Positions 1 to 57,311 of a DNA stretch of 57,311 nt are shown here, one piece after another. Every line of letters begins with the position of its first letter. The stretch's first letter is position 1. The notes under the pieces were generated by a model. It saw only the letters and a list, made by a program, of their open reading frames with translations, did no database searches and was not told the DNA's origin. The position numbers and the translations under genes are program-made. Source of the DNA: a bacterium (GTDB lineage Bacteria; Hinthialibacterota; Hinthialibacteria; Hinthialibacterales; Hinthialibacteraceae); NCBI GenBank assembly GCA_016125385.1, contig WGLV01000029.1:1-57311 (forward strand), in the 5' to 3' direction.

Positions 1-67
1 CCGCCTCGATCTCACGAAGAATCCCAACGATCTGTTCTTCGCTGTAACGTCTGCCTTTTTTGCTCAT
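1..67 (-). CDS. IS3-family transposase OrfA, N-terminal fragment
   Basis: Reading leftward from ATG at 67, the 22 complete codons begin MSKKGRRYSEEQIVGILREI. This matches the N-terminus of IS3-family OrfA proteins, which open with a basic stretch followed by (Y/F)(S/T)EEQIxxIL, the first helix of the HTH_Tnp_1 domain. OrfA binds the element ends and normally frameshifts into the DDE integrase OrfB, which would lie further left. An AAAGGG ribosome-binding site is about ten bases upstream. The gene is cut by the window edge, so whether the element is intact is unknown. Confidence 0.85.
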   Translation of the reverse strand, partial: MSKKGRRYSEEQIVGILREIEA

Positions 68-140
68 GAGAGAAACCCTTTCTTTTCAAATCAATCTATT
101 TCTCTCACTCCCGATGGATCAATTCTATGGGGGCAGGTCA
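1..140 (-). mobile_element. IS3-family insertion sequence, one end (partial)
   Basis: The first 140 bases look like one terminus of an IS3-family element that runs off the left edge. Read leftward, the element begins at base 140 with TGACCTGCCCCC, which has the 5'-TG and C-rich form I associate with IS3-family terminal inverted repeats. The orfA start codon lies 73 bases inside that end, a normal leader length for these elements. The opposite end is outside the window, so the inverted repeat and the target duplication cannot be confirmed. The exact boundary is inferred from sequence form. Confidence 0.7.
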
Positions 141-223
141 AGCGATTGGAATACGTTTTTCGCTATGCTGGACAACCATCAAAAAATACAGGGATAATTT
201 GAGAATCAAATCGGGAGAGAGAC

Positions 224-1120
224 ATGCATACCGACCATCGCGGATATTTTAAATTCACGGGACGTGCCCGTCTCGATAAGTCCATCAATTCGCTTCTTGG
301 CATTATCGAAGGTATATCGGTTGACTCAAACATAAATAAAGAAGAAATCGGCTTTTTGAATATGTGGTTGGAAGAACATCAGGAACTGAGAGAGCGTCAT
401 CCTTACAGTGAATTGATCCCTGTTGTTGAAAATGCACTTTCTGATGGAATTCTCGCAGTTGAGGAACAACAAGACATCCTATGGTTATGCGAAAAACTTC
501 GATCAACTGAATTCTTCGACAAAGCAACTGCGGATATTCAAAGACTTAATGCTGTTCTTGGCGGTATTACTGCGGATGGCGTCATTACAGAGGCTGAGCT
601 GTATGGACTGTCAGATTGGCTGTCTGATCACGATCATCTGAAAACGTGTTGGCCATATGAAGAAATTGAGAGTTTGATAACTGGAGTTCTCTCTGATAAA
701 AAAATTGATCCGGTTGAACAGAAATTGCTCAAAGAGTTTTTTTTAGAATTCACAACTATCCTTGATAATCGAACAATAGTTAATCCACCAATGGTTTCCG
801 ATGGGAATGTGACGGGTTTATGCGCAGTATGTCCTGAAATTACTTTCTCTGAACGCAGTTTTTGTTTGACTGGCGCTTCAAGTAAATATTCGCGATCTGA
901 ATTCTCAGAAAAAATTCAGAGACTTGGCGGGAGAGTTGTGAATTCTGTCTCGGCTAAACTTCATTATCTCATTATTGGTGCTGATGGAAACCCTTGTTGG
1001 GCATATGCGTGTTATGGACGTAAGGTTGAAAAAGCAGTTGAACTCAGAAAGAACGGTGCGCATTTGCTTCTTGTTCATGAAAATGATGTTCATGATGCCT
1101 TGGCTGATGAGGGTGTTTAA
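224..1120 (+). CDS. Tandem TerB-like repeat protein with C-terminal BRCT domain
   Basis: A 298-residue soluble protein. Two similar alpha-helical repeats, about residues 20-95 and 105-175, share the pattern GIxxDxxIxxxE, a WL...H segment, PY.E and a second DxxIxxxE-type turn, as in TerB-like or acidic-loop helical domains. A BRCT domain fills about residues 210-298: FCLTGASS, then LGGRVVNSVSAKLHYLIIG, and the family signature CWAYACYGRKVEKAVELR. BRCT domains bind phosphopeptides or DNA ends in repair proteins such as LigA, so a role in DNA damage is plausible but not shown. Start: GGGAGAG lies just upstream of ATG 224. Composition is far more AT-rich than later genes and it sits next to an IS end, which suggests transfer. 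Confidence 0.75.
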   Translation: MHTDHRGYFKFTGRARLDKSINSLLGIIEGISVDSNINKEEIGFLNMWLEEHQELRERHPYSELIPVVENALSDGILAVEEQQDILWLCEKLRSTEFFDKATADIQRLNAVLGGITADGVITEAELYGLSDWLSDHDHLKTCWPYEEIESLITGVLSDKKIDPVEQKLLKEFFLEFTTILDNRTIVNPPMVSDGNVTGLCAVCPEITFSERSFCLTGASSKYSRSEFSEKIQRLGGRVVNSVSAKLHYLIIGADGNPCWAYACYGRKVEKAVELRKNGAHLLLVHENDVHDALADEGV

Positions 1121-1162
1121 GAATGCACATGCTGACATAAAATGGATAGTTGAAAAGAAAAT

Positions 1163-1530
1163 CCGTGGGGGGAGGTGTAAGCCGGATTCTGTCGAGGGCG
1201 ATCATTTATCTGGGTCCGGCGTCGCCGCCGGCCTCAAGCCGCCTACCCGAGAGTTGCTCGTCCGAAGACGAATCGGGGCGAGCCGCCCCTCCCTCTCCTA
1301 CTTGACGTTGCTCCGAACGGGGCTTGCCGTGCCGGCCCGGTCGCCCGGGACCGCGGTGGGCTCTTACCCCACCGTTTCACCCTTACCCGCCGAGGCGGGC
1401 GGTTTGTTTTCTGTTGCGCTATCCGTAGGGTTACCCCTCCTGGACGTTATCCAGCGTTCCGCTCTGTGGAGTCCGGACTTTCCTCGAACCGGCGCGGGGC
1501 CGGTCCGCGATCGCCTCCTCCCCCCACGAG
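1163..1530 (-). ncRNA. rnpB: RNase P RNA, bacterial class A
   Basis: The minus strand holds the catalytic RNA that matures tRNA 5' ends. Conserved landmarks appear in order: GAGGAAAGTCCGGACTCC, then GATAACGTCCAGGAGGGG with TAGCGCAACAGAAA, then AAGGGTGAAACGGTGGGGTA with AGAGCCCACCGC, and near the 3' end CAGAATCCGGCTTA. The P1 helix is visible as a long pairing between CGTGGGGGGAGG at the 5' end and CCTCCCCCCACG at the 3' end, which sets both boundaries to within a few bases. Length, about 368 nucleotides, is usual for class A. Confidence 0.95.
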
Positions 1531-1534
1531 GTTG

Positions 1535-1540
1535 AGTATA
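1535..1540 (-). promoter_or_regulatory. Probable -10 element of rnpB
   Basis: TATACT on the minus strand lies about seven bases before the 5' end expected from the RNase P P1 helix, so it fits a sigma-70 -10 box. No good -35 hexamer is visible; that position falls in the U-tract side of the ndh terminator. Confidence 0.55.
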
Positions 1541-1551
1541 GCCTCAGACAC

Positions 1552-1584
1552 AAGAAAAGGCGCGGAGGATAGCACCCCCGCGCC
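1552..1584 (-). terminator. Intrinsic terminator downstream of ndh
   Basis: On the minus strand GGCGCGG pairs with CCGCGCC around a 12-base loop and is followed by TTTTCTT. It lies 30 bases after the ndh stop and directly before the rnpB promoter, separating the two leftward transcripts. Confidence 0.75.
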
Positions 1585-1613
1585 CGATTTGTTTGATTGA
1601 CGAGCCGCGCCGA

Positions 1614-2960
1614 TCAGCGGTTGATCAGTTCCGGCGATTCTTCGTGCATCCGTTTCCAGTCTTCTTCGTTCTTGGGCTGGCGCAGGATGAGATTGGGCTG
1701 GTGAGTAATCAGGCGTGCACCGCGATTGCGGGTGAAGTAATTCCACGCCCACTGCACCGCCACCAGAAGACGATTGTCGTATTCGATCAGGTTGAGAATG
1801 TGGACGAACAGCCAGATCAGCCAGGCGAAAAAGCCGGTGACGCGCCAGCCGTACAGGTGCGCGACCGCCTCGTTGCGTCCAATCACCGCCATCGCGCCCC
1901 GGTCGACGTACCGGAACGGCTTCACTGCTTCTCCGCGAACCCGAGCGGTGATCAAGTCAGCCGCGTAATCGCCCTGCTGCATGGCGACCGGCGCCACTCC
2001 AGGCAGGGGATTTCCATCTTTATCGGGGCAGTTGGCCAGATCGCCCAACACCATGATCTCGGGATGACCGGGCACGGTGAGATCGGGGTTGACCTTCACT
2101 CGGCCGATCTTGTCGAGTTCGGCGCCCGCGCGGTCAGCCAGAAGCTTGCCCATCGGCGAGGCTTTAACCCCCGCCGCCCACAGCACGGTGCGGGTGGGGA
2201 ATGTTTCAGAGTCGTCGCCGCATTTCATCGTCACCTGATGCTGTTGAACGTCCGTGACGAAGGTGTTGGTTTTTACCTCGACGCCGCGCCGGGTCAAAAC
2301 ATCTTCGGCGTTTTTCGAGAGTTCTTCCGGATAAGGCGGAAGCAGACGCGGCGCGCCCTCCGCCAGCACGATACGGGTTTCTTTCGGGTCGATCGTGCGG
2401 AAATCGTTCACCAGGGTGTGATAGGCGAGTTCCGACACCGCACCCGCCAGTTCGACGCCGGTGGGGCCGCCGCCGACGATGACGAAATTGAGCCACTGGC
2501 GGCGCAGTTCGGGATCGTCCTCACGCTCGGCCGACTCAAACGCGACAAAGATGCGCCGACGCATTTCGGTGGCGTCCTCGATGGTTTTCAAGCCGGGCGC
2601 CCACTGGCTCCATTCATCGTGGCCGAAATAGGAGTGAGCGACGCCGGTGGCGACGATCAGCGTGTCGTATGAAATCACCGTGTCGCGCAGAACGACCATC
2701 CGATCATCCACGTCGATGCGGATGACCTCGCCCATCACGACCTGAGTATTCTTCTGGTTCGTGAAGACCGCGCGCAACGGCGAAGCGATGTCGCCGGGCG
2801 AGAGTCCGCCGGTCGCGACCTGATAGAGCAGCGGCTGAAACAGGTGAAAGTTACGCCGATCGATCAGCGTGACCTTCACGTTTTTTTCTTTTTTAAACGC
2901 CAGGGCGGCGTGTAATCCGCCAAAGCCCCCGCCAATGATGACTACGTGATGCTTTTTCAT
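1614..2960 (-). CDS. ndh: Type II NADH:quinone oxidoreductase
   Basis: A 448-residue FAD enzyme that passes electrons from NADH to quinone at the inner face of the cytoplasmic membrane without pumping protons. The FAD-binding Rossmann motif VVIIGGGFGGLHAAL is at residues 6-20, followed by RRNFHLFQPLLYQVATG, typical of NDH-2. The NADH-binding motif VGGGPTGVELAG is near residue 165, and a second FAD signature, MVLGDLANC, is near residue 305. The C-terminal segment FAWLIWLFVHILNLIEYDN is amphipathic to hydrophobic and fits membrane attachment. Length is that of the long NDH-2 form. AAGGAAGG precedes ATG 2960. The gene is alone between a terminator and a long AT-rich gap; no complex I genes are in view. 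Confidence 0.93.
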   Translation of the reverse strand: MKKHHVVIIGGGFGGLHAALAFKKEKNVKVTLIDRRNFHLFQPLLYQVATGGLSPGDIASPLRAVFTNQKNTQVVMGEVIRIDVDDRMVVLRDTVISYDTLIVATGVAHSYFGHDEWSQWAPGLKTIEDATEMRRRIFVAFESAEREDDPELRRQWLNFVIVGGGPTGVELAGAVSELAYHTLVNDFRTIDPKETRIVLAEGAPRLLPPYPEELSKNAEDVLTRRGVEVKTNTFVTDVQQHQVTMKCGDDSETFPTRTVLWAAGVKASPMGKLLADRAGAELDKIGRVKVNPDLTVPGHPEIMVLGDLANCPDKDGNPLPGVAPVAMQQGDYAADLITARVRGEAVKPFRYVDRGAMAVIGRNEAVAHLYGWRVTGFFAWLIWLFVHILNLIEYDNRLLVAVQWAWNYFTRNRGARLITHQPNLILRQPKNEEDWKRMHEESPELINR

Positions 2961-3462
2961 GATACGCCTTCCTTGAGTTTTGCTACGGGGATCAGAGATG
3001 AAAAAGCAATGAGGGATATTTTTCTATCTATATTCATTATACATGATAAATGAGATAAACAATATTATGTTTTATTTATTTTTCGTTACAAAAGAGATTT
3101 TTGAGTAATTTCGACAGAAGAGATACGAGTGACAGTTTTCTTTATATATTGATATTATTTAATTTAAATTATCCGTTTGTTGTTGAATCCTCTCTCGTCA
3201 ACCTTCCCTCTTGAATTTCAAATTTCTGTCTCTGTTCCTGAATGTGATGGCCGTAAAACATTCCTAATTCTGCGAGTTCCTCTCCACGATTTTCCTCTCG
3301 GGGGCGTGAGCAAATCAGCGTTCATATCGCAGCTATGGCTTTCATGAACCGCTGGCCATATCTGTGTTTTCCATATCGTTTTGGAATTTTAATGGGTCGA
3401 AATTGCGTCTTTTTCTCTCTTTGATGTGATCCATTTGTTCACCAGTCAGAGAGGGAATCCTC
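2961..3462. other. AT-rich gap between ndh and the phage-type cassette
   Basis: About 500 bases without a credible gene. Bases 3000-3180 are very AT-rich and contain a perfect 12-base palindrome TAATTTAAATTA at 3160-3171. A repeat CCATATC occurs twice near 3355-3385. The ndh promoter and the promoter for the rightward cassette must lie here, but I cannot assign convincing -35/-10 pairs. The change of base composition could also be an old junction. I see no RNA gene. Confidence 0.5.
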
Positions 3463-3948
3463 ATGAACGAATCCGAAATTCAGAAAAACGGTCAACGCCA
3501 CATGGCGGCGGCGGTCGATGTTCGCCAGCTGGTTTTGCATTGTGCGCGTCTTGAAAGCGAACTCGGCGCTCAACGCGGCCGGCTGGAAGAACAGGAACGA
3601 CGCCTCATCCAGATGGACGAAGACCGCCATCGCCTCGATTCGCTGGCGGAGTTGGGCCGTGCGGAGCTGGAGCGCCTGCGCGGCGAGACGCTTTCACGCA
3701 TCCGCGCGGCGGCGATGTTCACCGGAGAAAGCGAGCGTCACGGCGCGATCAAAGCCGCGCTGAAAGACGAACAGCTCTCACTGGAGGAGATTCGCCGTTT
3801 TCACCGGTTGGCCACAGCCGAGTTCAACGCGTTATACCCCACTCGGCCCGCCTCAAGAGCGGCTGGAGACGGCGAAACGCTTGAACCGCGCCGCGACTGG
3901 TCGGCGTTTTGCATGAAGCCCGGCGCCGCGATGGGCGAACGGGCGTAA
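3463..3948 (+). CDS. Coiled-coil protein, first gene of phage-type cassette
   Basis: A 161-residue charged protein I do not recognise by family. Residues 20-70 form a strong predicted coiled coil rich in Glu, Arg and Leu (ESELGAQRGRLEEQERRL and onward), followed by a second helical segment to about residue 125 and a Pro/Arg-rich tail. Its size, coiled coil and place before the decoration and capsid genes would suit a scaffolding-type or capsid assembly protein, but that is positional inference. AGAGAGGGA precedes ATG 3463. The next gene starts 44 bases after the stop. Confidence 0.6.
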   Translation: MNESEIQKNGQRHMAAAVDVRQLVLHCARLESELGAQRGRLEEQERRLIQMDEDRHRLDSLAELGRAELERLRGETLSRIRAAAMFTGESERHGAIKAALKDEQLSLEEIRRFHRLATAEFNALYPTRPASRAAGDGETLEPRRDWSAFCMKPGAAMGERA

Positions 3949-3992
3949 TCCGGGGGCTTGCCCCCTATTTTCGAAAGATACAGGAGACGCAG

Positions 3993-4406
3993 ATGACTCG
4001 ATCCGTGGATAACAACGGAATTGGCGCGTTATACGCCACCTTCACCATCAACGAAACCACGCCGGGTACGTATGACCTGAGCGCGCCGGACGTCGGCGAG
4101 GCGGTTGCTTTGATGGGCTCGAACAAAATCGGCAAGGGCGCCGATGGTGGGCGGCTGCTCGGCCGGCTTGAGCACGTCGCGGGCGGTCTCGCCACGGTTC
4201 AGGTGTCGGGCGTGGCCCGATTTGACGTAAACACGGGAGAATCCGCGCCCTCCGTGGGCGACGGCGTCGTCGTCGACGGAGCCGGCAAGGTATACCAGGC
4301 GCCGGCCATTGATGGAGCGAGCGGAGACCCGGCGGGCGGTAACGCCGCGCGGGGCGTGGTGCTTGCCGCCGATGGAACCGCTCACACCTGCGACGTGCTG
4401 CTGTAA
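3993..4406 (+). CDS. Capsid decoration (cement)-like protein
   Basis: A 137-residue, Gly/Ala/Val-rich beta protein. It contains EAVALMGSNKIGKGADGGRL followed by a short beta-barrel-like run (LATVQVSGVARFDV, GDGVVVDGAGKVY) and ARGVVLAADG near the end. This layout resembles small decoration proteins of the DUF2190/capsid-cement type, commonly encoded directly before the major capsid gene, as here. These bind the outer capsid surface and stabilise it. CAGGAGAC precedes ATG 3993, which I prefer over an upstream in-frame ATG at 3909 that lies inside the previous gene. Family assignment is by form and position. Confidence 0.65.
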   Translation: MTRSVDNNGIGALYATFTINETTPGTYDLSAPDVGEAVALMGSNKIGKGADGGRLLGRLEHVAGGLATVQVSGVARFDVNTGESAPSVGDGVVVDGAGKVYQAPAIDGASGDPAGGNAARGVVLAADGTAHTCDVLL

Positions 4407-4442
4407 GCCTGACTCAACGCCACTTAAAAGGAGAACAAACGT

Positions 4443-5507
4443 ATGATCGTTTCTGATGAAAAACTCGCTTCATTGCCCCAGGAATTCCAACGGGCGGGCG
4501 CCATCCCTCTTCATGAAGGCATGTACGCCGAAGCCGCACAGCGCGGGCTCGGGCTGACCGGCTATCTTGAGACGCTCGATCCGTCCGCTTCGGGTGGAGA
4601 ACTCGACGCCTTCGAGCGTCAGCTGGCGCTGGCGGGCATCCGCGTACATGGCGACGACGCCGACGTGATCGACCGCTTTTTCGCCTCGCAGGAGAGCTCG
4701 GTTTTGTTTCCGGAGTTCGTCTCGCGCGCGGTGCAGACCGGTTTCGCCGATTTCAAAAAGCTGAACAAGGTCGTCGCCAACCGCGTCAAGATCGACGACA
4801 ACACCTACAAAAGCGTCTACATGGACGACTCCGTCCTCTCGGAAAGCGACAAGGCGCTGGCGATGGTGGCCGAAGGCGCCGCCCTGCCCAAAATCGAACT
4901 GAAAACCGCCGAACACACCGTCGTCATCAAGAAATACGGCCGCTACCTGCAGGCGACCTACGAAGCCATTCGCCGCAAGCGCGCGTCGGTGATCGCCGTC
5001 TTTTTACGCACCATCGGTCTTCAGATTCAGCGTGACAAGTTTGAAGACGCGATGAATGTCATCGTGAACGGCGACGGCAACAACAACGCCGCCTCCTCCA
5101 TGAACACCGATGTCAGCGGAACGCTTGATTATGATGACATCGCCGAATTCGCGCTGTCGTTCGATCCGTATGAACTCAACGTGCTGGTCTGCAACGCCGC
5201 CACAGCGCTGAAACTGCTCAACGTGACCGAGATCAAAGATCCGGCCATCTCGCGCGAGTTTCAGGTTGAGGGCCAGAGCATTCGCTTGTTCGGGGCCGAA
5301 CTGCTGGTCGACGATTCCGTGGCCGCGAACCAGATCGTCGGTCTCGACAACCGGTTCGCATTGCAGGAGGTCTACGAGACCGGCGTGCTGACCGAGAGCG
5401 AACGCCTCATCCGCCGGCAGATCGAAGGCACGGCGATTTCAGAAACGGCGGGCTTCGCCAAGGCGATCTCCGCCGCCTCCCGGGTGTTGAACGTCACCTG
5501 GTCGTAA
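4443..5507 (+). CDS. Phage major capsid protein (HK97-fold type)
   Basis: A 354-residue protein recognised as a major capsid protein of tailed-phage type. Features: an N-terminal helical arm (about residues 1-75), then SSVLFPEFVSRAV, a beta-rich section with IELKTAEHTVVIKKYGRYLQ, an A-domain-like core containing VIVNGDGNNNAA and LVCNAATALKLL, and a C-terminal stretch ALQEVYETGVLTESERLI seen in this kind of coat protein. The protein would self-assemble into a shell. AAAAGGAG precedes ATG 4443. It directly follows the decoration gene and is followed after 17 bases by a strong intrinsic terminator, so it can be expressed above the later genes. The fold is inferred from pattern, not from a structure search. 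Confidence 0.78.
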   Translation: MIVSDEKLASLPQEFQRAGAIPLHEGMYAEAAQRGLGLTGYLETLDPSASGGELDAFERQLALAGIRVHGDDADVIDRFFASQESSVLFPEFVSRAVQTGFADFKKLNKVVANRVKIDDNTYKSVYMDDSVLSESDKALAMVAEGAALPKIELKTAEHTVVIKKYGRYLQATYEAIRRKRASVIAVFLRTIGLQIQRDKFEDAMNVIVNGDGNNNAASSMNTDVSGTLDYDDIAEFALSFDPYELNVLVCNAATALKLLNVTEIKDPAISREFQVEGQSIRLFGAELLVDDSVAANQIVGLDNRFALQEVYETGVLTESERLIRRQIEGTAISETAGFAKAISAASRVLNVTWS

Positions 5508-5524
5508 TTCGATTCCATCCACGC

Positions 5525-5562
5525 GGGGCGAAGGATCAGTTGATTCTTCGCCCCGATTTTTT
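5525..5562 (+). terminator. Intrinsic terminator directly after the capsid gene
   Basis: GGGGCGAAGGATCA pairs with TGATTCTTCGCCCC (one G-U pair) around a two-base turn, followed by GATTTTTT. The ribosome-binding site AGGAG of the next gene begins right after the T-run, so downstream genes need readthrough or their own promoter. Confidence 0.85.
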
Positions 5563-5574
5563 CAGGAGCCGGTC

Positions 5575-5970
5575 ATGACCTTTGTTACCGAACTGGACGT
5601 GCGCAGGCAGGGCGGGTTGAACGATTTCAGCGCGATTCCACCCGAACGGCTGCGGCAATGCCTGAACGACGCGCACGCGGAAATTCTCGCCGAGACCACG
5701 TTAACCGATGCGTCGCCGATCGATGTGCGCGTCATCCGCGCTGAATCAAAACTCGCGTTGGCCAACCTGATCGGTTCGCTCTCGCTGGCTGAAGCCGCCT
5801 CGGCGCAAGACGTCTCTCTGCCGGGCGTCCGTGTCGACGAGCACGCGGGCGCTGACAGCCGGCGTGTATGGGCTGAACGGTTGCGCGAAGAGGCCTGGTC
5901 GATGCTGCGGCCTTATCTACGGACCCGTCAGCCGAAAAGTCTCCACGCCGTGCGGGAGGCTCAGTCATGA
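5575..5970 (+). CDS. Head-tail connector-like protein
   Basis: A 131-residue mainly helical protein. The N-terminal part, with IPPERLRQCLNDAHAEILAE then VRVIRAESKLALANLIGSL, and the C-terminal RVWAERLREEAWSMLRPYL, resemble small gp6-like or DUF1320-type head-tail connector proteins, which form rings at the capsid vertex and follow the coat gene, as here. AGGAG lies nine bases before ATG 5575, just past the terminator. The last codons overlap the next start by ATGA. Function is by size, helix pattern and position; no portal gene is present for it to bind. Confidence 0.55.
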   Translation: MTFVTELDVRRQGGLNDFSAIPPERLRQCLNDAHAEILAETTLTDASPIDVRVIRAESKLALANLIGSLSLAEAASAQDVSLPGVRVDEHAGADSRRVWAERLREEAWSMLRPYLRTRQPKSLHAVREAQS

Positions 5971-6647
5971 TTCGTCTTGGCGAAATCACATTGCCGGATC
6001 GCGATTTTACCGTTCAGACTGCCACACTGGAGGCGCGCAGCAAAGTGCGGAAAGAGATTCGTCTGCGCGGGTTGATTCGCGGCGCGAATTTGGATGAGTT
6101 CCAGCAACGGGTGGAATCTTTTCGCGGCGCGGTGGAGGCCTTTGACCGGGGTGAGGCCGATCTGTCGCTGGAGACCGGGCGCTTTTACCTGGGGCGGCGG
6201 CGTTCATTCTCGATCGAGCCCAATCTTCAGGCGCGCGTGGCGGCGGTGGATCTATTGATCTGGACGGATGACCGCTATGTGCGAGGCGAGACGTTGTTTC
6301 GCATTCCAGCCCGGATGTACGCAGGCTCCGCGGTGATCGAACTGTTCAGTCAGGGCAACGCCGAGGGGTGGCCACGCGTGATTGTTATTACCAAAACGGA
6401 ACTTCAGTCGCTGACCATCGATTCGGGCCGCGAGCGCTTCATATTAACGCGAACCATCGGCGCGGAGGTCGAGACGGTGATCGATTCCGAAAAACGGACC
6501 GTGACGTGCGGTGGAGAAAACGTGTTCGCCGCGTGTAATGAAACCTTCCCTCTGTCGCGTCCTGGAGCCAATCGCTTTTCCGTCAGCGCCGATCCTTCCA
6601 ATGCAGAGGCGGATGTCGTGCTGGAACACCGCGACGTCTGGGCGTGA
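5967..6647 (+). CDS. Distal-tail (Dit)-like phage tail protein
   Basis: A 226-residue beta-rich protein. An N-terminal segment (MIRLGEITLPDRDFTVQT) and a middle with GRFYLGRRRSFSIEPNLQA match the first half of siphovirus distal tail proteins. The C-terminal half has a galectin-like strand pattern: LTIDSGRERFILT, VTCGGENVFAACNETFPLSR, PGANRFSV and VVLEHRDVWA, comparable to the FPxLxPGxNxI ending common in Dit proteins. Dit forms the hub connecting tail tube and baseplate. Translation is coupled to the preceding gene by ATGA. Two cysteines (GGENVFAAC and nearby) are unusual for this family. No tail tube or tape-measure gene accompanies it. Confidence 0.6.
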   Translation: MIRLGEITLPDRDFTVQTATLEARSKVRKEIRLRGLIRGANLDEFQQRVESFRGAVEAFDRGEADLSLETGRFYLGRRRSFSIEPNLQARVAAVDLLIWTDDRYVRGETLFRIPARMYAGSAVIELFSQGNAEGWPRVIVITKTELQSLTIDSGRERFILTRTIGAEVETVIDSEKRTVTCGGENVFAACNETFPLSRPGANRFSVSADPSNAEADVVLEHRDVWA

Positions 6648-6668
6648 ACCGAACCAGGAGAAAACACA

Positions 6669-7643
6669 ATGCCAACTGGATTATTGATGGATGAGACGAT
6701 GGCCGGCGCTCCGGCGATGGAGATGACTCGAGCCTGTCAAAAACCCGCTTTCACCGGTGATGCGCCCAGTGAAGACGACATGGCGCTGATCAACCGGCTC
6801 GCGGCGTCGCCGTTGCGCGCCGATCAGGTGTATGTGCGCGCCATGCTGATCTGTTCGACGCAGCCGTGCGAGTCTGACGGATGCCAGTTCACGCCCGAGG
6901 CGCTTGAGCAGATCGCTTCGATCATCGTGGGGCGTTCGGTGTTACCGGGGCACAATCGCCAGTCGTTGCCGCTGGCGCGCTTTTTCAAGGCGGAAGTGAC
7001 GCGCGCGCCTGAAGACGGTGAAGCGATGTTCGTCCGCGCCTGGTTCTACTGGCTGCGAGGCGTGTCCGGCGCCAGAGATTTGCTGCTCAACGTTGACGGC
7101 GGCATCTATCGCGAAGTGTCGCTGGCATGGAAGTTCAACGCGTGGCGATGCTCGATCTGCGGCCAGGCGAACGGCCGATGTTCACACCGGCCTGGAGAAG
7201 CGTATCAGGGCGCGCGTTGTTACCGATTGATCGATCGCGTCACCGAGGTGCTCGAAGGATCGCTGGTCTACAAGAGCGCCGACCGGGGGACGAACATCGT
7301 CGGCGCGCGCTCTGCTGTGTTGGAACTCGAAGCTCCGGTGTTGTTGATCGCGAGAGAAGACGACCCGGCGTTTGCGCGTCTCCGCTCGCATGGGCTGCTC
7401 TCCGGCGAGCGTCCGCTGGAGGAGTGGGGCGCGGGGTTGGAGGAAAGCGCCGAAGCGGTGTGGTTTCGCGGCGCCATGGGCGAATCGCTCCCCTCGGTGG
7501 TCGAACGCGCACTGATGGAAGGGGGCGCGTTACTTGTTGATTCACCGTCAGGAGATGATGAACAGCAAAACGTCGCGGTTTGGATTCGAGAGGGCGGAGA
7601 ACTGCGGCGCGCGTCCGGCTGTGAAACGGTGGAGGCGGCGTAA
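6669..7643 (+). CDS. Prohead-protease-like protein with CxxC insert
   Basis: A 324-residue protein whose middle resembles phage capsid maturation proteases of the S78/U35-related kind: VYVRAMLICSTQPCESDGCQ near residue 55, VLPGHNRQSLPLARFFKAEV near 95, then DGGIYREVSLAWKF near 145, and LEGSLVYKSADRGTNIVGAR near 200. Between the last two blocks is CSICGQANGRCSH plus CYRLIDRV, a Cys/His cluster found in one branch of these proteases. GHN and the following REVS would be candidate active-site positions; I cannot confirm the full catalytic set. The C-terminal 100 residues are unlike the family. It lies downstream of the coat and tail-like genes rather than before the coat gene. AGGAG precedes ATG 6669. 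Confidence 0.6.
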   Translation: MPTGLLMDETMAGAPAMEMTRACQKPAFTGDAPSEDDMALINRLAASPLRADQVYVRAMLICSTQPCESDGCQFTPEALEQIASIIVGRSVLPGHNRQSLPLARFFKAEVTRAPEDGEAMFVRAWFYWLRGVSGARDLLLNVDGGIYREVSLAWKFNAWRCSICGQANGRCSHRPGEAYQGARCYRLIDRVTEVLEGSLVYKSADRGTNIVGARSAVLELEAPVLLIAREDDPAFARLRSHGLLSGERPLEEWGAGLEESAEAVWFRGAMGESLPSVVERALMEGGALLVDSPSGDDEQQNVAVWIREGGELRRASGCETVEAA

Positions 7644-8443
7644 TGACGGTCTATGGCAAATACGATCCGCAAAACGCGGGTAATTCGTCGTCGCTGTTCG
7701 TTTACAAAGAGGTCCCCGTCACGTCGGCTAAGTTGAATCGATGGAACGCGAATCTGGAGGCGGGCTTCGAACTGTTGCATGCCGTCTGTTCGGCGTTATT
7801 CACCCGCGGCCAGGCGGCGGTAATCGCCACCAGCGGAGGCGATGCGTTGAAAGTGAGCGCGCTCCATGAGCCCGCGTTGTGCGTACGCGTCGCGCCCGGC
7901 TGGGCGGTGTTGGACGGAGGTTTCGCGGGCCTCGCCGAGGAGACGGTGCTCCCGGCGGCGGGAGAAATCGCCCCTCCTGTCATCCAGCCGCGCATCGATT
8001 CCATCGTGCTGCTGGTCAGCGGCGATCCGGCTGTGATCGCGGGAGCGGAATCGCCCGCGCCCGCCGCGCCGGACGTGCCTGAAGGCGCTCTTGAACTGGC
8101 GAGGGCGTATCATCGCGCCGGTTCGACGCAAGTGCTTAATGATGACGATGGCGTGAATTCATACCTCATTGATGTGCGCCCGAAGATGGTGATGGGCGAT
8201 GCGCATCGCCACGCGGAAGACCTCGTTCCAGTCGAATCCACCGATGGGGCGCGAACGATGTTTTCGACCGCGCACGTGTATCGCGACGGATCGCTTCACG
8301 TTCATCTGAACGGCGTTCGCCAGCAGGCGGGCGTCGATTACGCCGAAGACGCCGGGCGCAGATCGTATACCTTCTTTTCACCGCCGCCCGCGCAATCCCG
8401 CTTGCAGCATGACTATCTGATTGAATACGAAATCGCCGAGTAA
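7643..8443 (+). CDS. Tail-fibre-like protein
   Basis: A 266-residue protein. The first 140 residues include LNRWNANLEAGFELLHAV and VAPGWAVLDGGFAGLAEET, a baseplate/fibre-type segment, and the linker is Ala/Pro-rich. The last 70 residues, FSTAHVYRDGSLHVHLNGVR then GVDYAED and SRLQHDYLIEYEI, match a small beta domain repeated in many phage tail fibres (GTLxVYLNGxRxxxGxDYxE). KMVMGDAHRHAEDL provides a His-rich turn before it. The protein therefore probably contacts a surface ligand. Its start overlaps the previous stop (TAATG). No signal peptide is seen, in contrast to the next gene. Confidence 0.6.
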   Translation: MTVYGKYDPQNAGNSSSLFVYKEVPVTSAKLNRWNANLEAGFELLHAVCSALFTRGQAAVIATSGGDALKVSALHEPALCVRVAPGWAVLDGGFAGLAEETVLPAAGEIAPPVIQPRIDSIVLLVSGDPAVIAGAESPAPAAPDVPEGALELARAYHRAGSTQVLNDDDGVNSYLIDVRPKMVMGDAHRHAEDLVPVESTDGARTMFSTAHVYRDGSLHVHLNGVRQQAGVDYAEDAGRRSYTFFSPPPAQSRLQHDYLIEYEIAE

Positions 8444-8452
8444 GGAGCCGCT

Positions 8453-9091
8453 ATGAAAACTCGTTGGATTCTCTACGCCGTTATGCTGGCGCTCGCATCC
8501 GGCGCGGCTGTATCGCAAACTCTGATCGGCCCGAGTCAGATCGAAGACGTGTTTCTCCGTAAAAGCGGGGGAAGCGTATTCGGCGACGTCGCCGCCGCGA
8601 CGTCCACCATTCAGGCCGCGACGCTCGATCTGCCGGGCGATGACGGCGGCGTATTTACAATTCTGCGCGACGGGCCCTTGTCGGTGCTGCGTTCCGATCG
8701 TGACATTTATATCGATCCGACCAACGACGGCGTTGCGGGCGGGCAGATCATCCCCGCCACGGTGATGAAATTTCCCGAAGCGCTGGGCGACAAGATCCGC
8801 TTCTACAGTACGTCGTACAAAATCGGCGTTTCGCCCTTTGATCTCGATATCACTTCCGACCGGAACATCCGGTTTCACTCCGACACGGTGGAAGACCTGA
8901 TGGTCATCGCGGGCGACGAGGGCGACGTGACGGTCAAGAACAATCTGACGGTCGGAAACCTGCTTCAGTTGAAGGTGGTGAACGCGCTGCCCTCGGCTGG
9001 CGTGGGCCAGATTATCTATCTCGATCACACCAGCGATGACGGTCAGGACGGCGTCTACGTCATGACCGGCGCCGGTTGGCAAAAACTGTGA
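8453..9091 (+). CDS. Exported fibre-like protein
   Basis: A 212-residue protein beginning with a clear Sec signal peptide, MKTRWILYAVMLALASGAAV then S, with probable cleavage before QTLIGPSQ. The mature part has the short repetitive beta strands of tail-fibre shafts: SDRDIYIDPTNDG, MKFPEALGDKIRFYSTSYKI, DLDITSDRNIRFHSD, VTVKNNLTVGNLLQLK, and ends GVYVMTGAGWQKL. A signal peptide on a virion-type protein is unusual because phage fibres assemble in the cytoplasm. The protein may act in the periplasm or at the cell surface. AAGGAG lies before ATG 8453, ten bases after the previous gene. Confidence 0.6.
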   Translation: MKTRWILYAVMLALASGAAVSQTLIGPSQIEDVFLRKSGGSVFGDVAAATSTIQAATLDLPGDDGGVFTILRDGPLSVLRSDRDIYIDPTNDGVAGGQIIPATVMKFPEALGDKIRFYSTSYKIGVSPFDLDITSDRNIRFHSDTVEDLMVIAGDEGDVTVKNNLTVGNLLQLKVVNALPSAGVGQIIYLDHTSDDGQDGVYVMTGAGWQKL

Positions 9092-9101
9092 GGACGCCGC
9101 C

Positions 9102-9353
9102 ATGCGTGATTCTGAATTGCGGGCGGCGAGAGATTACGCCGAGTTGAAGGCGTCTATCGAGCGGATTCGCGCCAAACTCGAATCGGTCGAATCGATGATG
9201 CTTTACACGCGGCAGTCGCTCGACGATCTCAATAAGCAATATCAGAAAAGCCGCGTTGACCTGGCGGGCGTTAAAACCAGTGCGGCCATCTTCGGCGCGC
9301 TGACCGGCAGCCTGATGGCGGCGTTGTTCCGCTGGGCGCTGGGCGGACTGTGA
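9102..9353 (+). CDS. XhlA-like coiled-coil membrane protein
   Basis: An 83-residue protein with an N-terminal coiled coil (about residues 5-50: YAELKASIERIRAKLESVE, DDLNKQYQKSRVDL) and one C-terminal transmembrane helix (AAIFGALTGSLMAALFRWAL). This is the layout of XhlA-type holin-associated proteins, which work with holins in phage lysis or release. No lysin or second holin is recognised next to it. It could instead anchor the exported neighbours to the membrane. GAGGACG precedes ATG 9102. Confidence 0.5.
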   Translation: MRDSELRAARDYAELKASIERIRAKLESVESMMLYTRQSLDDLNKQYQKSRVDLAGVKTSAAIFGALTGSLMAALFRWALGGL

Positions 9354-9377
9354 TGAACCTGAACCGAGGAGATTTCA

Positions 9378-10169
9378 ATGAAACGAACGATTCTCATTCC
9401 CTGGCTGTTTCTGGCCGCGTTGAGCGGTATGGCGCAGACGTACCTGGGCGTATTTGAAGAAGGCGATGAAGCGCCTTTTCTGGTCACCGCTTCCGATCCT
9501 GAAAGCGGAAATCCCGTCACGCCGGAGAACATGAGTTACTCCATCGTGTTCGGCGGCGCGGAGATCGCCCAGGGCGGGTTGACCGAACTGCGCACCGGCG
9601 TGGCGCTGGGCGTCGTCTCCACCACGGGATTCACGGCGGGGCCGTATGTGATTCTGGTATCAGGCCAGATCGGCGGCGTAACCGCGTATACCCACAAGTC
9701 GTTTACGCTGGCCGAGGCGGGCGAAGGGCTGCGCGGGATCGCCCGCGAAACGGCGGGGCTGAACGGGCTGACGCCGCTGACCGAAGACGTGTATCTGCCG
9801 TATTACGCGTACACCATTTCTCAACTCTCAGGCCGCATTGAAGCGGCCACGAGCCAACTTTCTGATGAAGTCGAGCCCGCCGCGCTTCATGCCGAAATCA
9901 GCGCGCGCGAACTCTCGAGGGCCCGGCTATGGTACGCGCAGAGCGCGATTGAAAGCGCGTCGCGCAGCGTCCCCGCCGATATGCCGTCACACATGGAGAT
10001 TCAGCTCGCTTCGCCCGGTGACGATTCGTTTTCCTCTCCGTTGGAAACGTTTTATCGAATCTATACATACACCGATGCGCTGAACGCCTCCAAACCGTCC
10101 AGTGAGACGCGTTCGGTCACGCCGCCCGCTGACGGCGCGTTTTATCTCGATCCCGATGTGGACTGGTAA
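9378..10169 (+). CDS. Exported protein of phage-type cassette, unknown function
   Basis: A 263-residue protein with a Sec signal peptide (MKRTILIPWLFLAALSGMA, probable cleavage before QTYLGV). Residues 25-120 are a beta-rich domain resembling the N-terminal part of baseplate upper proteins (DEAPFLVTASDPESGNPVTP, TGFTAGPYVILVSGQIGG). Residues 120-210 are helical (YTISQLSGRIEAATSQLSD), and the tail contains TPPADGAFYLDPDVDW. I do not recognise a known family over the whole length. It is the second gene in this block with an export signal, and its mature start QT resembles that of the first. GAGGAG precedes ATG 9378. Confidence 0.55.
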   Translation: MKRTILIPWLFLAALSGMAQTYLGVFEEGDEAPFLVTASDPESGNPVTPENMSYSIVFGGAEIAQGGLTELRTGVALGVVSTTGFTAGPYVILVSGQIGGVTAYTHKSFTLAEAGEGLRGIARETAGLNGLTPLTEDVYLPYYAYTISQLSGRIEAATSQLSDEVEPAALHAEISARELSRARLWYAQSAIESASRSVPADMPSHMEIQLASPGDDSFSSPLETFYRIYTYTDALNASKPSSETRSVTPPADGAFYLDPDVDW

Positions 10170-10181
10170 GGAGCGCGCGGC

Positions 10182-10385
10182 ATGACGCGGGAAAGTGGTG
10201 AAAGTATGCAACTCAATGATGACCTGATTCTGGGCCGGAGCGGGCGCGCAACCGGCGTTGTATGGACCGGCGCGCGCGGCGGTCAGGGGCGCTTTTATCA
10301 GATTCAGCTGAGAGTGACCATCGCCGGGCGAATTCCCGTCCGGGTCCGGTTCCCCGGTGGAGCGCGGAAGGAGATCGAACGATGA
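10182..10385 (+). CDS. Small protein of phage-type cassette, unknown
   Basis: A 67-residue basic protein with no family I recognise. It contains LNDDLILGRSGRATGVVW followed by beta strands FYQIQLRVTIAGRIPVRV. AAGGAG lies eight bases before ATG 10182, supporting that start; a second ATG at 10206 has a weaker site. Its stop overlaps the next start (ATGA), so it is translated together with the BppU-like gene, which supports it as a real gene despite its size. Confidence 0.5.
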   Translation: MTRESGESMQLNDDLILGRSGRATGVVWTGARGGQGRFYQIQLRVTIAGRIPVRVRFPGGARKEIER

Positions 10386-10702
10386 ACGCGCCGATTCAAC
10401 TCAACCAACATGACGCGGGCGTGAAACTGGCGTTCACCTGCGTGAATGAAAAAGGCGAACCGATCGATCTGACCGGGCTCGAAGTCGATTTTACCCTCTA
10501 TTTCGATGGAACCGCCGTCAACGAAGGCCGCACCCGGTGTATGAAAACCGATGCGCCGATGGGTGTGGCCGAGTATACCGTGACCGGCGATGACACCGAC
10601 GCCGCGGGCCTTTTGTATGGTAAACTGCGGCTTGAACAGGGTGCCGAATACGTCCGCAATATTGGCTCGATTCCCCTGCTTGTCGAAGCTGATTCGGGAT
10701 AG
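10382..10702 (+). CDS. BppU-N-like baseplate domain protein
   Basis: A 106-residue single-domain protein resembling the N-terminal domain of phage baseplate upper protein BppU: LNQHDAGVKLAFTCVNEKGE then PIDLTGLEVDFTLYF, MGVAEYTVTGDDTDAAG and LYGKLRLEQGAEYV. In phages this Ig-like domain anchors receptor-binding modules to the baseplate; here it stands alone without the C-terminal part. It is the last gene of the cassette and is coupled to the previous one by ATGA. No terminator is obvious before purC, which starts 113 bases later. Confidence 0.65.
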   Translation: MNAPIQLNQHDAGVKLAFTCVNEKGEPIDLTGLEVDFTLYFDGTAVNEGRTRCMKTDAPMGVAEYTVTGDDTDAAGLLYGKLRLEQGAEYVRNIGSIPLLVEADSG

Positions 10703-10815
10703 TTTTCCGCTCGCTTCACGCCGCGCTTGAATGATGAGCCGCGCGGACGTATAAGCTTTGCATCAGCATATATGCCGATCATCATGGCATTGTTCGTTTT
10801 TCGCGGGAGAGTTTC

Positions 10816-11709
10816 ATGAAACCAGCCATCACCAGCATCGAGATTCCCGGCGTCGAACCGTCGCAGCGCGGCAAAGTGCGCGACATCTTCGACCTGGGCG
10901 GCGAGTTGCTTATTGTCGCGACCGACCGCATCAGCGCGTTCGATTGCATTCTTCCGCAGGGCGTACCGGGCAAGGGCGCCATTCTGACCCAGATGACGCG
11001 CTTCTGGCTCGACGCGTTGGAAGAAGCCCAACCTAACCACCTTGTCACGATGGAAGTGAGCGAGTTCCCTGAACCGTTCCGTTCCCATCCCGAAATTCTC
11101 GAAAAACGCTCCATGCTGGTGCGCAAGGCCGATCCCATTCTGGTAGAGTGCGTGGTGCGCGGATACCTGGCGGGGTCGGGCTGGGTCGATTATCAGAAGA
11201 ATCGCACCGTGGCGGGCGTGAAGATTCATGAAGACATTACTGAATCAGGAGAACTGCCCAAGCCGATGTTCACCCCGGCGGTGAAAAACAAGGCCGGGCA
11301 TGACGAAAACATTTCGTTCGACGAGATGCTGGTCGTGGTGGGCGGCGCCGAGGGCGTCGAACTCCGTGACCGCAGCATTGAACTCTACAAAGAAGCCGCC
11401 GCCATCGCGCGGGAACGCGGCGTGATCATCGCCGATACCAAGTTCGAGTTCGGCTATCTCGACGGCGAGATCGTGCTGATCGATGAGGTTCTGACGCCCG
11501 ATTCATCGCGCTTCTGGCGGGTGGAGGATTACCAGCCGGGCCGCCCGCAGGAGGCGATGGACAAGCAATTCGTGCGCGATTATCTCAAAAGCCTCGATTG
11601 GGATCGCAACCCGCCCGCGCCCGATTTGCCCGAAGAAATCATCATGAAGACGCGCCAGCGCTATCTCGACGCGTATACCACCCTCACCGGGAAGGAGTGG
11701 GAGGATTAA
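10816..11709 (+). CDS. purC: SAICAR synthase
   Basis: Phosphoribosylaminoimidazole-succinocarboxamide synthase, 297 residues, joins aspartate to CAIR using ATP in purine synthesis. Visible signatures: RGKVRDIFDLGGELLIVATD at residues 18-37, ISAFDCILPQGVPGKG, ILVECVVRGYLAGSGW, IADTKFEFGYLDG and LIDEVLTPDSSRFW. Length fits the longer SAICAR synthase type seen in many bacteria and yeast. The start has GGGAGAG upstream. No other purine gene is nearby, so it is a singleton. The following gene begins 38 bases on and may be cotranscribed. Confidence 0.95.
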   Translation: MKPAITSIEIPGVEPSQRGKVRDIFDLGGELLIVATDRISAFDCILPQGVPGKGAILTQMTRFWLDALEEAQPNHLVTMEVSEFPEPFRSHPEILEKRSMLVRKADPILVECVVRGYLAGSGWVDYQKNRTVAGVKIHEDITESGELPKPMFTPAVKNKAGHDENISFDEMLVVVGGAEGVELRDRSIELYKEAAAIARERGVIIADTKFEFGYLDGEIVLIDEVLTPDSSRFWRVEDYQPGRPQEAMDKQFVRDYLKSLDWDRNPPAPDLPEEIIMKTRQRYLDAYTTLTGKEWED

Positions 11710-11746
11710 CCCCGAACCCCGCTCCTGGACGAAGGCGGCCTCGGCC

Positions 11747-13759
11747 GTGGCGCTGGCGTGGTTCGGCGTGTGCATTGTTCTCTTCGCGCTGGTTCCGATG
11801 AACCAGCCGTTCTTCGGCTCTATTTTTGTTTCGTTCTTTCGCGCGTTGGGGAGACTGAATCTTCAGTTTCCCCAACGTTTTTTTATGGACTTATCATTTG
11901 AGTTGATCGCGCTGGGCGTGTATCTCGTCATCGGCGTGTTGTTTCTTCGTCTGTTCGTCCGGCTGCCCCGCGCGCTTGAAATCTCACTGGCGGCGTTCAT
12001 GGGGATCGGGCTGGCGAATTTTGCGCTGGAGATCCCTGCGATTTTTCTTTTTCTCAACCGCTTCTCCGTGGCGATGATTCTGGGCCTGCTGTTGCTCGGA
12101 TTGATCGCGGCGCGCCGGCTGGCGGGCTGGAGCGAGCTCGCGCCCGAGTTTGGATCGCCTCCGCTTGACCGCCCCGCAGAACGCTGGGCCTTTGCCGCCG
12201 CCTGGGCGCTGATGGCGGCGATCGTGCTGCTCTCGTTCTACCACGCGCTGTTGTATCCGGTCGATTACTGGGATGCGTTGATTCTATATGTCCATTACGG
12301 CGAGATGACCTGGAGGCTGGGCGGATTTCCCACGCTGGTCTGTTTGCAGGTCGGGCTGGGGCTGGGCGCGAATTACCCTCATCTTTACCCGCTTCATCAG
12401 GCGGCCACGGCGGCGCTGTTCGGATCGTGGTCCGACCTGTATGCCCAGCTCCTGCCGCCCCTGGCGGGAGTCGTCTCAATCGTGACGGTGTATTATCTTT
12501 CGCTTCATCTCACCCGCGACCGGCTGGCGTCCGCGCTGGCGGCGCTGGCGTTTCGTGCGCTGCCGTTCGTGAGCTCGTATTTCGTATACGCGTCCGATTA
12601 TTCGCTGGTGATGGCGTATACCGCCGCGTTTCTGCTGTTCGCGGCCCTGTTCGCCTCTCATCCCACCGTGCGCGCCGCTCAGCCCCTGCTGATGACGGCG
12701 GCGATTTTTCTCCACATCAACTACCTGGGCGTGGTCGTCTGGCCCTGCGTCGCGCTGCTGATCGTCTGGATGATGCTCACCCGCGAATGCGGCCGCCGCT
12801 TGGGCGCGGCGTGGATCGCGTCGGCCTGTGGATGGTTCGCGCTGGCGATGACGTGGTGCATGAGAAACGCCATCGTGACCGGCAACCCGGTGTACGCGTT
12901 TTTTCCGAACCTGTTCGGTGGAAAAAACATCAACCTCGACGTGCTGGCTTCGGCGAATACCGAATGGCTCGCGCATGGCAATGGCTTCGCGCAGTTGGGC
13001 GATACGCTCGGCCAGCGACTGGTGGGCAGCGTTCCGGTGATGCTGTTCGACTGGCGCATGGCGCCGCTGACGCTGGGCCTGCTGGCGCCCGCGCTGCTGT
13101 TCGGCTGGAAGAAAAACCAGCCGTTCTACTGGACGGCGCTGCTGCTGCTCTTTATCTACGCGCTTTATCAGTACGTCATCTCGGGGCTGTATCTCTATCA
13201 CACCATCGCCGCGTTCGTGATTCTGGCGGTCTTCGCCGCGCGCTTCCTGGCCGTGACGTCCGGCGCGGCGCGGTTGGGCTTCGCCGCGCTGGTTCTGTTC
13301 ACCGGGTTGATTCCAGGCGTGTCGTACTCAATCATGGGGCCCAAAATCGCCAATCCTTCGTTGCCGGTATTCGCCACGCCGGGGCTTTCGAAAGAACAAT
13401 ACTACCGCGTGCGCTACCCCGAGGTCGCGCCGGCGTGGAAGTTCATCAACGATACGCTGGAGCCCTACAGCCTGATTCTCACTCATGACAACCGCTATCA
13501 CGTCTATCGGGAAGACATCGGAATCATTCATCTCGACGACTGCGAGCTGACGCCGTTTTATGGACGCCCGTATGATGAAGTCCATCGCGAGCTGCTGCGG
13601 CGCGGCGTGTCGTATTATCTGTATATCCCCGATGAGGATACCCACCCCATCACCGCCCGCCTCGGCCATCGGGCGCATCTCAACGACCCCGCCTACTTCG
13701 ACGAGATCTACCGCAATGGCCGGGTCGCTCTTTACCGGCTGATCAAACCAGAGGAATAA
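11747..13759 (+). CDS. Polytopic membrane protein, GT-C glycosyltransferase type
   Basis: A 670-residue protein with about twelve hydrophobic segments spread through residues 1-520 and a soluble C-terminal region of about 130 residues. The segment between helices contains DYWDALILYVHYGEMTW followed by YPHLYPLHQ, an arrangement like the first periplasmic loop of GT-C enzymes (dolichyl-phosphate-mannose transferase or ArnT-like), where an Asp is catalytic. It may transfer a sugar from a polyprenyl carrier on the outer face of the membrane. The start is GTG 11747; no ATG lies upstream in frame after the purC stop. The substrate cannot be read from sequence. Confidence 0.6.
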   Translation: MALAWFGVCIVLFALVPMNQPFFGSIFVSFFRALGRLNLQFPQRFFMDLSFELIALGVYLVIGVLFLRLFVRLPRALEISLAAFMGIGLANFALEIPAIFLFLNRFSVAMILGLLLLGLIAARRLAGWSELAPEFGSPPLDRPAERWAFAAAWALMAAIVLLSFYHALLYPVDYWDALILYVHYGEMTWRLGGFPTLVCLQVGLGLGANYPHLYPLHQAATAALFGSWSDLYAQLLPPLAGVVSIVTVYYLSLHLTRDRLASALAALAFRALPFVSSYFVYASDYSLVMAYTAAFLLFAALFASHPTVRAAQPLLMTAAIFLHINYLGVVVWPCVALLIVWMMLTRECGRRLGAAWIASACGWFALAMTWCMRNAIVTGNPVYAFFPNLFGGKNINLDVLASANTEWLAHGNGFAQLGDTLGQRLVGSVPVMLFDWRMAPLTLGLLAPALLFGWKKNQPFYWTALLLLFIYALYQYVISGLYLYHTIAAFVILAVFAARFLAVTSGAARLGFAALVLFTGLIPGVSYSIMGPKIANPSLPVFATPGLSKEQYYRVRYPEVAPAWKFINDTLEPYSLILTHDNRYHVYREDIGIIHLDDCELTPFYGRPYDEVHRELLRRGVSYYLYIPDEDTHPITARLGHRAHLNDPAYFDEIYRNGRVALYRLIKPEE

Positions 13760-13919
13760 CAGAGACCGCCGGTTATTTCAGTTTCCTGCAAGTTGAAGAA
13801 ACATGGCATGCGCCCGCCGGGTGAAACTTTTGCGAGCGAATGAGACCATTGGCGGAGCGTCTCCTGAGCGGGAAAAGTTTTATCCAAGGGCGTGGATTTA
13901 TACAATCATTCAATAACAT

Positions 13920-13957
13920 GAAAACGCCCCCGCGCCGGAAGACGCGAGGGCTTTTGA
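13920..13957. terminator. Bidirectional intrinsic terminator
   Basis: AAAAC, then GCCCCCGCG paired imperfectly with CGCGAGGGC around an eight-base loop, then TTTTG. It has A and T runs on opposite sides and lies between two convergent genes, the membrane protein and efp. Confidence 0.7.
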
Positions 13958-13981
13958 GTGCGGAATTACGCCGCGAGTTGG

Positions 13982-14548
13982 TTACATGCGTTCGATGTAA
14001 CTGCCGTCGCGGGTGTCGACGCGGATCACGTCGCCGATGTTGATAAACAGCGGAACCTGCACCACCGCGCCGGTTTCGACCGTGGCGGGCTTGCTGCCGC
14101 CTGAGGCGGTATCGCCCTTCAGGCCGGGGTCTGTGTCGGTGACCTCATACTCCATGTGTTGAGGCATATCGACGTCGACCGGTTCGCCGTTATAAAACAG
14201 CAGGCTCATCTCGGTGTTTTCTTTCAGCCAGACGTCTTTGCCCAGCAGCTGTTCGGCGGGCAGTGAAAATTGCTCGTAATTCGCCTGCTCCATGAAGTGG
14301 AGTTCGTCGCCCTCGCGGTAGAGGAACTCGACCTTCTTCGGTTCGAGAATCGCCTTCTCGACGCTGTCGTTGGTCTTGATGGTCTTATCGAGCACGCGGC
14401 CGGTCTTCATGTGTTTGATCTTGATACGGATGATGGCCTGGCCCTTGCCCGGCGAGTAATGCTCGTACTTGGTTACGGTATACACTTCGCCGTCGAATTC
14501 GAGTTTGGTGCCGGCGCGCACTTCGGTCGGTTTAATGGTGATGCCCAT
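13982..14548 (-). CDS. efp: Translation elongation factor P
   Basis: A 188-residue factor that relieves ribosome stalling at consecutive prolines. The KOW-like first domain has KPTEVRAGTKLEFDGEVYTV and the modification loop YSPGKGQA, with the target lysine at residue 35. The middle OB domain holds EFLYREGDELHFME, and the C-terminal OB domain ends with VPLFINIGDVIRVDTRDGSY, the family signature. I chose ATG 14548 because GGAG lies about ten bases upstream; an in-frame start at 14674 would add 42 residues unlike EF-P. No lysine-modifying enzyme gene (epmA, epmB, earP) is in view. Confidence 0.95.
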   Translation of the reverse strand: MGITIKPTEVRAGTKLEFDGEVYTVTKYEHYSPGKGQAIIRIKIKHMKTGRVLDKTIKTNDSVEKAILEPKKVEFLYREGDELHFMEQANYEQFSLPAEQLLGKDVWLKENTEMSLLFYNGEPVDVDMPQHMEYEVTDTDPGLKGDTASGGSKPATVETGAVVQVPLFINIGDVIRVDTRDGSYIERM

Positions 14549-14629
14549 ACAGGTTTCTCCGTCTTTATGGTTCGTCTTGAGTACAGTATAGATTGCAGGC
14601 TGGAAAGTATAAATACGCGGCCCCGAATA

Positions 14630-14668
14630 AACAACCGCCCCGGATGAGGTCTCGGCCGGGGCGGGAGA
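14630..14668 (-). terminator. Intrinsic terminator after the LptA-like pair
   Basis: On the minus strand CCGCCCCGG pairs with CCGGGGCGG, followed by TTGTTTATT. It lies just past the stop of the 201-residue exported protein and upstream of efp, ending the LptC/LptA-like operon. Confidence 0.75.
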
Positions 14669-14687
14669 AATCACTATATGCCGCGAT

Positions 14688-15293
14688 TCAGTTTTTGGGG
14701 CCGGAAAGCTGCCGGTCGATGGGCAGCCCAGCCGTAACGGCTTCGTCTCCCAGAATGGTCTGAATCTGATCGACCGGCGTGATCGATTTCACCCGGTTGG
14801 CGTCGCCCTCTTTTTCAAAGGCGAAAAGAAACTCCACCGCTTCCGTGTAAATCTTCATCCCGGTGGGGGGGAGATAGCGGATGATGGCGGGCGATTTCTT
14901 ATCGCCTGTGGCGATCATCTTGAGGTTTTGCGGCTGATAATCGATCGAGATCGGCCCCGCGATATACTCGTCGCCGCGCTCAATGCGCGCGGCGCCCGCC
15001 ATGTAGAGAGCGCCGCTCGCCGACCAGTAGTCGATCTTCCGGGCGGTGTAGATCGTGGTGCGGGTTCCTTCGGTGATCGTGACCTTGGCGGCCTGTACGC
15101 CCGGTTTGGGCGTCAGGTGCAGCACGGGCGAATCCGAGAACGGATTCTCGGCCTGCCACTGCGTGTCTGAACCGATCAACACCTGTTTCGAGCCCGATGA
15201 AAAGGTCGTCGAAAGGTCCTGAGCCCGGGCCGCGCCGGCGGCGATGAGCGCCGCCGCGATGGCCAGCGCCGTGAATTGAGCGAGTTTGTTCAT
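14688..15293 (-). CDS. Exported LptA/OstA-like protein, copy 2
   Basis: A 201-residue protein with a Sec signal peptide (MNKLAQFTALAIAAALIAAG, cleavage near AARA-Q). The mature part has the short beta strands of an OstA-type jellyroll: KVTITEGTRTTIYTARKIDY, LYMAGAARIERGDEYIAGP and ISIDYQPQNLKMIATGDKK. In LPS export, LptA units stack end to end in the periplasm to carry LPS. It is clearly a paralogue of the adjacent gene: both share DLSTTF.SGSK.V.IG.DT.WQA and PF.. .PVLHL.PK. The end differs, with a 25-residue extension containing AVTAGLPIDRQLSG. It could be an outer-membrane biogenesis factor other than LptA. Confidence 0.65.
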   Translation of the reverse strand: MNKLAQFTALAIAAALIAAGAARAQDLSTTFSSGSKQVLIGSDTQWQAENPFSDSPVLHLTPKPGVQAAKVTITEGTRTTIYTARKIDYWSASGALYMAGAARIERGDEYIAGPISIDYQPQNLKMIATGDKKSPAIIRYLPPTGMKIYTEAVEFLFAFEKEGDANRVKSITPVDQIQTILGDEAVTAGLPIDRQLSGPKN

Positions 15294-15317
15294 AAATGGG
15301 TTCCCTGAGCCGATTCG

Positions 15318-15881
15318 TTAATAGACCGGCGTAATGGTTTTGACCACCACATCGTCACCTGCTTTGACGAAAGCGATATGAAATTCCGGCGCCCTGGAGT
15401 GCATTTGCAACCCTTTGGGCGGAATATAGCGGATTTCAGCGGGAGCCTTCTTGGTACCCTTCACGGTCATGATGAGTTTTTCGGGCAGGTATTCGATGGA
15501 GACCGAACCGGCGATAAGTTGTTTGCCGCGTTCGATGCGCGCGTCTTCTTCCATCAACAGCGCTTCGCTGCCCACCGCGTAGCGGATCTTCTTCGCGGTG
15601 TATTTTGTGACCTCGGTTCCATCGGTGATGGTGACGCTGGCGTATTTGACGCCTTCTTTGGGCTTGAGGTGGAGCACGGGAGTCTCTGAAAACGGATCAT
15701 CCGCCTGCCACTCGGTGTCATTACCGATCACCACTTCCTTGGAGCCGGAGGTGAACGTGGTTGAGAGGTCGGGCGCGGGGGCCTGAGCCTGCGGGGCGTC
15801 CTGCGCCAAGACCGCCGGAGTGATAACCGCGGCGAGGGCGATCGTCGTGAAAAGGATTCGTGCGCGTAGTTTCATAATCAT
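15318..15881 (-). CDS. Exported LptA/OstA-like protein, copy 1
   Basis: A 187-residue protein with a Sec signal peptide (KLRARILFTTIALAAVITPA, cleavage near VLA-QD), then an Ala/Pro/Gln linker. The mature domain repeats the strand pattern of OstA proteins: ASVTITDGTEVTKYTAKKIR, LLMEEDARIERGKQLIAGS and VSIEYLPEKLIMTVKGTKK. It is paralogous to the downstream gene 24 bases away. The upstream LptC-like gene ends two bases from this start, so the three genes are almost certainly cotranscribed and probably form one envelope lipid-transfer apparatus. Assignment to LptA rests on fold pattern and context, not on strong sequence identity. Confidence 0.65.
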   Translation of the reverse strand: MIMKLRARILFTTIALAAVITPAVLAQDAPQAQAPAPDLSTTFTSGSKEVVIGNDTEWQADDPFSETPVLHLKPKEGVKYASVTITDGTEVTKYTAKKIRYAVGSEALLMEEDARIERGKQLIAGSVSIEYLPEKLIMTVKGTKKAPAEIRYIPPKGLQMHSRAPEFHIAFVKAGDDVVVKTITPVY

Positions 15882-15882
15882 A

Positions 15883-16539
15883 TTATTGTCCCTGGGGTTG
15901 CTGCGCGGTCTGGCGGTTGGCGATCAGTTCGTCCCGGTTGCTTCCCATTCTCATCAAAAGCGGGTCAAAGTAGATGGAACTGTCGGGGTTGCCGGCGCGC
16001 GAGCGGAAAGCACCCTGTTTTTTCATGGTATAGATGCCGGGAATCTCGAATAACAGCGTCGTATTGTCAAAGACAAGACGTTCGGCGTCAACCGTCGTAT
16101 CGCCGCTGTGCGCCGCCGCGCCCAGCAGAAACTCTATCTGCTGAAATTCAGACGGGAGGTTCGATATGTCGGTGGCGACGTGAAAGCGCCCCAGCCCGCC
16201 CGTGGCCGAAAACACCTGCGTTCGCGCCGGATCGCGCCAGGTCAGTTCAGGCTCGTTCAGAACGAATTCCTTGTTTTCGTTGTCGAACGTGGCGTCGATG
16301 GAGTGCAGCGTCACCCGCCGGTTGGTCTCGTCGAGTTGTTCAAACGTCAGCCCGCGAAACGAAATGTCGGAATACGCGTCGGGGGTGGAAGGCCGCGCGC
16401 TGGGGTCGTTGACCGCCGACCACTCGATGCCCAGCGATGCTATCAGCGCCCATGACCAGAAGATCACCGGCCAGATGAATTCTTTTTTGATATAGCGCCC
16501 TAACGGCGGAATCGCGGCCATTTTTTTCTCCACGGACAA
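15883..16539 (-). CDS. LptC-like membrane-anchored protein
   Basis: A 218-residue protein with one N-terminal transmembrane helix (EFIWPVIFWSWALIASLGIE, about residues 20-39) and a periplasmic beta-rich domain: ISFRGLTFEQLDETNRRVTL, HSIDATFDNENKEFVLNEP, TVDAERLVFDNTTLLFEIPG. LptC proteins are bitopic and describe the same kind of derivative strands (W-x-L-x-x-xxA). In LPS export LptC couples the LptBFG transporter to LptA. The last 30 residues are Gln-rich. It is first in the leftward trio with two LptA-like genes. No LptB, LptF or LptG is in the window. Confidence 0.6.
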   Translation of the reverse strand: MSVEKKMAAIPPLGRYIKKEFIWPVIFWSWALIASLGIEWSAVNDPSARPSTPDAYSDISFRGLTFEQLDETNRRVTLHSIDATFDNENKEFVLNEPELTWRDPARTQVFSATGGLGRFHVATDISNLPSEFQQIEFLLGAAAHSGDTTVDAERLVFDNTTLLFEIPGIYTMKKQGAFRSRAGNPDSSIYFDPLLMRMGSNRDELIANRQTAQQPQGQ

Positions 16540-16635
16540 GCGTCCGCCATTTAATACGAATCATCATATCCGATAAAGCGTCCGGGGTGAAATGGTGGAA
16601 TTACGCCGGCGGCTCCCGTTTGGAAAATCAGCGGG

Positions 16636-16663
16636 TTGACAGGAATTTTTGTGTGCATATGCT
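16636..16663 (+). promoter_or_regulatory. Promoter with palindromic operator candidate for the DUF134 gene
   Basis: TTGACA at 16636-16641 is followed after 16 bases by TATGCT at 16658-16663. An exact 8-base palindrome, GCATATGC at 16655-16662, overlaps the -10 box, which is a suitable place for a repressor. The HTH protein encoded just downstream is the obvious candidate to bind it. Confidence 0.6.
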
Positions 16664-16683
16664 AATAAGTAAGGAAGGGGGTA

Positions 16684-17214
16684 ATGCCCATGGGCCGACC
16701 AGTCTGCCGCCGTCGAATCGCGTTTCAACCCGCCGCGCGGGTGTTTAAGCCCGCCGGGATACCCGGGCGTTGTCTGGACGAAGAGATCCTCTCGCTCGAC
16801 GAGCTGGAAGCCCTTCGCCTGGCCGATCTGGAAGGCCAGTACCAGGAAGCCGCAGCCGCCGAAATGGGCGTTTCACGAGGGACCTTCGGCCGCATCATCG
16901 AAACCGCGCGCCGCAAAGTGGCGAGCGCGCTGGTCAACGGATATTCAATCCGCATCACGGGAGGTCATGTAACCATGACTGAATACAGACGATTTCAATG
17001 CAGCGAGTGCGGGCACGACTGGAACGTTCCGTTTGGAACCGACCGCCCGGAAGCGTGTCCCGCGTGCAAGAGCCAATCCATTCAGCGAGTCGAAGAAGAA
17101 GCCGTTTCCGCCGGCCGGGGCGGAGGCCGGGGCTGTTGTCATCGCGGCGGCCATGGAAATGGAGGCGGACGCGGTCAGGGACGGCGCGGCGCACGGGGAG
17201 AAAACGCATCATGA
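16684..17214 (+). CDS. DUF134 HTH protein fused to zinc ribbon and Gly/His-rich tail
   Basis: A 176-residue protein. Residues 1-95 are a DUF134 domain: GRPVCRRRI, then LSLDELEALRLADLEGQYQE with a sigma-like helix-turn-helix QEAAAAEMGVSRGTFGRIIE, and ALVNGYSIRITGG. Residues 103-130 are a rubredoxin/zinc-ribbon type module with CSECG and CPACKS. The tail is Gly/Arg/His-rich with CCHRGGHG. DUF134 proteins are usually encoded near NifX/NifB-type Fe-S or Mo-cofactor proteins and presumed to regulate them; here the neighbour is exactly such a protein, coupled by ATGA. AGGAAGGGGG precedes ATG 16684. The fusion suggests direct metal or Fe-S sensing, which is inference. Confidence 0.75.
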   Translation: MPMGRPVCRRRIAFQPAARVFKPAGIPGRCLDEEILSLDELEALRLADLEGQYQEAAAAEMGVSRGTFGRIIETARRKVASALVNGYSIRITGGHVTMTEYRRFQCSECGHDWNVPFGTDRPEACPACKSQSIQRVEEEAVSAGRGGGRGCCHRGGHGNGGGRGQGRRGARGENAS

Positions 17215-17615
17215 AATTCGCGATCGCGACGGATGATGGTGACACCATCGCTCAACACACCGGGCGCTGTCTCGGGTTTAATGTTTACGAAGTGGTGGAT
17301 GACAAACCAAATCAACTCGAACGCCGTGAAAACCGGCATACCGCCCACGCCCTGGGCGAATGTGGCGGCGATCACGATCGTAAACACTCTCACGGCGCCG
17401 GCGCCCATCACAGCCACGCCGGGTTGTTGGAGTTGCTCTCCGGCTGTGACTATCTCATCGCGCGCGGCATGGGGCGGCGGTTGGTCATGGACCTTCAGTC
17501 GGCGGGCGTTACGCCGGTGTTCTGCGCGGAAGAGTCAGTCTCGAGAGCGGCTGAATTATTCGCGCGGGGGGAGTTGCGCGCCGGTGAATTGAACGCCTGC
17601 GGTTGCGATCATTGA
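17211..17615 (+). CDS. NifX/NifB-type dinitrogenase cofactor domain protein with His-rich insert
   Basis: A 134-residue protein of the Nitro_FeMo-Co family (NifX, NafY, NifB C-terminus). The start MKFAIATDDGDTIAQHTGRC and the later YLIARGMGRRLVMDLQSAGV and ARGELRAGELNACGC are characteristic. Family members bind iron-molybdenum or other metal clusters. In place of the usual loop after residue 45 there is a His-rich segment, CGGDHDRKHSHGAGAHHSHA, suited to binding a metal. No nif or mo genes are in view, so a role in nitrogen fixation is unlikely; metal or cluster homeostasis is more plausible. The start overlaps the previous stop. Confidence 0.8.
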   Translation: MKFAIATDDGDTIAQHTGRCLGFNVYEVVDDKPNQLERRENRHTAHALGECGGDHDRKHSHGAGAHHSHAGLLELLSGCDYLIARGMGRRLVMDLQSAGVTPVFCAEESVSRAAELFARGELRAGELNACGCDH

Positions 17616-17644
17616 TTCCGCTCAACCGCGATCACACAGTCAAT

Positions 17645-17673
17645 AAAAAAGGGGCGGTGATCCGCCCCTTTTG
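17645..17673. terminator. Bidirectional intrinsic terminator
   Basis: AAAAAA, then GGGGCGG paired with CCGCCCC around TGAT, then TTTTG. It lies between the convergent NifX-like gene and pyrG and can serve both strands. Confidence 0.85.
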
Positions 17674-17700
17674 CGCTTCATGGTTTCGCGTCTGCCGCGA

Positions 17701-19335
17701 TCAACCTTCCTGTTTTTTGATTGCGGCTTTGACGAACGCTTTGAACAATGGATGAGGATCGCGCGGTCGCGATTTCAACTCCGGGTGAAACTGGCAGCCG
17801 ACGAACCACGGGTGGTCTTTAATTTCCACGATCTCAACCAGCTTGCCATCGGGCGATAATCCACTGATGACGAAGCCCGCTTTTTCATACAGCTCGCGGT
17901 ATTCATTATTGAACTCCCAGCGATGGCGGTGGCGCTCGTCGATATGGTCGGTTCCATACGCGGCGCGGGCCTTGGTGCCTTTCTGCAAAACGCAGGGGTA
18001 GGCGCCCAGCCGCATGGTTCCGCCTTTGTCGACCACGCGGCGTTGTTCATCCATCAGGCTGATGACCGGATCGGGCGTGTCGGGCTCGAATTCGGTGCTG
18101 GAGGCTTCGGATTTGCCGAGCACGCCGCGCGCGAATTCAACCACGCTGCACTGCATGCCCAGACAGATGCCGAAGAACGGTACCTTCCTGTCGCGCGCAT
18201 AGGTGATGGCGTCGACCTTGCCTTGCGTGCCACGTTTGCCGAAACCCCACGGCACGAGGATGCCATCCACGTCTTTGAGCAGCTCATGCGCGCCGCGTTT
18301 TTCGATTTCTTCCGCGTGAACCGGTGTGATCTGAACTCGGGCGTTATTGGCGACGCCGCCGTGGATGAGGGCGTCATAAATCGATCGGTAGGCGTCCTGC
18401 AGGCGGATGTACTTGCCCACCACCGCGATGTTAACCGGCCCTTTTTTGGGGTTTTTGATAATGGAGACGATCTTCTTCCATTCACGCAGATCGGGGTCTC
18501 CGCCCTTCAACTTGAAATAATCGAGAACCAGCGCGTCGAGACCCTCATCGCGATACACCAGCGGGATCTCATAGATCGTCGATTGAATATCGCGCGCGCT
18601 GACCACCGCGTCGGCGGGGATGTTACAGAACAGCGCGATTTTTTCTTTCATCTCCCGGTTGAGCGGCACCGATGTTCGGCAGAGGAGGATGGAGGGCTGA
18701 ATACCGATTTCGCGCAGTTTATTGACGCTGTGCTGAGTGGGCTTGGTTTTTACCTCGCCCGCCACGGATATCACGGGAATCAGCGTCAGATGTACGAACA
18801 GCACGCGGCTTGAGCCGAGCTCCCAGCCGATCTGGCGAATAGCTTCCAGAAAGGGATAACCCTCGATGTCGCCTACGGTTCCGCCGATCTCGATGATCTG
18901 AAAGTCCGGTTTCGATTCCACCGCGACTTCATAGGTTCGCCGTTTGATCTCGTCAGTGATGTGAGGAACCAGTTGGACGGTCTTGCCCAGATATCCGCCC
19001 CGGCGTTCGCGTTTGATGACCGCGTCGTAAATCTGTCCGGTCGATACGCTCGATTTGCGGGTGATTCTGGAGTGGGTAAAGCGCTCGTAATACCCCAGAT
19101 CGAGGTCGGTCTCCGCGCCGTCGTCGGTCACATATACCTCGCCATGCTGATAGGGGCTCATGGTTCCGGGGTCTACGTTGATATAAGGGTCGAATTTTTG
19201 CAGCGCGACCTTGTACCCCCGGGCTTCAAGAAGGCATGCGATCGAAGCGCACGCCACCCCCTTGCCCAGCGAAGAGCACACGCCGCCTGTCACGAATATA
19301 AAGCGAGTTGATGCGGGGGGCGTCAGTTCGTCCAC
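17701..19335 (-). CDS. pyrG: CTP synthase
   Basis: A 544-residue cytoplasmic enzyme that aminates UTP to CTP using glutamine and ATP. The N-terminal synthase domain has [40 protein letters not shown] and [17 protein letters not shown]. The C-terminal class I glutaminase domain has [10 protein letters not shown] with the nucleophilic Cys, and CQFHPE with the catalytic His and Glu. I place the start at GTG 19335, because TAAGGAGG lies five bases upstream; the ATG at 19368 would put that ribosome site inside the gene and add 11 residues lacking in the family. It follows a bidirectional terminator, so it is a single-gene transcript. Confidence 0.95.
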
Positions 19336-20114
19336 GGTTCCCTCCTTACCCGAAACCCAAACCTTCATGTCACATGGTCTTCATCTTTCCCTCTTGCGCC
19401 AAAATCGCAAGGGCGGTTCAGGCCTGAACCGCGTAGAAATCATGCACTATGAGTGGAAAAAGACGAAAGACCCCCGAAATAATACAAACACCCCCGGCCT
19501 CACGCGCCGCGAAACCATAGAATTCAGACTGAAATCGCCATGATTCGCACTTGACGCCGAGCGTCCGGGACTGATTGAAACCGGCCTGTAAAATACTGTT
19601 GGTGTAATTTAAAAGCAGGCGAGGTGTTCGTCAATTCATTCTTTCACCAAAGTGAATCTTTTTCCTGAAAGCCATGAAAAAAGGCCCGAGAGATTCGACA
19701 TTCGCCCTGGAGTGAGGTAGGATGGGTGGTCTTGGCATGAAATCCGATTGAATGAATGGTTTGCGCTGCGGAACGAGAGTGAAAACACTCCATACACACC
19801 CCATGTGAGCGCCCCGCCCGGATCTCGAAGGATAAGGGGGGAGTGAGACCATTCAACTTGACACTTTTGATCGGCGCATTATATAGTTACGACTGCGAAT
19901 CGGGATGAACCGGTAAAAAGTAACCGTTTGGAAATTTGAGAGTTAAGTTTGTAAGTGGATATTATTTCATGAGATAAGGGCGTCATTGAAAGCGAATTGC
20001 ATCATCAATTCATGCATCGTCGCGCCGCAATCACGCTCGAATTGTGCGTATTCGCATGTTTTTTCAGGACGAGGAAATTAACAGGCACGACTTATTGATA
20101 AAAGAGGTTTTTCC
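19336..20114. other. Long divergent intergenic region
   Basis: About 780 bases between pyrG and the giant exported-protein gene. Short frames here have no gene-like composition or ribosome sites I trust. The right half is AT-rich and carries the strong promoter listed separately at 19858-19885. I see no tRNA or known structured RNA. The region from about 19890 to 20114 would be a long untranslated leader. Confidence 0.5.
19858..19885 (+). promoter_or_regulatory. Strong sigma-70-type promoter for the giant exported protein
   Basis: TTGACA at 19858-19863 and TATATA at 19880-19885 with a 16-base spacer. This is the best match to a consensus promoter in the window. The predicted transcript would begin near 19892 and have a leader of about 220 nucleotides. 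Confidence 0.65.
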
Positions 20115-23100
20115 ATGAGCATCCAGTTCCAAAAACGACTCCGCCAGACGACCAACGCCGTGATTTGGGGAGCCATGATTCTGGGCTTGGCGATGGCTTT
20201 CATCGCGCCCGTCCACGCTCAGGATGACGCCGAAGTCATTCCCTTGGGCATTGCTCCGCTTTCCCCCCGCACGGCGGTGTTAAGCGTTCCCATTTCAGTG
20301 ATCGGGAATACGAACAGTCAAATTCCGATTCCCCGGCTTCAGGAAATTCAACAACTAACTGTCGTTTTTGAAGATAAGACGCCTGATCGCCGTGGCTTGA
20401 GCATCACGGAAGACTTTCTTCCGCTGGATGCCTCCGCGCTCGCCAGCGGCATCGCTCTCTTTCAGGAAAGCAACGCTCAGCCCGACCGCTTCAGCTATTT
20501 CGCGGGCGACGCCAGCAGCGATACCCCCGTTGATCTCAGCGCTGTGCCGACCGTTCAGGAAGACCCAGTCCAGCCGGGCAAGTATTTCATTACCTTCCGT
20601 CCGGTCCCGGGCTCATCCTCGGCTCGGATTCCGCTGGTTCGCGACGCTCATCCCGACTTCCATATCGTTGTTCAGACCACGCTCAATCTGATGCAGGGCG
20701 ATACCTTCAAGGTGTATATTCCCGCCAACGGAATCACCATTCGCGACCGCATCAACCCGTTGCCCAAAAACACGTTGTATGACACGCCGTTCCCCGATCC
20801 ATCTTTTTCGGGCCTGAACCCTGACTTTGGAACGGATAAACTGTACGTCGGCGATATCATCAATATCGTTAACTTTGTTAAAGATACCGACAGTACCTAC
20901 CGCATCGGCGCCAACTCGGACGCCAAAACTGTTCTCGGTATCGATTTCGCGGGCCGTGCCGATCAGGATTACTTCGTTAAAGAAGTGAACGTGAACTTCA
21001 TCGGCGTCAACCTCGCGGCGGTGGGCAACCTGATCGCCGCGGCGGGAATCGGTGGAGGCGGCAACGGATTTGTTACCGTCGCCAGCGCCGCGCTGACCCC
21101 CAAGTTTTTCTTTAACCCGTTCTTCTATAACTACCCTGAAGACCCCGAAAACCCCGGCATGATCTGGATGGAGCAGCGCGACGTCGGTCTTGAAGAACCG
21201 ATTTCGTATCCCAAAACCATGCCGCTCAACTTCAACGGATTCCCGCTGAGCGCCTTTTTTATCGGCAGCGACGACGTCAATTCTCATGTGATGAGCTATC
21301 TGCCCTATGGCCCGCGTCCATTCGGTTCGGACGGTCTTCAGCCCACGCACCTCGCGAACCAGGATATTTTCCTGAAGCCGCTGAAGAACGCGGCGGGCGG
21401 TTTCTTCCTCTATCGTGAAGTCGGCGGTCTTAAAACCCAGTACGACGCCGGCGTCGACCGCATTTTGACGCTGGATGAAAGCAAACTGGAGATCAAGCCG
21501 TTCCCCATTACGGCCGATCTGGTCAATAGCGACCCCGCGCTGAACGCGGCGTTGCGGCGCCTGCTTCCGGGCGTGGTCGGCGGCGAAGCCGTTCGCCGCG
21601 TGTTCCCCTGGATGTTCCAGGATTCAGATTTGAGCATGGCTCTGGTCGGCATCCCCGGCGACGCGCTTGAGGCGGCTCCGGATTGGACGGTCGACGCGCC
21701 GCGCCCGACGCTGGGTTCGCTGGAATGCTATCAGGACGAAGCCTGCTTCATGTTTGACCTGCTGATCAACATTTCGCGTCCCTTCCTGGGGCTGACCGAA
21801 GGCCAGGTGCGTTATCTGCACGCGCTGTCAGGCAACGAAAAGTCAAACCTGCTCGATCTGTTTAATTTTGACATGATTCAGGGCTTTACCGTGACCATGC
21901 CGCTCGACCGCAGCAACGCGGCCGGCGATCTGCGCGCTCCCACGTCGCGCACTGGCGTGAATTCAGGTCCGGATATCTATCTCGCGGTCAAAACCAGCAA
22001 CAAACTGCGCAATCTCGATTCGATTCTGCCTTTCATTCGCCCGAAAGATATCAAAGTCGGCAACAACCTCGCTGGCTACACCCAGGGAGCGACCAGCTAC
22101 TCGACGTATGATTCCGTGTCGAGCCTTGGCTATGGCCGTCCCAACACCGATACGACCTCGCCGCTGATCGGCCGTCCGCGTCCGCTCTTCCAGTACGACG
22201 ATCTGACCACGCCGGGCGAAGGTACCAAAGCGAATAACAACAACGTGATCTACGATCGCGTGCTGTCTTCGCCGCCCAAGGCAGTGATCGGTATCGACGC
22301 GATCGACTTTGGCCAGAACCACAGCCAGTTCCTCAACAGCCAGGGCGTCAGCCAGTTGTTGTGGGACCGCTTCTTCACGGAAAGCACCGTGTTGGGCGAT
22401 CTGCAGGTCGAGTTCTTGCCCGGTTCAACGGCGACCCAGCTTCTGACCCTGTTCTCGGCGCTGCCGCTTGAACTTGGAATCACCCAGGAAGGCCCCTTCC
22501 TCGCGCCTGCCGCGTCGATCAGCCTCTGGATGGAAGACGACACGCCCTCTGGAAACGGAATCGACGACGACGGTGACATGCTGGTCGACGAAGAGTGGTA
22601 TAACCTGCAGGACGACGACGGCGACGGCCTGATTGACGAAGACCTCGGCGACTACACGCCGGCGGGCATCAACGGCGTATTCGATGCGAACGACCGTTTT
22701 CTGCCGACTTTCTACGACAACTGGGGCGACGTCGCTGCATTTTCCGAAGCATCGTATGTCTTTACCCCCAACGATCGCACCAAGTACGAGGAGTACATTA
22801 CCGCCATTGAACCGGCGAACGCGCCGTTCGACATTGCTGACGGCCAGTTGCTGCCGCTCAGCGTGGGTGAAGGCTCCTGGTTCGCCGATCTTGATTTCCG
22901 CGTGTTGAATTACACCAACTATGAAACGAATCCGGGCTGGATCTTCCCGCCCTCCGGATCGCGGCCTTTTAACCCGGGCAATGCACCCATTTATAATCAG
23001 GGCATGTATCGCAATCTGGATATCCGAGCGTCGCTGCTCGATCTGTGGAACAGCGTGCGGCCCGATTCGCGGTATTCCGAAGACTTGTGCATCGAAGTCG

Positions 23101-26100
23101 TCACCACCGGCGAACAGCTTTGCATGATTCAGTTAACGGCTGACAGCGAAGATCAAATCGCCCCGATTCCCGATCCGGACGGCGACGTCCGCCGCTCGTT
23201 CCTGCTCTCGATGGCGCGCGCGCTTCGTTTCCCCAACCCGCTGCTTGGTTTTTGCAAGGTGGGTATGAACCCGATGGTGGTTGGCGTTGGACTCGACACC
23301 GCTCAGAACGCGAACGATCCGCAGGGCGGCAATCAGACCGATCCTCAGTTGTGGACCCAGTTCGGGTATTTCATGCAGACGACGGATAATAATACGCTGA
23401 CCAGCTATCTGCAGGATATGAATCAGGCGATCGGCGACGCCGTGCAGAGCGCCAATGAAGCGATTCAAACCTATCTGGACGACGTGGCGACCGCTGAAGA
23501 CGATTGCTCCAGCGATCCCGAATGTTCCGAGCCGCAATATCCGGATCCGCCGGACCCGATCGAGTTGCAGTTGACCAACCCATATTCGGCTCTGGGGATG
23601 AGTGATTTCCTGCAGAATCCTTCTTATACGACGAACTACATGTACCAGATTCAGATTCCCGACGAAAACTTCGGGCCTCTGGCTGGCGATGACTTCTATA
23701 TCGTCCTTCGCACGTCGCCTCAGGCGCGCGTCGGCGATTCGTTCCGCGTCCGCATCCGTTCCGGACAGCAGGGCGCGACCCGTAACGTTACCGACCCGGA
23801 TACCGGCGAGGTTACTGTGGTTAACGCGCCGGAAGGCGGTCTTTCGTATCATTCGTACCTGAAAACGGATTGGGTCGATACCGAACCCTTCCGAGGCATC
23901 AGCAAAAACCAGATCACCACCGGTGAAATCGTCGTCCGCAGCGAGAACGTGGCGCCCAAAGTCACCTTCCTGGCGCCGAAGGCGGGCCGCAACCCGGCGA
24001 CGGACGATCTCACTTACCAAGTGTCGTATATCGTTCAGGACCCCGACAACTCTCCGCAAGTCACCCTGTTCGTCGACAGCAACAACGCTGGTTTTGACGG
24101 AGAATTCCTGTCCGGTTCTTTGACGCGCGCCACCTCCGGGGTCGCGAATACGTACACCGTGAATCTGTTGACCGTGCCCGGATTCGATCCGACCAATTCG
24201 TATTACATCTATGCCCGCGTGGATGACGGCATCAATACCCCGATCTTTACATATGCTGACGGGCCCATCACAACCGCGGCCAGCTCGGGCAATACCGGCG
24301 GCGGTGGCGGCTCATCGGGCGGAGGCGGCAATCAGATCGTTGTGACCGGCGCGTTGCCCAACCGCTTTGACATCGCCAAACTGTCGGTGGATGGCCGCAC
24401 GTTTACGCTGGGCGATCTGCCTTCCATGCCCGATCTGGAAAACGTGAACAATCTGGCTGACATGGAGCCCGCCCCCACCTTCGCCGGCGCGATCGGCGTT
24501 GAGGTCAATGGCACCATTCTCGCCTCAGGCGACGTGATGTCGTTTAACAGCAAACTTCAACAGAACGGGACGCTCTCCTTCCCGGCGAGCGAAATCTCGT
24601 TCCTGTCCAACGGGTTGAGCGGCGCAAAGCTGATCAAGTCGCCCACCGCTGGCCAGATCGCGATTGAACACGTCCGCGATATTGAAGTCGACTGGAATAA
24701 TGGCGCGATTTACGTTCTCGACGGCGACGGCGATATGTTGTATCTCGGCGCCAACGCCAAGACCAACCTGCGCCCGCCCGCCATGGGGATCGACGTCTAC
24801 CGCGATATGGAGATTTCGCCGGACGGCAAGACGCTCTATTTCCTGACCGGAAACGGCATCCTGTCGAAGTCGGATGGCTCTTCCAGCGTGGTCTGGTCGA
24901 AGATGAGCGAAGATGTAGACAAATATCCCGACATGGATATTCGCTTCAAAAACTACGCGCTCTCTTACATCATCGTGACCGATTCCGATGGAAAAATTTC
25001 GACCATCAACGGGGGAGATTCGCTTAAATCGGCCGTTCTGCAGAAGCGCACGCCGGCTGAAGAAGTGTCTCTGGGCTCGGTTCGCCAGGTCAAGTTGTTC
25101 CCCGATCGGGATGATATGTATCTGCTGGTCGAAGGCGGCGGCGAATTGCACTACATGACCACAACGCCGATCGCATCAAACCAGATCCCCGCCGATCCTT
25201 ACGTCTTCCCCGACTCGCCGGGCTTAAACGACGATCTCATCGTTGACGTCGAGACGGCCAGCGTGAATCTTCAGTCCGTCGTCGATTCGATCAACGATAT
25301 TCTCGCGGCGTACAAGACGGAGAATACCAGCAAGATCATGTCGTACGTCCACCCCAATTACAAAGACAAAAACGGGGCGGACGCCAAGGGCTTGAAGAAA
25401 TCGCTGGAAACCAACTTCAGCTTCATGCAGGTCGATTCACACTCGGTTTCACGGGCGAATCAAAACTCGTTCGTGATCTCGAACCAGGGCGACGTCGTCA
25501 AGGCGCAGGTTCTGCTCGACCTGAGCTATTACTATCCGCAGCTGCGTTATCTGGCCACGGCGGCGAACCTCGACTCAACCGCTCTTACCACGACCACGCT
25601 GGGTACTTTGTTCTTCAGTGACCGGCCTGCGGGCGTCGAGCAGACGTTCCGTGTGCGTGAAGTGTTGGACGGGCGCTCATGGTTGATTGATTTCTATTCA
25701 ATCAAAAACTTCGGCCGCCTTTACGACCAGCTCGCCGGTAACACGGATATTGAATTTCAGGATATCAGTTACCTGAGCCGGCTTTCAGGCAACACGCTGA
25801 TGGGAACCTACGCTCCCAAGAACAAAACGATTGACGATCCCAAGTACTTCAAGATCCCCAGTTCGGCGCTTCAGCCCTTCCAGCCGTTCTCGGTGATGAT
25901 CGTCTATCGCGAACAGTTCTATACTCAGCAGTACACGCCGCCCGTTCTTGAAATCGCCTGGTACAACGGCAGCCATCTCACCGCCGCCGGTTACAACCAG
26001 GTTGAGTTCGAGTTCCGCAAAGACGTGAACGGCGCTTACAAGATGTCGAGCATGTCAAACCGTTTCCTGATGGGTGAAAACGATCGTAGTTTTGATTTCA

Positions 26101-26564
26101 GCAGCGGAATCGATACCAACTTCCTGACGGAAATCAACGATCTCGAAGTCCTGCAGCCGTTTGGTTTCAGCTTCAAGGATCGTGGGATGACGGTCGCGGT
26201 GTTCCGTGGCGACGCGGATCTGGTTCTGAGCGGTCAGAGCTTCTATACGACCGATCCAAGAGCCGGCATCATGATGTTGCCTGAAAACACCGATATCTTC
26301 TCGATCAACCCGACCGAGTTCGTTAAGAACCTCAGCCGGTCGGCGGTGTTGCTTAATCCGTTCGATCCGAATCCGCCTGACGCCACCGGACAGACGGCTT
26401 CGTGGGAGCAGGGACGTTCGTACTTCGTCATCACCAGCGACGGCAAACATTACGGGTTTATCCAGGTGCCTGACATTCCGATTAACCAGGATACCCTCAA
26501 CATCGCGGTTACCTTGCTTGATTACCGCTATGAAGACAGTTTCGTATTGCCGAGCGGCTTCTAA
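20115..26564 (+). CDS. Giant exported multidomain protein (2149 residues)
   Basis: A 2149-residue protein with a Sec signal peptide (helix VIWGAMILGLAMAFIAP, cleavage VHA-QD near residue 35). I do not recognise the first 800 residues. Residues 806-846 carry two Asp-rich loops, NGIDDDGDMLVDEE and DDDGDGLIDEDLGD, of thrombospondin-3/calcium-binding type. Residues 1126-1150 are a Cys/Pro linker. An Ig/FN3-like domain lies about 1280-1386 (DPDNSPQVTLFVDSNNAGFD), then a Gly/Ser linker at 1391-1406. Residues about 1430-1690 look like beta-propeller blades (IYVLDGDGDMLYLGAN, MEISPDGKTLYFLTGNG). Residues about 1717-1820 resemble an NTF2-like domain (IMSYVHPNYKDKNGADAKGL). No C-terminal anchor or sorting motif is seen. 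It has its own strong promoter and terminator. Confidence 0.7.
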   Translation: MSIQFQKRLRQTTNAVIWGAMILGLAMAFIAPVHAQDDAEVIPLGIAPLSPRTAVLSVPISVIGNTNSQIPIPRLQEIQQLTVVFEDKTPDRRGLSITEDFLPLDASALASGIALFQESNAQPDRFSYFAGDASSDTPVDLSAVPTVQEDPVQPGKYFITFRPVPGSSSARIPLVRDAHPDFHIVVQTTLNLMQGDTFKVYIPANGITIRDRINPLPKNTLYDTPFPDPSFSGLNPDFGTDKLYVGDIINIVNFVKDTDSTYRIGANSDAKTVLGIDFAGRADQDYFVKEVNVNFIGVNLAAVGNLIAAAGIGGGGNGFVTVASAALTPKFFFNPFFYNYPEDPENPGMIWMEQRDVGLEEPISYPKTMPLNFNGFPLSAFFIGSDDVNSHVMSYLPYGPRPFGSDGLQPTHLANQDIFLKPLKNAAGGFFLYREVGGLKTQYDAGVDRILTLDESKLEIKPFPITADLVNSDPALNAALRRLLPGVVGGEAVRRVFPWMFQDSDLSMALVGIPGDALEAAPDWTVDAPRPTLGSLECYQDEACFMFDLLINISRPFLGLTEGQVRYLHALSGNEKSNLLDLFNFDMIQGFTVTMPLDRSNAAGDLRAPTSRTGVNSGPDIYLAVKTSNKLRNLDSILPFIRPKDIKVGNNLAGYTQGATSYSTYDSVSSLGYGRPNTDTTSPLIGRPRPLFQYDDLTTPGEGTKANNNNVIYDRVLSSPPKAVIGIDAIDFGQNHSQFLNSQGVSQLLWDRFFTESTVLGDLQVEFLPGSTATQLLTLFSALPLELGITQEGPFLAPAASISLWMEDDTPSGNGIDDDGDMLVDEEWYNLQDDDGDGLIDEDLGDYTPAGINGVFDANDRFLPTFYDNWGDVAAFSEASYVFTPNDRTKYEEYITAIEPANAPFDIADGQLLPLSVGEGSWFADLDFRVLNYTNYETNPGWIFPPSGSRPFNPGNAPIYNQGMYRNLDIRASLLDLWNSVRPDSRYSEDLCIEVVTTGEQLCMIQLTADSEDQIAPIPDPDGDVRRSFLLSMARALRFPNPLLGFCKVGMNPMVVGVGLDTAQNANDPQGGNQTDPQLWTQFGYFMQTTDNNTLTSYLQDMNQAIGDAVQSANEAIQTYLDDVATAEDDCSSDPECSEPQYPDPPDPIELQLTNPYSALGMSDFLQNPSYTTNYMYQIQIPDENFGPLAGDDFYIVLRTSPQARVGDSFRVRIRSGQQGATRNVTDPDTGEVTVVNAPEGGLSYHSYLKTDWVDTEPFRGISKNQITTGEIVVRSENVAPKVTFLAPKAGRNPATDDLTYQVSYIVQDPDNSPQVTLFVDSNNAGFDGEFLSGSLTRATSGVANTYTVNLLTVPGFDPTNSYYIYARVDDGINTPIFTYADGPITTAASSGNTGGGGGSSGGGGNQIVVTGALPNRFDIAKLSVDGRTFTLGDLPSMPDLENVNNLADMEPAPTFAGAIGVEVNGTILASGDVMSFNSKLQQNGTLSFPASEISFLSNGLSGAKLIKSPTAGQIAIEHVRDIEVDWNNGAIYVLDGDGDMLYLGANAKTNLRPPAMGIDVYRDMEISPDGKTLYFLTGNGILSKSDGSSSVVWSKMSEDVDKYPDMDIRFKNYALSYIIVTDSDGKISTINGGDSLKSAVLQKRTPAEEVSLGSVRQVKLFPDRDDMYLLVEGGGELHYMTTTPIASNQIPADPYVFPDSPGLNDDLIVDVETASVNLQSVVDSINDILAAYKTENTSKIMSYVHPNYKDKNGADAKGLKKSLETNFSFMQVDSHSVSRANQNSFVISNQGDVVKAQVLLDLSYYYPQLRYLATAANLDSTALTTTTLGTLFFSDRPAGVEQTFRVREVLDGRSWLIDFYSIKNFGRLYDQLAGNTDIEFQDISYLSRLSGNTLMGTYAPKNKTIDDPKYFKIPSSALQPFQPFSVMIVYREQFYTQQYTPPVLEIAWYNGSHLTAAGYNQVEFEFRKDVNGAYKMSSMSNRFLMGENDRSFDFSSGIDTNFLTEINDLEVLQPFGFSFKDRGMTVAVFRGDADLVLSGQSFYTTDPRAGIMMLPENTDIFSINPTEFVKNLSRSAVLLNPFDPNPPDATGQTASWEQGRSYFVITSDGKHYGFIQVPDIPINQDTLNIAVTLLDYRYEDSFVLPSGF

Positions 26565-26590
26565 GCCGAGCCGAATCATCGCCTGACCGG

Positions 26591-26626
26591 AACGGCGCTT
26601 CGATCATGAAGCGCCGTTACTTTTTT
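26591..26626 (+). terminator. Intrinsic terminator after the giant protein gene
   Basis: AACGGCGCTTC pairs perfectly with GAAGCGCCGTT around a six-base loop and is followed by ACTTTTTTC. It lies 26 bases past the stop codon. Confidence 0.9.
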
Positions 26627-26820
26627 CAGAGATAATCCGTGATATCAGTTACGTTTAGAATTTTGAAAGAATTTGATTGAACCATTCATTCGTGTTGAAT
26701 TGTGGAATAAAACAAACGCGATCGCGTTACAATGTGCGCTTTTACGGTGCGGCCTGTTGACCCGGCTCAAGCCGTGATAAACTATGCGTCAATCAAAAGC
26801 CGCTTTGGGGTAGTTACGGC

Positions 26821-27738
26821 ATGCGAGTATTTCTGGTTCTTTTCTGTTGCCTGCTGGTCGCGGGTATCGTGGCGATTACGGTGTTGCATACGCCCGAGAT
26901 GTCGCGCAAGGCGGTCGACGTTAAACGGATCGCCCTTTCAGTACAGCCGCGCCCGGTTCCCGAGGGCGGGCGTCATGACGACGCCGTGCTCGATCTGTTT
27001 CCTGAGATCGACCAATCCGTTCAGCAGGAAATCTTTAACGCGCAGGCGAACGACGCCAACGCGATGCAACCGGGTCAAACCACTTCAAACCGCCAGCCGG
27101 TCAGCGACGAAACCTCCGATAAAGCGCGCCTCATGGCGCTGATTAACGACTGGACGTATACGAACTACTCTCAACTCGGCCAGAAAAAGATCGGAACCAT
27201 CAACTCCAACAGCCGCAGTTTTGAAGTGCTTGAAGGCGAGACCCTCGATAACGGCGTGGTGGTCAATCAATTGACGGACGAGCAGGCCACGCTGGTGCTG
27301 GGTGAGGCGGCGTTTGCGCTACGCCTGGCGAAGATGCCCGATTTCTTTAAGGATATCCGCACGAATCCACGCGCCATGACCCGTGAAGAACAGGTTCAGG
27401 CGTATGAATATTACATGAAGCGCTACGGCGATAAATTCAAGGAATGGAGCAAAGCCTATCAGCCCCTGCCGGGAATGGAAATTCCCAAACGGATTTCTCC
27501 CGAGCAGCATCAGAAAGGCATGGAGGAATATCAGAAGCGTTATGGTCAGATGTTCCAGAAACAGCGTGAGATGTACCCGGTTCCAACCCTGTACCCGGAA
27601 GAATTGCGGGCGAACTTCAGGGAGTACTGGCAAAAAAATCACCCGAATCATCCCATGCCCGATTTCGACTCCATCGAAAGCGTGAACCAGCTGGGGCCCG
27701 CCCAGCGCCAGACGGCGCCGAATGATTCTAATCAGTAA
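26821..27738 (+). CDS. Membrane-anchored protein, unknown function
   Basis: A 305-residue protein with a single N-terminal hydrophobic helix (MRVFLVLFCCLLVAGIVAIT) that could be an uncleaved anchor or signal peptide; the rest is hydrophilic and likely periplasmic. The middle contains IGTINSNSRSFEVLEGETLD followed by QLTDEQATLVLGEAAFALRL, a beta-rich segment like small pilus or type II secretion PilP/GspC-type domains. The C-terminal third is helical and rich in Gln, Tyr, Met and Pro (PEQHQKGMEEYQKRYGQMFQ). I do not recognise a family. ATG 26821 lacks a good ribosome site, so the start is less sure. It precedes the lipoprotein gene by 19 bases. Confidence 0.5.
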   Translation: MRVFLVLFCCLLVAGIVAITVLHTPEMSRKAVDVKRIALSVQPRPVPEGGRHDDAVLDLFPEIDQSVQQEIFNAQANDANAMQPGQTTSNRQPVSDETSDKARLMALINDWTYTNYSQLGQKKIGTINSNSRSFEVLEGETLDNGVVVNQLTDEQATLVLGEAAFALRLAKMPDFFKDIRTNPRAMTREEQVQAYEYYMKRYGDKFKEWSKAYQPLPGMEIPKRISPEQHQKGMEEYQKRYGQMFQKQREMYPVPTLYPEELRANFREYWQKNHPNHPMPDFDSIESVNQLGPAQRQTAPNDSNQ

Positions 27739-27781
27739 ACCAAAATAGAGGGATTCTATGTTTTCTCAGGAGCGCGGAGCG

Positions 27782-28975
27782 ATGAGATCGTCTACCGTAC
27801 TATCTTTTCTTTGCATGACGGCGTTGGGCATCTGGGGGTGCGGTTCGTCCGAAGCCCCTCAATCCGCCTCACCAACGGCTGCGAATCAATCCCAGGCCGC
27901 GGCGCCTCAGACCGCGCCCGCTGAATCAGCCGGTGGAGTAGTGGCGGCTGAATGGGACGGCGGGGGCAAGGTCTACCTCAGCGATATCGATAACATCGTG
28001 CGCCCCGCGCAGCTCATGGCGATGTATAACCCGCCCGAGGGCGTGAGCTGGGTCGACGTCATCGCTCAAAAGCGAAAAAGTTCGATCGAGATGCTGGTCG
28101 ATAATTACCTGCTGATCGCCGAAGCCAAAGACCGCGGACTTGAAATGACGCCCGCCGAAAAAGAACAGGCGCTCAACGAGTTTAAAAGCCAGTTTGAAAC
28201 CGAAGAAGATTATCAGAAAAATCTCGCTTCGGCGGGGCAGAGCGAAGACCAGATCATCGAGGTACTGGCGAATATCGGTCTGGGCAAGAAGTGCATGGAG
28301 GATGAGAGAAAACGCATCGAAGACTCCATCACCGAAGAAACGATGAAAGAGTATTACGATAACCACATCGACATGTTCACGCCGCCCGCGCGCTCGTCGG
28401 TGAACCGGGTCGTTATCGAACAAAACGACAAACGCTCGTTGCAAGAGGCCAAAGACCTGGCGGATTCGTTGTACGCGCAGGTGAAAGAACAGATCGCGTC
28501 CGCCACCGATTTCGCCGGCAAGCGCAAGGTGCTTCAGCAATTCGCGTATAAATACTCCGATACGCCTGATGGTTCGTATAACTACGGCTATTGCATTATC
28601 TATCACACCCAGGGCATGGAAACCGCGTACGGAAAGGAATTTCTGGAGGAGGTTTTGAAGACTCCGGTCGAAGAACTTTCCAGCGTGGTTCCAACGTTAA
28701 ACGGTTACGGTTTCTTTCTCGTGAAAGACAAAACTCCGTCCACGATCCAGCCCTACGATTCGAAAACCGTGCAAACCATGCTGCCCCAGATGATGAAGAA
28801 AGAAAAACTGGAGCAATGGCGCAACGAATTGCACGAGAAATATCACGTCCGCATTCTTGAGGATAATTTGCGATTGAACGTGCCCGAACCGGATACCATT
28901 TCCGGAGCGACCACTACGAGAAAGGCTTCGATCGGCGAACCGGAGTTGTCGCCGACGCTGGTCGGCGTACAATAA
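27782..28975 (+). CDS. SurA/parvulin-like peptidyl-prolyl isomerase lipoprotein
   Basis: A 397-residue lipoprotein. The signal ends with the lipobox LGIWGC, cysteine near residue 20. A low-complexity Ala/Pro/Gln linker follows to about residue 50. The SurA-type N-terminal helical domain has SSIEMLVDNYLLIAEAKDRG, LEMTPAEKEQALNEFKSQF and NIGLGKKCMEDE. Then comes ETMKEYYDNHIDMFTPPARS, the usual lead into a parvulin domain, and QQFAYKYSDTPDGSYNYGYC with ELSSVVPTLNGYGFFLVKDK. Such proteins fold outer-membrane or exported proteins in the periplasm. AGGAG is nine bases before ATG 27782, which I prefer over ATG 27758. It may chaperone the large exported protein encoded upstream. Confidence 0.75.
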   Translation: MRSSTVLSFLCMTALGIWGCGSSEAPQSASPTAANQSQAAAPQTAPAESAGGVVAAEWDGGGKVYLSDIDNIVRPAQLMAMYNPPEGVSWVDVIAQKRKSSIEMLVDNYLLIAEAKDRGLEMTPAEKEQALNEFKSQFETEEDYQKNLASAGQSEDQIIEVLANIGLGKKCMEDERKRIEDSITEETMKEYYDNHIDMFTPPARSSVNRVVIEQNDKRSLQEAKDLADSLYAQVKEQIASATDFAGKRKVLQQFAYKYSDTPDGSYNYGYCIIYHTQGMETAYGKEFLEEVLKTPVEELSSVVPTLNGYGFFLVKDKTPSTIQPYDSKTVQTMLPQMMKKEKLEQWRNELHEKYHVRILEDNLRLNVPEPDTISGATTTRKASIGEPELSPTLVGVQ

Positions 28976-29012
28976 CCGAAATCATCGCGCTTGCCGCGCC
29001 AGGAGAGAACCA

Positions 29013-30272
29013 GTGGTCGAACGGGAGATTCAACTGGGGTCCATCTTTCAGGTGGTCTGGAAGAGAGGGCGGAACATCGCCATGGTCGCTCTTACCGTCA
29101 TGGTGCTTACCGCCCTGCTGTCACTGCTGATACACAACCGCTATCGCTCTGAAGTCGATCTGGTGATGACCAAGTCGAAGATCGGCGAGCGCGCCATGAT
29201 GTACCCCGCCATCCCCATGAAAACGTATGAGGGTTTGCTGAGTTCAGACGCCCTGTTGAAAGCAGTCATCAATGAAAACGGTCTCGACAAGTCTCCGTTC
29301 AACCTCGAATATCCACGCGATCTGAAAGACCGTATGCGCGTGCGGTATGAGGAGGGAACGGCGAGAATTCAGGTCAGCGTCGAACTCGAAGATCCCGAAA
29401 AAGCCGCGGCGGTTGCGAATGACGTCGCGAAAAAAGCGGTTAAACTGAACCGCGATATCATTCTCGCCGAAACCAAAAACAGCCGCGAACTCATTGACGA
29501 TCAGCTCAAGCCCATCCAGTTGCAGACCGAAATATACCGCCAGAATTACGAACAGGCGCTGGTTGATAACAAAAAACAACTCCTCGCTAATAAACTCGAT
29601 ACGGACAATACCAATCTCGCCGTTTTGCGTCAGCAGAAAGAGACGCTGTTTCACTCGCTGGTCGAACAGCGTGAAAAGCTCAAACAATACGAGCTCGTCT
29701 TCTCCGCGACGGACTTTACGCCGCAGATCGATATCACGCGCACGTTGTCATCCGATACGGTGATGCAGGGCGCGGTAAAAAAAGAGAAGGGTGACCTGGA
29801 CGTGAACGACCTCGGCTCAATCACGTTCGTCGAGCAGTCGATCAACGAAGTCTACCAGACGATGCGCCAGGAATACCTGTCGCTCAAGGTCAACCTGCCC
29901 GGCCTCGAAGCGAAATACGAATCGACCACGTCGCGCATCGCGGAGCTGGAACAACTCGTTAACGAAGAGCAGGAAAAGTTGAGCCGGATGGAAGTCTCTG
30001 AAGCGGAGATCAAGCGCAAACTCGATCAGTCGCTCGAAGTGCTCGCGGGCATCGAAAAGAATTACGAGTGGGCGGGTACCACCGTCGCTTCTGAACGGCA
30101 AGATCTGGATATTGCGTATCCCGCCATCCCCGACGATAAAAAAGTGTACCCTCGCCGCAGCCTGATCGTGGTGCTGGCGGGGATGATCGCCTTTCTCATC
30201 ATGTTCGCCTACTACCTGGTGAGCGACCTCTACGGTCTGGTCGTGACCACGCCCGGCGACATGGATGTATAA
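29013..30272 (+). CDS. Wzz/polysaccharide co-polymerase-like protein
   Basis: A 419-residue inner-membrane protein with the Wzz layout: a first transmembrane helix (AMVALTVMVLTALLSLLIHN, about residues 23-42), a large periplasmic region with long coiled coils (for example ELEQLVNEEQEKLSRMEVSE), and a second helix (RSLIVVLAGMIAFLIMFAYY) near residue 380-400 preceded by the Pro/Arg-rich AYPAIPDDKKVYPRR typical of the family. Wzz proteins set polysaccharide chain length or act in capsule export. No tyrosine-kinase domain follows and no wzx or wzy is in view. GTG 29013 is preceded by AGGAG. It is 37 bases after the lipoprotein gene, so probably cotranscribed. Confidence 0.75.
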   Translation: MVEREIQLGSIFQVVWKRGRNIAMVALTVMVLTALLSLLIHNRYRSEVDLVMTKSKIGERAMMYPAIPMKTYEGLLSSDALLKAVINENGLDKSPFNLEYPRDLKDRMRVRYEEGTARIQVSVELEDPEKAAAVANDVAKKAVKLNRDIILAETKNSRELIDDQLKPIQLQTEIYRQNYEQALVDNKKQLLANKLDTDNTNLAVLRQQKETLFHSLVEQREKLKQYELVFSATDFTPQIDITRTLSSDTVMQGAVKKEKGDLDVNDLGSITFVEQSINEVYQTMRQEYLSLKVNLPGLEAKYESTTSRIAELEQLVNEEQEKLSRMEVSEAEIKRKLDQSLEVLAGIEKNYEWAGTTVASERQDLDIAYPAIPDDKKVYPRRSLIVVLAGMIAFLIMFAYYLVSDLYGLVVTTPGDMDV

Positions 30273-30287
30273 CGCGTCTGATTGAAA

Positions 30288-31430
30288 TCAGGCGGGGTAA
30301 TTCTTCGAATCAAAATAGTTCAAGATCGACTGGGCGGCGCGGCTCGATGCGGGCGCGCCGCCCATTTTCCGTCTGACCACTCCCAGATCGCCGATCATCT
30401 CCCGATACCGTTCCGGATTGGAAAGCAGTTCAAGCGCGTGGCGCGCCAGTTGAGCGGGGTGGCATTGTTCCTGAACGAATTCAGGGCAGATGCCCTTCTC
30501 CGCGATCAGGTTCACCATGCCGATATAGGGAATCCGGATCAGCCGCCGCCCCAGAAACACGTTGATGGGGTTGCTGTGGTAGGTAACCGCCATTGGAAGC
30601 CCCAACAACGCGTTTTCAACGGTGGCGGTGCCAGACGCAGTCCATGCGTAGGTCAACCGGCTGCGGCGCTGGTAATCGGGGTCGCGCCCCGTCTCCAGCC
30701 AGGGGGGCGGGTTGAACGACGCGAGAAACGAATCCGGCAGCGTTTCAGCCAGCGGCATAAAAAAACGGGCTCGGGGCAGAGCGGCGCGAACGATCTCCGC
30801 CGCTTTGATCATCGGGGGCAGCAGGTGTTTCAGTTCATTCCGCCGGCTCCCCGGAAGAAGACCGATCTCGGGCTCATTGAGCGGTGCGCGTTGCTCCACC
30901 GGCGCCGCTTCGGGGATGCGCTCGATCAGGGGGTGCCCAACGTATTCAGCGGGCACGCCGCGCGAGGCGAAAAAGTGTTCTTCGAAGGGAAAAATCACCA
31001 GCAGGCGGGCGAGCGTTTCGCGCATCAGATCGACGCGTTTCTCCCGCCATGCCCAAGCCTGGGGAGCGATGTAATACAACACCGGAATCCCCATCGAGTG
31101 CGCCTGTTTGGCGAAATTGAGATGCAGACCCGGATAATCGACCAGCAGGATCGCATCGGGTTTGCGCTTGCGCCACGCTTCAACCGCGAGTTTTTTTACA
31201 TGGAACACCGCAGGCAGTTTTTTGATGACTTCCACAAAGCCGATCAGCGCCAGGTCGGGCAGCGGATATAAAATCTCGACGCCTTCCGCGCGCATCTCCT
31301 CACCGCCGAAGCCGAACCACTCGATGCCGGGGCGCGCCTGATTCAGCGCGCGTACCAGCCGCGAAGCGTGCCGATCGGCCGATTCTTCTCCCACCGAGAT
31401 AAAAATGCGCAAAGGTCTGGTCTCCATCAT
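30288..31430 (-). CDS. lpxB: Lipid-A-disaccharide synthase
   Basis: A 380-residue peripheral membrane glycosyltransferase (GT19) that joins UDP-2,3-diacylglucosamine and lipid X in lipid A synthesis. Signatures: RIFISVGEESADRHASRLVR at residues 8-27, LIGFVEVIKKLP, ILLVDYPGLHLNFAK, YYIAPQAWAWREKRV, IFPFEEHFF, YVGHPLIE, IGLLPGSRRNELKHLLP, and ASGTATVENALLGLPMAVTY. All are typical of LpxB. It shows that the host makes lipid A. It is followed downstream by convergent Wzz-like gene ends, and lies 27 bases after the 723-residue-frame membrane protein gene, so the two leftward genes can be cotranscribed. Confidence 0.95.
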   Translation of the reverse strand: MMETRPLRIFISVGEESADRHASRLVRALNQARPGIEWFGFGGEEMRAEGVEILYPLPDLALIGFVEVIKKLPAVFHVKKLAVEAWRKRKPDAILLVDYPGLHLNFAKQAHSMGIPVLYYIAPQAWAWREKRVDLMRETLARLLVIFPFEEHFFASRGVPAEYVGHPLIERIPEAAPVEQRAPLNEPEIGLLPGSRRNELKHLLPPMIKAAEIVRAALPRARFFMPLAETLPDSFLASFNPPPWLETGRDPDYQRRSRLTYAWTASGTATVENALLGLPMAVTYHSNPINVFLGRRLIRIPYIGMVNLIAEKGICPEFVQEQCHPAQLARHALELLSNPERYREMIGDLGVVRRKMGGAPASSRAAQSILNYFDSKNYPA

Positions 31431-31457
31431 GTGTGATTCATATTGAATTGGTTTTTG

Positions 31458-33503
31458 TTATTCCCACGCCAGCGGCGAGTGTTGACCCATGCGGCGCGCC
31501 TCAAGGCTTTTCAGGTTTTCCTCGGCGGGGATGAAATCGGGGCTTGTTTTCAGCGCCAGTTCAAAGTCCGCCCGGGCGAGGTCGAAATCGCCCCTCAGCG
31601 TGAGAATCACGCCGCGTTCGTTTAATCGCGCGGCGTTGGGCTCTCGTCTCAGCATGTGGTTGACCGAATCCAGATAAAAGTCAAACAACAGATCGGAGCG
31701 GCTGCCGCGTATAAACGCTTCACGGTAATAAAAATACGCCAGCCGGTGTTGGCCTTCCACATCGCAGACGATGCCCGCGTACAGCCACGCCTGCGGGTGC
31801 CGGGGTTCCGTCACAGTCGCCGCCACCATGCTTTCCAGCGCCAGCGTGTATTCGTGTTCGCTGATGGTATAGTAGCCGCGTTCAAAATAGACCACCCAGG
31901 TAAAACGGTCGCGGGGGATGTAGTTTTCCATTTCACGCGGGTTTATCGCGCCGGGCGTTCTCCACGCCGCCACCGCGCTCACGCCCGCCAGCAACACCGC
32001 CGCGCCGCAGGTTATCCACGCGAACCGCTTCAGCGCGCCCCATCGGGCGGCCGCCCAGGCCAGACCTCCGGTCAGCGCCAATACCGCCATCGCCGCGATG
32101 ATGCGTTCCACCGCGTGCTGGTCCCATTCCCCCCGCGTCAGGTGGTTGACCAGCCCGGCGGTAAAACCCTGAGGGATGGCGTGAAGAATCTCTTCCCAAT
32201 TCTGGTAATGATCGAGCTGAATCGCGCCGCCCATCTCGGCGTTGAGCAGCAGCCATGTCCAGACCGCGCAACCGATCGCTAGACCTTTCAGCCAGATTTT
32301 CGGCATGACGTCAAACAATGCGGCCAGCCCCAGAATAAAGATCGGCGCGCAACTGACCATGCGCCGGTTGCCGAACGAGCCGCCCGCCCACCAGGCGATG
32401 TTGCAGGCGTATACGTAAATCGTCAGAAGAAGCGGAACCAGGTAAGGCCAGTGACGCCGTTGGACGAACAAACCCAGAATCGCCAGGCCAAACAGAGGCG
32501 ACCACGAAATCATTCCATGAAAGTCGGAGAACAACATGTCGTATAGATGAGGATGAAGCCAGCGAACGTCTCCACTGCGTGGAATCGCCAGCCATGAGCC
32601 GTACAGCGTCTTCCAGACCATCAGCTGGGGAGCGAAGGCGATCGCCGCTCCCGCGCCCGTCAGGGCGAGATGCCTGATATTAAAGGGAAAAACGATTTCA
32701 CCCGATTCGTTCCGGCGGCGTTGATTCAGAAGACCATCGAGAAGAGGCGTCAGAGCGAAAAGCGCGTTGTGGGGCCTGACCAACGCCGCCAGGCCAAGCG
32801 CCAGCCCGCCCATCCAGGCGACGGCGGCGGAAGGCGCGGTGCGGTAGCGTTGCCAGGCGAGCAGGTACAGCGCGATGAAAAAAGCCGAGGGGGGGTGTGA
32901 ATCGGCGGAGTTGACGTAAAGATGATACGTGACCGAACTGCCCGCCGCGATCAACGCCGCCGCCCACAGCGATGTTCTGGTGGAATACCCTTCGTTCCGC
33001 ACAACGTAATACGAGAGCCAGATTCCACCGAAACCGTAAATCAGGCTGGCTCCATAGGTCACCGTCCAGTAATCGAGCCAGCTGAAGCCTCCGGTCTGAA
33101 CCGGCGCGCCGCACGCCGCCGACAACGGGCGGATAATAGCCGCGAGCGCGATCAGCGGGGTCCAGATAACGCCCGCGCCCATAGGCCAGTCGTTCGCGGG
33201 GGGGCCGCCGGGCGTGCGGTATAACTCGTGCGGGGCGAAAGGAAACGCGGAGAATTCGTCGCCGAAATAAAAATCGCAATCATAAACCAGCGAATGGCCG
33301 AATGAATAATAAAACGCCAGATCGGGCGGCGCGATGCGAACCGCGCCTACGATCAGGAGAAACAACGCGGCGCCCAGCCAGAACCAGCGTGGAGCCAGGG
33401 GAGAACCGGCGATATGGAAACAGGATTCATTCGATTTCAACGTGACGCGCCGCCAATCTGGAACCCGGACGCCGCCGGTTCGCTCCCGGAGGCTGTGAGG
33501 CAT
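31458..33503 (-). CDS. Polytopic membrane protein with C-terminal TPR-like region
   Basis: About 681 residues. Some eleven hydrophobic segments occupy residues 30-530 (for example WFWLGAALFLLIVGAVRIAP), with loops such as SLVYDCDFYFGDEFSAFPFA and RPHNALFALTPLLDG that recall GT-C or PMT-type proteins. The final 130 residues are soluble and TPR-like: HPQAWLYAGIVCDVEG, GVILTLRGDFDLARADFEL. The sugar donor and acceptor cannot be inferred. The start is uncertain: ATG 33503 is my choice because the 42 residues upstream to GTG 33629 look non-coding and would overlap the secDF leader, but the ribosome site is poor. It may form a unit with lpxB, so an envelope glycan role is likely. Confidence 0.6.
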   Translation of the reverse strand: MPHSLRERTGGVRVPDWRRVTLKSNESCFHIAGSPLAPRWFWLGAALFLLIVGAVRIAPPDLAFYYSFGHSLVYDCDFYFGDEFSAFPFAPHELYRTPGGPPANDWPMGAGVIWTPLIALAAIIRPLSAACGAPVQTGGFSWLDYWTVTYGASLIYGFGGIWLSYYVVRNEGYSTRTSLWAAALIAAGSSVTYHLYVNSADSHPPSAFFIALYLLAWQRYRTAPSAAVAWMGGLALGLAALVRPHNALFALTPLLDGLLNQRRRNESGEIVFPFNIRHLALTGAGAAIAFAPQLMVWKTLYGSWLAIPRSGDVRWLHPHLYDMLFSDFHGMISWSPLFGLAILGLFVQRRHWPYLVPLLLTIYVYACNIAWWAGGSFGNRRMVSCAPIFILGLAALFDVMPKIWLKGLAIGCAVWTWLLLNAEMGGAIQLDHYQNWEEILHAIPQGFTAGLVNHLTRGEWDQHAVERIIAAMAVLALTGGLAWAAARWGALKRFAWITCGAAVLLAGVSAVAAWRTPGAINPREMENYIPRDRFTWVVYFERGYYTISEHEYTLALESMVAATVTEPRHPQAWLYAGIVCDVEGQHRLAYFYYREAFIRGSRSDLLFDFYLDSVNHMLRREPNAARLNERGVILTLRGDFDLARADFELALKTSPDFIPAEENLKSLEARRMGQHSPLAWE

Positions 33504-33685
33504 GGCGTCCGGACGCCGGTTTTGATGAAAAACCGCTGCAATTCCGCGTGGGAGCCGGAGCCTCCGAGGCGGGATGTGAACGTTGACAGTCTCATCGCTT
33601 AAAGATAACGTACACTTTCGTGCGTCCACGGAATGGGGAGCGCGCCGAATCGTTTTTTTCGACTTTCCAAAGGAGTTTGTTCACA

Positions 33686-36295
33686 ATGCAGAGGGTCCCG
33701 TATTGGAGAATCGCCATCGTCGTTGCAGTTCTATTGCTGTCCCTCTGGAAACTGTCGCCGACGTATCAATTCTATTCGATTGACCCCGAATTGCGCAACA
33801 TGGAGACGACGCCTGAGATTCAGGCGGTGGAAGAAGACATCCAGAAAGAGGATGGCAACGTCACCCAGTTGCAGGAAAAGCGTTCGGCGTTAAAGCGCGC
33901 CTTCCGCTCGTTACGCGATCACAGCCTGCGCCTTGGTCTCGACCTGCAGGGCGGCGTTCACATGGTCATCGAAGTCGACCTGGAAAAGTTCAAGCAGCAG
34001 CTGGTTGAACAGGGGCGCGACGAAAAAGAAATTCAGTACGCGCTTGATACCGTGCTCGACAGCGCCGCCGCCGTCATCGAAAACCGCGTCGACTCATACG
34101 GCGTGGCCGAAGCCGCCATTATCAAACAACCCCCGGCCCGTCTCGTTGTCGAAATGCCGGGTTACAGCGATCCCGAAGCGGTTGAAAAACTGATTAACGC
34201 CGAAGCGCAACTCAGTTTTCACCTCGTGCCCGACCAGAGCGAAATCGGCCGGGTGATCGCCGATATCGACGCCGCCGTTCCTGAAGATTTTCAGAGCCTG
34301 CTCGCTTCGCGCATGCCCAGCAGTTCGCTGGCGGCGGTGGCGGTGCGCTTTCCCGATAACGTCGATCTGGTCGATCAGATTCTGAACCGTCCCGAGGTTC
34401 AGCCGCTGATCCCGCGCGATCGCATGTTCCGCTGGAGCGAAGAAAAAGAACCGTCTCCACCATATTTCGACTTCACGCACAAGTTTTTGTATCTGCTCGA
34501 CAAGCGCCCCCAGGTGACCGGATCGATGCTCGATTCGGCCTGGGTGTATATCGATCCTCAAAATAACAAGCCTGAAGTCTCGCTGACCTTTAACCGCGAC
34601 GGCGCGACGCTGTTCCGCCGCACCACCGCCGATCACGTGAAAGAACACCTCGCGATTCTGATGGATGACCGGGTTTATTCCGCGCCGGTTATTCAGAATG
34701 AAATCCGCGACGGCCGCGCGGTGATCAACGGCATTGACGACATGAACGAAGCGCGTCAGATCGCCGTTGTGTTGCGCGCCGGCGCGCTGCCCGCTCCGCT
34801 GCGCGTTGAGCAGAACCGTGTCGTCGGCCCTTCGCTGGGGCGTGACTCGATTCAGCAGGGCGTCAGCGCCGGTCTGATCGGCGCCGCCGTGGTCATTGTG
34901 TTTATGGTGATTTATTACGCCTTCGCGGGCGTACTGGCGGATCTCGCCGTTATTATGAACCTGGTCATGCTGATGGCGGCCATCACCCTGTTTAACGCGA
35001 CGTTGACGCTGCCTGGTATCGCCGGTTTCATTCTGATCATTGGTATGGCGGTCGACGCGAACGTGCTGATCTACGAACGCATGCGCGAAGAATTGAAAAG
35101 CAAGCGCGCCAAGACGGTCGCGCTGGTGCTCGACAAAGCCTATGGCCGCGCCTTCATGACGATTTTCGACGCCAACCTCACCACGTTGATCACCGCGCTG
35201 GTGCTGTTCCAGTTCGGTACCGGCCCCATCAAGGGTTTCGCGGTGACGTTGTCGCTCGGTATCATCATCTCGATGTTCACCGCCATTTTCGTGACGCGCG
35301 TTGTATACGACGTCATGGCGGCTCGCGGGCTTCAGAAACTGTCGCTCGGCTCGCTTCACTTCTTTGATGGAGCGAATTTTAACTTCCTGCAGAAACCGGC
35401 GCTCTTCCTTGGAATCACCTTTACCGTCGGCGTTGCTGGTATGATTTATCTGGGGATCTTCTGGCAGGATTTCCAGGGCATCGACTTCGCCGGCGGCAGT
35501 GAAATCGTCGTCGAGTTCCAGCAGCCCACCACCGTGCAGTCGGTGCGTACCGACATGGCGACGGAAGGGATGGCCGACGCCGTCATTCAGGAAATCTACG
35601 GCGGCGAGGGCAAGCAGTATCTGATTCGCGTTCAGGAAGGCAAGATCGCCAACGCCGATGAACTGTTCGCCACGGCGCAGAAGGCTTTTACCGATAATCC
35701 CATCGAACTGCTTCAATCCGACATGGTGGGGTCGAAGGTCGGCGGCGAGTTGCTCTGGCAGGGGCTTTACTGCCTGATCTTCTCCAGCATCGGTATTCTG
35801 TTATATATCACCGCGCGATTTGAATTCCGTTTCGCGGTGGCGGCGGTGCTCGCGACCTTCCACGATCTGATGTTTACTCTGGCGATTCTCGCCTTTACCC
35901 ATACCGAGTTCAACCTGCCGATCATCGCGGCGTTGTTGACGATTCTCGGTTATTCGCTGAACGACACGATCATCGTGTTCGACCGCATCCGTGAAAATTA
36001 CACTTCCGCCATGCTCAATTTCCGCGACGTGGTGAACGAGAGCATCAACCAGACGTTGTCTCGAACCGTCATCACCTCAATGACGACGCTGTTCGTCATC
36101 ATCTGCCTGTACGTGCTGGGCGGTCCGGTGATTCACGATTTCTCGTTGACGCTGCTTGTGGGCGTCGTCGCCGGAACCTATTCCTCGATCTTCGTCGCAA
36201 GCCCGATCCTGCTGTTCATGGGGAAGGAACCCAAGACGCAGCGGCGTGAACATGCCGCGGTGGATTCCAGGGGGCTTGACTCCGCCGCTGCCTGA
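33686..36295 (+). CDS. secDF: Fused protein-export membrane protein SecDF
   Basis: An 869-residue fusion of SecD and SecF, a proton-driven helper of Sec translocation. The SecD part has LGLDLQGGVHMVIEVDLEKF, then the periplasmic P1 region, QQGVSAGLIGAAVVIVFMVI and the TM4 motif FILIIGMAVDANVLIYERMR. The SecF part starts near residue 570 with the hydrophobic helix LFLGITFTVGVAGMIYLGIF and FQGIDFAGGSEIVVEF, and ends with LLTILGYSLNDTIIVFDRIR. The N-terminal insertion between the first helix and GLDLQGG (about residues 35-75) is typical. AAAGGAG precedes ATG 33686; an upstream in-frame ATG at 33620 has no such site. A terminator follows 33 bases after the stop. Confidence 0.95.
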   Translation: MQRVPYWRIAIVVAVLLLSLWKLSPTYQFYSIDPELRNMETTPEIQAVEEDIQKEDGNVTQLQEKRSALKRAFRSLRDHSLRLGLDLQGGVHMVIEVDLEKFKQQLVEQGRDEKEIQYALDTVLDSAAAVIENRVDSYGVAEAAIIKQPPARLVVEMPGYSDPEAVEKLINAEAQLSFHLVPDQSEIGRVIADIDAAVPEDFQSLLASRMPSSSLAAVAVRFPDNVDLVDQILNRPEVQPLIPRDRMFRWSEEKEPSPPYFDFTHKFLYLLDKRPQVTGSMLDSAWVYIDPQNNKPEVSLTFNRDGATLFRRTTADHVKEHLAILMDDRVYSAPVIQNEIRDGRAVINGIDDMNEARQIAVVLRAGALPAPLRVEQNRVVGPSLGRDSIQQGVSAGLIGAAVVIVFMVIYYAFAGVLADLAVIMNLVMLMAAITLFNATLTLPGIAGFILIIGMAVDANVLIYERMREELKSKRAKTVALVLDKAYGRAFMTIFDANLTTLITALVLFQFGTGPIKGFAVTLSLGIIISMFTAIFVTRVVYDVMAARGLQKLSLGSLHFFDGANFNFLQKPALFLGITFTVGVAGMIYLGIFWQDFQGIDFAGGSEIVVEFQQPTTVQSVRTDMATEGMADAVIQEIYGGEGKQYLIRVQEGKIANADELFATAQKAFTDNPIELLQSDMVGSKVGGELLWQGLYCLIFSSIGILLYITARFEFRFAVAAVLATFHDLMFTLAILAFTHTEFNLPIIAALLTILGYSLNDTIIVFDRIRENYTSAMLNFRDVVNESINQTLSRTVITSMTTLFVIICLYVLGGPVIHDFSLTLLVGVVAGTYSSIFVASPILLFMGKEPKTQRREHAAVDSRGLDSAAA

Positions 36296-36327
36296 CCGGC
36301 GGTTTCACGGATCATCCAAATCATCTC

Positions 36328-36371
36328 AGGACGCCCGCCCCAACTCAATTTGGGGCGGGAATGTCCTTTTT
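36328..36371 (+). terminator. Intrinsic terminator after secDF
   Basis: GGAC and GTCC form the outer pairs; CCCGCCCCAA pairs with TTGGGGCGGG around a six-base loop; TTTTTGG follows. Confidence 0.85.
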
Positions 36372-36599
36372 GGCGTTTCGTTCGAAAAATCCGGGTACAA
36401 TAGGTTTTTCGCTTTTTGCGGCCGGATGGGCGATCGCCCGCCAGACGGCGCCGTCGCCCCATTCCCCAAAGCGATCCGCTGGTTTGACTCGTCTCGGTCG
36501 GGACGTTTGTTGGGGTCAAACCGTTGTAATATGGCGTAAAGCCTTATTATTGCGCCGTATTCCGCTGCTGGTTGCGAAACGCTGGAGGTTGAGTGGATC
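36372..36599. other. Intergenic region before the L,D-transpeptidase
   Basis: With the secDF terminator, this makes a gap of 304 bases before ATG 36600. A promoter for the transpeptidase-hisG-arg genes should lie here; TAATAT near 36527 may be a -10 box but no matching -35 is clear. I see nothing else. Confidence 0.4.
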
Positions 36600-37751
36600 A
36601 TGAGCCGTTCGCTCTTAATCGTATTGTTGCTGCTGCTCTTTCTGGGCGCCCTTGGCTCGGCTGGCTATATCTATTATGGCAAGCAGGTTGAGGAATCGGG
36701 CTGGAACCAGCTCTATCTCGCCGAGGGTATGCTCGAATCAGGCGACGCCAAAACGGCGATCACCACCTTGCTGCCGCTGGTTCAGAAGGGTAAGGGCTTT
36801 TCAGGCGCCGACCGCGCGCTGTACCGGCTGGCCCTGGCGTATGACGCCGAAGGCCACGAAGAGGCGCTGGAATTGTGGAACCGCCTGGCCAGCGAGTTCC
36901 CTGACAGTTCGTATTACCTTGAGGCTCGCCAGCGTCAGGCGAACGTTCTGATGAAGAACAAGGAATACGACAAGGCCGAGGCGGTCTTCAGCGAAATCTC
37001 TTCGGCCACCGATCCGGCTCTGCGTGGCGAAGCGGTCGCGGGTTTGGCGAAAATCGCTGAAAACCGCGGCGATACCCAAAAAACACGCGAGCTGTGTTAC
37101 AAGGTGCTTGAGGTCGGTGAGCCGGATAGCGCGGTCGCGTACGCCAAAGACTGGTTGACCGAACAGAACACCGCGATGATCTGGTCGCCTTCGCTGGATG
37201 AGTTTTGCGAACTGTATACCGTCCAGCGCGGCGACGTTCCCATCGCCATCGGACAGAAATACAAAACCACCGCGTGGTTTGTGCTGGAGGCCAACCATAT
37301 TCAGGGCTCTCTGCACCCCGGCCAGCGCGTCAAAGTGCCGAAAGAGCCCTTCTGGATCGTGGTCGACAAAAGCAATTGCCGCCTCAATCTGTTGACCGAG
37401 AGCGGCAAGTTTATCAAGTGGTACCCGGTCGGCATCGGAGAGCAGAGTTTCAAGACGCCCGCTGGAGAGTACACCATACTCGACAAGCTGATCGATCCGA
37501 AATGGTATAAGCCGCGCGGCGGCGTGGTACCGGCCGGCGACCCGGAAAACGCCCTCGGTCATCGCTGGATGGGCATTGGCAACAGCCTGGGCATCCACGG
37601 GACCAACGAACCCGACACCATCGGATACCGCAAAAGCGCGGGGTGCATCCGCATGTTTAACGAAGACGTGGAAGAACTGTACAAGATGGCCACGCTCGGT
37701 ACGCGCGTGACCATCGTTGAAGATAACGTGGAGCCGAGTGAACCATCATGA
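36600..37751 (+). CDS. L,D-transpeptidase with TPR and LysM-like regions
   Basis: A 383-residue envelope protein. An N-terminal transmembrane helix ([20 protein letters not shown]) anchors it. Residues 30-190 are TPR-like ([30 protein letters not shown]). A LysM-like segment follows at about 205-245 ([30 protein letters not shown]). The YkuD catalytic domain is last: [20 protein letters not shown] with His333 and Cys349 as the conserved pair. These enzymes make 3-3 crosslinks in peptidoglycan or attach proteins to it. The stop overlaps the hisG start (ATGA), an unexpected pairing of cell wall and histidine genes. Confidence 0.9.
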
Positions 37752-38629
37752 GTGAAAGACGACTGCGCCTGGGCCTGCCCAAAGGGAGCCTTCAGGAATC
37801 GACCTTCGACCTGTTTCGTAAAGCGGGATATCACATTTCCGTCCGTGACCGTTCGTATTACCCCGACGTCAACGATCCCGAAATTTCAATCATTCTTCTG
37901 CGCGCGCAGGAGATGTCGCGTTACGTTGAAGACGGCGTACTCGACGCCGGCATCACCGGTCTCGACTGGGTGAGTGAAAACGAATCCGACGTAGAAAAGG
38001 TGATCACTCTCTGTTATTCCAAGTCGACCGCTCGTCCCGTCCGCTGGGTGCTGGCCGTGCCTGAAAACTCGCCCATCAACAGCGTCAAAGACCTGCAGGG
38101 CAAACGCATCGCCACTGAACTGGTCAACGCCACCAAGCGCTGGCTGGCTGAAAATGGGGTCCAGGCCGCCGTCGAGTTTTCATGGGGCGCCACCGAAGTG
38201 AAGGCTCCCGATCTGGTCGACGCTATCGTCGACGTGACTGAGACCGGCTCATCCCTGCGCGCCAACAAGCTGCGCATCGTTGAAACCCTGCTCGAGTCGC
38301 AGACCATCGTCATCGCCAACAAAACCGCGTGGCAAGACCCGTGGAAACGCGATAAACTGGAGCGCATTTCATTGCTGCTCGACGGCGCCATCAACGCGGG
38401 CGACAAGGTCGGCCTCAAGATGAATGTCAAAGACGACGACCTCAAGCAGGTGATGATGGCGCTGCCCAAGGGGCTCTCAAACCCCACCGTCTCCAACCTG
38501 TTCGAACCGGGCTGGAAGGCGTTGGAAGTCGTGGTGGAAGAGCGGATCGTACGCGAAATCATACCCCAGCTCAAAATAGCCGGCGCGTGCGGAATTATTG
38601 AATATCCTCTGAACAAAGTGATTTACTGA
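37748..38629 (+). CDS. hisG: ATP phosphoribosyltransferase, long form
   Basis: A 293-residue enzyme catalysing the first step of histidine synthesis, joining ATP and PRPP. The N-terminal catalytic part has [31 protein letters not shown] and a PRPP-binding segment near [20 protein letters not shown]. The last 75 residues ([20 protein letters not shown] and onward) are the ACT-like regulatory domain of the long form, which binds histidine and does not need HisZ. Translation is coupled to the transpeptidase by ATGA. No other his gene is in the window; arg genes follow directly. Confidence 0.95.
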
Positions 38630-38687
38630 GACGCGCCCGGCCCGAGGCCGAACTTATCTCATCCGGAAATCTGGGTGGAACATAAAA

Positions 38688-39578
38688 GTGGATCAGAATC
38701 GAGAACTCTTCAGTCAACACCTGATCGAAGCGCTCCCGTACATCCGAAAGTTTTATTCCAAGACGATCGTGATCAAGTACGGCGGCGCCGCCATGACCAA
38801 TGAAGACCTCAAACAGCAGTTCTGCCGCGATATCGTCCTGCTGGACTACGTCGGCATGCGCCCCATCGTCGTTCACGGCGGCGGGCCTCAGGTCACCTCG
38901 CTGATGAAACGACTTGGCAAGGAAACCGAGTTTATCGACGGATTGCGCGTCACCGATAAAGAAACCATCGACATCGCCGAAATGGTTCTGACTGGCATGG
39001 TCGGCAAAGAGATCGTGGCGCGCATCAATCTCGAAGGCGGCCGAGCGGTCGGCCTTTCGGGGAAAGATGGACGCCTGATTCGCGCCGAAAAAAAGATGCA
39101 CCGCCGCCCATCCGATCCCGATCATGAACTCGACATCGGTTACGTGGGTGAAGTAAAAAGCGTCGAACCGCAAATTCTGAATACGCTCGAAAAAGACGGT
39201 TTCATCCCCGTCATTTCCACCGTGGGCATGGGCGACGACGGTTGCGCCTACAATATCAACGCCGATACCGCCGCGGGCGAAATCGCTCGCGCTCTGCGCG
39301 CCGAGCGGCTGGTGCTGCTGACGGATACGCCCGGCGTCATGCGTGACCGGAACGATCCATCGAGCCTGGTTTCGTCAATGTCGGCGCGTGAAGCGCGCTC
39401 GATGATCGCCGAAGGCTCCGCCGAGGGAGGCATGATCCCCAAACTCAGCGCCTGCCTCACCGCGCTGGGCGGCGGCGTGCGCAAAGCTCACATCATCGAC
39501 GGGCGCATGCCCCATTCGGTGCTGGTTGAACTGTTCAGCGATACGGGAATCGGAACGCAAGTCTTTCCGGAACCGTAA
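38688..39578 (+). CDS. argB: N-acetylglutamate kinase
   Basis: A 296-residue amino-acid kinase that phosphorylates N-acetylglutamate in arginine synthesis. Signatures: KTIVIKYGGAAMTNEDLKQQ near residue 25, GMRPIVVHGGGPQVTSLMKR near 63, and GGMIPKLSACLTALGGGVRK near the C-terminus. An N-terminal helix (LFSQHLIEALPYIRKFYSKT) is the extension typical of hexameric, arginine-inhibited ArgB, so feedback control is likely. The start is GTG 38688; GGTGG upstream is a modest ribosome site. argD follows 23 bases after. Confidence 0.95.
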   Translation: MDQNRELFSQHLIEALPYIRKFYSKTIVIKYGGAAMTNEDLKQQFCRDIVLLDYVGMRPIVVHGGGPQVTSLMKRLGKETEFIDGLRVTDKETIDIAEMVLTGMVGKEIVARINLEGGRAVGLSGKDGRLIRAEKKMHRRPSDPDHELDIGYVGEVKSVEPQILNTLEKDGFIPVISTVGMGDDGCAYNINADTAAGEIARALRAERLVLLTDTPGVMRDRNDPSSLVSSMSAREARSMIAEGSAEGGMIPKLSACLTALGGGVRKAHIIDGRMPHSVLVELFSDTGIGTQVFPEP

Positions 39579-39601
39579 ATCATTACGTGGAGGTCTGATC
39601 C

Positions 39602-40813
39602 ATGACCACTGCTTCTCCTTCCGCCTCCGTCTCGATCGCCGGGACGGCCCAGTCCGTATTGTTAGGCAATTACGGGACGCGCGACCTGTGCCTCGTTCGG
39701 GGTGAAGGCGCGTATGTGTGGGATTCGGAAGGACGGCGGTATCTCGATCTGCTCTCCGGTCTGGGCGTAAACAATCTGGGACATTGCCACCCCAGCGTGA
39801 CCGCCGCGATCAAAAAACAGGCGGAAACGCTGCTGCACGTCAGCAACCTGTATCTGATCGAACCTCAGGTCGAACTCGCCCTCCTGTTGACGTCGCATAG
39901 CCCGTGCGGCAAGGCTTTTTTCTGCAACAGCGGCGCCGAGGCGGTTGAAGCCGCCATTAAAACCGCGCGCCGCTTCGCGCGGGAAAAACGCGGCCCCGGC
40001 CATCACAAGATCGTGACGCTCAACAATTCGTTTCATGGACGAACCATGGGCGCGCTGACCGCGACCGGCCAGACCAAGTATCACCAGGGCTTCGAGCCCC
40101 TGCTCGACGGTTTTGATTACGTCGCGATCAATGACGCCGAGGCTTTGCGCGCGGCGGTGGATGACGCGACGGCGGCGGTTCTGATCGAACCAGTGCAGGG
40201 AGAGGGCGGCGTTCATCCCTGTTCGGCTGAGTTTGTTCGTGAAGCGCGCCGCTTGTGCGACGAGCGCGGCGCTTTACTGATCTTCGATGAGGTCCAGTGT
40301 GGATTGGGCCGTTCGGGTCATCTCTTCGCGTCCGAAGAGTTCGGCGTCGAGCCTGACCTGATCGCGCTGGCCAAAAGTCTGGCGGGCGGCGTTCCGATGG
40401 GTGCGTTGCTGCTCAAAGACGAACCCGCTTCGGTTATGACGCCTGGCTCTCACGCCTCCACCTTCGGCGGAAACCCGCTGGCGGCGGCGGCTGGCGTGGC
40501 GGCGATCCGGACGATCGTGGAAGAAAACCTGCCCGCGCGCGCCAAACGGCTGGGCGAGGCGTTGCGTGAACGGCTGAGCGAGCTGCAATCCCGTCACGCC
40601 TGCATTGAAGAAGTGCGTGGGCGCGGATTGATGATCGGCGTTCAAATGACCTTCGCCGTGGCCGATCTGCTCAAAGACTTGCGCGGAAGGGGCGTCCTCG
40701 CAGGCTCGGCGGGCCCGAGCGTGTTACGCCTGCTGCCCCCGCTGATCGTGAAAGAAAACGCCCTGTTCGACGTCGTCCCCCTGCTGGATGAGCTGCTGGC
40801 GGGACGCGCCTGA
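39602..40813 (+). CDS. argD: Acetylornithine aminotransferase
   Basis: A 403-residue class III PLP aminotransferase. Signatures: VWDSEGRRYLDLLSGLGVNN near residue 38, FFCNSGAEAVEAAIKTARRF near 103, FHGRTMGALTATGQ, LIFDEVQCGLGRSGHLF near 228, and LIALAKSLAGGVPMGALLLK, where the lysine after A binds PLP. It interconverts N-acetylornithine and N-acetylglutamate semialdehyde, and family members may also serve lysine synthesis. It lies between argB and argF in the same direction with short gaps. GGAGG precedes ATG 39602. Confidence 0.93.
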   Translation: MTTASPSASVSIAGTAQSVLLGNYGTRDLCLVRGEGAYVWDSEGRRYLDLLSGLGVNNLGHCHPSVTAAIKKQAETLLHVSNLYLIEPQVELALLLTSHSPCGKAFFCNSGAEAVEAAIKTARRFAREKRGPGHHKIVTLNNSFHGRTMGALTATGQTKYHQGFEPLLDGFDYVAINDAEALRAAVDDATAAVLIEPVQGEGGVHPCSAEFVREARRLCDERGALLIFDEVQCGLGRSGHLFASEEFGVEPDLIALAKSLAGGVPMGALLLKDEPASVMTPGSHASTFGGNPLAAAAGVAAIRTIVEENLPARAKRLGEALRERLSELQSRHACIEEVRGRGLMIGVQMTFAVADLLKDLRGRGVLAGSAGPSVLRLLPPLIVKENALFDVVPLLDELLAGRA

Positions 40814-40839
40814 TTTCATCATCGCATGGAGCATGACTC

Positions 40840-41775
40840 ATGACAAAACGTGACCTGCGTACCGTGATCGACCTCAATCGCGACGAGTTGCTGACCGTTT
40901 TTCAGCTCGCCGCTGAAATGAAGGAAAACCCTCTCCAGTTCTCCAAAGCTCTCGAAGGCAAAACCATGGCGATGATCAACGAAAAACAATCGTTGCGCAC
41001 CAAGGTCACCTTCGAGGCCGGAATTCAGCAGCTGGGTGGATACGCTGTTTACCTTACGAATCAGGATATCAATCTGGGCAAGCGCGAACCGGTCAAAGAC
41101 ATCGCCCGCAACCTCTCGCGGTGGGTCGATCTGGTGGCCGCGCGCGTCTACAAGCAGGCTACGGTGATGGAGCTGGCTAAGTATTCCAGCATTCCCGTCA
41201 TCAACGCCTTGTCCGACGAAGGGCACCCCTGCCAGGCGATGGCCGACCTGTTCACCATCTGGGATTTCGTCAAAAAGCGTGAAGAACTGCGCGGCTTCAA
41301 CCTGACGTTCATCGGCGATGGAAACAACGTCTGTAACTCGTTGATATTGATCGCCGGGCTGTTGGGTTTTCATCTCACGGTGTGTACCCCTGCCGGCTAT
41401 GAACCCAACCCCACCATGACGTGGCAGGGCCGCGAGATGTCGCACGACTGGGGCGGCGCGATCACGTTCGAGCTCGATCCCGTCAAAGCGGTGGCGGGCG
41501 CGGACGCGATCTACACCGACGTCTGGACCAGCATGGGGCAGGAGGAAGAGACCGAAAAGCGGCGTGAAGTCTTCAAACCCTACCAGGTCAACGAAGCCCT
41601 GCTTGAGAAAGCGCCGAAACACGCGGTGGTCATGCATTGCCTGCCCGCGCATCGCGGCGAAGAAATCACCGACGGCGTGATGGAGTCGGAACGGTCGGTG
41701 GTGTTTGAACAGGCTGAAAACCGTCTTCACACTCAGAAGGCGTTGATGAAGTTTCTGGTTGACGCATCGAATTAA
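40840..41775 (+). CDS. argF: Ornithine carbamoyltransferase
   Basis: A 311-residue enzyme that makes citrulline from ornithine and carbamoyl phosphate. The carbamoyl-phosphate loop is SLRTKVTFEAGIQQLGG (usual STRTR replaced by SLRTK), followed by HPCQAMADLFTIWD near residue 127. The ornithine-binding loop has MHCLPAHRGEEITDG near residue 265. The SxRTK form occurs in related transcarbamylases, so a variant substrate such as an acylated ornithine cannot be excluded, but the argB-argD context and the HCLPAHR loop favour OTCase. GGAG lies before ATG 40840. Confidence 0.88.
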   Translation: MTKRDLRTVIDLNRDELLTVFQLAAEMKENPLQFSKALEGKTMAMINEKQSLRTKVTFEAGIQQLGGYAVYLTNQDINLGKREPVKDIARNLSRWVDLVAARVYKQATVMELAKYSSIPVINALSDEGHPCQAMADLFTIWDFVKKREELRGFNLTFIGDGNNVCNSLILIAGLLGFHLTVCTPAGYEPNPTMTWQGREMSHDWGGAITFELDPVKAVAGADAIYTDVWTSMGQEEETEKRREVFKPYQVNEALLEKAPKHAVVMHCLPAHRGEEITDGVMESERSVVFEQAENRLHTQKALMKFLVDASN

Positions 41776-41806
41776 AGATCAGATATACAAGATACAAAGA
41801 ATCGCT

Positions 41807-41850
41807 GAGGCGGGCCAGTTGGTCCGCCTCGTTGTTTTTGTTTGTTTTTT
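41807..41850 (+). terminator. Intrinsic terminator after argF
   Basis: GAGGCGGGCC pairs with GGTCCGCCTC (one G-U pair) around AGTT, followed by GTTGTTTTTGTTTGTTTTTT. It ends the hisG-arg transcript. Confidence 0.9.
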
Positions 41851-41877
41851 GGGGACAGGGAAAAGATAAAGAAGAAA

Positions 41878-41948
41878 AGGCGGCGCCCGGATTCGAACCG
41901 GGGATGGAGAATTTGCAGTCCTCTGCCTTACCACTTGGCTACGCCGCC
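41878..41948 (-). tRNA. tRNA-Cys (anticodon GCA)
   Basis: On the minus strand the gene starts GGCGGCGTAGCCAAGTGGTA and folds as a cloverleaf: a seven-pair acceptor stem GGCGGCG/CGCCGCC, anticodon loop ACTGCAAAT with GCA, and T arm CCCGGTTCGAATCCGGG. The discriminator base is U, the identity base of tRNA-Cys. CCA is not encoded. A U-rich tail follows, TTTTCTTC. It sits in the opposite direction between argF and hom. I see no integrase or phage genes beside it. Confidence 0.95.
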
Positions 41949-42080
41949 GTTTTTGACGAAGCCGACGCCTCAGAGAATGATAGAAGCGGCGTTCGTCCAG
42001 TCAACCGGCGGGCTGCAAACTTTGATCGGGCGCCGGCGTGATGCTTTGTGGTGAATGCCTTTCATGACGGGCGCGGCGGC

Positions 42081-42100
42081 GATATCCTAATCAGGATATC
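42081..42100. promoter_or_regulatory. Inverted repeat upstream of hom
   Basis: GATATCCT and AGGATATC form perfect 8-base arms around AATC. It lies 74 bases before the hom start codon, a suitable place for an operator of the hom-apgM-lysC genes. No known motif is matched. Confidence 0.4.
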
Positions 42101-42173
42101 AACGTGTTTTGCGTGCCGCAAAATTATCCACGCAAGGTGTTCAACGCAACTTGAACGGTTTTACGAGGCGATC

Positions 42174-43478
42174 ATGGTTTATCGGGTTGGTTTAATTGGG
42201 CTTGGAACCGTGGGTTCCGGCGCCGTGAAAACATTGATTCAAAACGCCGATCAGGTCTCGCGCCGCGCGGGGGCCGATGTCGTTCTGCAGGGCGTCGCCG
42301 ATCTCGATCTGGAATCCGATCGCGGCGTCGATCTCTCATCCGTCCCGCTGAAGACGAATAATGGTTGGGATCTCATCCAGAGCGATGATATCGACTGCGT
42401 CGTCGAACTGATCGGCGGCGAAACCATCGCGAAAGATTTCGTCAAAGGAGCGCTCGAACACGGCAAGGACGTGGTCACCGCCAATAAAGCGCTGCTGGCT
42501 TCGCACGGCGCCGAGTTGTTTCAACTCGCCGATCGTCATGGCCGCAAGATCCATTTTGAAGGCGCGGTCGGCGGTGGAATCCCCATTATTCAGTCGTTAT
42601 ACGGAGGGCTGGCGTCGTCAAAAATCCGTGAGATTCACGCCATTATCAACGGAACCAGCAACTACATCCTCACAAAAATGGATGAAGACGACCGCCCGTT
42701 TCAAACCGTGCTCAAAGAGGCGCAGGAACTGGGCTACGCCGAGCTCGACCCGACGTATGACGTTGAGGGCATCGATGCCGCGCACAAGCTCGCGCTGCTG
42801 GCGTCGATCTGTTTCGGCACCCGGGTCGATCTCAAGCAGGTGTACACTCGCGGCATCAGCGACATCACGATTGAAGACATCCATTTCGGCGCCCGGCTGG
42901 GGTACCGGCTTAAGCTGCTCGCCATCGCGAAAGACCTGAATGGCGAGATCGAAGTGCGGGTTCATCCCACCTTCGTGCCCGCCCGTCAGATTCTGGCTTC
43001 GGTGCGCGGCGTGTTTAACGCGGTCAGCATGTACGCTGAAGGACTTGGCTCCACCATGTTGTATGGGCGTGGCGCCGGCGATCTGCCCACCGGCGCGGCG
43101 GTGGTGAGCGACATCATTCAGTGCGCTCAAGACAAAACGTCGCGCCGCGCGATCGATTACTCCAACTTCTACACGCCGGTTAAAGCCGTTCGCCCCATGA
43201 GCGAGGTCGAGACGGAGTATTACCTGCGTTTTCTGGTTCAGGATAACCCCGGCGTTTTGTCGAAAATCGCGGGCATCCTCGGCGGGCGCAATATCAGCAT
43301 TCTATCGGTGCTTCAAACCGAGCCCAGTCAGAACAACCAGTGCCCGGTCGTCATCATGACCCATGAGGCGAAAGAAGGAAATCTGATGCAGGCGCTGGAA
43401 GAGATCCACGCGCTCGACGTCGTGCTCGCCGAGACCAAAGTGATCCGAATCGAAAAAATGGATACGGCGCGCGCCTGA
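42174..43478 (+). CDS. hom: Homoserine dehydrogenase
   Basis: A 434-residue NAD(P)-dependent enzyme reducing aspartate semialdehyde to homoserine. The Rossmann motif GLIGLGTVGSGAVKTL is at residues 6-21; catalytic-domain signatures are EGAVGGGIPIIQSLYGGLAS, IINGTSNYILTKM and ELGYAELDPTYDVEGIDAAH. The final 80 residues are an ACT domain (NPGVLSKIAGILGGRNISIL), consistent with threonine feedback. I use ATG 42174 with GAGG upstream; an earlier in-frame GTG at 42048 would add 42 residues that do not resemble the family. An inverted repeat lies in its leader. It begins a group with the ApgM-like gene and lysC. Confidence 0.95.
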   Translation: MVYRVGLIGLGTVGSGAVKTLIQNADQVSRRAGADVVLQGVADLDLESDRGVDLSSVPLKTNNGWDLIQSDDIDCVVELIGGETIAKDFVKGALEHGKDVVTANKALLASHGAELFQLADRHGRKIHFEGAVGGGIPIIQSLYGGLASSKIREIHAIINGTSNYILTKMDEDDRPFQTVLKEAQELGYAELDPTYDVEGIDAAHKLALLASICFGTRVDLKQVYTRGISDITIEDIHFGARLGYRLKLLAIAKDLNGEIEVRVHPTFVPARQILASVRGVFNAVSMYAEGLGSTMLYGRGAGDLPTGAAVVSDIIQCAQDKTSRRAIDYSNFYTPVKAVRPMSEVETEYYLRFLVQDNPGVLSKIAGILGGRNISILSVLQTEPSQNNQCPVVIMTHEAKEGNLMQALEEIHALDVVLAETKVIRIEKMDTARA

Positions 43479-43521
43479 GCGCGGGTTCGTAAATACAAAG
43501 AAATCCAAGGCGAATCGATTG

Positions 43522-44733
43522 ATGAAATATGTGATCGCGATACCTGACGGCGCGGCCGACGAGCCCGCCGATTTTCCTGAACGACGCTCGCCGCTCGCCG
43601 CGGCGGCGAAGCCGATGATGGATTCTCTGGCCGACTGCGGCGTGGTCGCCTTCGCCCAGAACGTGCCCGAAGGGCTTTCGCCAGGCAGCGACGTCGCCTG
43701 TCTGTCGATCTTCGGCTACAACCCCGCCGAGATTTACACCGGGCGCGCGCCGCTTGAAGCGGCCAGCATGGGCGTCGATCTGAAAAACGACGTAGCGTTT
43801 CGCTGCAACCTGGTGACGATCGAAAACGGCGCCATGAAAGAATTCACCGCCGGTCATATCAGTACGCCCGAAGCGGCGCAAATCATCGAAGCGCTCAATG
43901 AATCGCTCGCTTCAGACGGCGTCTGTTTTCACACCGGCGTACAGTACCGGCATATCATGCAGTCCCCGCCCGATTCAGGCCGGGTCGCCTGCACTCCGCC
44001 GCACGATATTCTCGACCGGCCCATTGAGGGCTACCTGCCGTCCGGTGAATCGCAGGATTTCGTCCGGAATATGATGGAGCGTTCTCGCGCCGTTCTGGCC
44101 GATCATCCCGTCAATCGCGCGCGCGTCGCCGCGGGAAAACCGCCCGCCACGCAAATCTGGCTGTGGGGGCAGGGGACCGCGCCCCGGCTTAAACCGTATT
44201 CCGAACGCATCGGCCTGACCGGCGGCGTGATCTCAGCCGTTGACCTGATCAAAGGCATCGGTACGCTGGCGGGTCTGGAAATCGTCGAAGTCGAGGGCGC
44301 CACGGGGTTGCCCGACACCAATTACGAGGGCAAGGCCGAAGCCGCTCTCGACGTGCTCACGCGGCATGACCTGGTGTTTATTCACGTCGAAAGCACCGAC
44401 GAAATGGGCCACGCCGGCGATTACAAACGCAAGACCTCATGCGTCGCCGATTTCGATCAGCGCATGCTGCGCATCGTGGTGGAGGGGCTGCGCGAGCGCG
44501 GTGAAGAGTTCCGGCTTGTGCTGCTGCCCGATCACCCTACGCCGGTTAAACTCAGAACGCACACCAACCAGCCGGTTCCTTTTCTGCTGTATGACAGCCG
44601 CGACGGGGGCGCGAAGGGATCGGCCGGTTATAGCGAAGACGCTGTTCGCTCCCGATCTGAAACGGTGATCAAGGGACATTGCCTGCTCGATATCCTGACC
44701 GGGCGTATGCCTCTGAATGACGCAACGATGTAA
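43522..44733 (+). CDS. ApgM-like protein, probable homoserine kinase
   Basis: A 403-residue protein of the alkaline-phosphatase superfamily, in the archaeal-type cofactor-independent phosphoglycerate mutase branch. Metal-binding and signature motifs: YVIAIPDGAADEP at residues 3-15, GSDVACLSIFGYNPAEIYTG, VFIHVESTDEMGHAGDYKRK, and LLPDHPTPVKLRTH. Closely related proteins next to threonine genes were named proposed homoserine kinases (TIGR02535). Here it stands between homoserine dehydrogenase and aspartate kinase, 43 bases after hom, and no thrB is present in the window, so homoserine phosphorylation is the better guess. A true phosphoglycerate mutase is the alternative. AAGGCG precedes ATG 43522. 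Confidence 0.75.
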   Translation: MKYVIAIPDGAADEPADFPERRSPLAAAAKPMMDSLADCGVVAFAQNVPEGLSPGSDVACLSIFGYNPAEIYTGRAPLEAASMGVDLKNDVAFRCNLVTIENGAMKEFTAGHISTPEAAQIIEALNESLASDGVCFHTGVQYRHIMQSPPDSGRVACTPPHDILDRPIEGYLPSGESQDFVRNMMERSRAVLADHPVNRARVAAGKPPATQIWLWGQGTAPRLKPYSERIGLTGGVISAVDLIKGIGTLAGLEIVEVEGATGLPDTNYEGKAEAALDVLTRHDLVFIHVESTDEMGHAGDYKRKTSCVADFDQRMLRIVVEGLRERGEEFRLVLLPDHPTPVKLRTHTNQPVPFLLYDSRDGGAKGSAGYSEDAVRSRSETVIKGHCLLDILTGRMPLNDATM

Positions 44734-44856
44734 CCGGCGCCGGGGTTGAAGCCCGCGAGGCTGAAACCGGCGGCATACCCATGTCTGTTACGAAGTAAAT
44801 CCGGCTTCTCACGCGAGTGAAAACGTGCAATGAAGCCGCTTCAGGAGTAAAACGGC

Positions 44857-46074
44857 ATGTCTATCATCGCAATGAAATTCGGCGGAACCTCGGTGGGCAG
44901 CCCCGAGCGGATCATCAACGCCGCCAGCAAAGCCGTGCGCGAAGCGGAACGCGGTCATCAGGTGGTGGTCACGGTATCAGCCATGTCGGGCGAGACCGAC
45001 CGCCTGCTCAAACTGGCTGACGCCATCGATCCGGCGGGCTCGCCGCGCGAGCGCGATATGCTGGCGGTCGCGGGTGAACAGGCATCCATCGCCCTGATGG
45101 CGATGGCGTGTGAAAAACTGGGGCGTCCGGCGGTATCGTACAACGCCGCCCAGATCAACATGCGAACCGACGCCGCGTTCACCAAAGCCAAGATTCTCAG
45201 TATCGACGACACCAAGATCCGCAAAGCCTTCGACGAAGGCCGCATCGTGGTCATCGCGGGATTTCAGGGCGTAACCGGAGAAGGCGAAATCACGACGCTG
45301 GGGCGTGGCGGGTCAGATACCACCGCCGTGGCGCTGGCGGCGGCGCTCAAGGCCGACCGGTGCGACATTTATACCGACGTCGACGGCGTTTACGCCGCCG
45401 ATCCGCGTATCGTGCCCAACGCCAAAAAGATTCCCGCGCTTTCGTATGAAGAAATGCTTGAAATGGCGTCGAGCGGCGCCAAGGTGCTTCATACCCGATC
45501 GGTGCAGTTCGCCGCGAAATACAACGTTCCCTTGCAGGTTCTTTCCAGTTTTGAAGATAAACCCGGTACCATGATTACCGAGGAGGTTCAGGCCATGGAA
45601 GATGTCGTCGTCAGCGCGATTACTCATAACACCAAAGAAGCCAAAGTCACCCTGATCGGGACGTCGGACGTGCCGGGTACGGCCGCGAAACTGTTCTCTT
45701 ACCTGGCTGAAAAAAATATCAACGTCGATATGATCGTACAAAATGTGGGCGAGAACGGGTTGGCTGATATATCATTTACTGTAGAGAAGACCGATCTGCC
45801 CTACATTCAGAAAAACGAGCAGGCGCTGATGAGTTCCATCAACGCCAAGCGCGTCGTGTATGGTACCAAAATCGCCAAAATTTCCGCCGTCGGCGTCGGC
45901 ATGAAGGCTCACTCCGGCGTGGCTTCGCGCATGTTTAACGCGCTGGCCGCCAAGGGGGTTAACATCCTGATGATCAGCACGTCGGAAATCAAGATTTCTT
46001 GTGTGATTCACGAAGATTACACCGAGCTGGCCGTTCGCGCGCTTTGCGATGAATTCGGTTTGGCGAGCGAATAA
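44857..46074 (+). CDS. lysC: Aspartate kinase, lysine-sensitive type
   Basis: A 405-residue enzyme that phosphorylates aspartate, the first step toward lysine, threonine and methionine. The kinase domain begins MSIIAMKFGGTSVGSPERII, with GFQGVTGEGEITTLGRGGSD near residue 135 and DVDGVYAADPRIVPNAKKIP near 180. Two ACT domains follow from about residue 260 (VTLIGTSDVPGTAAKLFSYL and AVGVGMKAHSGVASRMFNAL), as in LysC of Bacillus or Corynebacterium alpha subunits. AGGAG lies before ATG 44857. It is 124 bases after the ApgM-like gene and probably has a separate start or is the third gene of an aspartate-family operon. Confidence 0.95.
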   Translation: MSIIAMKFGGTSVGSPERIINAASKAVREAERGHQVVVTVSAMSGETDRLLKLADAIDPAGSPRERDMLAVAGEQASIALMAMACEKLGRPAVSYNAAQINMRTDAAFTKAKILSIDDTKIRKAFDEGRIVVIAGFQGVTGEGEITTLGRGGSDTTAVALAAALKADRCDIYTDVDGVYAADPRIVPNAKKIPALSYEEMLEMASSGAKVLHTRSVQFAAKYNVPLQVLSSFEDKPGTMITEEVQAMEDVVVSAITHNTKEAKVTLIGTSDVPGTAAKLFSYLAEKNINVDMIVQNVGENGLADISFTVEKTDLPYIQKNEQALMSSINAKRVVYGTKIAKISAVGVGMKAHSGVASRMFNALAAKGVNILMISTSEIKISCVIHEDYTELAVRALCDEFGLASE

Positions 46075-46098
46075 CGCATCACCTTTTCTCTCGCGAGT

Positions 46099-46108
46099 CC
46101 GTTAACGG
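46099..46108. promoter_or_regulatory. Palindrome in the leader region before the subtilase gene
   Basis: CCGTTAACGG is a perfect 10-base palindrome, with CTCGCGAG (8-base palindrome) directly to its left. It may be an operator for the subtilase gene; no protein can be assigned. Confidence 0.25.
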
Positions 46109-46210
46109 TAGTAAAAGCAGCGTGAACTATCCAACGATTGAAGCTTTTGCCGCGGTGGAAGCGTCTTGGTTATTGTTGGACCGCACGGGTTTGCGAGAGG
46201 AGAAATATCA

Positions 46211-49200
46211 ATGAAGAAGACGCTGATTGGGCTCCTCCTGATTGTTGTTCTGGGAGGAGCCTTCGCCTGGCCGGCTCCGGACGCCGGTCAAGGAATGGAA
46301 TATTTTGTCGCGTTAAAGCCGGAACCGGCGTTGATGACCCGCAAAAACGAGTTGCTGCAAAGCACCTCGTTCATCAGACGCGCCGCCGCCGCCAACCAGC
46401 CCGCTGTTCGAACGTACGCACAAAAACTCCGCGCCGATCAGGACACGCTGCTCGCGCGCATTCAACAGTTCGCGCCACAGGCTCAAGTGGGCCGCCGATT
46501 CACCGATCTGGTAAACGGATTCACCATCCAGGCCGATGAAACCACCATCGCCTCGATTCGAGAGCTCCCCGGCGTCGAGTACGTCTCACCCGTCAAAACC
46601 TACCACAAGATGCTGACCGAAAGCGGTCAGTGGATGATGTTGCCGGGCGCGTGGGATCAACTGGGCGGCGGTGAAATGGCGGGCGATGGCGTCTTCGTCG
46701 CCATCATCGACACCGGGATCGATTCCAACAACCCCATGTTTCGCGGCGATGGTTTCAGTTACCCCGATGGATTTCCCAAGGGTGACGCCGCGTTCACCAA
46801 CGGCAAGATCATCGCCTCGCGCGTCTTCGAGCCGAGTTTCGGCAACAAGGGCGATACGTCCAATTACGATATCGATGGTCACGGCAGCAACGTCGCCTCC
46901 ATCGCGGCGGGGAATCTCAATGTGAACTCGCCGCTGGGGCCGCTCTCTGGAATCGCGCCTCACGCCTACCTGGGCGCCTACAAGGTGTTTACGCTGGATG
47001 GCGCGACCGACGCCCAGATCATCGCGGCGGTTGAAGCCGCCGTCAAAGACGGCGCCGATGTGATCAATCTCAGCCTGGGGTCTACGCCGTTCGGCGATTC
47101 ACAGCATGATCCCCAGATTCAGGCGATCCGTAACGCCATCGCGGCGGGCGTGGTGGTGTGCATCGCGGCGGGCAACGACGGACGCCCGGCTACGGTGGGC
47201 AACCCGTCTCAGATCGAAGAAGCCATCACCGTCGGCGCCGTGACAAACTCTCACACCACCAACGGCGAGCCCAGCCCCACCAGCGTAAAAAAATACAACC
47301 TGCGGCTGAACCTCTGGGTAAATGGCCAGTTGACACTGCAGAACGAATTGGCCCTCTTTGGCGCGCCCGCCGGAGCCGATCAGGAGACGGACTATTACGA
47401 AGAACCCATTATCGGCGTGTTTCCCATCGTCGACGCCGACACGCTTGACGGCGGTTCGACCGGCGGCGCGTCGGATGGGCTGGGCTGCGCGTCCTTCCCC
47501 GCCAACAGCGTTCCCGACGGGACGTGGGTGCTTGTTCAGCGCGGCGACTGCCTGTTCGTCAACAAGGCGAACAACGTACGCAACGCGGGCGGTTCCGGCG
47601 TATTGTATTATCAGAACGATCGCCCTGATACGGACCTGATTATTCCCGACGCGGTCGGATTATCGATTCCAACCATGCTGACGAGCCGGACCTTCGGTCT
47701 CGCCGTCAAACAGGAACTCGCGCGCGGAAACCAGGTCGCGGTTGAAGTCAGCGGCGATCCGATCGTCGACGTCTCCCAGACGCCCAACCGGCTCGCTTCG
47801 TTTTCTTCCATCGGACCGTCAGCCGATTACCTGCTCAAGCCTGACGTCATGGCGATTGGTCAGGGCAGCTTCGCCGCCGTACAGAGCGATAAAGACTATC
47901 CGAATTCGGTGTTTATTCCCGCCGGTTTTATCTGGATGAGCGGAACCAGCCAGGCGACGCCGCGCGTGACCGGCTTGTCGGCGCTGGTGCGTCAGCGCCA
48001 TCCCGACTGGCCGCCCGACTGGGTCAAGTCGGCCATCGTCAACACCGCCCAGACGACCGTCACGTCATCGTCCGGTGGAAGCAACGCCACTGTGCTGCAA
48101 CGCGGCAATGGACGCGTTGACGCCAACGCGGCGGTCAGCGCCGATACCGTGATGGTTCCCGCCAGTCTAAGCCTGGGGGCGTACAACGCTTTTGAACCGG
48201 TTCCGGTTTCCCGCTGGATTCGCGTGACCAACACGTCTGGCAAGACGTGTGAGTACTCGATCGAAAACAGCAACGCGTCCTCCCGGCTGTTTTATACGTT
48301 TTCTCCATCGTCGTTTACGCTTCAGCCGGGTGAAGACCTCGAAATCGGGCTGACCGCTGAAGTGAATCCGCCCAGTTCGGTCACCGATCACGAGCAACGC
48401 ATTCAATTGACCAACCTGACCACCGGGAAAAACTATTATGCGACCTCGTGGATGCGCACCGCGCCCATCGCCGCGCCGCAGGGACAGGTCTTGTTGATCG
48501 ATGACGATGAAGGCGCCAATTACGAACTGGAATACGGCGACTGGCTCAATCAGATGGGCCGCGCCTACACGCGGTGGGACGTCAATCAGAAGGGGGACTA
48601 CCCCACGCTCAATTACATGAAGGAATACCCTGCCGTCGTGTGGTTCATGGGCGGCAAGAGCCTGAATTCCTTCTCGAGCAAAGACACGCCCGAATTCGCC
48701 GACGCCTGGAATCTGCGCCATCTGTTTGAGTCGGAGCTGCAGAAATACCTTGGGCAGGGAGGCGGGCTGTTCCTCTCCGGTCAGGATTTTCTTGACGCGA
48801 AAGAAGACGGCGTTTTCGCCCCCGAGGCTCTGGGCGTCGTGATGGGGATCCACGACAACGGCGCCACTTCGGTTCGCGCGCGCGTTGGTAATCCACTTGG
48901 CGTTAATACGTTGGGTACGGTGAATCTGAAGTATCCCAGCGGGCTCGATAACTTCGCCGACGTGCTCACTCCGGTCGACAGCGGCATCGCCACGCCCGCG
49001 TTATACGCCGATGGGGGCCTGAGCCGCACCGTTGCGGTGACGGTTGAAAACTGCAACTACCGCGCGGTGTTTCTCGCCTTTCCGCTTGAGACCGCTGAAA
49101 GTCAGGGCGGTCTGAAGATTCTGACCAACGGTCTCAACTGGATCTCGGAGAAATCAACGGCGCCTTCCAGCGTCGCCAGCCTGTCTCCTGTTGAAATCGA

Positions 49201-49495
49201 TCTCGACGTTGCGTCTCCTCCATACAAGATCACCATCGCTGGGAGCGGTTTTATCTATGAAGACGGGTATCGTGCCTGGATGGATTCCGTCCCGCTGAAA
49301 GACGTAACGCGGACGTCGTGTAACCAGATCACCGGCGTGCTGCCTGATAATGTCAAGCCGGGCGTCTACTCGCTCGATCTGCTTGGAGGCGATGGCGAAC
49401 GCTATCATCTGGCGAATGTTCTGAAGATCGTCTCGCAGACGCGAGTGAAAGACTGGCTCGATATGGAACCGGCGCAATCGCCATCGGCGAATTGA
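46211..49495 (+). CDS. Secreted subtilisin-like protease with PA and C-terminal IPT-like domains
   Basis: A 1094-residue exported serine protease of family S8. A signal peptide (MKKTLIGLLLIVVLGGAFAW) is followed by an I9-type prodomain containing FTDLVNGFTIQAD and LPGVEYVSPVK. The catalytic triad is Asp167 in VAIIDTGIDSNNP, His224 in DGHGSNVASIAAG, and Ser580 in MSGTSQATPRVTGL. A protease-associated domain is inserted at about 390-504 (VPDGTWVLVQRGDCLFVNKA). The C-terminal third has a beta domain, a class-I-amidotransferase-like or ThuA-like segment (QVLLIDDDEGANYELEYGDW), and a final IPT/TIG-like domain (YKITIAGSGFIYEDGYRAWM). GAGAGGAG precedes ATG 46211. Likely degrades extracellular protein. 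Confidence 0.92.
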   Translation: MKKTLIGLLLIVVLGGAFAWPAPDAGQGMEYFVALKPEPALMTRKNELLQSTSFIRRAAAANQPAVRTYAQKLRADQDTLLARIQQFAPQAQVGRRFTDLVNGFTIQADETTIASIRELPGVEYVSPVKTYHKMLTESGQWMMLPGAWDQLGGGEMAGDGVFVAIIDTGIDSNNPMFRGDGFSYPDGFPKGDAAFTNGKIIASRVFEPSFGNKGDTSNYDIDGHGSNVASIAAGNLNVNSPLGPLSGIAPHAYLGAYKVFTLDGATDAQIIAAVEAAVKDGADVINLSLGSTPFGDSQHDPQIQAIRNAIAAGVVVCIAAGNDGRPATVGNPSQIEEAITVGAVTNSHTTNGEPSPTSVKKYNLRLNLWVNGQLTLQNELALFGAPAGADQETDYYEEPIIGVFPIVDADTLDGGSTGGASDGLGCASFPANSVPDGTWVLVQRGDCLFVNKANNVRNAGGSGVLYYQNDRPDTDLIIPDAVGLSIPTMLTSRTFGLAVKQELARGNQVAVEVSGDPIVDVSQTPNRLASFSSIGPSADYLLKPDVMAIGQGSFAAVQSDKDYPNSVFIPAGFIWMSGTSQATPRVTGLSALVRQRHPDWPPDWVKSAIVNTAQTTVTSSSGGSNATVLQRGNGRVDANAAVSADTVMVPASLSLGAYNAFEPVPVSRWIRVTNTSGKTCEYSIENSNASSRLFYTFSPSSFTLQPGEDLEIGLTAEVNPPSSVTDHEQRIQLTNLTTGKNYYATSWMRTAPIAAPQGQVLLIDDDEGANYELEYGDWLNQMGRAYTRWDVNQKGDYPTLNYMKEYPAVVWFMGGKSLNSFSSKDTPEFADAWNLRHLFESELQKYLGQGGGLFLSGQDFLDAKEDGVFAPEALGVVMGIHDNGATSVRARVGNPLGVNTLGTVNLKYPSGLDNFADVLTPVDSGIATPALYADGGLSRTVAVTVENCNYRAVFLAFPLETAESQGGLKILTNGLNWISEKSTAPSSVASLSPVEIDLDVASPPYKITIAGSGFIYEDGYRAWMDSVPLKDVTRTSCNQITGVLPDNVKPGVYSLDLLGGDGERYHLANVLKIVSQTRVKDWLDMEPAQSPSAN

Positions 49496-49520
49496 CTCAC
49501 GACTTGTGATGAACGCGAAG

Positions 49521-49552
49521 ACGAGGGGCCTCACGGCCCCTCGTTTCGTTTC
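49521..49552 (+). terminator. Intrinsic terminator after the subtilase gene
   Basis: ACGAGGGGCC pairs with GGCCCCTCGT around TCAC and is followed by TTCGTTT. Confidence 0.85.
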
Positions 49553-49664
49553 CGGCGGCGGTTTTTTTTACAGGCCTTTGCGGTACAATGAGGGCTTGCC
49601 CGGTTTACTCGCCGTGAATGGCGCCGGGGCTGAATCATGACCGTATGCGAACGAGGTGACCATC

Positions 49665-51236
49665 TTGCCGGGGAAGATAGAAACATTCGATACCACGTTA
49701 CGGGACGGGACGCAGGGCGAAGGCGTAAACCTGTCTCTCGAAGATAAACTGCGCATCGCTCAACGCCTCGATCAGTTTGGCATTAATTTCATTGAGGGCG
49801 GCTGGCCGGGCTCCAATCCCAAAGACATCGGCTTTTTTCAGCGCGCCCGCGAGATGACGTTCACTCAGGCGAAAATCTGCGCATTCGGCAGCACCCGCCA
49901 CGCCCGCAACGCGGTGGAAGACGACCCCAACGTTCGCGCGTTGATTGAAGCGGAAACCCCGGCGTGTTCGATCTTCGGCAAGACGTGGGATATGCACGTC
50001 ACCAACGCGTTACGCGTCTCTCTCGATGACAACCTCGCCATGATTCGCGATACCATCCGTTTTCTGAAAGATAATGGGCGGATACTGATCTACGACGCCG
50101 AGCATTTCTTCGACGGATACAAGAACAACCCTGACTATGCGATGCAGACCGTGACGGCCGCTCAGGAAGCGGGCGCCGACGTGATCGTCTTCTGTGACAC
50201 CAACGGCGGAACCCTTCCGCATGAAGTGGGCGCGATCGTGCGCGAGATGAAATCGAAACTGACCTGTAAACTGGGAATCCATACCCACAACGACGCCGGA
50301 TGCGGAGTCGCGAACACGCTGGCCGCCGTGCTGGAGGGCTGCGAACACGTCCAGGGCACGTTTAACGGTTTTGGTGAGCGATGCGGCAATGCCGATCTCT
50401 CCTCCGTGATCCCCAACCTGATGTTAAAAATGGGCTGTGACGTGATCTCGCCCGAACAGCTCAAACAGCTCTCGGGCCTCTCGATGTTCATCAGCGAACT
50501 GGCCAACGTGCCTCAGAAACGCAACCAGCCATTCGTGGGGCTGAGCGCGTTCGCGCACAAGGGCGGCATCCATGTCAGCGCGGTTCAGCGCGATTCAAAA
50601 ACCTACGAGCATATCGATCCCTCTCTGGTGGGTAATCGTCAGCGGATTCTGATCTCCGAACTTTCGGGCCAGTCGAATATCAAACACATCCTCAAGAATA
50701 TGGGGCTGGAGCTGGATGAAGGATCTCCGGTCGCCAAGGTTGTGCTTCAGAAAGTCAAAGAACTGGAAAACGCCGGGTACTTCTTCGAGGCCGCCGAGGC
50801 GTCTCTGGAACTGCTGATCCGCAAAGAGCTGGGCCAGATCAAGCCGCACTTTGAACTGATCAATTACCGCGTTCTGGTCGATCAACACTCCGCCGGCGAT
50901 TTGTGGTCGGAGGCGACCGTGCGGGTTAAGGTCGATGGCGAGGCGTACTTTATGGCAGGCGACGGAGACGGTCCGGTCAACGCGCTCGATAACGCGTTGC
51001 GCAAGGCGCTCGACGCGCGTTACCCGCAACTGGGCCGCGTGCGGCTCACCGACTTCAAGGTGCGCATCATTGATACCGGACAGGGTACCGCCGCCAAGAC
51101 GCGCGTCCTGATCGAATCGACCGACGGTGAAAATGAATGGATCACCATCGGCGTGTCGGAAAACATCATCGAAGCCTCATGGGAAGCCCTGGCTGACAGC
51201 ATCGAGTATAAACTGCTGCTCGATGAGCGGGGCTGA
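49665..51236 (+). CDS. cimA: (R)-citramalate synthase
   Basis: A 523-residue DRE-TIM metallolyase that condenses acetyl-CoA with pyruvate, the start of the pyruvate route to isoleucine. Signatures: KIETFDTTLRDGTQGEGVNL near the N-terminus, GIHTHNDAGCGVANTLAAVL near residue 200, TFNGFGERCGNADLSSVIPN near 230, and AHKGGIHVSAV. A LeuA-type regulatory dimer domain occupies the last 130 residues, fitting feedback control. Length and the GGWPGSNPKD motif match CimA-type proteins more than LeuA. I set the start at TTG 49665 because GAGGTGA lies eight bases upstream; GTG 49656 would be part of that ribosome site. The oxidoreductase gene follows after five bases. Confidence 0.9.
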   Translation: MPGKIETFDTTLRDGTQGEGVNLSLEDKLRIAQRLDQFGINFIEGGWPGSNPKDIGFFQRAREMTFTQAKICAFGSTRHARNAVEDDPNVRALIEAETPACSIFGKTWDMHVTNALRVSLDDNLAMIRDTIRFLKDNGRILIYDAEHFFDGYKNNPDYAMQTVTAAQEAGADVIVFCDTNGGTLPHEVGAIVREMKSKLTCKLGIHTHNDAGCGVANTLAAVLEGCEHVQGTFNGFGERCGNADLSSVIPNLMLKMGCDVISPEQLKQLSGLSMFISELANVPQKRNQPFVGLSAFAHKGGIHVSAVQRDSKTYEHIDPSLVGNRQRILISELSGQSNIKHILKNMGLELDEGSPVAKVVLQKVKELENAGYFFEAAEASLELLIRKELGQIKPHFELINYRVLVDQHSAGDLWSEATVRVKVDGEAYFMAGDGDGPVNALDNALRKALDARYPQLGRVRLTDFKVRIIDTGQGTAAKTRVLIESTDGENEWITIGVSENIIEASWEALADSIEYKLLLDERG

Positions 51237-51241
51237 TCCGT

Positions 51242-52549
51242 ATGCGATACGCCATCATCGGCGGCGGCGCGGCGGGATGCGCGCTCGCCTGGCATCTGAC
51301 CCAAAACGGGCATCAGGTCGTTGTATATGAGCGCTGGAACGGGCTCGGCGGCCTGGCGTCAGAAATTCCATTCGGCAAAACCTCGCTCGACCGTTTTTAT
51401 CATCACATATTCACCAGCGATCGCCATGTACTGGCGTTCGCCGAGATGACGGGGCTCAGCGATAAACTGCGCTGGTGCGACTCGTCGGTCGGTTTTGAAC
51501 ATCAGGGCAAACTCTATCCTTTTACCACCCCCAAAGACTTGCTGACGTTTTCTCCGTTGCCGTTTCTCTCGCGGTTTCGCGTGGGGTTGGCGGTGTTGCG
51601 GATGCGGCGGCGTGAATCGTACGCCGATCTCGAATCGGTGACGGCGGAGGATTTCATTATCCGCGAGATGGGTGAGTCAGCCTATCGCGTGTTGTGGGAG
51701 CCGCTGCTGCGTTCTAAATTCGGCGACAGTTACCGCGAGGTTTCCGCGGTATGGTTCTGGGGAAAGATCAAACTGCGCGGCGGCACGCGCTCTAAAAAAG
51801 GCGGAGAGAGCCTTGGGTATATGAAAGATGGATGGGCCCAGATTTATCAGCGTATGGGCGAAGCCATTCAGCGGCGCGGCGGCGAGTTTCGTTTTCGTGA
51901 GATCGTCAAGCGCGTCTCACGAACTCCCGAAGGATTGTCAGTTAAAACGCGGTCAAGCGAAGACGTGTACGACCGCGTCATCTCAACGCCCAGCATCCCG
52001 TCGTTTCTGGAGATCGCAGAGGGGCTTCCTGAAGACTATCGCAGCCAGTTGGGACGCGTTCGATATCAGGCCAACGTCTGTCTGGCGCTGGGGCTTAAAC
52101 ACGCCATTTCGCCCTATTACTGGTTGAACGTGACGCATCCCGAATCGCCATTCGTCGCCGTGATCGATCATACCCGGCTGTTTGACGATCCCGATTACGG
52201 TGAGTCGCGGCCTGTTTATCTCTCCCGGTATCTCGACGCCGATCATCCTTATTATTCAATGCGCCAGCCTGAGTTGATCGATACGTTTCTCGACGGGCTT
52301 GAAAAAATCTTTCCCCGGTTCAGCCGTGACTGGGTCGAGACCGTTGAGGCCTCGAAGGCTGAATTCGCTCAGCCGGTGATTGGATTGCATTATTCAAAAC
52401 AGAAACCCGCCTTCACAACGCCCATTGAAGGGTTGTATCTCTGCACCATGGCCCAGATTTATCCGGAAGACCGCGGCATGAATTACGCGCTCAAAACGGC
52501 GGAGGAACTGCTGCTCGAACTGGGTGAAATCAAGCGCCTCTCGGCCTGA
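51242..52549 (+). CDS. FAD-dependent oxidoreductase, protoporphyrinogen-oxidase-like
   Basis: A 435-residue flavoprotein of the amine-oxidase/phytoene-desaturase superfamily. The N-terminal dinucleotide fold has YAIIGGGAAGCALAWHLTQN and YERWNGLGGLASEI; the substrate region has SLDRFYHHIFTSDRHVLAFA. The C-terminal FAD segment is GLYLCTMAQIYPEDRGMNYA. This type is often annotated as a NAD(P)/FAD-dependent oxidoreductase beside glycan or prenyl-sugar genes. The substrate is not evident. It starts five bases after cimA and may be cotranscribed. A UbiA-family prenyltransferase lies a kilobase away on the other strand. Confidence 0.8.
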   Translation: MRYAIIGGGAAGCALAWHLTQNGHQVVVYERWNGLGGLASEIPFGKTSLDRFYHHIFTSDRHVLAFAEMTGLSDKLRWCDSSVGFEHQGKLYPFTTPKDLLTFSPLPFLSRFRVGLAVLRMRRRESYADLESVTAEDFIIREMGESAYRVLWEPLLRSKFGDSYREVSAVWFWGKIKLRGGTRSKKGGESLGYMKDGWAQIYQRMGEAIQRRGGEFRFREIVKRVSRTPEGLSVKTRSSEDVYDRVISTPSIPSFLEIAEGLPEDYRSQLGRVRYQANVCLALGLKHAISPYYWLNVTHPESPFVAVIDHTRLFDDPDYGESRPVYLSRYLDADHPYYSMRQPELIDTFLDGLEKIFPRFSRDWVETVEASKAEFAQPVIGLHYSKQKPAFTTPIEGLYLCTMAQIYPEDRGMNYALKTAEELLLELGEIKRLSA

Positions 52550-52649
52550 TCGTATATCCTTATCTCATTGAAGCGGTGTTAATACGTGAAGGGATGCCTT
52601 TGTATTCCACGTTGCGGAAAACCGTATTGAGTTTGTTGAAGGTAAGCGT

Positions 52650-52678
52650 ACTCCGCGCCGCGAATCGCGGCGCGGAGT
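52650..52678. other. Long GC hairpin without U-tract
   Basis: ACTCCGCGCCGCGA and TCGCGGCGCGGAGT are perfect reverse complements separated by one base. It lies between the FAD oxidoreductase and the polyacidic protein gene. Neither strand has a T-run next to it, so it may be a Rho-assisted or weak terminator or a transcript-stabilising structure. Confidence 0.5.
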
Positions 52679-52736
52679 AATGGCTGGCGTCTGGTAGAGA
52701 AGAACGGTAACGCCTTTTGGCGTCTATTTCGGCCGA

Positions 52737-53162
52737 TTAATCGTCGTCGGATACGTCGACGTCGTCAAAATCCTCTAACTCGTCATCGAAATCATCGTCG
52801 AGATCGTCGTCATCATCGTCGTCGTCATCATCATCATAATCGTCGTCAAAGTCATCATCCTCATCGTCTTCAAAATCATCATCGATGTCATCGTCATCGT
52901 CTTCAAAGTCGTCGTCATCCTCAAAATCATCGTCGACTTCGAACTCTTCTTCATCATCGTCCCAGTCGAGAAAGAACGCGTCTTTCTGTTCGGAAGGGTC
53001 TGATTCGTTATCGGATGACTGGATGGAAAGAAGGCAGGGGGCCGTGATTCCAGCCGGGGTCATGACCCATACAACGGCTGACTCGCTTTCTTCAGCGCAA
53101 GTCCAACCGATGATCCGGTAGCCTTCAGGGATCGAGTGCGTCCGAGGTTGTCGTTTCTCCAT
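52737..53162 (-). CDS. Small protein with polyacidic (Asp/Glu) tail
   Basis: A 141-residue protein. Residues 1-50 form an ordinary beta-type segment (SIPEGYRIIGWTCAEESESA, VVWVMTPAGITAPCLLSI); from about residue 70 it is nearly pure Asp with some Glu and Phe in DDDFEDD-type repeats, ending DDVDVSDDD. Both gene ends are supported: AGAGGAG lies upstream of ATG 53162, which I prefer over in-frame starts at 53264. Long acidic tails occur in calcium-binding, chaperone-like or DNA-mimic proteins; I cannot choose. The repetitive GAT/GAC stretch varies codons, so it is not a simple recent trinucleotide expansion. Confidence 0.65.
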   Translation of the reverse strand: MEKRQPRTHSIPEGYRIIGWTCAEESESAVVWVMTPAGITAPCLLSIQSSDNESDPSEQKDAFFLDWDDDEEEFEVDDDFEDDDDFEDDDDDIDDDFEDDEDDDFDDDYDDDDDDDDDDDLDDDFDDELEDFDDVDVSDDD

Positions 53163-53404
53163 GACCGTTCTCCTCTTGCGCTTCCCTTGCGGGAAGATGG
53201 TAGCCTGTTCGTGATTCATTTTACGCGCTCTCGGCGCGGTAATGGCGTTATTCAAAAATCCCATCCGTGCGTTTTATTTTGATTCGGCGTCAATGCGCCG
53301 TCACGCACCGGCTTCTAAATAAAACGACGGAAAAGCGTTCTTGGCCGTAAGGTACACGGAAGCCGCTTCCAGTCAATAGCTGATTTTTCATTTCCAGACG
53401 ATTC

Positions 53405-54307
53405 TTATCCTTTAATGTAGATCGCCCACAGGACGACGCCGAGCCATAAGACCCCGTTGATCAGAATCGGTTTGTCCGACACCAGCAGTTCGCTGGGGTT
53501 ACCCCCCTCTTCTTTCTGATAAACGAGATACAGATAGCGCAAAAGCCCGTATAAAACAAAGGGGATCGTCAACATGATGCTTGAATGCGGCGCCGCCCCC
53601 AGTTGCGATTTGTCGAGGCAATAGAGCGAATAGGTTACGGCGGTTGAAGCGGTGACGATTGAGATGATCTGGTCGAGGTACTGGGTGGAGTATTCTTTCA
53701 GAATCGCGCGATGACCGGGCGCGTTGCCGTCGCCCAGCAGAATGATCTCATGCCGGCGCTTGCAGAACGCGAGAAACAGCGAGACGAACAATCCGCACAG
53801 ATAAAGCCAGTTCGATACCAGGGCGCCGATCACCACCGCCCCGGCGTATAAGCGTAACAGAAAGCCCAGCGCGATGATCATGCCGTCGAGGATGACGATC
53901 GAGCGGCACCAGAACGAATAGAGAATGTTGCTGGCGAAATACGCCAGCCCCACGAGAAGAAAGTCGCGCGATAACGCCGCCGAACATGCGATCGCGGCGG
54001 TCAACAGAATCAGGCACGCGGCCGCGGCGGTTTTTACGGATAGGCGGCCCGAGGGCAAGGGACGGTTGCGTTTTTTGGGATGAAGCCGGTCGCGTTCGAG
54101 GTCGGCGATGTCGTTCATCATGTAGACGCAGGCCGAGTACATGCAGAACAACACGAAAGCCGCCGCCGCGCCGCTGAACGCGGAGGCGTCGTTGATGCGC
54201 TTGTCGAAAATGATCGGCGCGAAGACGAATGCGTTTTTCACCCATTGGCGCGGGCGCGCCAGCTCGATCAGGGCGCGCGCCGTTCCGCCGGCGCTTGTGT
54301 CCGTCAT
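53405..54307 (-). CDS. UbiA-family prenyltransferase, DPPR synthase-like
   Basis: A 300-residue integral membrane protein with about eight helices. It has ELARPRQWVKNAFVFAPIIF at residues 16-35, typical of decaprenyl-phosphate phosphoribosyltransferases (Rv3806c type), and the Asp-rich motif MMNDIADLERDRLHPKKRNR near residue 65 of UbiA enzymes, plus a second Asp region. These transfer 5-phosphoribose-1-diphosphate to polyprenyl phosphate, providing a carrier for arabinose or ribose-derived sugars. A quinone or heme prenyltransferase is a less likely alternative. It is leftward, 45 bases from the GNAT gene on the same strand, so the two may be cotranscribed. No obvious terminator follows. Confidence 0.85.
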   Translation of the reverse strand: MTDTSAGGTARALIELARPRQWVKNAFVFAPIIFDKRINDASAFSGAAAAFVLFCMYSACVYMMNDIADLERDRLHPKKRNRPLPSGRLSVKTAAAACLILLTAAIACSAALSRDFLLVGLAYFASNILYSFWCRSIVILDGMIIALGFLLRLYAGAVVIGALVSNWLYLCGLFVSLFLAFCKRRHEIILLGDGNAPGHRAILKEYSTQYLDQIISIVTASTAVTYSLYCLDKSQLGAAPHSSIMLTIPFVLYGLLRYLYLVYQKEEGGNPSELLVSDKPILINGVLWLGVVLWAIYIKG

Positions 54308-54352
54308 CGGATTCCTGAAACTCCTTCGCTTCCGGCAGACGAGGCTCCTCGC

Positions 54353-54838
54353 CTACAGATCGGGTGGAATGTCGTGCCACATGATACGGAGAAACTCTCC
54401 GCAACCAACCTTGCGCCAGAAGTCATAGCCTGATTCGTTGCGCGGCGAGACGTTCAGCTGAATCACGTTGACTCCACGCCGTTTAAACCAGCGGCGGACG
54501 TGGTTCCACATCGTCTCTCCCAGACCGCGCCGGCGAAGCTCGCGAGTCACGCACATCTCGGCGATGAAGCCGTAACGCGCCAGCGCGAACACCGGCGGGT
54601 TGTTGAGAATCATGGCGATGGCGTAGCCCACGATCGCGGCGTCTTCTTCCAGTACGAATATAGCGTAATCGTAGTTGTCGTACACGGAATACAGATAATC
54701 GAGATACGCGCCCTCGTTATCGAGCGACAACTCAAACCGGGGATCGATCGAGAGATGATGGTCCATCATCTCCTTCCATAACCGCACGACGAAAGGAAGA
54801 TCTTCTTTCTTCGCCCGACGAATGGAGCCGCCGCTCAT
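54353..54838 (-). CDS. GNAT-family N-acetyltransferase
   Basis: A 161-residue acetyltransferase fold. Residues 6-30 (IRRAKKEDLPFVVRLWKEMM) open the domain; the acetyl-CoA-binding signature RELRRRGLGETMWNHV contains the RRxGLG motif near residue 105; NVSPRNESGYDFWRKVGC is the typical C-terminal strand-helix. Substrate unknown. I use ATG 54838; AGGCGG lies upstream, and an earlier in-frame start at 54901 adds 21 residues outside the fold. It is upstream of the UbiA-like gene on the same strand. Confidence 0.85.
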   Translation of the reverse strand: MSGGSIRRAKKEDLPFVVRLWKEMMDHHLSIDPRFELSLDNEGAYLDYLYSVYDNYDYAIFVLEEDAAIVGYAIAMILNNPPVFALARYGFIAEMCVTRELRRRGLGETMWNHVRRWFKRRGVNVIQLNVSPRNESGYDFWRKVGCGEFLRIMWHDIPPDL

Positions 54839-55238
54839 GGAGTGATCCGCCTTTATCCGTCCCCGCGTTCCGCTTGACCGGCGCGGGAACATGAAAAACA
54901 TCCGTTCATTTCGGATACTATGGTGCTGGAGGTTCGGCTGTCAAGCGGTGTTGCGGAAGGGGCGGCGAACGTGTTTTGAAGCGCGTCGGCGCCTTTATCT
55001 CGCGTCATCCGTATGATACCTTGAAGCCGTTGTGCATGAGTTGGATGTCGATTGCCTGCATCCTGATGAATGGGGGCTCGCCGCGCCGCGCGCGGGCCGG
55101 ATGTCACACTCGCCCTCCGCGAGCCGAACCCCGCACGGTCATGGATTCAGTGAAGTCGATCCGCCGCTCTCCGCCGCCCAGGCGGAAGAACGATATCAGC
55201 CCGGCATACGCAAAATTCCGGATAGAAGGAGACAGGAC
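54839..55238. other. Divergent region between GNAT and Gfo/Idh genes
   Basis: About 400 bases. The promoters of both divergent genes should be here. Open frames exist on the plus strand, and one joins the Gfo/Idh frame, but they have no ribosome site and do not look like protein of known families. I see no RNA gene. Confidence 0.45.
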
Positions 55239-56510
55239 ATGAGCGAATCAAAACAGTCGTCCATTTCGCGCAGAGATTTCAGCAAGCGCGCCGCTCTCGG
55301 CGCGGCGGCGATCACGGCGTTCACCCTCCCGCGTGAGGCCCAGGCGCAGGATACGATTAAAATCGCGCTGGTCGGCGCGGGCGGCCGTGGAACCGGCGCC
55401 GTTCAGAACGCCATCCAGGCGGGGCAGCACTCCGGCGCCAAAGTCGAACTGATCGCGCTGGGCGACGTCATTGAAGAAACCGCCAAAGGCGCGGTGCGCG
55501 GCTTTAAAGAAAACGCCAACCTCAAAGACAGCATCAAGGTCGATGACAGCACCACCTTCTGGGGCCTCGACGCCTATCAGAAAGTCATCGCCATGAAGCC
55601 CGATTACATGATTCTCGCGACGCCTCCCGGCTTCCGCCCCGAAATGTTCGAAGCGGTCGTCAACGCCAAACTGAACTGCTTCTGCGAAAAGCCCGTCGCG
55701 ACCGATTTCAATGGCATCCGCCGCTACATGGCCGCCGCCAAAAAGTCAGAAGAACTGAAACTTCACATCGTCACCGGCAACCAGCGCCGTCACCAGAAAA
55801 ACTACGTCGAAACCGTTGAAAAACTGCATGACGGCGCCCTCGGCGATATCGTCGCCATGCGCGTTTACTGGGACGGCGGCCTGCCCCACGCCCGCGAACG
55901 CAAACCGGGTATGAGCGACCTGCGTTACCAGCTGTACAACTGGTACAACTTCTGCTGGATCTGCGGCGACAACATCGTCGAACAGCACATCCACAATCTC
56001 GACGTCGCCAACTGGGTGCTCAACAGTCATCCGGTTTCCGTCATCGCCAGCGGCGGCCGCAGCTGGAAGCCCGAGATCGAAAAATACGGCAACATCTGGG
56101 ATAACTTCTCCTGCGATTATGAATATCCCAACGGAGTCCACGTCTTCAGCTATTGCCGTCACCTCAATCATTCGTACGACGAAGTCTCCGAGCGCGCTTT
56201 CGGCACCAATAAAAACTTCCATGGCGGCGTCAGCAACTGCGCCGACATGGGCGAAGGCGGCTTGAACCCCTACGTTCAGGAACACGTCGACCTGCAGAAC
56301 GCCATGATGGGCAAAGGCCCGTACTGGAACCAGGCTGTTCAGGTGTGCGAAAGCACCATGACCGCCATCATGGGCCGCGAAGCCGCCTATACCGGCAAGC
56401 GTCTGGTTTGGGACGAAGCGATCAACAGCGACCTCGACATCTTCCCGAAGAACATGTCGTGGGACGCGGATATGCCGCCTGCTCCCATCCCCCGGACCCC
56501 GATGCCCTGA
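55239..56510 (+). CDS. Tat-exported Gfo/Idh/MocA-family oxidoreductase
   Basis: A 423-residue protein with a twin-arginine signal: SRRDFSKRAALGAAAITAFT with the RR motif at residues 11-12 and a likely cleavage near AQA-QD. The NAD-binding Rossmann motif IALVGAGGRGTGAVQNAI follows, and CEKPVATD near residue 150 is the family EKP motif with the catalytic-region lysine. The last third includes a GGRSW segment and NPYVQEHVDLQNAMMG. Such exported Gfo/Idh proteins act on sugars or glycans in the periplasm with bound nicotinamide cofactor. GAAGGAG precedes ATG 55239; a longer frame to 55032 lacks support. A terminator follows. Confidence 0.88.
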   Translation: MSESKQSSISRRDFSKRAALGAAAITAFTLPREAQAQDTIKIALVGAGGRGTGAVQNAIQAGQHSGAKVELIALGDVIEETAKGAVRGFKENANLKDSIKVDDSTTFWGLDAYQKVIAMKPDYMILATPPGFRPEMFEAVVNAKLNCFCEKPVATDFNGIRRYMAAAKKSEELKLHIVTGNQRRHQKNYVETVEKLHDGALGDIVAMRVYWDGGLPHARERKPGMSDLRYQLYNWYNFCWICGDNIVEQHIHNLDVANWVLNSHPVSVIASGGRSWKPEIEKYGNIWDNFSCDYEYPNGVHVFSYCRHLNHSYDEVSERAFGTNKNFHGGVSNCADMGEGGLNPYVQEHVDLQNAMMGKGPYWNQAVQVCESTMTAIMGREAAYTGKRLVWDEAINSDLDIFPKNMSWDADMPPAPIPRTPMP

Positions 56511-56534
56511 CCTCGGGCGTCTTGAAGAGACAAC

Positions 56535-56565
56535 AAAGGGAGAGCGATTTCGCTCTCCCTTTTTC
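56535..56565. terminator. Intrinsic terminator after the Gfo/Idh gene
   Basis: AAAGGGAGAGCGA and TCGCTCTCCCTTT are exact reverse complements, followed by TTTTCG. It lies between convergent genes and can act on both strands. Confidence 0.85.
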
Positions 56566-56597
56566 GTTGGATTTCTTTCGCCTTGCTGGCTCGGGGC

Positions 56598-57059
56598 TTA
56601 CTCATCCAGCATAAACTGAATTTCGGTTCGATATTTTTGTGGATTGCCGCGAAAGATCATGCCGGGGCCTTTGAGATAAATTTCACGCGCCGGACCTTTT
56701 ACGGCCAGGCTGTTCTCGACGATGTAGTCGTGCATCCGGCAGTAGGTATGCTTCAATTCTTCATAGGGCCCGATGTGGATGAGGCTTACGCATCGGCCGC
56801 CCGGCAGCATCCGAACGTTGATCCCTTCAATATCCTGCTCTTTACGGATGGGAACGCAGACTTCGACGTCGGCGTCGTCTTCTTTATAATCAGCGTCGTA
56901 GTAGAGCGAAAAAGGCTTGCCTGAGATCAACCATCCCGTCTTGCGGCATAATTTGGGGAAATATTCCGCGCACTGTTCATACTTCCCTTTGTAACGAAGC
57001 CCGGCGATCAATTGGTCGCCGACCGTTTTGATCTCCGGCTGCTGAGTGCTTTCGTTCAT
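56598..57059 (-). CDS. GyrI-like small-molecule-binding protein
   Basis: A 153-residue protein of the GyrI-like/AraC effector-binding (SHV2) fold: LIAGLRYKGKYEQCAEYFPK, PFSLYYDADYKEDDADVEVC, MLPGGRCVSLIHIGPYEELK and REIYLKGPGMIFRGNPQKYR are typical. These bind drugs or other small hydrophobic molecules, alone or as part of a regulator. No DNA-binding domain is present here. I prefer ATG 57059, with AAAGGGG seven bases upstream, over ATG 57077. A perfect hairpin sits about 75 bases upstream of it. Function beyond the fold is unknown. Confidence 0.8.
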   Translation of the reverse strand: MNESTQQPEIKTVGDQLIAGLRYKGKYEQCAEYFPKLCRKTGWLISGKPFSLYYDADYKEDDADVEVCVPIRKEQDIEGINVRMLPGGRCVSLIHIGPYEELKHTYCRMHDYIVENSLAVKGPAREIYLKGPGMIFRGNPQKYRTEIQFMLDE

Positions 57060-57130
57060 GTTTTTCCCCTTTCCCATCTGTTTCGGTCCGTTGAAGAAAT
57101 TTTATCATGAAACCAGTTTATATATCTCGC

Positions 57131-57171
57131 CAAAAATAAACGCTCCATCCATTCATGGATGGAGCGTTTAT
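57131..57171 (-). terminator. Perfect 16-base-pair hairpin with U-run (terminator or attenuator)
   Basis: ATAAACGCTCCATCCA at 57136-57151 and its exact complement at 57156-57171 form a stem with a TTCA loop; read leftward it ends in TTTTTGG. It lies upstream of the GyrI-like gene on the same strand, so it either attenuates that gene or ends another transcript. Confidence 0.6.
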
Positions 57172-57264
57172 CTCGACTTTGGCCTTTGACTAGATAAAAA
57201 GAGATAAAAATTGCTGGGAGTGTAATTTTCGCTGGAAATTCGCTCCTTTTTCTTTTATTATAGA

Positions 57265-57284
57265 GTCTAGTTATGTGACTAGAC
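57265..57284. promoter_or_regulatory. Inverted repeat before the right-edge gene
   Basis: GTCTAGT and ACTAGAC form perfect 7-base arms around six bases, 17 bases before the ATG at 57302. TGACTAGA in the right arm is repeated exactly at 57187-57194, so this may be part of a regulator's paired sites. Confidence 0.4.
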
Positions 57285-57301
57285 CGCAAAGGAGAGTCTC
57301 C

Positions 57302-57311
57302 ATGGGATTCC
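57302..57311 (+). CDS. Start of a rightward gene (three codons)
   Basis: ATG at 57302 is preceded by AAAGGAG at 57288-57294 with a seven-base gap, a normal ribosome site. Only Met-Gly-Phe is visible, so no family can be named. The upstream AT-rich region and inverted repeat fit a promoter and operator. Confidence 0.5.

Follow-up and report, generated by a model that had tools for sequence, protein, structure and literature searches.

The window (57,311 nucleotides) corresponds to contig C15 in a draft genome of 5.5 Mb and 77 contigs from Ca. Hinthialibacterota, most likely of the class Ca. Hinthialibacteria. This draft, here called G000, is 95.8% complete. Positions 3463–10702 hold 12 open reading frames, all intact, all on the forward strand and separated by intergenic gaps of −4 to +67 bp (Table 1), and this cassette is bordered directly by host genes, NDH-2 on the left and purC on the right. 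The GC3 of its genes (0.64–0.78) was close to that of purC and NDH-2 (0.75–0.76), so that the close-packed rightward genes with host-like base use described in the initial annotation were confirmed. When related genomes were compared, as that annotation had proposed, the nearest relative proved to have all 12 genes in identical order, far above chance; gene order was kept across the class, and g1 and g8–g12 were detectable by sequence in nearer relatives only. As had also been reported, no terminase, portal or tape measure lies within the block, although a portal and a probable tail hub are encoded elsewhere in the genome, outside the window. Integrase genes were likewise absent from 3463–10702, PHROG and Pfam profile matches gave no tail tube or sheath there, and genes for phage replication, integration or repression were found neither in the block nor adjacent to the solitary portal, hub and terminase genes described below.

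Table 1. Features of the cassette, with the evidence for each assignment
Feature	Position	Strand	Basis
g1, coiled-coil protein, 161 aa, first in cassette	3463..3948	+	same-place homologues in f1/f2, 31–47% identity
g2, decoration-like head protein, 137 aa	3993..4406	+	phrog_4588 virion structural protein, E 3e-5
g3, major capsid protein, 354 aa	4443..5507	+	phrog_3922, E 2e-80; Pfam Phage_capsid_4 above cut-off
strong stem-loop and T-run	5524..5555	+	14 bp stem, directly 3' of capsid gene
g4, connector-like protein, 131 aa	5575..5970	+	gene position, and conserved homologues in class and Zixibacteriota
g5, distal-tail (Dit)-like protein, 226 aa	5967..6647	+	Pfam SPP1_Dit above cut-off; phrog_33 Dit, E 3.5e-4
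g6, prohead-protease-like protein with zinc knuckle, 324 aa	6669..7643	+	invariant residues, homologue position, weak fold matches
g7, virion structural protein, 266 aa	7643..8443	+	phrog_3398, E 2.5e-4; class-wide 42–57% identity
g8, fibre-like protein with Sec-type N-terminal signal, 212 aa	8453..9091	+	signal in homologues
g9, XhlA-like coiled coil with C-terminal hydrophobic stretch, 83 aa	9102..9353	+	sequence
g10, secreted-type protein with N-terminal signal, 263 aa	9378..10169	+	signal-like N-terminus in 4/4 homologues found
g11, small protein, 67 aa	10182..10385	+	kept in G001 and G005; 4 bp overlap with g12
g12, BppU N-terminal-domain-like baseplate protein, 106 aa	10382..10702	+	Pfam BppU_N 24.3 bits, cut-off 23.1

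By its profile matches, the product of g3 is certainly a major capsid protein, as first proposed, and a profile search of the PDB with it gave no credible match. Hairpins of length comparable to that behind g3 occupy the same place in ∼9 of 13 class genomes; their sequences differ but the pairing is conserved, and this stem-loop is possibly an attenuator that raises the dose of capsid. The decoration-like, Dit-like and BppU-like calls also stood, the last just above its cut-off; g2 is 47–74% identical across the class and more likely starts at 3993 than at 3909. The protease-like reading of g6 gained from invariant residues (H95, S151 and E196, with a zinc knuckle at C161-C164-C171-H173) and from homologues that, in Zixibacteriota and Clostridia, have portal/terminase on one side and capsid on the other, but it found no support in Pfam, and Foldseek returned no significant match, herpes proteases appearing only at E 0.6–1.2. 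Position, and conservation with the Zixibacteriota elements, favor a connector-like g4, which had no match in PHROG or Pfam profile searches, and the coiled coil and hydrophobic C-terminal stretch of g9 are the features on which its XhlA-like designation stands. The AlphaFold model of g7 (pLDDT 45) was too poor for use. Judged by sequence, the assignments of protease, connector and (see below) hub are weak.

Sec-type signals were assigned by eye and hydropathy. A signal-like N-terminus was present in 9 of 9 f1/f2 homologues of g8 as well as in its f4 counterparts, and such signals were absent from the N-termini of g5, g7 and g12. Signal-bearing proteins also occur downstream in the Zixibacteriota elements and in the IMG/VR contig L227, where their genes lie between capsid and connector.

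Immediately upstream of the cassette, genomes of families f4 and f5 have a Mu-type portal gene, and a search with this portal gave one copy each in 12 of the 14 class genomes, including G000 (C12:165558-166769); in f1/f2 it is a lone gene flanked by host genes. Downstream of the f4/f5 cassette lies a gene for a 370–400 aa protein with a lone, single-copy homologue in f1/f2, present as such in 13 of 14 genomes (in G000 at C12:97178-98221). Because one member is YqbQ-like (E 6e-4) and the family can be aligned over its whole length to the XkdQ-like hub of clostridial elements (hhalign E 8e-6, probability 65%), the homologue on C12 is probably a tail hub; PDB profile searches with it gave no credible match. 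The portal, the hub and every cassette gene of G000 are intact. In G009, capsid, portal and hub were missing together.

The f4 genomes have a compact cluster in the order portal, unknown, decoration, capsid, connector, Dit, protease and g7, followed by a signal-bearing fibre, XhlA-like, endolysin, holin-like, hub, a small unknown protein and terminase; the endolysin was observed in G010, and the cluster of G013 is divided among contigs. Endolysin (phrog_894, E 3.5e-18) and holin-like genes were found in f4 only, where genes similar to g9 adjoin them, and the G000 cassette has its XhlA-like gene. No tail tube, sheath or tape measure was found in the cassette or in the f4 cluster, and because tube and tape-measure genes are absent from the clusters examined, the encoded particle is probably short-tailed.

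Relatives outside the class were numerous. A genome scan yielded at least 535 related capsids, the best 80 of which came mainly from Zixibacteriota and gut Clostridia. In Zixibacteriota, a search centered on G022 found the capsid in 112 of 132 genomes (73 of 78 high-quality genomes), nearly always in one copy and at ∼60–83% identity; these capsids are only ∼35–39% identical to that of Hinthialibacterota. The Zixibacteriota elements have homologous portal, protease-like, decoration, capsid and connector genes and differ from the cassette in containing terminase and portal inside the cluster, along with an extra BNR-like protein of 480 aa. Gut Clostridia have cassettes ordered TerS-TerL-portal-protease-decoration-capsid, with capsids 36–44% identical to the Hinthialibacterota family; in three (L079, L098 and L032) the cassette stops after three more genes and is flanked by host genes, and in a fourth (L142) it runs on into a contractile-type tail. 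In IMG/VR, a scan with the single capsid protein gave no match and a search with the capsid alignment gave 104 relatives. Among them, L227 has a capsid 43% identical to ours and homologues of Dit and connector, but unlike the cassette it encodes a tail sheath (phrog_23, E 1e-64), and it could represent the tailed type from which a reduced particle may derive. Because this closest virus-like relative found has a sheath, the tail was probably reduced in the lineage of the element.

Within the class, inheritance of the element follows that of the host, and apparently has done so for a very long time. The capsid gene is present in single copy in 13 of 14 genomes, and so is not confined to one strain, and its identity drops with kinship. 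RpoB and capsid trees recovered the same well-supported clades, namely (G000, G001), (G002, G003), f2 and f4; a concatenated tree agreed with RpoB, with conflicts at weak nodes only, and Mantel r against RpoB was 0.53–0.97. Nei-Gojobori estimates for the congeneric pair G006 and G008 gave dN/dS of 0.016–0.26 over the cassette genes (0.016 in g9, 0.05 in the capsid, 0.06 in g12 and 0.26 in the fast-evolving g1) and 0.04 in the portal, at dS equal to that of rpoB, so that the dN/dS comparison first suggested as a check points to purifying selection. Two features by which a GTA is recognized, vertical single-copy inheritance under purifying selection and structural genes unaccompanied by replication, integration or repressor genes, were therefore found here. 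With capsid, decoration, connector-like, Dit-like, protease-like and fibre-like genes together at one place, we consider it probable that a domesticated and dispersed GTA-like element of Ca. Hinthialibacterota, passed on vertically, has its main structural locus in this block. The proposal of a domesticated device such as a GTA remnant is strongly supported by single copy, vertical descent and purifying selection, and no prophage elsewhere in the genome holds terminase, portal and tape measure together as one block.

The large terminase was detected in ten relatives of G000. In seven f1/f2 genomes it is a lone gene of ∼550 aa with conserved Walker and nuclease motifs, and in f4 genomes it belongs to another family and stands at the end of the compact cluster. 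Further terminase-like matches (G007:C682, G005:C39, G009, G012:C22 and G013:C137) fell outside the conserved family or on short phage-like contigs and were set aside. No query tried found a terminase in the draft of G000, and we named the locus GTA-like, not GTA, because of this result; perhaps DNA packaging has been lost from the G000 particle, or else the draft lacks the gene. The protein-filled shell offered in the initial annotation is made less likely by the retention of portal, hub and relatives' terminase, though it may yet apply to G000, where a terminase was not found. More generally, a domesticated particle that transfers no DNA (a shell, empty or loaded with protein, or else a bacteriocin-like or adhesive device) would agree with the result in G000 and also with the export signals of the fibre-like g8 and g10, which in one variant would be its working part. 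We regard such a particle as unlikely, as an unfilled shell has little use for a portal, whereas portal and hub have been kept and most relatives still have a terminase whose motifs are intact.

Less likely again is a GTA recently inactivated in the species of the window, its other loci being intact only since the loss of the motor was recent. The element is decaying in places, as seen in G002, which has a stop inside the hub and retains only a C-terminal stump of the terminase, at two contig ends; this decay, the long branch of the terminase of G001 (the sister of G000) and the lack of the gene in G000 itself would all accord with inactivation. However, the cassette, portal and hub of G000 show no damage, and the terminase may be missing from an incomplete draft.

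The GTA-like reading also has to be weighed against a viral origin without domestication. A decaying prophage, or separate phage infections of each genome, would explain the phage-like proteins and the existence of tailed virus-like relatives, but we judge this very improbable because the trees are congruent with the host and dN/dS is low at rpoB-like dS, and the class-wide single copy, dispersed lone genes and host-like composition likewise argue against it. The suggestion of a half prophage, its left arm gone in the AT-rich gap, did not hold, as the cassette has the same start in relatives despite different flanks and the portal and hub it lacks stand singly elsewhere in the genome. A phage satellite of the capsid-forming cf-PICI type, which takes its tails from a helper phage, would fit head genes lacking tail tube and tape measure, and is scarcely credible for a block with no integrase or replication genes, dispersed loci, vertical descent and its own Dit, hub and fibre genes; in place of the integrase and replication module of such satellites, NDH-2 and purC flank the cassette directly. 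Two other kinds of particle were considered and rejected: a tailocin or contractile injection system, built of tube and sheath with no capsid (the block has a capsid and neither tube nor sheath), and an encapsulin-type shell, which is HK97-fold with no portal or tail genes (here portal, Dit-like, protease-like and hub genes are co-inherited).

Among known GTAs, the RcGTA tail has a tube and tape measure, unlike the cassette, in which neither was seen, and no sequence link between the cassette and RcGTA was seen. RcGTA and the RcGTA-like elements of Alphaproteobacteria nevertheless resemble the Hinthialibacterota element in being domesticated, vertically inherited and multi-locus (PMC11841831). 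The genes of a GTA are frequently spread over several loci, with some loci holding just one or two genes, and the known GTAs come from few lineages, their prevalence being called unknown since GTAs resemble remnant phages (PMC11841831). The FpGTA of Faecalibacterium has two operons ∼125 kb apart and a host-wide distribution (Nat Commun, January 2026, PMC12946183); its genes include portal, capsid, fibre, holin and endolysin, and its particles are tailless or short-tailed, with ∼40 nm heads, ∼9 kb of host DNA and no visible tail (PMC12946183). The loci are split in both systems, the Hinthialibacterota element being known from genes alone; in FpGTA the terminase adjoins the capsid in one operon, whereas portal, hub and terminase are lone genes in f1/f2. 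The Clostridia cassettes with which our capsid was compared by sequence come from the same families of gut bacteria as FpGTA. A search of open-licence papers, which leaves out most of the subscription literature, gave no previous report of such an element for Zixibacteriota or for Omnitrophota/Hinthialibacterota.

To judge from its relatives, the Hinthialibacterota element appears to work like a GTA. The loci would jointly build a small HK97-type head with a portal, a connector and a Dit/hub plug. On a host signal, a few cells would transcribe them, the stem-loop behind the capsid gene would yield surplus capsid, the protease would mature the head, and the terminase would pack host DNA. Particles that the fibres might address to kin would then be released by lysis genes, of which this cassette has the XhlA-like one and relatives have endolysin and holin-like genes. 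Most likely, these tamed particles would serve DNA exchange. It is conceivable, if rather doubtful as a whole, that Hinthialibacterota and Zixibacteriota share one ancient GTA lineage that is tubeless, with dispersed genes and Sec-exported fibre-like proteins that either dock on the particle outside the cell or act at the cell surface as a self-made kin receptor, and that some species lost the motor and repurposed the motorless particles.

Simple tests (single copy, host-congruent trees, dN/dS, and lone portal and hub genes) led to a class-wide GTA candidate, and they offer a recipe for finding more such systems. They also open the reduction of the particle, in tube and later in motor, to direct study. 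A related capsid is near-universal in another phylum, Zixibacteriota, and if our interpretation is true, entire uncultured phyla would have particles for DNA exchange as one of their basic traits.

A homologous capsid element is carried by 112 of the 132 genomes of the phylum Zixibacteriota, nearly always as a single copy (e.g., loci L074 and L138 and genome G022), and its genes are ordered portal, TerL, protease, decoration, capsid, BNR-like, connector, and secreted proteins. The IMG/VR relative L227 is a virus-like contig with a contractile tail, and three successive genes lie between its capsid and connector; N-termini of the kind listed below are unusual on phage structural genes.

Coordinates of the gene group in the virus-like contig
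Feature	Coordinates	Products	N-termini
Three successive genes	L227:4715-9511	122, 265, and 1205 aa	signal-peptide-like

Among gut Clostridia, three loci (L079, L098, and L032) hold short TerS-TerL-portal-protease-decoration-capsid cassettes with three more genes, directly bordered by host genes. These cassettes may be elements like FpGTA, the two-operon gene transfer agent of Faecalibacterium. Locus L142 has the same head genes but with a contractile-type tail. At L029 (G020:C18), outward-facing host-type genes separate the decoration and capsid homologues, and no further phage genes were found in 15.8 kb; this locus is possibly another dispersed relic.

Within the class of the window, the G006 draft contains two terminase copies (G006:C16 and G006:C74; 91% identical). 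Because the second is 99.8% identical to the terminase of the relative G007, it may reflect strain mixture or contamination. In G002, another relative (loci L183, L184, and L223), the capsid and portal are intact, all that remains of the terminase is a C-terminal stump, and the hub is interrupted by a stop codon. This lineage is apparently in the course of losing the system.
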